Shown here piece after piece: positions 1 to 22,202 of a DNA stretch of 22,202 nucleotides. Both the position numbers and the translations under genes were made by a program. Every line of letters begins with the position of its first letter. Position 1 is the first letter of the stretch. The notes below the pieces were generated by a model. That model was given only the letters and a program-made list of their open reading frames with translations. It was not told the origin of the DNA and did not search any database. Source of the DNA: a virus. The stretch lies in the IMG/VR virus record IMGVR_UViG_3300020457_001422, positions 1-22,202 of that record, one strand, 5' to 3'.

Positions 1-297
1 GCTTCTTATGGGACGTTCAGTACTGGTATCAATATTCGTAATTTACACAATATTGTTTTTAGTAGCCCTAGTAAAAGTAGGATAAGAAACTTACAATCTA
101 TAGGAAGAGGATTAAGATTAAAAGATAATAAATCACACGCTACATTATACGATATAGCTGATGACCTTTCCTACGGCGAAAAAGAAAACTATACCCTACA
201 ACACTTTAGAGAACGTATAAATATATACAATAGTGAAGATTTTGACTATCAAATTCACAATATAGAATTGGAGAGAAATGGCAAAAGAAGTAGCTAA
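1..297 (+). CDS. uvsW: UvsW-type helicase, C-terminal end (partial)
   Basis: An open frame enters from the left edge and stops with TAA at 295-297, giving the last 98 residues of a protein whose start is outside the window. In T4, UvsW is a superfamily 2 helicase that unwinds R-loops and branched DNA and helps switch the phage from origin-dependent to recombination-dependent replication. The visible part is the end of the second RecA-like domain. It contains ASYGTFSTGINIRNL (motif V region) near residues 1-15 and QSIGRGLRL (motif VI, with the arginines expected for ATP hydrolysis) near 42-50. The following gene starts inside it at 278, a 20-nt overlap that suggests translational coupling. Position next to gene 55 and genes 47/46 fits a T4-like recombination cluster. 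The identification rests on the motif V and VI text; other SF2 helicases share the general pattern. Confidence 0.88.
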   Translation, partial: ASYGTFSTGINIRNLHNIVFSSPSKSRIRNLQSIGRGLRLKDNKSHATLYDIADDLSYGEKENYTLQHFRERINIYNSEDFDYQIHNIELERNGKRSS

Positions 298-715
298 TAT
301 AAGAATCTTTAAACTTATAAATGGTGATGATGTGGTTGCACACTTACCACAAGGAGAAAAACAACTTCCAGAGAAATCTCCATTAGTAAGAATCAGTAAA
401 CCTTTACAAATTAAATACATTCCACAGATGACCTCTATGGGAATAAGAGATTATATAGCCCTTATAAAGTGGGTAAATTATACGCCAGATAAAGTTGTTA
501 ATATTCCAAAAGATAAGATTATGACTATAACGTTGGCGTCTGAGGATATGGTATCAAGTTATATGAATCTTGCAAAAGATTATGATAAATTAGACCAACC
601 TAAAAAGGCGTCTAAATCTATCTTTAAACAAGAAAAAATATCAGAAGAAGATAATGAGATTTTAAATGAAATATTTAAAGAGTTAGATGGTGGAAAGAAA
701 AGAACGATTCACTAG
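278..715 (+). CDS. Sm-like (LSm-fold) small protein, unknown role
   Basis: 145 residues. The ATG at 278 lies within the uvsW end and is preceded by GGAGAG at 270-275, a plausible but close ribosome binding site. I do not recognise a named gene. Residues 8-20 (IRIFKLINGDDVV) have the Sm1-like pattern of hydrophobic alternation followed by a glycine turn. A second protein at 18819-19145 begins the same way (ILLVRLMTGEDVIGKI), so the two look like diverged paralogues. An LSm or Hfq-type RNA-binding role is inferred from this alone. After about residue 80 the protein becomes charged and probably helical, with an acidic stretch ISEEDNEILNEIF near 121-133. It is followed by a 64-nt gap that contains a possible promoter facing the other way. 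Confidence 0.75.
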   Translation: MAKEVANIRIFKLINGDDVVAHLPQGEKQLPEKSPLVRISKPLQIKYIPQMTSMGIRDYIALIKWVNYTPDKVVNIPKDKIMTITLASEDMVSSYMNLAKDYDKLDQPKKASKSIFKQEKISEEDNEILNEIFKELDGGKKRTIH

Positions 716-749
716 TATATAGCTAGCTTCTCAACGGACTACATAGTCC

Positions 750-777
750 ATTATATACATTTTTTAAGGATTGTCAA
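750..777 (-). promoter_or_regulatory. Candidate sigma70-like promoter facing left
   Basis: Read on the minus strand, TTGACA (complement of 772-777) is followed after 16 nt by TATAAT (complement of 750-755). Both hexamers match consensus. The 11-mer ATTGACAATCC also occurs at the plus-strand promoter near 12919-12929. Transcription would start near 743 and run antisense into the Sm-like gene and uvsW. I see no credible minus-strand gene there, so any product would be an antisense RNA. Confidence 0.45.
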
Positions 778-779
778 TA

Positions 780-920
780 GTGATTGAAAATAAAAAACGT
801 CCCCAAGCACACATAGCCAAACAATGGCAAATTGGTGAAATCATCAAAGTAAAAAATCTATCTAAAGCGCTTAAACGTTTACTATGGCCTACCATTGACA
901 AACGGAAGAAAATAAAGTAA
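780..920 (+). CDS. Small basic protein of 46 residues, unknown
   Basis: GTG at 780 to TAA at 918-920. An AAGGA ribosome binding site at 766-770 lies 9 nt before the GTG. The product is short and very basic, ending KRLLWPTIDKRKKIK, with two tryptophans and no cysteines or membrane segment. It fills most of the gap between the Sm-like protein and gp55, where the genome is otherwise packed, and it lies on the same strand as its neighbours. I do not recognise it. A small nucleic-acid- or RNA-polymerase-binding protein would suit the composition, but that is a guess. Its start overlaps the candidate leftward promoter at 750-777. That overlap is either fortuitous or means one of the two calls is wrong. 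Confidence 0.55.
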   Translation: MIENKKRPQAHIAKQWQIGEIIKVKNLSKALKRLLWPTIDKRKKIK

Positions 921-932
921 TATGTATTAATT

Positions 933-1460
933 ATGACAAAATCAATTAGAATCAAAAAAAGACCAGAGCATTATGTAAACAACAAAGAGTTTTTGTTGGC
1001 TATGATTGCTTATAAGAAATCTGTCAATAAAGCAAAAAGATTAAAAGAAAATAAACCACCTGTGCCTGATTATATAGGCGAGTGTTTTTTAAAGATAGCA
1101 AACCATTTATCATTTAGACCAAACTTTATAAACTATACCTATCGTGATGATATGATATCCGATGGAATTGAAAACTGTTTGCAATATCTTGACAATTTTA
1201 ATCCTAAAACATCTAATAATCCATTTGCGTATTTCACTCAAATTATCTATTACGCTTTCGTAAGGAGAATACAAAAAGAAAAGAAACAAACAACAATTAA
1301 ACATAGAATGATAAAGGAAGCAAACTATGATGATATGACGTTGCAACCTGGAGAAGATAGAGAGTTTAAAAATCAATTTACAGAATTCTTACAAAAGAAC
1401 TTACCACAAGAAGAAGAAAAGAAACCAGTTAAGAAAAAGAAAAAGGTTAAACGAAAATGA
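933..1460 (+). CDS. 55: Late-transcription sigma factor gp55
   Basis: 175 residues from the ATG at 933. T4 gp55 is a minimal sigma-family protein that replaces host sigma70 on RNA polymerase and recognises TATAAATA late promoters; the gp45 clamp then activates it. The match to T4 gp55 is clear in order and spacing: YVNNKEFLLAMIAYK near 14-28, DDMISDGIENCLQYLDNFNP near 72-91, then NPFAYFTQIIYYAFVRRIQKEKK near 96-118, the sigma region 2-like core. The end differs. T4 gp55 closes with a hydrophobic/acidic clamp-binding epitope, whereas this protein ends in a lysine-rich tail (KKPVKKKKKVKRK). FTEFLQKNL just before the tail may take over clamp contact; that is inference. No strong ribosome binding site is visible. 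The next gene overlaps by 4 nt. Confidence 0.93.
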   Translation: MTKSIRIKKRPEHYVNNKEFLLAMIAYKKSVNKAKRLKENKPPVPDYIGECFLKIANHLSFRPNFINYTYRDDMISDGIENCLQYLDNFNPKTSNNPFAYFTQIIYYAFVRRIQKEKKQTTIKHRMIKEANYDDMTLQPGEDREFKNQFTEFLQKNLPQEEEKKPVKKKKKVKRK

Positions 1461-1714
1461 CAGAGCAAGAAGAAAAACAAAAAGCTTTAGATGGTGAAAA
1501 AGGAATAGTAAATACTACTACTCACGAACACGATAAAACTTATGAGAACGAAGGTAAAAGAGATTATAGTCCTATGGTTCAAATTTCAGTAAAAGAATAT
1601 GATAAGTTAAAAGAACAACAACATTATATTACTGACCCTAGTTTAATTTCGGTTATAGATAAGCTTGAGGAATTAGTAAGAGCTTTAAGAAAACATATTG
1701 TTAGGAAGTTTTAG
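1457..1714 (+). CDS. Small hydrophilic protein, unknown
   Basis: 85 residues. The ATG at 1457 overlaps the gp55 stop (ATGA), and the stop overlaps the GTG of gene 47 by one base, so the gene sits in a translationally coupled run. The first half is highly charged and probably unstructured (MTEQEEKQKALDGEKG, then repeated T/H/E residues). From about residue 41 a PMVQISVKEYDKLKEQQ segment leads into a helix, SVIDKLEELVRALRKHIV, with a leucine repeat suited to coiled-coil pairing. No catalytic or metal-binding motif is visible and I do not recognise a family. Its place between gp55 and gp47 does not identify a T4 counterpart. It does not resemble T4 gp33. Confidence 0.78.
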   Translation: MTEQEEKQKALDGEKGIVNTTTHEHDKTYENEGKRDYSPMVQISVKEYDKLKEQQHYITDPSLISVIDKLEELVRALRKHIVRKF

Positions 1715-2766
1715 TGAAAATAGCGTTATTAAACGATACCCATTTTGGTTGTCGGAACGATAGTCCAGCATTTGCTGAATATCAACAACGTTTTTATGAC
1801 GAATTGTTTTTTCCTTATTTGAAAGAACATAATATTAAAACGTTAATACATTTAGGTGATGTAGTTGATAGACGTAAATTTATAAACTTTAAAACGGCGA
1901 ACTTTTTTCGTCAAAAGTTTATGAAAAGACTTTGGGAAGAAAAGATTGATACACATATTATATTAGGTAATCACGATACTTATTATAAGAATACAAACGA
2001 AGTAAATGCTATAAATGAATTGTGTACTACTTATGATGGTTTAAATGAACCTTGGATATATACAGGTCCAAAAACAGTTAATTTAGATGGTTTAGATATT
2101 TTATTTTTACCTTGGATTTGTGACCAGAATTATGAGGAATCTATGTATGAAATTGAAAATACAAATGCTGAAATATGTATGGGTCATTTAGAAATAAAAG
2201 GATTTGAAATGCATAGAGGATTTATGAACGAACAAGGTTTAGATAAAACAACGTTTCATAGATTTGAAAAAGTTATGTCTGGACACTTTCATAAGAAATC
2301 AGATGACGGTCAAATATATTATTTAGGTACGCAATATGAAATAGTATGGAGTGATTATAAAGATCCAAAAGGATTCCATATCTTTGATACAGACACTAGA
2401 GAGTTAACTAGAGTATCTAATCCTTTGAGGATTTTTAGAAAAATATATTACAATGATATGATGGAAGATTATGATAAAGTTGATATATCAAGATTTGATA
2501 AAAGTTTTATTAAGTTGTTTATAACAAATAAAACAGATGAAGATATGTTTAATAGATTTGTACAAAGAATATATGATACATTAACAGTATATCAATTAGA
2601 TATATTTGAAGATACGCAAGACGTTAATACAAGTGTACCCGAAATAGAACAAGGAGAAGATACTACAACTTTCCTAAATAATTATATAGACCATATAGAA
2701 ACAGATTTAGATAAGAATAAGATTAAAGAAAAAGTTAAAGAACTATATCAGGAGGCAAGTGAATAA
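1714..2766 (+). CDS. 47: Recombination endonuclease subunit gp47 (Mre11/SbcD-like)
   Basis: 350 residues, GTG start at 1714 with AGGAAG at 1703-1708. With gp46 it forms the T4 equivalent of Mre11-Rad50 (SbcDC), which resects DNA ends for recombination-dependent replication and host DNA breakdown. The calcineurin-like metallophosphatase motifs are in order: D8-x-H10 (NDTHFG), GDVVDRR at 48-54, GNHD at 85-88, GHLEIKG at 157-163 and SGHFHK at 189-194. These supply the two-metal site. Length is close to T4 gp47 (339 residues). The C-terminal part after about residue 230 should be the gp46/DNA-binding portion. It overlaps the next gene by one base (TAATG). The 46 partner follows after one inserted gene. 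Confidence 0.96.
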   Translation: MKIALLNDTHFGCRNDSPAFAEYQQRFYDELFFPYLKEHNIKTLIHLGDVVDRRKFINFKTANFFRQKFMKRLWEEKIDTHIILGNHDTYYKNTNEVNAINELCTTYDGLNEPWIYTGPKTVNLDGLDILFLPWICDQNYEESMYEIENTNAEICMGHLEIKGFEMHRGFMNEQGLDKTTFHRFEKVMSGHFHKKSDDGQIYYLGTQYEIVWSDYKDPKGFHIFDTDTRELTRVSNPLRIFRKIYYNDMMEDYDKVDISRFDKSFIKLFITNKTDEDMFNRFVQRIYDTLTVYQLDIFEDTQDVNTSVPEIEQGEDTTTFLNNYIDHIETDLDKNKIKEKVKELYQEASE

Positions 2767-3431
2767 TGATACCAAGTAAAGTAGATATATTAGGCAATTT
2801 AAATTTTGGTCCTTTTGTTGCTCATTATAAAATACACGATACACTATTAGAAGGACTTATAGAAAGAGGTAAAAATGCTATACCAGGCTCAAGAAATAAA
2901 AGCTTAGCAGGTATATTAGGAGACCAAAGAGGATATTCAAACGAAGATAAAGAATGGTTTGTAAAACAATGGCAACCTTATGTAGACTCATATGCTGAAG
3001 GTGCTTTAAGTTATATAGGTTCCAAATTTGATAATAAAATGCATTCCAAATCTTTTCAATTAATTGACTTATGGATTAATTATATGAAAGAGAACGAATA
3101 TAATCCACAACACAATCATAATGGACAATTATCTTGGGTTATATATTTACAAACACCAAATTTAGATGAAGAGAAAAAAGCATTTGAAGGAACAGGTTTA
3201 GGACCTGGAGTTATAGGATTTCATTATGGTGAATCTATGACACCTCGTTGGGCTGAACACACATACAAATATGAACCACAAGTAGGATTTGGTTTTATAT
3301 TTCCTGCACAATTAAGACACGAAGTATTTCCATTTAAAACACCAGGAGAAAGAATAAGTGTGTCAGGTAATTTAAATTTTATTAATCCTATGTCATCTTC
3401 AACGGTAATGAAAAAAAGTGATACAATTTAA
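2766..3431 (+). CDS. 2-oxoglutarate/Fe(II)-dependent oxygenase
   Basis: 221 residues. The C-terminal half carries the double-stranded beta-helix pattern of the putative 2OG-Fe(II) oxygenase family common in marine T4-like phages: NPQHNHNGQLSWVIYL near 113-127 (H116 and H118 as iron-ligand candidates), GVIGFHYGE near 148-156, the distal histidine in QLRHEVFPF (H185), and R196 in GERISVSGNLNF, expected to bind 2-oxoglutarate. Such enzymes hydroxylate proteins, nucleic acids or small molecules; the substrate cannot be read from the sequence. It is inserted between genes 47 and 46, sharing 1 nt with the first and 14 nt with the second, so it is co-translated with the recombination nuclease. Conserved iron and cosubstrate residues suggest it is active. 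Confidence 0.85.
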   Translation: MIPSKVDILGNLNFGPFVAHYKIHDTLLEGLIERGKNAIPGSRNKSLAGILGDQRGYSNEDKEWFVKQWQPYVDSYAEGALSYIGSKFDNKMHSKSFQLIDLWINYMKENEYNPQHNHNGQLSWVIYLQTPNLDEEKKAFEGTGLGPGVIGFHYGESMTPRWAEHTYKYEPQVGFGFIFPAQLRHEVFPFKTPGERISVSGNLNFINPMSSSTVMKKSDTI

Positions 3432-5133
3432 TAATATAAAATATCAAAACTTTTTATCTACAGGTAATGTACCTATAGAAGTAGATTTAAGAAAATCACA
3501 ATTGACATTGATAGTAGGTTCAAATGGATCAGGTAAGTCAACTTTATTAGACGCATTATGTTTTGCCTTATTTAATAAACCATTTAGAATTATAAAGAAA
3601 GACCAAATGGTAAATACTATAAATGGAAGTGGTGCATTAGTTGAATTATCTTTTAATGTAGGACCTAAAGCATATAAAATTATAAGAGGTATTAAACCTA
3701 ATATATTTGAAATCTATTGTGATGGTCAGTTATTAAGTCAAGACGCTAGTAATGTAGATTATCAAAAGTATCTTGAAGCAAATATTATGAGGTGTAATTA
3801 CAGATCCTTTTGTCAAGTAGTTTTATTAGGGTCTTCATCTTATATGCCATTTATGAAGATGAGAGCAAGTTATAGAAGAGAAGTAGTTGAAGAGATATTA
3901 GACATAAGAGCATTTACTAGAATGGACCTTACAATAAGAGCAGAGCAGATAGCACTACAAGGAAAGATAACAGAAGTAAGACATCAATGTGAGTTAATTG
4001 AGGCCAAGTATCAGACTGAACAAAAGTACTTGGACACCCTTCTCCATAAGGATATAGACGTCCAAACGCATAAAAATAAGGTATTAGAGAAGAATACTAA
4101 AGATAGACTAGAATATGAATTAAAGATTAAACAGATAAACGAAGAGTTAGAACAACGACAAGAACAATATAAAGATAAGGATCCTACTAATACAAAACTA
4201 AAAAAATTAGAGAAGATAGAATCAAAGATTGAAAACAATTTAGAAAGACACCAGAAGACATTAAAATTCTTTGAAGAGAATAGTGTATGTCCTACGTGTA
4301 CACAACCTATTGAACAAGAAGTAAAAGAGAAACATTGTAAAGATGAAAGACATAAAATTGCTGAATTAGAAAAAGGTATGAAAGAGTTGTTAGGAGAGAT
4401 AACAAAAACAGAAACAAAGATTAGTGAGTATGATAAAGTGTCTGACCATATGTATAGTTTAAGAGTTGATTTATCTAAAGTAGAAACGTCATTAGAAAAT
4501 CTTAAATCTCATAGTGATACAATAGAAAAAGATTTATCTAATTTAACTAATAAAGAAGAAGATATAGAAAATATAAGAAAAGAATTAGCAGACTTAAAAG
4601 AAAATTTAAGAATAAGTAAAATAGAATTAGACAAAATTGTTGAGGATAAAAAATACGCTGATGTGATAAGACAGATATTAAATGATAAAGGTGCTAAGGC
4701 ACAAATAATTAAAAAGTATATACCTATAATGAACTCTTTAATTAATAAGTATTTACAAGCAATGGATTTTTATGTTTCTTTTCATTTAGATGAAGAGTTT
4801 AATGAAACGGTTAAGAGTAGATATAGAGATACATTTAATTATAATAACTTCAGCGAAGGTGAGAAAATGAGAATAGATTTAGCACTATTATTCACGTGGA
4901 GAGATATAGCAAGAATGAAAAATAGTACACATACCAACCTTTTAGTGTTAGATGAGATATTTGATTCAAGCCTAGACTTGACAGGAACGGATGATTTCTT
5001 TAAAATAGTACAGAAACTATCTAAAGAAAATGTTTTTATTATTTCGCATAAAGGAGATATATTGTTTGATAAATTTACAAATATAATAAAGTACAAAAAG
5101 GATCAAAACTTTACGGTACTAGATAGGATATAA
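3418..5133 (+). CDS. 46: Recombination endonuclease subunit gp46 (Rad50/SbcC-like)
   Basis: 571 residues from a GTG at 3418 that lies inside the end of the oxygenase gene; no good ribosome binding site is visible, so coupling is likely. This is the ABC-type ATPase partner of gp47. Walker A is GSNGSGKST at 34-42. A long charged coiled coil covers roughly 170-410, interrupted by the zinc hook CPTC at 291-294, through which two molecules dimerise. The ABC signature NFSEGEK is at 477-483, Walker B LLVLDE at 508-513 and the histidine switch IISH at 541-544. The domain order and length (T4 gp46 is 560 residues) fit the family. The coiled coil is short compared with cellular Rad50, as is usual for phage. 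Confidence 0.97.
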   Translation: MIQFNNIKYQNFLSTGNVPIEVDLRKSQLTLIVGSNGSGKSTLLDALCFALFNKPFRIIKKDQMVNTINGSGALVELSFNVGPKAYKIIRGIKPNIFEIYCDGQLLSQDASNVDYQKYLEANIMRCNYRSFCQVVLLGSSSYMPFMKMRASYRREVVEEILDIRAFTRMDLTIRAEQIALQGKITEVRHQCELIEAKYQTEQKYLDTLLHKDIDVQTHKNKVLEKNTKDRLEYELKIKQINEELEQRQEQYKDKDPTNTKLKKLEKIESKIENNLERHQKTLKFFEENSVCPTCTQPIEQEVKEKHCKDERHKIAELEKGMKELLGEITKTETKISEYDKVSDHMYSLRVDLSKVETSLENLKSHSDTIEKDLSNLTNKEEDIENIRKELADLKENLRISKIELDKIVEDKKYADVIRQILNDKGAKAQIIKKYIPIMNSLINKYLQAMDFYVSFHLDEEFNETVKSRYRDTFNYNNFSEGEKMRIDLALLFTWRDIARMKNSTHTNLLVLDEIFDSSLDLTGTDDFFKIVQKLSKENVFIISHKGDILFDKFTNIIKYKKDQNFTVLDRI

Positions 5134-5741
5134 TGCCAGATAAAAAAATAGATAAAGAAATTCTTAAAGCTTTTCCAGAATTAAAAGACAGAATATTAAC
5201 TTTGGTTCCACCTAGTGATCCAAGAGTACAATCAGCAGTAGCACCTTTTACAGATGATATGTTAAAAGAACATAAATTTAAAGATAGACAAGAACTATCA
5301 GATGTTATGTTTAAAACTATGAGAAGGTTTGGTGGTATAGGATTATCTGCTAATCAAGTAGGATTACCATTTAATATGTTTGTATTAGGCGACCATCCTG
5401 AATTAGAAAGTGGTTTAAAAATGGCTTGTTTTAATCCTATGATAGTTAGTACAAGTGAAGAAGAGATATTAATGAAAGAAGGTTGTTTAACATTTCCTTT
5501 CTTATTCTTATCAATTAAAAGACCTAGAAAATGTGTTGTAAAATATACAGATGAAAAAGGTGATTTAAAAGAAGGTCAATTAGATGGTATGATTAGTAGA
5601 ATATTCCAGCACGAAATGGAACATATGTTAGGTATAAACTTTACAGATAAAGTATCAAAATTTAAATTAGATATGGCGAAAAATAAAGCACAAAAGATGT
5701 TTAAACAATGGCAAAAAAGAACAGGCAATAAAAGCAAGTGA
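5133..5741 (+). CDS. def: Peptide deformylase
   Basis: 202 residues, ATG at 5133 sharing one base with the gp46 stop. Peptide deformylase removes the formyl group from the initiator methionine of new proteins at the ribosome exit. All three signature motifs are intact: GIGLSANQVG at 68-77, EGCLT at 116-120 (C118 as metal ligand) and QHEMEHMLG at 159-167, giving H160, H164 and catalytic E161. The protein is longer than many phage versions, with an N-terminal extension of about 20 residues and a basic C-terminal helix (KNKAQKMFKQWQKR) that could contact ribosomal RNA. Marine phages often carry deformylases, thought to speed maturation of phage or photosystem proteins. Here there is no photosynthesis gene nearby. 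The next gene overlaps by 4 nt (GTGA). Confidence 0.97.
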   Translation: MPDKKIDKEILKAFPELKDRILTLVPPSDPRVQSAVAPFTDDMLKEHKFKDRQELSDVMFKTMRRFGGIGLSANQVGLPFNMFVLGDHPELESGLKMACFNPMIVSTSEEEILMKEGCLTFPFLFLSIKRPRKCVVKYTDEKGDLKEGQLDGMISRIFQHEMEHMLGINFTDKVSKFKLDMAKNKAQKMFKQWQKRTGNKSK

Positions 5742-6889
5742 AAAAGTTAACTAACAAAACAGATACAATGAACGCCTTAGCAGCCTTTGGTGTAGAAACA
5801 ATTGGTGATGAGAATATAACTAAAAAAGGCAATCTAAAAGGTGTAGTTGATAATGAAGAACAATTACAGAATAATATAGATAGCGTATACAAGTACTGGC
5901 AAGATAGAGGTTTTCCATATTATTCTACAGATCCATTATGGAGAAAACAGAAGTTTAGAGAATTAGAAAATACTAATTGGAAAGAATTATTAACGCAAGA
6001 TAAAGTTATTAAACCTAATCAAACAGGTTTAGCATTAGCGTGGTCATATATGCCACATAGTTTTGGTATCAGATGTGGTAAAATGAGAACTCCTATGGAG
6101 ATATATGAAAGTGAAGAACACTTTAAAAAAGGTATTAGAAAATTACTTACAGGTAGTTTCTTTGGCAAGTTTCGGTATGAAGATTTAGCACCAGAAAGCG
6201 CTAATTTATTTGATAAAAATTTAGGAGCAGATGGCGAATCTAAACATAAATCAGAAAGTATTATGAGATCCTTATTAAGAAGATATACAGGAACTCAATG
6301 TGTTTCTAATTTTAGACCTACAGCGGCTGCTGTACTCTATTCACATTTTGCCCACCCAGGTGCTATGGTTTGGGATATGTCAATGGGGTACGGTGGTCGT
6401 ATTCTCGGTGCTATTATATCAGATATTAATTATATAGGTACTGATCCAGCAGAAAAAACATTTAAAGGTTTAACTGAAATAAAGAAAGACTTTGCTAGAC
6501 CTAATAGAAACTACTTTTTAAACAAGTGTGGAAGTGAAGTATTTGAACCTAAAGAAAATGCTTTAGATTTTGCATTTACAAGTCCACCTTATTTTAATTG
6601 GGAGCAATATGGTGAAGAAGAAGGACAATCATTTAATCAGTTTGATAGTAATGAAGCGTGGAATAATGGTTTTTTAAGAAAGACTATACAAAACGTTTAT
6701 AAAGGTTTAAAACCAGGTAAGATTATGGGGTTAAATGTAGCAGATATTAAATCACATAAAACCTTTGAAAAAGATACTGTTGAAATCGCAAAGAGTGAAG
6801 GCTTTGAACATATAGATACATACAAATTACAACTATCCTCGCAAGAATCTGGTGCAAAATATGAGCCTGTTTTCATATTTAAAAAGTAA
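5738..6889 (+). CDS. DNA methyltransferase-like protein (TSPPY type)
   Basis: 383 residues, GTG start at 5738 overlapping the deformylase stop. It has the hallmarks of an amino-methyltransferase acting on N6-adenine or N4-cytosine: VWDMSMGYGGR at 211-221 fits the S-adenosylmethionine-binding motif I, and FTSPPYFNW at 280-288 is the catalytic motif IV. NFRPTAAAV near 191-199 suits motif X just before motif I. The order X, I, IV puts an N-terminal domain of about 185 residues ahead of the catalytic part. That domain (for example DRGFPYYSTDPLWRK near 56-70) resembles nothing I can name and may recognise the target. No partner restriction enzyme is adjacent, so this is more likely an orphan modification enzyme, for example for self-protection. 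The target base is unknown. Confidence 0.82.
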   Translation: MKKLTNKTDTMNALAAFGVETIGDENITKKGNLKGVVDNEEQLQNNIDSVYKYWQDRGFPYYSTDPLWRKQKFRELENTNWKELLTQDKVIKPNQTGLALAWSYMPHSFGIRCGKMRTPMEIYESEEHFKKGIRKLLTGSFFGKFRYEDLAPESANLFDKNLGADGESKHKSESIMRSLLRRYTGTQCVSNFRPTAAAVLYSHFAHPGAMVWDMSMGYGGRILGAIISDINYIGTDPAEKTFKGLTEIKKDFARPNRNYFLNKCGSEVFEPKENALDFAFTSPPYFNWEQYGEEEGQSFNQFDSNEAWNNGFLRKTIQNVYKGLKPGKIMGLNVADIKSHKTFEKDTVEIAKSEGFEHIDTYKLQLSSQESGAKYEPVFIFKK

Positions 6890-6929
6890 AACGCCGAAAA
6901 AGTCGCATAAAATCTCACTTATTTAACGC

Positions 6930-6958
6930 TTGACTTTCCCATAAAAGTATGGTACTGT
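6930..6958 (+). promoter_or_regulatory. Promoter of the TTGACT-TACTGT class, copy 1
   Basis: TTGACT at 6930-6935, a 17-nt spacer and TACTGT at 6953-6958, with TG at 6950-6951 forming an extended -10. The stretch AAAGTATGGTACTGTAT (6944-6960) and the CTTGACTTT upstream are repeated exactly, at the same spacing, before the AAA+ gene at 9346-9377. Predicted start near 6965, only about 5 nt before the ATG at 6970. Confidence 0.72.
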
Positions 6959-6969
6959 ATACGTACATT

Positions 6970-9318
6970 ATGAGAAAAAACACTAAAATAAATTCCGTAA
7001 ATTTAGATACGAAATCTCAATTAGCAAAATTAATCGCAACAGAAAATATCATAGTACAACACAACAATGTTAAGACAGCAAGTTTTAACACCGAGACTCG
7101 TGTGTTAACTTTACCTATATTTAAAGAACAAAAAGGTGACGTATATGATATGTTAATAGCACACGAATGTGCTCACGCATTATGGACTCCTCAAGATGGA
7201 TGGAAAAAAATATGTGATGAAGAAGAATTAAGAACATACGTAAATGTATTAGAAGATACTAGAATAGATAGACTTATACAAAAGAAATACCCAGGAGTTG
7301 TTAAAAATTATATCAACGGTTTTGATATATTAGAAAAACAAAACTTCTTTGGTATGCACGGAAAAGATTTAAATAAATCTCTTATGTTAATTGATAAGAT
7401 TAATTTAAGAAGTAAATCAAGTAACCGATTACCGTTCATTTTTTCTCCCGATAATAATAAATGGTTAGACAAGGTTGACTCTCTTAAAACTTTTAAAGAT
7501 GTAGTTAACCTTGCTAAAGAAATGTTAGATTGGCAGAAAAAACAAGTTGAAGAGTTAAAGAAATTGCCTGACTTTGATATGCATCCTATTATATCTAATT
7601 ATGATTTATCAGATGAAGATGGAGATAGTGATGACGCTATGGAATTGCCAGATGATATAGATGACAATTCAGATGAACAGGACGAAAAAAATGATAAAAG
7701 AGATTCAGAAGATTCAGATGATAAAAAAGATGAAGATAAAAAAGATGATTCTGATACAGGTAAATCTGATACTGATACAGAAGATAAAAAAGATGATACT
7801 AAAGATAAAGGAGAAGCAACTCAACACGCTAAAGGTGCTGACGGTGAACCTGTTGTTAAAAAATTAAAAGCAATTACTAACGAAGCATTTGAACAGAAAA
7901 AAGAAGAATTGTTAGACCAAAAAACTTCTTATACATATGGTACTTTTCCTGATCCTAATTTAGACTCTTGTTTAACTTCATATAAAGAATGGTTAAATGA
8001 TTGGAGATTACATATCAATAGACATTTAAAAGATTATCCAGAAGGTACAAAACAATATAGAGAATGGATACTTAATAAATTTAAAAAATTTAGAAGTGAA
8101 AATAAGAAAACTGTAATGTATCTTGTTAAAGAGTTTGAAATGAAAAAAGCTGCTACTGCTTATAAGAGAGCTGCTACTAACAAGACTGGAATTATTGATC
8201 CTTTAAAATTAAAGAATTACAAATTTAGTGAAGACATATTTAAAAAGATGACTATTATTCCTGATGGAAAAAACCACGGGATGATAATGTTATTAGATTG
8301 GTCTGGTTCTATGAGTGATTGTTTACAAAATACTGTGGAACAATTAATTAACTTAATAGACTTTGTTAAAAGAGTTAACATACCTTTTGAGGTATATTTC
8401 TTTACTAGTGAAAGAAGACTAGAAGAAAAAGAAAAACATTTTTATAATTATAAAGTTGATGACTTTGCTTTTGATAAATTTAAATTAGTTAATATTGCTA
8501 GTCATAGAATGAATAAAAAAGAATTAGAAGAGTCTTTATTACATTTATATCACTCTTCAATGGGATATGATTATAGATATGGATTTAGAAGAAGTGATAT
8601 AGATTATCCTCAAGGTACTAATTATTATATGCCTGACCAATATCATTTAGGAAATACTCCATTAAACGAAGGTTTATTAGTAGTTAATAAATTAATTCCA
8701 ATATTCCAAAAGAAATATAAAGTTGAAAAACTTACTTTTATTACTTTAACTGATGGTGGTGCTAACTCTTTCAGACATAATCAAATTAAAGATGTATCTG
8801 AATTAACAGATGAATATGAAATTGCTGACCATAAAAAACAAAAAAATAAATTTTACTTAAAAAATATTGGTTATGATGATAAACTAGTTATTAATTATAA
8901 GAAAAAAAGATATATCATAAAAGATTGGTATGGAGATAGTATGACCAATACATTATTAGATATGATTAAGTATAATCACAATGCTACAGTTGTTGGTTTC
9001 TATGTTATTAAAAGATTAAGAAGATGGGATATGGACAGATATGTTGGAGATTATAAAGATTGGGCTGATAAAGAAAAAAAAGTATCAGCATTAAGAAAAG
9101 AATTTACTAAAAATAAATCTGCTTTAATTGATAAGACTGGTTATGACAAGTATTTCTTATTAGATGGAAAATCTATGAACGTTCAGAATTTTAATTTAAA
9201 TGACGCTGCTGTTAAGAAAGGAACTAAAGGAGAGTTAAAGAGAATCTTCGGTAAGAGTATGAAGAATCGATTAGTTTCCAGAGTAGTTTTAAATAAGTTT
9301 ATACAGGAGGTCGCTTAA
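6970..9318 (+). CDS. VWA-domain, HExxH-containing CobT-like protein
   Basis: 782 residues from the ATG at 6970. An in-frame ATG at 6949 lies upstream of the predicted -10 hexamer and is unlikely to be in the transcript. Three parts are visible: an N-terminal metallopeptidase-like segment with AHECAHALW (HECAH at 65-69) and a following NVLEDTRIDRL helix (92-102) that may give the third ligand; a long acidic low-complexity linker (about 212-281, mostly D/E/K/S); and a C-terminal von Willebrand A domain with MIDAS motif DWSGSMS at 443-449. The combination resembles CobT of cobaltochelatase and other VWA partners of MoxR/CobS-type AAA+ ATPases, and the AAA+ gene follows directly. Cobalt chelation itself is doubtful, because no CobN is seen here. 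A chaperone-like remodelling pair is the better inference. Confidence 0.85.
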   Translation: MRKNTKINSVNLDTKSQLAKLIATENIIVQHNNVKTASFNTETRVLTLPIFKEQKGDVYDMLIAHECAHALWTPQDGWKKICDEEELRTYVNVLEDTRIDRLIQKKYPGVVKNYINGFDILEKQNFFGMHGKDLNKSLMLIDKINLRSKSSNRLPFIFSPDNNKWLDKVDSLKTFKDVVNLAKEMLDWQKKQVEELKKLPDFDMHPIISNYDLSDEDGDSDDAMELPDDIDDNSDEQDEKNDKRDSEDSDDKKDEDKKDDSDTGKSDTDTEDKKDDTKDKGEATQHAKGADGEPVVKKLKAITNEAFEQKKEELLDQKTSYTYGTFPDPNLDSCLTSYKEWLNDWRLHINRHLKDYPEGTKQYREWILNKFKKFRSENKKTVMYLVKEFEMKKAATAYKRAATNKTGIIDPLKLKNYKFSEDIFKKMTIIPDGKNHGMIMLLDWSGSMSDCLQNTVEQLINLIDFVKRVNIPFEVYFFTSERRLEEKEKHFYNYKVDDFAFDKFKLVNIASHRMNKKELEESLLHLYHSSMGYDYRYGFRRSDIDYPQGTNYYMPDQYHLGNTPLNEGLLVVNKLIPIFQKKYKVEKLTFITLTDGGANSFRHNQIKDVSELTDEYEIADHKKQKNKFYLKNIGYDDKLVINYKKKRYIIKDWYGDSMTNTLLDMIKYNHNATVVGFYVIKRLRRWDMDRYVGDYKDWADKEKKVSALRKEFTKNKSALIDKTGYDKYFLLDGKSMNVQNFNLNDAAVKKGTKGELKRIFGKSMKNRLVSRVVLNKFIQEVA

Positions 9319-9346
9319 AGTGTTGATATACAACGTTTTAAAACCC

Positions 9347-9375
9347 TTGACTTTGACCCTAAAGTATGGTACTGT
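9347..9375 (+). promoter_or_regulatory. Promoter of the TTGACT-TACTGT class, copy 2
   Basis: TTGACT at 9347-9352, a 17-nt spacer and TACTGT at 9370-9375, again with an extended TG. The copy before the VWA gene shares 9 nt at the -35 and 17 nt across the spacer and -10 with identical spacing. Predicted start near 9382. The leader then carries AAGGAGG at 9407-9413, a near-perfect ribosome binding site 7 nt before the ATG at 9421. A TATAAT at 9383-9388 has no -35 at usable distance. Confidence 0.72.
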
Positions 9376-9420
9376 ATTAGTATATAATGAATTATTTAAT
9401 ATGAAAAAGGAGGATACACT

Positions 9421-10614
9421 ATGTTAAATGATAAACAAAAAGTCTTTGTTGATATTCTTAAAAAAGAATATCCTGACGCTATGGAAGTCAGAAGAGGAGA
9501 CTTACTTAAAATCCATAAAAAACATAAATTACCATTTCCTTATTGGTTAGTTAATGACGACCAATATAAAGTTGGTAAAGGTATGTTTAAAGTACCAGTT
9601 GACGGTTCTACTAATGACGCCGTTGCTGATGAACCTAAATCAGAAACCAAATCAGAAGCTGCTTATATAGTATCTTCTCTTACTGGTAATATAGTTCCTA
9701 AAAAAGATTCAGTTTTCGTTTCTTTTGGTAACTATCCTGATTTAAAATCTATAATGAAATCTAGGATGTTTTATCCTGTTTTTATTACAGGACTTTCTGG
9801 TAACGGTAAGACAATGGGAGTAACCCAGGCTGCTGCCGAAAACAAAAGAGAGTTAATTAGAGTTAACATCACAATTGAAACCGATGAGGACGACTTGCTT
9901 GGTGGTTATAGACTTAAAGACGGTCAAACTGTATGGCAAAATGGTCCTGTTATTGAGGCAATGGAAAGAGGCGCTGTTCTTTTACTTGATGAGATAGACC
10001 TTGCAAGTAATAAGATAATGTGTTTACAACCAATCCTTGAAGGTTCTGGTATCTTTGTTAAAAAGATTAATAAGTTTGTTAAACCTGCTCCAGGATTTAA
10101 CGTTATTGCTACTGCCAATACTAAAGGTCAAGGTAGTGATGATGGTAAGTTTATTGGAACTAACGTACTTAACGAAGCGTTTTTGGAAAGATTTCCAATT
10201 ACCTTTGAACAGAAATATCCAAGTGTTAAGATTGAGGAAAAAATCTTAAATAAAACTTTAGAAAAAGCTGGAAAAAAAGATTCCAAGTTTTGTAATAAGT
10301 TGGTAACTTGGGCAGATGTTATCAGAAAAACTTACTTTGACGGTGGAGTTGATGAGATTATATCAACTAGAAGACTTGTCCATATTGTACAAGCATATGC
10401 CATCTTTAAAGATAAGATGAAATCTATTGAAGTATGTACTAATAGATTTGACGCTGATACAAAGAATTCCTTTGTTGAACTTTATACTAAAGTTGACGCT
10501 GGGGCAACAGCAGAATCAATTGCTGAAGACCAGAGAAAAGCTGAAGTAGAAGCTCAAGTTAAGGAAGACAATGATAGTGAGTCAGATGAAGAGGCAGACG
10601 CTGATAAAATCTAA
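9421..10614 (+). CDS. cobS: CobS/MoxR-like AAA+ ATPase
   Basis: 397 residues with a strong AAGGAGG before the ATG. The AAA+ core is complete: Walker A GLSGNGKT at 124-131, Walker B LLLDEIDLA at 187-195, a sensor 1 asparagine in IATANTKGQG, and ERF with an arginine-finger candidate. The N-terminal 100 residues are a separate domain (KQKVFVDILKKEYPDA..., with a PFPYWL turn). The C-terminus is acidic (DNDSESDEEADADKI). In T4-like cyanophages and pelagiphages this family is usually annotated CobS, the ATPase subunit of aerobic cobaltochelatase; the symbol follows that custom. The adjacent VWA gene behind a matching promoter makes a MoxR-VWA style pair most likely. Such pairs insert metals or remodel protein complexes. 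Its substrate in a lytic phage is unknown. Confidence 0.87.
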   Translation: MLNDKQKVFVDILKKEYPDAMEVRRGDLLKIHKKHKLPFPYWLVNDDQYKVGKGMFKVPVDGSTNDAVADEPKSETKSEAAYIVSSLTGNIVPKKDSVFVSFGNYPDLKSIMKSRMFYPVFITGLSGNGKTMGVTQAAAENKRELIRVNITIETDEDDLLGGYRLKDGQTVWQNGPVIEAMERGAVLLLDEIDLASNKIMCLQPILEGSGIFVKKINKFVKPAPGFNVIATANTKGQGSDDGKFIGTNVLNEAFLERFPITFEQKYPSVKIEEKILNKTLEKAGKKDSKFCNKLVTWADVIRKTYFDGGVDEIISTRRLVHIVQAYAIFKDKMKSIEVCTNRFDADTKNSFVELYTKVDAGATAESIAEDQRKAEVEAQVKEDNDSESDEEADADKI

Positions 10615-10627
10615 AACCTATCAATCA

Positions 10628-10677
10628 TAGTGTAAGTCCTGAAGGCGGAGGTAGTGCTCCGCCTTCTTTGTACACTA
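10628..10677 (+). terminator. Long two-part hairpin, probable terminator
   Basis: Inner stem GAAGGCGGAG (10641-10650) pairs with CTCCGCCTTC (10657-10666) around a 6-nt loop, followed by TTT. Outer stem TAGTGTA (10628-10634) pairs with TACACTA (10671-10677). It lies 13 nt after the AAA+ stop and is among the GC-richest short stretches here. The U run is short, so it may act as an mRNA-stabilising end or bidirectional barrier rather than a classical terminator. Confidence 0.75.
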
Positions 10678-10693
10678 AATAGAGATTAGAATT

Positions 10694-11197
10694 ATGAATA
10701 TATTTTATTTAGATAAAGATGTAAACAAGTGTGCTCAATATCACAATGATAAGCATTGTGTTAAAATGATATTAGAGTATGCTCAGTTATTATGTACAGC
10801 TCATTGGGAACTTGATGTATCAAACCAAGTAATGAATAATCCTATGGGTCTATATAAACCAACACATAAAAATCATCCTAGTGCTGTATGGGTAAGACAA
10901 TCAAAAAAGAATTATGAATATTTGTATAGTTTATTCAATGCATTATGCCAAGAATATTCTTACAGATATGGCAAGATACATTTAACATATTCAAAACTAC
11001 ATAATGTTTTAGCAACACCACCTCAAAACATTCCAGATAAAGAATTTACACAACCAACACCTGCAATGCCAGATGACGTTAAAGATAATGATAGTATAAA
11101 TGCATATAGAAATTATTATAACAAATATAAACAACATCTAGCAAAGTGGACAAATAGAGAGGTACCTGAATGGATCAAAATGAACGTGATGAGTTAA
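10694..11197 (+). CDS. Conserved phage protein of unknown function
   Basis: 167 residues from the ATG at 10694, first gene after the terminator-like hairpin. The N-terminus MNIFYLDKDVNKCAQYHNDK followed by HCVKMILEYAQLLCTAHW, then YKPTHKNHPSAVWVRQSKKNYEYL and EYSYRYGKIH, reads like a conserved family I have seen only as hypothetical proteins of T4-like marine phages. Clustered histidines (residues 17, 21 and later THKNHPS) and a conserved W-V-R could form a metal or nucleotide site, but no established enzyme motif is present. A DNA-repair role has sometimes been suggested for similarly small phage proteins; nothing here proves it. The next gene begins 28 nt before its end. Confidence 0.85.
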   Translation: MNIFYLDKDVNKCAQYHNDKHCVKMILEYAQLLCTAHWELDVSNQVMNNPMGLYKPTHKNHPSAVWVRQSKKNYEYLYSLFNALCQEYSYRYGKIHLTYSKLHNVLATPPQNIPDKEFTQPTPAMPDDVKDNDSINAYRNYYNKYKQHLAKWTNREVPEWIKMNVMS

Positions 11198-11433
11198 TGA
11201 AAAAATTCCTTGAAAAAGGAGGTAAGGTACAAAAATGTGAACCAGGTTATCCTACTAATGTAGGTTCTTTAGATAAGAGTAAGAAACCACAATGGACAAA
11301 AGAAGATATTAAAAAAGGTAGAACTGGATCAGCACCTATGCCAGATTTAACTACATATAAACCAGGGTCGTATCACGACCTAGAATACGAAGATAAAATT
11401 CCAGTATGGGAACCAACTAAAAAAGATGATTGA
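11170..11433 (+). CDS. Small protein, unknown
   Basis: 87 residues from the ATG at 11170, which overlaps the previous gene by 28 nt. AGAGG at 11158-11162 is 7 nt upstream, which favours this start. An in-frame ATG at 11197, sharing a base with the previous stop (TAATG), is the other candidate and would give 78 residues. The sequence is polar, with a KKFLEKGGKVQKCEPGYPTNVGSLDK segment and a proline-rich C-terminus (PMPDLTTYKPGSYHDLEYEDK). No membrane segment or catalytic motif is visible and I do not recognise a named family. It overlaps the next gene by 8 nt, so it belongs to the 10694-11892 operon that ends with ribosomal protein bS21. Confidence 0.78.
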   Translation: MDQNERDELMKKFLEKGGKVQKCEPGYPTNVGSLDKSKKPQWTKEDIKKGRTGSAPMPDLTTYKPGSYHDLEYEDKIPVWEPTKKDD

Positions 11434-11692
11434 AGATTTTAAAGAACACGCTGATAAAGAACAACAAGATTTGGAAGAGTCTATGAAAGAATCTTTTAGA
11501 CAACGTGATGAAAGAAAGAAACGTGAGAGATTAGCAAACCAAAGAGTAGCAGGAAGTGTTAACTTTCAAGAAGAAGGAGAATTTATATTTTGCTCCAATT
11601 GTGGAGATAGTACCGTACATAAACCAAGATTTGGTGCGTGTGTGAAATGCGGATTAGAAGAATACAATGATAGGAAGGAGGGATTGAATTGA
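11426..11692 (+). CDS. Small zinc-ribbon protein
   Basis: 88 residues from the ATG at 11426, overlapping the previous gene by 8 nt. The first half is a highly charged helix rich in E, K and R (EQQDLEESMKESFRQRDERKKRERL). The second half has two CxxC pairs, CSNCG near 56-60 and CVKCG near 73-77, spaced as in a zinc ribbon. The layout of a charged helical hairpin followed by a four-cysteine zinc site recalls DksA/TraR-like transcription factors. The acidic tip typical of that family cannot be confirmed by eye. It could bind RNA polymerase or nucleic acid. The gene lies directly upstream of viral bS21, sharing 4 nt with it. Confidence 0.8.
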   Translation: MIEDFKEHADKEQQDLEESMKESFRQRDERKKRERLANQRVAGSVNFQEEGEFIFCSNCGDSTVHKPRFGACVKCGLEEYNDRKEGLN

Positions 11693-11892
11693 GTATTACT
11701 GTAGAAGTAAGAGGTGGTAATCTTGAAAAAGCTATGCGTGTGCTTAAAAAGAAAGTACTTAAAGCAGGTATTTTAAGAGAGTATAGAGATAAACAATATT
11801 ACAGAAAGCCATCTGAAATAAAACGTGAGAAGAAAAAACAAGGAATTAAAAACTACAAGAAAAAGCAGAAGCTTTTAGAGAGTAGATTATAG
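11689..11892 (+). CDS. rpsU: Viral ribosomal protein bS21
   Basis: 67 residues from a TTG at 11689. The start is fixed by an AAGGAGG-type site (11676-11682) 6 nt upstream and by the overlap with the previous stop. The sequence follows bacterial bS21 throughout: VEVRGGNLEKAMRVLKKKV near 5-23, LKAGILREYRDKQYYRKPSE near 24-43, then a run of lysines and arginines. bS21 sits at the platform of the 30S subunit next to the anti-Shine-Dalgarno end of 16S rRNA and affects initiation. Viral bS21 is known from pelagiphages and other marine phages, where replacement of the host protein to favour phage messages has been proposed. Together with deformylase and the RimK-like protein it suggests ribosome modification. 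A long structured non-coding stretch follows directly. Confidence 0.93.
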   Translation: MSITVEVRGGNLEKAMRVLKKKVLKAGILREYRDKQYYRKPSEIKREKKKQGIKNYKKKQKLLESRL

Positions 11893-11919
11893 AATTTCCA
11901 GCGCCTGTGCTTTGATAAA

Positions 11920-11927
11920 CATAAATA
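11920..11927 (+). promoter_or_regulatory. Possible late-type promoter (CATAAATA)
   Basis: CATAAATA matches the T4 late consensus TATAAATA at 7 of 8 positions. By T4 spacing the transcript would start near 11933, just before the first helix of the structured region. Weak on its own in so AT-rich a genome; the position is what makes it worth noting. Confidence 0.35.
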
Positions 11928-11932
11928 TATTA

Positions 11933-12185
11933 TACCAGGCAATTCATAAGTCCTGGGGCGTGGAATGGCTTGAATATTTGTGCCGTGTTGTCGCAACAAA
12001 AACAAATACCAGGGTTAGGGAGATCCCAGGACTGGAGTCCATAAAATCTCCCATTGAATTCGGAGCGGTAGCCTTAACCGAGTAGATGTTTTGGGTGTTC
12101 AACTTAAAAAAAATACCCACGCTACTTGTAATATAGAAATTAGTACATATATAAGTAGTAGTGAGTTGCCTTAATGGGACTCATA
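11933..12185 (+). ncRNA. Structured non-coding region between bS21 and hsp20
   Basis: The gap 11893-12221 has no credible gene. By hand count, 11951-12110 is about 46% G+C, far above the flanking genes. Complementary segments: CCAGG 11935-11939 with CCTGG 11952-11956; alternatively TCCTGGG 11951-11957 with CCCAGGA 12025-12031; TATTTGT 11975-11981 with ACAAATA 12002-12008 enclosing TGTTG-TCG-CAACA (11986-11998); GGGAGA 12018-12023 with TCTCCC 12047-12052; CGGT 12066-12069 with ACCG 12077-12080; AGTAG 12081-12085 with CTACT 12122-12126, enclosing TGGGT 12092-12096 with ACCCA 12115-12119; TGAGT 12162-12166 with ACTCA 12179-12183. The first two choices are mutually exclusive, as in a switch. It may be a separate small RNA or the long hsp20 leader. 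No Rfam family is recognised with confidence. Confidence 0.6.
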
Positions 12186-12195
12186 TAATAAAAAT

Positions 12196-12218
12196 AACTT
12201 TGCTTAAAAAAGGAGGTT
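12196..12218 (+). promoter_or_regulatory. ROSE-like RNA thermometer hairpin over the hsp20 start
   Basis: The ribosome binding site AAGGAGGT (12210-12217) can pair with the segment just before it. UUGCU at 12200-12204 faces AGGAG at 12211-12215 across a 6-nt loop, giving U-A, C-G, a G/G mismatch, U-A and U-G. U-G and two A-U pairs then follow beyond a bulged C at 12198. UYGCU opposite the Shine-Dalgarno with a G/G pair is the hallmark of ROSE thermometers, which control small heat-shock genes in alphaproteobacteria. The next gene here is hsp20. Confidence 0.5.
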
Positions 12219-12221
12219 AAT

Positions 12222-12668
12222 ATGACCAATAAAGCATTATCTATTTTTAATCAGTTAAGACCATTATCAGTAGGATTTGATGATGTATTCAATCATTTTG
12301 AATCAATGTTTGACCATCAATTTGATACTCTTAATGTGTCTAATTATCCACCATACAATATCGTAAAAGTTGATAAGAATAAATTTGATGTTGAAGTTGC
12401 ATTAGCAGGATTCAACAAAAAAGATATTAATGTATCAGTTGAAAACGGTATGCTAACTATCGAATCAAAGACGGAAGAGAAGTCTAAAGATGATAAAGAT
12501 GGTGAGGTAATACATAAAGGTATCTCAAAGAGATACTTTAAAAGGTCTTTTACAATCGCTGATGACGTTGAAGTTAAAGGTGCTGAGTTAAAAGATGGTT
12601 TATTAAGAGTTTCTATGGAGAAGATTATTCCAGAGAGTAAGAAACTTAAAACAATAAACATTAAATAG
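12222..12668 (+). CDS. hsp20: Small heat-shock protein Hsp20 (IbpA-like)
   Basis: 148 residues with a strong ribosome binding site 4-5 nt before the ATG. Small heat-shock proteins hold unfolded proteins in a refoldable state without ATP. The alpha-crystallin domain runs from about residue 42 (YPPYNIVKVDKNKFDVEVALAGFNKKDI) through GMLTIESK near 80-87 and a ISKRYFKRSFTIADDVEV strand to GLLRVSMEK. The N-terminal arm has the LRPLSVGFDDVFNHFE pattern of IbpA-type proteins, and the C-terminus has KIIPESKK, equivalent to the conserved I-x-I/IPE anchor. Hsp20 genes are common in T4-like cyanophages and pelagiphages, where a role in capsid or photosystem folding has been guessed. Its leader is the long structured region upstream, with a ROSE-like hairpin at the start. 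A hairpin follows the stop. Confidence 0.95.
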   Translation: MTNKALSIFNQLRPLSVGFDDVFNHFESMFDHQFDTLNVSNYPPYNIVKVDKNKFDVEVALAGFNKKDINVSVENGMLTIESKTEEKSKDDKDGEVIHKGISKRYFKRSFTIADDVEVKGAELKDGLLRVSMEKIIPESKKLKTINIK

Positions 12669-12676
12669 TAATAGAT

Positions 12677-12712
12677 AGTGGCGAGGATAGCATAAACTAT
12701 TGACTCGCCACT
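12677..12712 (+). terminator. Strong hairpin after hsp20
   Basis: AGTGGCGAG (12677-12685) pairs with CTCGCCACT (12704-12712), a perfect 9-bp stem, and ATAG (12687-12690) pairs with CTAT (12697-12700) inside around CATAAA. There is no U run; the 3' arm instead runs straight into TATAAATA. It probably ends or protects the hsp20 message. Confidence 0.7.
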
Positions 12713-12720
12713 TATAAATA
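12713..12720 (+). promoter_or_regulatory. T4-type late promoter TATAAATA
   Basis: A perfect match to the T4 late consensus recognised by gp55, which this window encodes. By T4 spacing (box at -13 to -6) the transcript would begin at 12726, the A of the lipoprotein ATG, implying a leaderless message. It directly abuts the hsp20 hairpin. Confidence 0.6.
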
Positions 12721-12725
12721 ACTAT

Positions 12726-12917
12726 ATGAATAAAATATTAATAGCAATAACAAGTCTGATTCTACTCGCTGGGTGTTCAGTTGCAAATCCTAAAGTATCT
12801 TTTGGTAAGAAATGCGTAGATAAAGGTGACCAGGTTCACTATTCTTACGTATGGATATACGATAAAAACGCAGGATTACTAGCAAATGAAAAAACCTGTG
12901 ATATGATTTCAGACTAG
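12726..12917 (+). CDS. Small phage lipoprotein
   Basis: 63 residues. A basic start (MNK), a hydrophobic stretch ILIAITSLILL and the lipobox LAGC at 14-17 make a textbook type II signal peptide, so the mature 47-residue protein should be lipid-anchored through C17, probably in the outer membrane. C30 and C58 could form a disulphide in the periplasm. The rest has no recognisable motif. Small phage lipoproteins such as T5 Llp block receptors and prevent superinfection or re-adsorption of progeny; that role is possible here. Lysis involvement is another option. The gene sits alone between a late-type promoter and the promoter of the peroxiredoxin gene, with no ribosome binding site. Confidence 0.85.
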   Translation: MNKILIAITSLILLAGCSVANPKVSFGKKCVDKGDQVHYSYVWIYDKNAGLLANEKTCDMISD

Positions 12918-12919
12918 CA

Positions 12920-12948
12920 TTGACAATCCAAATAAAATAATATATATT
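12920..12948 (+). promoter_or_regulatory. Sigma70-like promoter of the peroxiredoxin gene
   Basis: TTGACA at 12920-12925, 17-nt spacer, TATATT at 12943-12948. Predicted start near 12955, four bases before the ATG at 12959. It shares ATTGACAATCC with the leftward candidate at 750-777, and CATTGACA with the promoters before gp45 and the second Sm-like gene. Confidence 0.72.
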
Positions 12949-12958
12949 ATTAATCATT

Positions 12959-13498
12959 ATGAATAAATTATACTTTGGTCACGTGCCAAATATTACATTT
13001 AAAACAAGAGAAGGTGACGAATTAGTTGACGGCGGTTGTTCTTTTGAAGATGGTAAATGGGTAGATAAAACTACCGATGATTATTTCAAAGGAAAGAAAG
13101 TTGTTATATTCGCTTTACCAGGTGCATTTACACCTACTTGTTCAGCAAAACAATTACCAGAATACGAAAAGAGATACCAAGAATTTAAAGATAAAGGTAT
13201 AGATGAAGTTTATTGTATATCAGTAAACGATACGTATGTTATGAACGCTTGGTTTGCTGACTGGAAAATTAAAAACGTTAAACCTATTGCAGATGGAAAC
13301 GGACATTTTACTAGACGTTTAGGTATGTTAATTAACAAAACTGATAAAGGTTTTGGTATGAGGTCTTGGAGATATGCTGCTGTAGTTAACGATTTAAAAA
13401 TTGAACAATGGTTTGAAGAACCAGGAATCAATGATAATGGAAGTGATGATGATCCTTATGGACAATCTTCTCCTTCTAATGTTTTAAATAATATCTAG
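12959..13498 (+). CDS. Peroxiredoxin, Prx5 type
   Basis: 179 residues from the ATG at 12959, with no ribosome binding site. Peroxiredoxins reduce hydrogen peroxide and organic hydroperoxides with a peroxidatic cysteine. The active site PGAFTPTC at 54-61 is intact (C61, with the T58 and P54 environment), and RSWRYAAVVND further on supplies the conserved arginine. The AFTPTCSAKQLPEYE context and YCISVNDTYVMNAW are typical of the Prx5/AhpE-like AhpC-TSA branch that uses glutaredoxin or glutathione. Residues 21-40 form an insertion (ELVDGGCSFEDGKWVDKTTD) with an extra cysteine that could act as resolving cysteine. A protective role against oxidative stress during infection is likely. It has its own promoter and probably a leaderless message. 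Confidence 0.94.
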   Translation: MNKLYFGHVPNITFKTREGDELVDGGCSFEDGKWVDKTTDDYFKGKKVVIFALPGAFTPTCSAKQLPEYEKRYQEFKDKGIDEVYCISVNDTYVMNAWFADWKIKNVKPIADGNGHFTRRLGMLINKTDKGFGMRSWRYAAVVNDLKIEQWFEEPGINDNGSDDDPYGQSSPSNVLNNI

Positions 13499-13500
13499 CA

Positions 13501-13529
13501 TTGACATTTATTACATTTTGTTATATGAT
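13501..13529 (+). promoter_or_regulatory. Sigma70-like promoter of gene 45
   Basis: TTGACA at 13501-13506, 17-nt spacer, TATGAT at 13524-13529. It begins within a few bases of the peroxiredoxin stop, in the same GCATTGACA context as the promoter at 12920. Predicted start near 13536; GGAGGA at 13538-13543 then serves the ATG at 13553. Confidence 0.75.
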
Positions 13530-13552
13530 TAAATTATGGAGGAATTGATATT

Positions 13553-14218
13553 ATGAATCTATCAACAAGTACCGTTGCAATCTTAAAGAATTTTGCTGAA
13601 ATTAATAAGAACATTTTAGTAAAACCTGGAAAGCAACTAAAAACTATTTCTACTTTAAAGAATATTCTTGCCGAAGCAGATATAGATAATAAGTTTGAGC
13701 AAGAATTTGCGATATATGATTTGCCTGAATTTTTAAGAGCAGTTGAATTGTTTACAAAATCTGATATACAATTTAATGGTTCAAGCAATCTAACTATTAA
13801 AAACGCTAACTCTAGGCAATCAGTTAAATACTTCTTTGCAGATAAGTCAGTTATTGTTGCACCTACAAAAGGTATAACAATGCCAGACAAATATGTAACC
13901 TTTACATTAAAAAGAAGCCAGTTTGACGATTTACAAAAAGGTATTGTTACCTTAAACTTACCAGACATAGCAGTTAAAGGTGATGGAAAAACTATCACAA
14001 TGGTTGCTACTGATAAGAAAAATAAATCTTCAAATGATTATTCAGCTGTTGTAGGTGAAACTGATAAAAAATTTGTTGCGTATTTCAAGGCAGAAAACTT
14101 GAAAGTAATACCTGACGATTATGACATTGCGTTATCTGAAAAGATGATAAGTCATTTTATCAATAAAAATAAACCTGTCCAATATTGGATTGCTTTAGAG
14201 CCTGATAGTGAATTCTAA
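13553..14218 (+). CDS. 45: DNA polymerase sliding clamp gp45
   Basis: 221 residues with GGAGGA 9 nt before the ATG; T4 gp45 is 228. The protein forms a trimeric ring that holds DNA polymerase on the template and, in T4, also travels along DNA to activate gp55-dependent late transcription. Similarity to T4 gp45 is visible at both ends: STVAILKNFAEINKNILVKPG near 5-25, FAIYDLPEFLRAVELF near 52-67, VIVAPTKGITMPD near 101-113, and the C-terminal YWIALEPDSEF, matching the T4 ending with ALEADS. No catalytic residues are expected. It leads the replication block 45-44-62-regA-43 from its own sigma70-like promoter. Its start region shares ATTAAATTATGGA with that of gene 44, possibly a RegA target. 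Confidence 0.95.
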   Translation: MNLSTSTVAILKNFAEINKNILVKPGKQLKTISTLKNILAEADIDNKFEQEFAIYDLPEFLRAVELFTKSDIQFNGSSNLTIKNANSRQSVKYFFADKSVIVAPTKGITMPDKYVTFTLKRSQFDDLQKGIVTLNLPDIAVKGDGKTITMVATDKKNKSSNDYSAVVGETDKKFVAYFKAENLKVIPDDYDIALSEKMISHFINKNKPVQYWIALEPDSEF

Positions 14219-14312
14219 AAGATATAAACTTGTAGAGAAATATAAGTTAGACACTTGGGCATTTATAGTGTTCATTGTTGTTCTAGCTATTATTTCATTG
14301 ACAAATAATTAA
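14208..14312 (+). CDS. Mini membrane protein of 34 residues
   Basis: GTG at 14208, inside the end of gene 45 (11-nt overlap), to TAA at 14310-14312. It fills nearly all of the gap between genes 45 and 44. The product has a basic N-terminus (NSKRYKLVEKYK) followed by one clear membrane segment, TWAFIVFIVVLAIISLT, and ends TNN. That layout predicts a single-pass inner membrane protein with the N-terminus inside. Ribosome binding is weak, so it would depend on coupling to gene 45. I do not recognise it; small phage membrane proteins include lysis and exclusion factors. The good membrane profile is the main support. The frame could still be open by chance. Confidence 0.5.
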   Translation: MNSKRYKLVEKYKLDTWAFIVFIVVLAIISLTNN

Positions 14313-14326
14313 ATTATGGAAATATT

Positions 14327-15271
14327 ATGGCAGAAAATTTGTGGGTTGAAAAATACCGTCCTAGAACTATTAAGGATTGTATTCTTTCAGAAGATTTAAA
14401 AGAAACCTTTTCCCAGTTTCTAAAACAAAAAGAAATACCAAACCTATTATTATCTGGTACGCAAGGTACTGGTAAAACAACGGTCGCAAGAGCGCTGTGT
14501 GAAGAGATAGGTGCTGATTACATTATCATTAATGGATCAGATGAAGGTAGACAAATAGATACGTTAAGACACAAAGTTAAAAACTTTGCTAGTACTGTAT
14601 CTCTTACCGAAGAGTCCAATCATAAAGTTGTTATATTAGATGAGGCAGATTATATGAACGCTGAGTCTGTACAACCTGCTTTAAGAAATTTCATAGAAAC
14701 ATTTTATAATAATTGTAGATTCATATTCACTTGTAATTATAAACATAAGATTATTAAACCACTCCAAAGTAGATGTACTGTAATTGATTTTGCAATAACT
14801 AATGGTCAAAAGAAAATATCAATGGTTGCCTTTATGAAAAGGTTAGAAACTATATTGAAAGAAGAGAATATTGAATTTGATAAAAAAGTTATTGCAGAAT
14901 TAATACAAAAATATTATCCAGATTTTAGAAGAACTATTAACGAACTTCAAAGATATTCAGTAAGAGGTAAGATAGATAGTGGAGTATTATTTAATTTATC
15001 AGAAGCAACGTATAAAGACTTAATTAAAATTTTAAAAACAAAAGATTTTAATGGAATGAGAAAGTGGGTTATTAATAATTTAGATAAAGAACCTGCTAAT
15101 CTATTTACAGAAGTATATAAACATTGTTATGAAACTCTACAACCTCAATCTATTCCTCAAGCAGTTTTAGTAATTGCTGGATATCAATATAAATCAGCCT
15201 TTGTTGCAGACCAAGAAATCAATATGGTTGCTTGTTTAACTGAAATAATGGCTAATTGTAAATTTAAATAA
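14327..15271 (+). CDS. 44: Clamp loader large subunit gp44
   Basis: 314 residues; T4 gp44 is 319. It is the ATPase of the gp44/62 complex that opens the gp45 ring and places it on primed DNA. AAA+ motifs are complete: Walker A GTQGTGKTT at 44-52, Walker B VVILDEAD at 101-108, and the SRC arginine-finger motif at 148-150 (LQSRCTVIDF). The N-terminal LWVEKYRPRTIKDCIL is typical of clamp loaders. The upstream sequence has only a weak GGA before the ATG but shares 13 nt with the gene 45 leader. In T4 the small subunit gene 62 follows directly and is translationally coupled. Here an HNH gene starts instead, sharing one base with the stop (TAATG). Confidence 0.97.
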   Translation: MAENLWVEKYRPRTIKDCILSEDLKETFSQFLKQKEIPNLLLSGTQGTGKTTVARALCEEIGADYIIINGSDEGRQIDTLRHKVKNFASTVSLTEESNHKVVILDEADYMNAESVQPALRNFIETFYNNCRFIFTCNYKHKIIKPLQSRCTVIDFAITNGQKKISMVAFMKRLETILKEENIEFDKKVIAELIQKYYPDFRRTINELQRYSVRGKIDSGVLFNLSEATYKDLIKILKTKDFNGMRKWVINNLDKEPANLFTEVYKHCYETLQPQSIPQAVLVIAGYQYKSAFVADQEINMVACLTEIMANCKFK

Positions 15272-15705
15272 TGCATAGAAAAAATAAAGTCTTTTCAAAT
15301 ACATTACTTCCAATATGTATAAATGAAGGCTGTAATAAAAATGTTCACGTTAGAAAATATAATCAAGATGGTTCAATAGACTGTAGAACTGAATGCTATA
15401 CTTGTCATAGAGGTGGAAGAAATAGACCAGGAGTTAAACAACATAAAAAAGACTATTGCGAAAATATTGATGAAAGATTAGGTTTTAAATGTGTTGCTGA
15501 TATAATAAATGGTTGTCAATTAGAAATGGATCATATAGATGGAGATAGATTTAATAATGTTCCTGAAAATGTACAAACATTATGTAAGAATTGCCACGCT
15601 ATAAAAACAAGAACTAGTGGCGACAATGCTAATAATAGAAATAAAACAACTTTAGAAATGCTTAATGGAAGTTATGTTAGTCCATTAGAAAGTTTTGGAG
15701 TATGA
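15271..15705 (+). CDS. HNH endonuclease, probable homing enzyme
   Basis: 144 residues from the ATG at 15271. The HNH core is LEMDHIDGDRFNNVPENVQTLCKNCHAIK near 84-112, with D87/H88 as the first catalytic pair, N99 or N100 as the middle residue and a C105-x2-C108/H109 zinc knuckle. A second set of cysteines upstream (C16, C21, C38, C42 and C45) suggests an additional N-terminal zinc-binding part. Stand-alone HNH genes placed between conserved phage genes are usually homing endonucleases that cut the same locus in related phages lacking them. This one sits between clamp loader genes 44 and 62, which are adjacent in T4. It overlaps the following nuclease gene by 4 nt. Confidence 0.92.
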   Translation: MHRKNKVFSNTLLPICINEGCNKNVHVRKYNQDGSIDCRTECYTCHRGGRNRPGVKQHKKDYCENIDERLGFKCVADIINGCQLEMDHIDGDRFNNVPENVQTLCKNCHAIKTRTSGDNANNRNKTTLEMLNGSYVSPLESFGV

Positions 15706-16136
15706 TAGATAAGAGATTATTATTAGGAAATGCTGGCGAAAAGATAGTTGCTAATTATTTAAATAAACAAAAAATTTTTGTTGAGCATTCTGTTGATCCA
15801 TACGATAATCAAAAAGATTTAAAAATTAATGGTAAACATCTTGAAGTAAAAACACAGGTTCCATTTATAACTAAAAGATGTTTTACTATAAAAGATAATC
15901 ACCAGTTAAAAAAATGTCAAAACGCTGACTATTTTGTTTTTGTTCAAGCACCTTGTTCTAAATTAGATGAGGCAGGTATCTATCAAGTTGATAAAGGATT
16001 TAAGTTTTATAGATACACAACTAAAAAGGGTCTAAAGATGATACTAATCCCTATGGAGCAACCCGCTATTGAGAAGATGTTTACTATAGAAGGAGAAGAC
16101 AAAGAAATATTAAGACGTTATGCTACGCCCTTTTAG
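15702..16136 (+). CDS. PD-(D/E)XK nuclease-like protein
   Basis: 144 residues, ATG at 15702 overlapping the HNH stop. Residues 9-21 (GNAGEKIVANYLN) followed by DPYDNQKDLKINGKHLEVKTQ near 32-52 give the restriction-endonuclease fold pattern: a helix with E13, then D39 and the E48-x-K50 catalytic pair. This is common to Holliday junction resolvases, type II restriction enzymes and Vsr-like nucleases. The exact branch is unclear. The gene could be a second homing-type nuclease or a partner of the HNH protein. Its stop codon lies inside the tRNA gene: the last codons (CCC TTT TAG) are the acceptor strand and positions 8-10 of tRNA-Thr. That odd junction suggests a recombination event. Confidence 0.78.
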   Translation: MIDKRLLLGNAGEKIVANYLNKQKIFVEHSVDPYDNQKDLKINGKHLEVKTQVPFITKRCFTIKDNHQLKKCQNADYFVFVQAPCSKLDEAGIYQVDKGFKFYRYTTKKGLKMILIPMEQPAIEKMFTIEGEDKEILRRYATPF

Positions 16137-16202
16137 CTCAATTGGTAGAGCAACTGATTTGTAATCAGTAGGTTATTGGTTCAAGTCCAGTAAAGGGCAC
16201 CA
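16127..16202 (+). tRNA. tRNA-Thr (anticodon UGU)
   Basis: A complete cloverleaf of 76 nt with encoded CCA. Acceptor GCCCTTT (16127-16133) pairs with AAAGGGC (16192-16198), then A and CCA. D stem GCTC/GAGC; anticodon stem ACTGA/TCAGT with loop TTTGTAA, giving anticodon UGU for ACA codons; T stem ATTGG/CCAGT with loop TTCAAGT. The first 10 nt overlap the end of the upstream nuclease gene. It lies inside the insertion between genes 44 and 62. ACA is a favoured threonine codon in such an AT-rich genome. Confidence 0.97.
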
Positions 16203-16213
16203 GAAAGAATATT

Positions 16214-16609
16214 ATGTATGAACTAAAAGATTATTTAAAAGCAATTAATGAAACAAAGAAACCACTATTGGATTCTGCTGATGAAACTTGGGAAAAGAAA
16301 TATAATCCTTATGTAATAAATCGTTGTATGTCTATGTTCTATGATACTATAATGCATAGCAATGAAATGAACGGACTACACTTCCTATCTAAACGTATGC
16401 AATTCCATTATTTAATAAATAGTATCAGAAAGAAAAGGCGATTTGGAGGTAAGTGGTTAACACAAACCAAGTTGAAGAATTTAGAGATTATTAAAAAGTA
16501 TTATGGTTATAGTAATCAAAAAGCAAAGGAAGCTCTCAACATACTTACAGACGACCAAATTGAAAGTATAAAAACAAAAATGATACAAGGTGGGAGAAAG
16601 CTTAAATGA
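16214..16609 (+). CDS. 62: Clamp loader small subunit gp62
   Basis: 131 residues from the ATG at 16214. Gp62 is the non-ATPase subunit that holds four gp44 copies in the clamp loader. It diverges quickly and has no catalytic motif, so the call rests on position (after the 44 cassette, directly before regA, as in T4 order 44-62-regA) and on a matching general pattern: YELKDYLKAINETKKPLLD at the start, YNPYVINRCMSMFYDTIMHSNEMN near 31-54 and a basic RKKRRFGGKWL near 73-83. It is shorter than T4 gp62 (187 residues), having lost part of the C-terminal region. There is no strong ribosome binding site. Normal coupling to gene 44 is broken by the insertion. It overlaps regA by 4 nt. Confidence 0.9.
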   Translation: MYELKDYLKAINETKKPLLDSADETWEKKYNPYVINRCMSMFYDTIMHSNEMNGLHFLSKRMQFHYLINSIRKKRRFGGKWLTQTKLKNLEIIKKYYGYSNQKAKEALNILTDDQIESIKTKMIQGGRKLK

Positions 16610-17052
16610 GCGAAGAAAATATTAGTTGGTCGCCTAGTGATATGCTAGAAGTGACCATTAAACAACCTGACGATTTTCTAAAGGTCAGGGAAACATTAAC
16701 AAGAATTGGTGTAGCAAGTAGAAAAGATAAGACACTTTATCAATCGTGTCATATACTACACAAACAAGGCAAATATTATATTGTACACTTTAAAGAACTA
16801 TTTGCTTTAGACGGTAAGAAATCAACGTTAACTTTAAACGATATTCAAAGACGAAATACTATAACTTTATTACTACAAGATTGGAATTTAATTGATGTTG
16901 TCAAAAAAGAAGCGACAGAAAATAAAGCACCATTAAGTCAGATTAAAGTATTGCCGTTTAAAGAAAAGAAAGAATGGACTTTATCTGCTAAATATAATAT
17001 AGGTAAGAAAGTTGAAGAGAAAAAAGAAACAACTGAAAAAAAAGATGAGTAA
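16606..17052 (+). CDS. regA: RegA translational repressor
   Basis: 148 residues, ATG overlapping the gp62 stop. RegA binds AU-rich sites at the start codons of early phage messages, including genes 44 and 45 in T4, and shuts off their translation. The match to T4 RegA is strong: EVTIKQPDDFLKVRETLTRIGVAS near 15-38, then KTLYQSCHILHKQGKYYIVHFKELF near 42-66, LLLQDWNLIDVV near 88-99 and KEWTLSAKYNIGKK near 122-135. The protein has about 10 extra N-terminal residues and a lysine/glutamate-rich tail (KKVEEKKETTEKKDE) absent in T4 (122 residues). Its place between 62 and the region before 43 is as in T4. Confidence 0.97.
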   Translation: MSEENISWSPSDMLEVTIKQPDDFLKVRETLTRIGVASRKDKTLYQSCHILHKQGKYYIVHFKELFALDGKKSTLTLNDIQRRNTITLLLQDWNLIDVVKKEATENKAPLSQIKVLPFKEKKEWTLSAKYNIGKKVEEKKETTEKKDE

Positions 17053-18465
17053 ATGCAGATACCTAAATTTAAAGATTACATAACAGAAGCTAAAGGCTCT
17101 GGTCCATTTAGAATTATTATTATTTCAGACGAACCTGAAAACGATAAGAACTTCCATACAGCTAAAAATCTATTAAAACAAGCTGAGAAGCTTGGACATA
17201 AAGGATACATCTATAGAAACACAGGTGGTTATGTTAATAGAGGAGATGACGGAGAGTTATATTTTCATAACAAAGATGATAAGAAAGGCTTTAGAGCATC
17301 CGCAAGAGATACAATTGCTATTATAAGAGGTTCTGTAGTACGTAAAGATAGTTGGATGGACATAGTATCCAGATTAGAAAAGCACGTAGTATGTGTAGTC
17401 AATAGTAGACAATGTGTTAGTATATGTGCTGACAAATATAGAACGTCATTAAGACTTTCTGATTATGGAGTTAAGCAACCTAAAACAGTTTTAATAACTG
17501 ATCCAGAAAAATCAATAGAAGCCTTTGAACAATTAGAAGAAAAGTTTCCAGTTATATTAAAAACATTAAGAGGTTCAAAAGGTGTTGGTGTATTGTTTAT
17601 TGAATCAGAAAGAGCATTAGATTCTATAGTACAATTACTTAATAAACAAGATGAAGATTCAGATTTATTATTACAACAATATATAAAAACTAAATGGGAC
17701 GCTAGAGTATTAGTATTACAAGGTAAAATATTTGCGACTATGAAACGTGAAGTTATACCAGGAGATTTTAGAAGTAATGTATCCCAAGGCGCTGAAGTAA
17801 AAGAATTAGAACTAACAGATTTAGAAATAGAAGAAAGTTTAAAAGCTGCAAAAGCAGTAGACGGTCAATGGGTTGCAGTAGATTTTATACCAGCAGAAAA
17901 TAGAAAAAAAGATCCACCTTTTGTTATTGAAGTTAACTCTTCACCAGGTACAGAAGGTATAGAAGAAGCAACAAATAGAAATTTAAGCAAAGAATTAGTA
18001 CAACATTTTGAAGATAGAGATAACTGGAAAAAAGTTCCTAGTGAGTGTGGTTTCAAAGAAGTTGTTAATATTAAACCATTTGGACGTATAGTTGGTAAGT
18101 TTGATACAGGAAACTCTGGTACGTCTGTTATACACGCTGATAAAATGAAAGTTAGTGGTAAGAAATTAACTTGGACACTAGAAGGTAAAACAATTACTAG
18201 TGATATTATACGTACACAAAAAATTAAAGTGGGCGGTTTAAGAGATTATGAAGAGGAAAGATATGCAATTAAACTTGATGTAGAGTTTGCTGGTGGTTAT
18301 TATAAAGATGTAGAGTTTACACTAGACGATAGGGATGAGAAATCAAAAATTTTATTTGATAGAGAAACAATGAATAGATTTAATGTAATGGTTAATCCTA
18401 ACCGTAAATATGTAATCACAACAAAATATAGTTTAGACGATAAAATAATAGATAAGAATAGTTAA
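17053..18465 (+). CDS. RimK-like glutamate ligase fused to a RimB-like protease domain
   Basis: 470 residues, starting immediately after the regA stop. Residues 1-325 are an ATP-grasp ligase like RimK, which adds glutamates to the C-terminus of ribosomal protein S6: K170 in PVILKTLRGSKGVGV binds ATP, E293 and N295 in FVIEVNSSPGTEGIEE bind metal, and the last motif matches RimK closely. Residues 336-455 form a second domain with DTGNSGTSVIHA (D351-T352-G353), the aspartyl-protease-like signature of the ATP-dependent zinc protease/RimB family (VNIKPFGRIVGKFDTG), and a late strand with ILFDRETMNRFNVMVNP. In pseudomonads RimB removes what RimK adds. Whether both activities survive in the fusion is unknown. 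A phage or host ribosomal protein is a sensible target, but inferred. Confidence 0.9.
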   Translation: MQIPKFKDYITEAKGSGPFRIIIISDEPENDKNFHTAKNLLKQAEKLGHKGYIYRNTGGYVNRGDDGELYFHNKDDKKGFRASARDTIAIIRGSVVRKDSWMDIVSRLEKHVVCVVNSRQCVSICADKYRTSLRLSDYGVKQPKTVLITDPEKSIEAFEQLEEKFPVILKTLRGSKGVGVLFIESERALDSIVQLLNKQDEDSDLLLQQYIKTKWDARVLVLQGKIFATMKREVIPGDFRSNVSQGAEVKELELTDLEIEESLKAAKAVDGQWVAVDFIPAENRKKDPPFVIEVNSSPGTEGIEEATNRNLSKELVQHFEDRDNWKKVPSECGFKEVVNIKPFGRIVGKFDTGNSGTSVIHADKMKVSGKKLTWTLEGKTITSDIIRTQKIKVGGLRDYEEERYAIKLDVEFAGGYYKDVEFTLDDRDEKSKILFDRETMNRFNVMVNPNRKYVITTKYSLDDKIIDKNS

Positions 18466-18761
18466 TGAGTAGAAATAAAGAAGATATAATTAATGAAATT
18501 AAAGTAGTGCTAAAAGAAAAAGTAGCACCATCAGTAGCTGCTCATAATGGATTTATAAATTTTTTAGAGTTTGATGAAGAATTAGGTGTAGTCAAATTAG
18601 AAATGGCAGGTTCCTGTAGTGGTTGTGCAATGTCAAAACAGACTTTACATAATGGTGTAGAAGGTATGCTTAAACATTATGTACCAGAAGTCAATGCTAT
18701 TACTAGTGTTGATGATACATCTTCGGAAGAAAAAGGATATACACCATATTTTCCAGGATAA
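18465..18761 (+). CDS. NifU-like C-terminal domain protein
   Basis: 98 residues, ATG sharing one base with the previous stop (TAATG). It is a stand-alone NifU/NfuA C-terminal domain: DIINEIKVVLKEKVAPSVAAHNGFINFLEF followed by LEMAGSCSGCAMSKQTLHNGVEGMLK, with the cluster-binding pair C51-x2-C54. Such domains carry a [4Fe-4S] cluster across a dimer interface and deliver it to target proteins. The C-terminal tail (TSSEEKGYTPYFPG) is extra. Likely partners in the window are the ferredoxin two genes downstream and possibly host enzymes. NifU-like and Nfu-like proteins occur in several marine phages. It ends about 10 nt before the next promoter. Confidence 0.93.
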   Translation: MSRNKEDIINEIKVVLKEKVAPSVAAHNGFINFLEFDEELGVVKLEMAGSCSGCAMSKQTLHNGVEGMLKHYVPEVNAITSVDDTSSEEKGYTPYFPG

Positions 18762-18770
18762 GTCCTACCA

Positions 18771-18799
18771 TTGACAAATAAACAGAATTGATATATATT
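18771..18799 (+). promoter_or_regulatory. Sigma70-like promoter before the second Sm-like gene
   Basis: TTGACA at 18771-18776, 17-nt spacer, TATATT at 18794-18799; a TATAAT follows at 18799-18804 but at poor spacing. Predicted start near 18806, so AAGGAGA (18806-18812) lies at the very 5' end of the message for the ATG at 18819. It may serve ferredoxin and DNA polymerase too. Confidence 0.72.
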
Positions 18800-18818
18800 A
18801 TAATCAAGGAGAAATATA

Positions 18819-19145
18819 ATGGCAAGTGAAATATTATTAGTAAGGCTAATGACAGGCGAAGATGTCATTGGTAAAATCACAAAAAACGAAAAGACAATTA
18901 CAGTAGAGAAAGGATTTGTTATCATACCTACGCAAGCTGCACCAGGTAAACCTGTGCAATTAATGATGACGCCTTATGCACCTTATTCAGAAGGTCAATC
19001 TATTGAAATTGAAAGAGCATTTGTAGTTTCGTTTTCTAAACCTAAAAAACAAATACTAGATAACTATAGTCAAAATACTTCAACGATAGTAGCACCAAAA
19101 AAACAGCTAATAACTGAAACTGGCCTACCAACGTTGAATAAATGA
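18819..19145 (+). CDS. Sm-like (LSm-fold) small protein, second copy
   Basis: 108 residues, good ribosome binding site, own promoter. The start ILLVRLMTGEDVIGKITKNEKTITVEKGF has the Sm1 pattern (V-x-L-x-x-G-x-x-x-x-G) and matches the first 30 residues of the protein at 278-715. A second strand region, SIEIERAFVVSF near 66-77, could be Sm2. The tail after about residue 80 is polar and probably disordered. No named gene is recognised; a small RNA-binding ring protein is inferred. As first gene of the unit ending in DNA polymerase it would be expressed early. It overlaps the ferredoxin start by 4 nt. Confidence 0.8.
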   Translation: MASEILLVRLMTGEDVIGKITKNEKTITVEKGFVIIPTQAAPGKPVQLMMTPYAPYSEGQSIEIERAFVVSFSKPKKQILDNYSQNTSTIVAPKKQLITETGLPTLNK

Positions 19146-19471
19146 TAACAGTTAACTTTATACGAAACAATAACGAAAAGATACCAGTAGAAATTCCAGA
19201 AGGATTTAGTCTGATGGAAGCTGCTAAGAAGGCTAATCTTCCAGAGATACCTGCTGATTGTGGAGGTAATTGTGCCTGTGCTACTTGTCATATCTATGTA
19301 GGTAATGCTTGGGCAGATAAATTACCAATACAACCGAACTCAATGGAACAAGAATTAATAGAATATGAAAAAGGTTATAAACCAGAAGTGAGTAGATTAA
19401 GTTGTCAGATATATTTAACAAAAGAATTAGATGGATTAACTGTGCATTTGAGGGATTATGAACTTTTATAA
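19142..19471 (+). CDS. 2Fe-2S ferredoxin, adrenodoxin/plant type
   Basis: 109 residues, ATG overlapping the previous stop. The cluster ligands are C40, C46, C49 and C88 in the order C-x5-C-x2-C-x38-C (ADCGGNCACATC, then RLSCQI). An additional cysteine at 44 lies inside the loop. The spacing and the GGNCACATCHIYV stretch resemble adrenodoxin and bacterial Fdx used in Fe-S cluster assembly and in cytochrome P450 electron transfer, rather than photosynthetic ferredoxin. It carries single electrons in the cytoplasm. The NifU-like gene close by suggests the two work in Fe-S supply; host reductase would be required. The polymerase gene begins 14 nt before the end of this one. Confidence 0.95.
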   Translation: MITVNFIRNNNEKIPVEIPEGFSLMEAAKKANLPEIPADCGGNCACATCHIYVGNAWADKLPIQPNSMEQELIEYEKGYKPEVSRLSCQIYLTKELDGLTVHLRDYELL

Positions 19472-21947
19472 AAACGTTACCGAACATAAAGGTAAACTTC
19501 TTGTTAGAGGTGTAAGAGATAATAAAGAGTTTAAAGAGAAGATAAATTTTTGTCCTACTTTATATTCTGTATCTCAACAACAAGAAAAATTTAAAAACTT
19601 ACAAGGTCAATATTTAAAACCTATCACTTTCAATTCTATTGATGGTGCTCGTAGATTTAAACGTGATGTTGCAACAAGAAACTCTCCTATATATGGATTA
19701 GAAAGATATCATTATCAATGGATTAGTGAGAACTATAAGAATCAAATTAAATGGTCTAAAGATTTAATTAAAATATTTACACTTGATATAGAGTGTAGTT
19801 GTGAAAATGGATTTCCAGATGTAGATAATCCAGTTGAAGAGTTGTTATGTATTACTGTTAAAAATCAATCTAACAAACAGATTATAACTTGGGGTGTTGG
19901 TGATTTTAATACAGATAGAAAAGATGTAACCTATATTAAATGTAAGTCTGAACAACATTTAATAATGGAGTTTATGAAATTTTGGTTAAAGAATTATCCA
20001 GATGTTATCACAGGTTGGAATACTAAATTTTTTGACTTACCATATTTAATGAATAGAATTAAGATGGTTGCAGGTGAGAAAGTTGCAAGTAGAATGTCTC
20101 CTTGGAATCTTGTTCAAGTTGAGCAGATAGTAGTAAGAGGAAGACCAAACACATATTATTCACTACTTGGTATTGCAATGTTAGATTATCTTGATTTATA
20201 TAAATGGTATATACCAACAAGACAAGAGAGTTATAGATTAGGTTTTATTGGTGAAGTAGAACTAGGACAAACTAAAACAGAAAATCCATATTCAACATTT
20301 AAAGATTTCTATACAAAAGATTTTCAAAAATTTGTAGAGTATAATATACAAGACGTTGAAATAGTTGACGCATTAGAAGATAAGTTAGGTCTAATTGATT
20401 TGTCTTTGACATTTGCATATGAAACTAAAGTAAACTATAATGATATATTCTCACAGGTAAGAGTTTGGGATACGTTAATCGCAAACTATTTAATGACAAA
20501 AAAGATTTGTGTACCACCTAGGGTTGAGCACATAAAGGACACCAAATATGAAGGTGCTTATGTAAAAGAACCAAGGATCGGAATGCAAAAATGGGTGGTG
20601 TCTTTTGATATCAACTCACTTTATCCACATATTATTGTACAATATAATATTTCTCCAGAAAAAATACTAGGACTTAATAGCTCTGGTATTTCTGTGAATA
20701 AAATGTTGAGTAAAAAGACGCCACTTGATTATCTAAAAACAGAAGGCGCTACCATTACTCCAAATGGCGCAATGTTTAAAACAGATAGTCAAGGATTCTT
20801 ACCTGAAATGATACAAAAGATTTACAATGAACGTGTTGTATTTAAGAAAAGAATGCTCAAAGCAAAAAAAGAATATCAAAAAACAAAAGAGCCTTCACTT
20901 GTAAAAGAAATTGCTAGATGTCATAATATACAATGGGCAAGAAAGATTGCTTTGAATAGTTGTTATGGTGCAATAGGTAATCAATATTTTAGATATTATG
21001 ATGTAAGACAAGCAAGTGCTGTAACCACAGCAGGACAATTTATTATTAGATTTATAGAGGAGAAAGTAAACGAATATTTAAATCAAGTATTACAAACCAA
21101 AGGTGAGATAGATTATATTATTGCGTCTGATACAGATTCAATTTATGTTTCATTAGATAAACTTGTAGAAAAAACTTGTAAAGATAAAACAGATGACCAG
21201 ATTGCTGACTTTATAGGTAGAGTATGTGATAGTAGATTAGAACCATATATTGAAAAACAATTTACTGAACTTGCTGATTATACTAACGCATTTAAAAACG
21301 CAATGGTAATGAAGAGAGAAGTTATTGCTAATAAAGGTATATGGGTTGCGAAAAAAAGATATATGTTAAATGTTATTGATGAAGAAGGTATTAGATTAGC
21401 AGAACCTAAATTAAAACTTATGGGTATTGAAGCAGTTAAATCATCTACACCACAAGTATGTCGTGGTAAGATTAAAGAAGCAATTAAAATTATAATGAGT
21501 AAACAAGAAAGTGATTTACATAAGTTTATTGCTGATTTTAAAAAAGAATTTATGAGTTTAGATCCAGAAGCAATATCTTTTCCAAGGTCTTGTAATAATA
21601 TGAGAAAATATGGAAGCTCTAAAGATGTGTTTATAAAAGGATCTCCAATTCACGTTAAAGGTGCGTTGATTTATAATCATCAAATAAAAGAATTTAAATT
21701 ACAACATAAGTATCCTTATATTCAAGAAGGAGACAAGATTAAGTTTATTAAATTGTTAGAGGCAAATCCATTTAAGTTTGATGTTATTAGTTATATTACA
21801 ACTTTACCAAAAGAGTTTAACTTAAATGAATATGTTGATTATGAATTACAATTTGAAAAAACATTCCTTGATCCTATGAGATTTATATTAAACTCAATAG
21901 GTTGGGAACACGAAAAGAAAGCAAGTCTGGAGGCATTTTTCGGATGA
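19458..21947 (+). CDS. 43: DNA polymerase gp43 (family B)
   Basis: 829 residues (T4 gp43 is 898). The start at 19458 lies within the ferredoxin end. Both activities look intact. Proofreading: Exo I TLDIECS near 108-114, Exo II TGWNTKFFDLPYLM near 179-193 and Exo III YNIQDVEIVD near 294-303. Polymerase: motif A SFDINSLYPHII near 386-397, motif B KIALNSCYGAIGN and motif C ASDTDSIYVS, which give the two catalytic aspartates. The fingers motif K-x6-YG is in place. It should be held on DNA by gp45. The C-terminal LEAFFG may act as the clamp-interacting peptide, as in T4 where the tail binds gp45. No intein or split is visible. It overlaps the next gene by 4 nt. Confidence 0.98.
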   Translation: MNFYKNVTEHKGKLLVRGVRDNKEFKEKINFCPTLYSVSQQQEKFKNLQGQYLKPITFNSIDGARRFKRDVATRNSPIYGLERYHYQWISENYKNQIKWSKDLIKIFTLDIECSCENGFPDVDNPVEELLCITVKNQSNKQIITWGVGDFNTDRKDVTYIKCKSEQHLIMEFMKFWLKNYPDVITGWNTKFFDLPYLMNRIKMVAGEKVASRMSPWNLVQVEQIVVRGRPNTYYSLLGIAMLDYLDLYKWYIPTRQESYRLGFIGEVELGQTKTENPYSTFKDFYTKDFQKFVEYNIQDVEIVDALEDKLGLIDLSLTFAYETKVNYNDIFSQVRVWDTLIANYLMTKKICVPPRVEHIKDTKYEGAYVKEPRIGMQKWVVSFDINSLYPHIIVQYNISPEKILGLNSSGISVNKMLSKKTPLDYLKTEGATITPNGAMFKTDSQGFLPEMIQKIYNERVVFKKRMLKAKKEYQKTKEPSLVKEIARCHNIQWARKIALNSCYGAIGNQYFRYYDVRQASAVTTAGQFIIRFIEEKVNEYLNQVLQTKGEIDYIIASDTDSIYVSLDKLVEKTCKDKTDDQIADFIGRVCDSRLEPYIEKQFTELADYTNAFKNAMVMKREVIANKGIWVAKKRYMLNVIDEEGIRLAEPKLKLMGIEAVKSSTPQVCRGKIKEAIKIIMSKQESDLHKFIADFKKEFMSLDPEAISFPRSCNNMRKYGSSKDVFIKGSPIHVKGALIYNHQIKEFKLQHKYPYIQEGDKIKFIKLLEANPFKFDVISYITTLPKEFNLNEYVDYELQFEKTFLDPMRFILNSIGWEHEKKASLEAFFG

Positions 21948-22202
21948 GTTTAGAGAACTATTTTGCTGATAATTTTTATGATATGAAACCATATCTTTCT
22001 ATTGATAAAGACCAATGGAAATTTATATTAAGCTCATATGAAAAAGAAGATATAATAGATGAACTAGCAAAATGTTTATGGACGTATCCTTGTCCTATAC
22101 CTAAAATATCAGATGAACAAACACGTGATAGTTTTAATAAATTAAAAGGTGTTAGATATAATGATGTATTAATAGACGGCAAATGGTTTCCTAGAAACGA
22201 TA
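21944..22202 (+). CDS. Unknown protein after DNA polymerase (partial)
   Basis: ATG at 21944 overlaps the gp43 stop (ATGA); the frame runs off the right edge after 86 residues. The visible part starts MSLENYFADNFYDMKPYLSI and has DQWKFILSSYEKEDIIDELAKCLWTYPCPIPKI and KLKGVRYNDVLIDGKWF. It is mixed alpha and polar, with no membrane segment and no catalytic motif I can name. It is probably translated together with the polymerase. I have no confident family. Confidence 0.8.
   Translation, partial: MSLENYFADNFYDMKPYLSIDKDQWKFILSSYEKEDIIDELAKCLWTYPCPIPKISDEQTRDSFNKLKGVRYNDVLIDGKWFPRND

Follow-up and report, generated by a model that had tools for sequence, protein, structure and literature searches.

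A conserved two-hairpin RNA is linked to hsp20 genes, occurs both in phages and in SAR11 bacteria, pairs with the Shine-Dalgarno (SD) sequence and shares its anatomy with a proven RNA thermometer. In our reading, the hsp20 mRNA of the virus analysed here probably begins with such an element, a short ROSE-like RNA thermometer of roughly 60 nt, and we put the probability of this reading at about 0.7. The window, i.e. the whole stretch of DNA that was analysed, is an IMG/VR virus record of 22.2 kb (22,202 nt). Its gene order (AAA/CobS-like ATPase, ribosomal protein S21, hsp20, sliding clamp) resembles that of the Pelagibacter phages Mosig and HTVC008M, with which its Hsp20 shares 67% and 60% identity, respectively. 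The virus is T4-like, of the pelagiphage type. The S21 gene is likewise found in Mosig and HTVC008M.

Structure of the hsp20 leader

The leader, of about 60 nt, contains two hairpins. The features discussed below are the following (window coordinates).

11689 to 11892: gene for a phage-encoded ribosomal protein S21 (Pfam PF01165), directly 5' of the hsp20 leader
12150 to 12157, + strand: late-promoter-like TATAAGTA (consensus match only)
12161 to 12184, + strand: hairpin 1, GUGAGUU-[bulged G12168]-CC-UUAAU-GG-GACUCAU (predicted fold, covariation, strict form in relatives)
12195 to 12219, + strand: hairpin 2, the predicted thermosensor sequestering the SD, UAACUUU-[G12202]-CUU-AAAA-AAGGAGGUUA (fold at 5-42 °C, conservation, covariance-model score of 76.4 bits, the window leader itself being among the building sequences of the model)
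12200 to 12204, + strand: UUGCU anti-SD, ROSE motif U(U/C)GCU (sequence, conservation)
12211 to 12216, + strand: SD AGGAGG (sequence)
12222 to 12668, + strand: hsp20, small heat-shock protein of 148 aa (Pfam PF00011, E = 1.4e-18), with its ATG at 12222

A preliminary description had placed UUGCU at 12200-12204 opposite AGGAG at 12211-12215, ahead of a gene that it called hsp20; these coordinates are exact and the gene product is indeed a member of the Pfam HSP20 family. Hairpin 1 was absent from that description, which had proposed that an 8-pair stem with a G/G mismatch hides the SD. Such a register exists and does cover the SD, but it is only one of two: in the other, 9-10 pairs form with only G12202 bulged, and this second register is favoured by RNAfold for the isolated hairpin 2. 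The bulged-G register also accommodates the UCGCUU form of cyanophages, in which CUC-G-CUU pairs fully with AAG-GAG.

When the 64-nt leader is folded with its AUG, the prediction consists of the two hairpins, and the SD is hidden. Folding at several temperatures had been suggested beforehand as a check. Competing pairings of the SD appear in RNAfold when coding sequence is included, so that the case is made by conservation and could not have been made by folding one sequence. Between 10 and 45 °C, the computed mean exposure of the SD increases from 0.03 to 0.16 in the window and from 0.02 to 0.19 in the proven element of Pseudomonas aeruginosa; the computed melting of the window leader is gradual, with no sharp switch. 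These computed thermodynamics are compatible with a thermometer and are not a proof of it. In several relatives (HTVC115P, Syn19, L352), the bulged-G hairpin 2 loses out in RNAfold to other local pairings. Because the single-sequence fold of positions 12150-12240 is not significantly more stable than that of shuffles (z -0.99), the structure was argued from comparison.

For this purpose, an unguided MAFFT alignment of 51 distinct leaders was compared with shuffles and with the same structure slid along the alignment. In the two-hairpin structure, 89.6% of the cells are paired (78.8% in shuffles) and double-sided changes are found in 101 cells (35 in shuffles). The covariation score of the whole structure reaches 0.350 vs. 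0.178 for shuffled alignments, and it is at most 0.136 when the structure is shifted by one to three columns. Nearly all of this covariation sits in hairpin 1, where six out of nine pairs show double-sided changes while the bulged G is invariant. In hairpin 2, both the anti-SD and the SD are nearly invariant and show little covariation, as expected since the SD strand must also bind the ribosome. The compensatory changes that had been proposed as a check in related leaders are thus present in hairpin 1, but hardly in the arms of hairpin 2. The lengths of these arms nevertheless co-vary: UUUG occurs only with GGAGG (36/36), and CUYG occurs with GGAG followed by a base other than G in 104 of 131 cases, an association that is descriptive, since the sequences are related to one another and do not count as independent.

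A strict form of hairpin 1 was found in all 54 pelagiphage leaders, in none of 171 other gene starts and in 0.4% of shuffled leaders. The detail of this hairpin (bulged G, YGCC/GGG) is more conserved than a mere spacer hairpin would need, which counts against the thermometer reading.

Distribution among phages and bacterial hosts

We compared the leader with those of 80 Hsp20 relatives from IMG/VR, plus Mosig, HTVC008M and Melnitz. UYGCU precedes the SD in all 80 close-relative leaders that were parsed, and wherever the leader is long enough, in the IMG/VR relatives as in the three named phages, U(U/C)GCU lies 5-8 nt before AGGAG. The same loci contain 177 other gene starts with an SD. UYGCU was found before the SD at only two of them, in mutually homologous genes, and the longer YUYGCUU motif at none. 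Conversely, when IMG/VR was searched with the DNA motif alone, 119 exact matches were returned, 98 of them before an hsp20-like open reading frame and a further two before hsp20-like starts truncated at a contig end, most of the remaining ones having no sizeable gene start at this place. With 98 of 119 matches before hsp20 and a background of 2/177, the motif therefore marks hsp20.

The same motif stands before the SD in more distant phages: 53 out of 53 unique Syn19-like cyanophage leaders, both S-PM2-like leaders, 34 out of 34 HTVC115P-like leaders and 18 of the 24 leaders from divergent, partly freshwater, phages, four of the other six having a shortened ACGCUU. One divergent hsp20 group (L342, L346, L349, L371) is a natural variant that retains hairpin 1 with a shortened hairpin 2 (AACGCUUAACGGAGGUU).

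We built a covariance model from marine phage leaders only, 17 sequences of the same kind as that of the window. It also matched leaders from cyanophages, from HTVC115P, from SAR11 hosts (HIMB114, E = 2e-7) and from other bacteria. Over 148 kb, all matches at E<=1 fall on hsp20 leaders. In the whole genomes of HTVC008M and Syn19, the model gave a single match each, at hsp20, and in that of HTVC115P the hsp20 match and one weak match of 13.5 bits.

When bacterial genomes were searched with the phage Hsp20, SAR11 genomes were found, including that of the isolate HIMB114. There, hsp20 adjoins host-like genes on a contig of 1.24 Mb and has the same leader as the phages. The motif is present in 70 of 72 distinct bacterial hsp20 leaders, and in the host genomes the covariance model had its strong matches ahead of hsp20. 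In the protein tree, pelagiphage and SAR11 Hsp20 are intermingled in one well-supported group, and the proteins of cyanophages, HTVC115P-like phages and freshwater phages are placed outside it. Nearly all of the phage and SAR11 host hsp20 genes examined have retained the element. The lack of conservation of the UUGCU/AGGAG pairing, which would have spoken against the preliminary description, did not occur: the pairing is near-universal among hsp20 relatives. The leader of a second SAR11 small heat-shock gene (L427-L446) is not the same (UUUUUAAUCGCUUAAGGAGGAUUAA): hardly any loop separates its anti-SD motif from the adjoining SD, and it may fold differently. Two loci binned as Porticoccaceae and Neomarinimicrobiota (L373 and L374) carry an hsp20 and a leader nearly identical to IMG/VR phage loci, and are probably phage contigs in bacterial bins.

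The promoters upstream of the leader differ between groups. In the window, TATAAGTA would probably make transcription begin at the foot of hairpin 1. The T4-late-like TATAAATA was found in 37 of 52 unique pelagiphage leaders, with TATAA[AG]TA within about 30 nt 5' of the bulged G and most often ending 10-12 nt before it, and a sigma70-like pair in 11 of the 52. TTGACA-TATAAT lies upstream of the leader in 20 out of 35 HTVC115P-like phages. In SAR11, most hsp20 leaders follow CTTGAAA, which is the consensus of the sigma32 -35 box, and HIMB114 also has CCCATATA at the -10 position. For each promoter type, the start expected from the sequence would fall at the foot of hairpin 1. The RNA is thus kept while the promoter differs, which argues for a function at the RNA level.

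Comparison with known RNA thermometers

In the published definition, ROSE-like elements have U(U/C)GCU facing the SD, a small heat-shock gene and two to four hairpins. As far as sequence and predicted fold can tell, the window leader has all the features of this definition that a sequence can reveal. A small heat-shock gene carries it in its 5' UTR, and the matches with E below 1e-3 in phage and host genomes are at hsp20. U(U/C)GCU is imperfectly paired with the SD in the 3'-proximal hairpin, according to sequence comparison and predicted fold. The more stable hairpin is the 5' one, predicted to be stable at 5-42 °C and covarying.

The closest known systems are the short ROSE-like thermometers of Pseudomonas ibpA, which have two hairpins and a proven thermoresponse (Krajewski et al. 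2013; PMC3669281). In P. aeruginosa, hairpin 2 melts with temperature while hairpin 1 stays; deletion of the motif G locks the thermometer and disruption of hairpin 1 derepresses the gene (PMC3669281). Hairpin 2 alone suffices for thermoregulation, and a stabilising role has been suggested for hairpin I (PMC3669281). Both systems have a small heat-shock gene, two hairpins with a stable hairpin 1, and a hairpin 2 with U(U/C)GCU against the SD and one unpaired G, which we observed to be near-invariant across leaders. The leader lengths are also similar (61-62 nt in Pseudomonas, about 60 nt in the window), and our analysis adds as a common feature the bulged G with CC/GG in hairpin 1. In contrast to Pseudomonas ibpA, the window type is phage-borne, has a phage or sigma70-type promoter instead of a sigma32 one, and its hairpin 2 is AU-rich and weaker (computed -2.9 vs. 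-4.7 kcal/mol at 37 °C); the likeness to the proven element is one of sequence and predicted fold.

The 61-nt ibpA leader of OQ572409 (L210) agrees with the P. aeruginosa thermometer at every quoted position (A35, C36, G39, C40, CCGC23-26, G51/52/54, G64). Its hairpin 1, GCGGGAU-[G9]-CC-GAAGAC-GG-GUUCCGC, has the same bulged G, and the phage covariance model matches this leader at 15.2 bits. The record (OQ572409.1, 3684-7103) is an unverified entry named 'Pseudomonas phage Y7' that carries ibpA with the P. aeruginosa thermometer, and it is probably bacterial DNA deposited as phage.

Classical ROSE elements (RF00435, RF01832; Bradyrhizobium hspA, E. coli ibpA) share with the window the gene class, the U(U/C)GCU/SD pairing and the location of the SD in the 3' hairpin, but they have three to four hairpins, whereas the window leader has two. 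The Rfam ROSE (RF00435) and ROSE_2 (RF01832) models, the use of which had been recommended beforehand, gave no match on the window at the gathering threshold or at E<=10, nor on the loci of 11 relatives, the RF00435 control being empty too in 14 control genomes. They did not match the searched host and phage genomes either, a weak result as the RF00435 control matched no genome. All of Rfam, run over the window at gathering and permissive thresholds, returned nothing meaningful, and the RNA family is absent from Rfam. The original proposal of a ROSE-like thermometer is largely supported, by the motif facing the SD, by the small heat-shock gene and by the two-hairpin layout of Pseudomonas; the proposal is not backed by an Rfam match, and its G/G mismatch belongs to one of two registers.

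The cyanobacterial Synechocystis hsp17 thermometer also occludes the SD of a small heat-shock gene by RNA structure, but with a single hairpin (PMC4477652, PMC4166951). In phage lambda, the translation of cIII is tied to a temperature-sensitive RNA structure, as proposed here for hsp20, but this thermosensor has two alternative folds, works in the opposite direction and belongs to a gene unrelated to hsp20 (PMC4166951). On the basis of sequence and predicted fold, the hsp20 leader would add to lambda cIII a second kind of phage RNA thermosensor, unrelated to the first. We found no paper linking phage hsp20 to RNA thermometers in the open-access literature, to which the search was confined.

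Proposed mechanism, alternative readings and neighbouring sequences

In the proposed mechanism, a stable hairpin 1 would lie at the presumed 5' end of the hsp20 mRNA, and a weak hairpin 2 with one bulged G would hold its U(U/C)GCU arm over the SD. At normal temperature the ribosome would be largely excluded from hsp20; warming, or another stress opening hairpin 2, would lead to Hsp20 production. We infer here the start of the transcript, the actual opening of the RNA with temperature and the benefit in infection. Phages would share hsp20 and its translational switch with their hosts, having kept the switch while phage or sigma70-type promoters replaced the host-type heat-shock promoter. Marine phage hsp20 would thus keep a bacterial stress-gated switch after losing the heat-shock promoter, which suggests a protein meant for on-demand synthesis, and viruses and hosts would have in common both the gene and its regulatory RNA. 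T4-like cyanophages have hsp20 among their core genes (PMC3037559), and the idea that phage Hsp20 acts as a scaffold in capsid maturation has been no more than a guess so far. The signal that phages await to produce Hsp20 becomes directly testable. Since the temperature of the open ocean changes little within one infection, heat may not be the selected signal.

Hsp20 might also bind its own leader, at hairpin 1 and/or hairpin 2, and block its own translation until the unfolded proteins of the infection titrate it and release the block; the RNA would then sense protein aggregation, with temperature secondary. This autoregulation is the main rival reading and a serious one, although we hold it to be less likely than not. 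A precedent exists in E. coli, where IbpA binds to the leader of its mRNA, represses its own translation via this 5' UTR and requires arginine 93 to do so (PMC10474464). The equivalent arginine is present in six aligned phage Hsp20s and in that of HIMB114, and absent from IbpB, which is inactive in this respect; however, it belongs to a stretch commonly conserved in class A small heat-shock proteins and is therefore weak evidence. The finely conserved bulged-G hairpin 1 would suit a binding site, and by eye the E. coli ibpA leader contains a matching hairpin (AGGACGC-G-CC-UGAU-GG-GUGUUCU), but in Pseudomonas hairpin 2 suffices for thermoregulation (PMC3669281). Autoregulation and a thermometer are compatible, so that Hsp20 binding may be a rival or a partner of the latter. 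Seawater changes slowly in temperature, and a release of repression by unfolded protein in the late phase of infection may be more important there than heat. The YGCC/GGG bulged-G context of hairpin 1 appears common to marine phages, SAR11, Pseudomonas and perhaps E. coli. It is conceivable, albeit unlikely, that the leader is a dual sensor in which this hairpin is a so far unrecognised autorepression site for small heat-shock proteins, through which phages tie chaperone output to the folding load of virion production and not to heat.

A leader without any sensing, in which the sole role of hairpin 1 is to protect the mRNA at its 5' end and that of hairpin 2 to keep basal translation low, seems improbable. 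5' hairpins do stabilise mRNAs, the role suggested for Pseudomonas hairpin I (PMC3669281), and hairpin 1 follows promoters of several types, at what is presumably the 5' end; but such a leader would not explain the near-invariant unpaired G of both hairpins, the co-varying arm lengths of hairpin 2 or the restriction of the element to hsp20. Still far less probable is a DNA element, namely that the conserved TTTGCTTAA is the MotA box of a middle promoter or a Pho box. TTTGCTTAA resembles TGCTTtA, the MotA-box query used in marine T4-like phages (PMC9004378), and ATTCAAACTCGCTTAAATA before the hsp20 of S-PM2d has been listed as a putative Pho box (PMC10976474). In the S-PM2 hsp20 leader (L204), ATTCAAACTCGCTTAAATA is the anti-SD arm of the RNA element, which offers an alternative reading of this putative Pho box. 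Moreover, the motif is also found in SAR11 hosts and other bacteria, takes the form CTCGCTT in cyanophages, co-varies with the SD and is accompanied by hairpin 1. As a T4 MotA box, starting about 22 nt before the ATG, it would place the transcript start, 30 bp downstream by T4 spacing, inside hsp20. MotA box, Pho box and RegA site were all rejected as reasons for the conservation, as SAR11 hosts and the non-T4 phage HTVC115P keep the element (presumably also decisive for RegA). Finally, a short motif can pair with a common SD by mere chance, a caveat of the preliminary description. This reading would agree with the unexceptional single-sequence folding; with conservation across several phage groups and hosts, 80/80 relatives against 2/177 other gene starts, it is already refuted and its probability is negligible.

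The gap between the S21 gene and the hsp20 leader (11893-12160) gave no Rfam match and no tRNA match, and the stretch 11893-12240 folds better than shuffles (z -2.75). Within it, GGAGCGGUAGCCUUAACC (about 12063-12080) is kept in several relatives (L017, L069, L076, L162, L202) while its flanks vary, and this region is possibly a separate small RNA. Further downstream, near the DNA polymerase gene, three open reading frames resemble by eye a RimK-type ATP-grasp protein (17053-18465), a NifU/Fe-S scaffold (18465-18761) and a 2Fe-2S ferredoxin (19142-19471).
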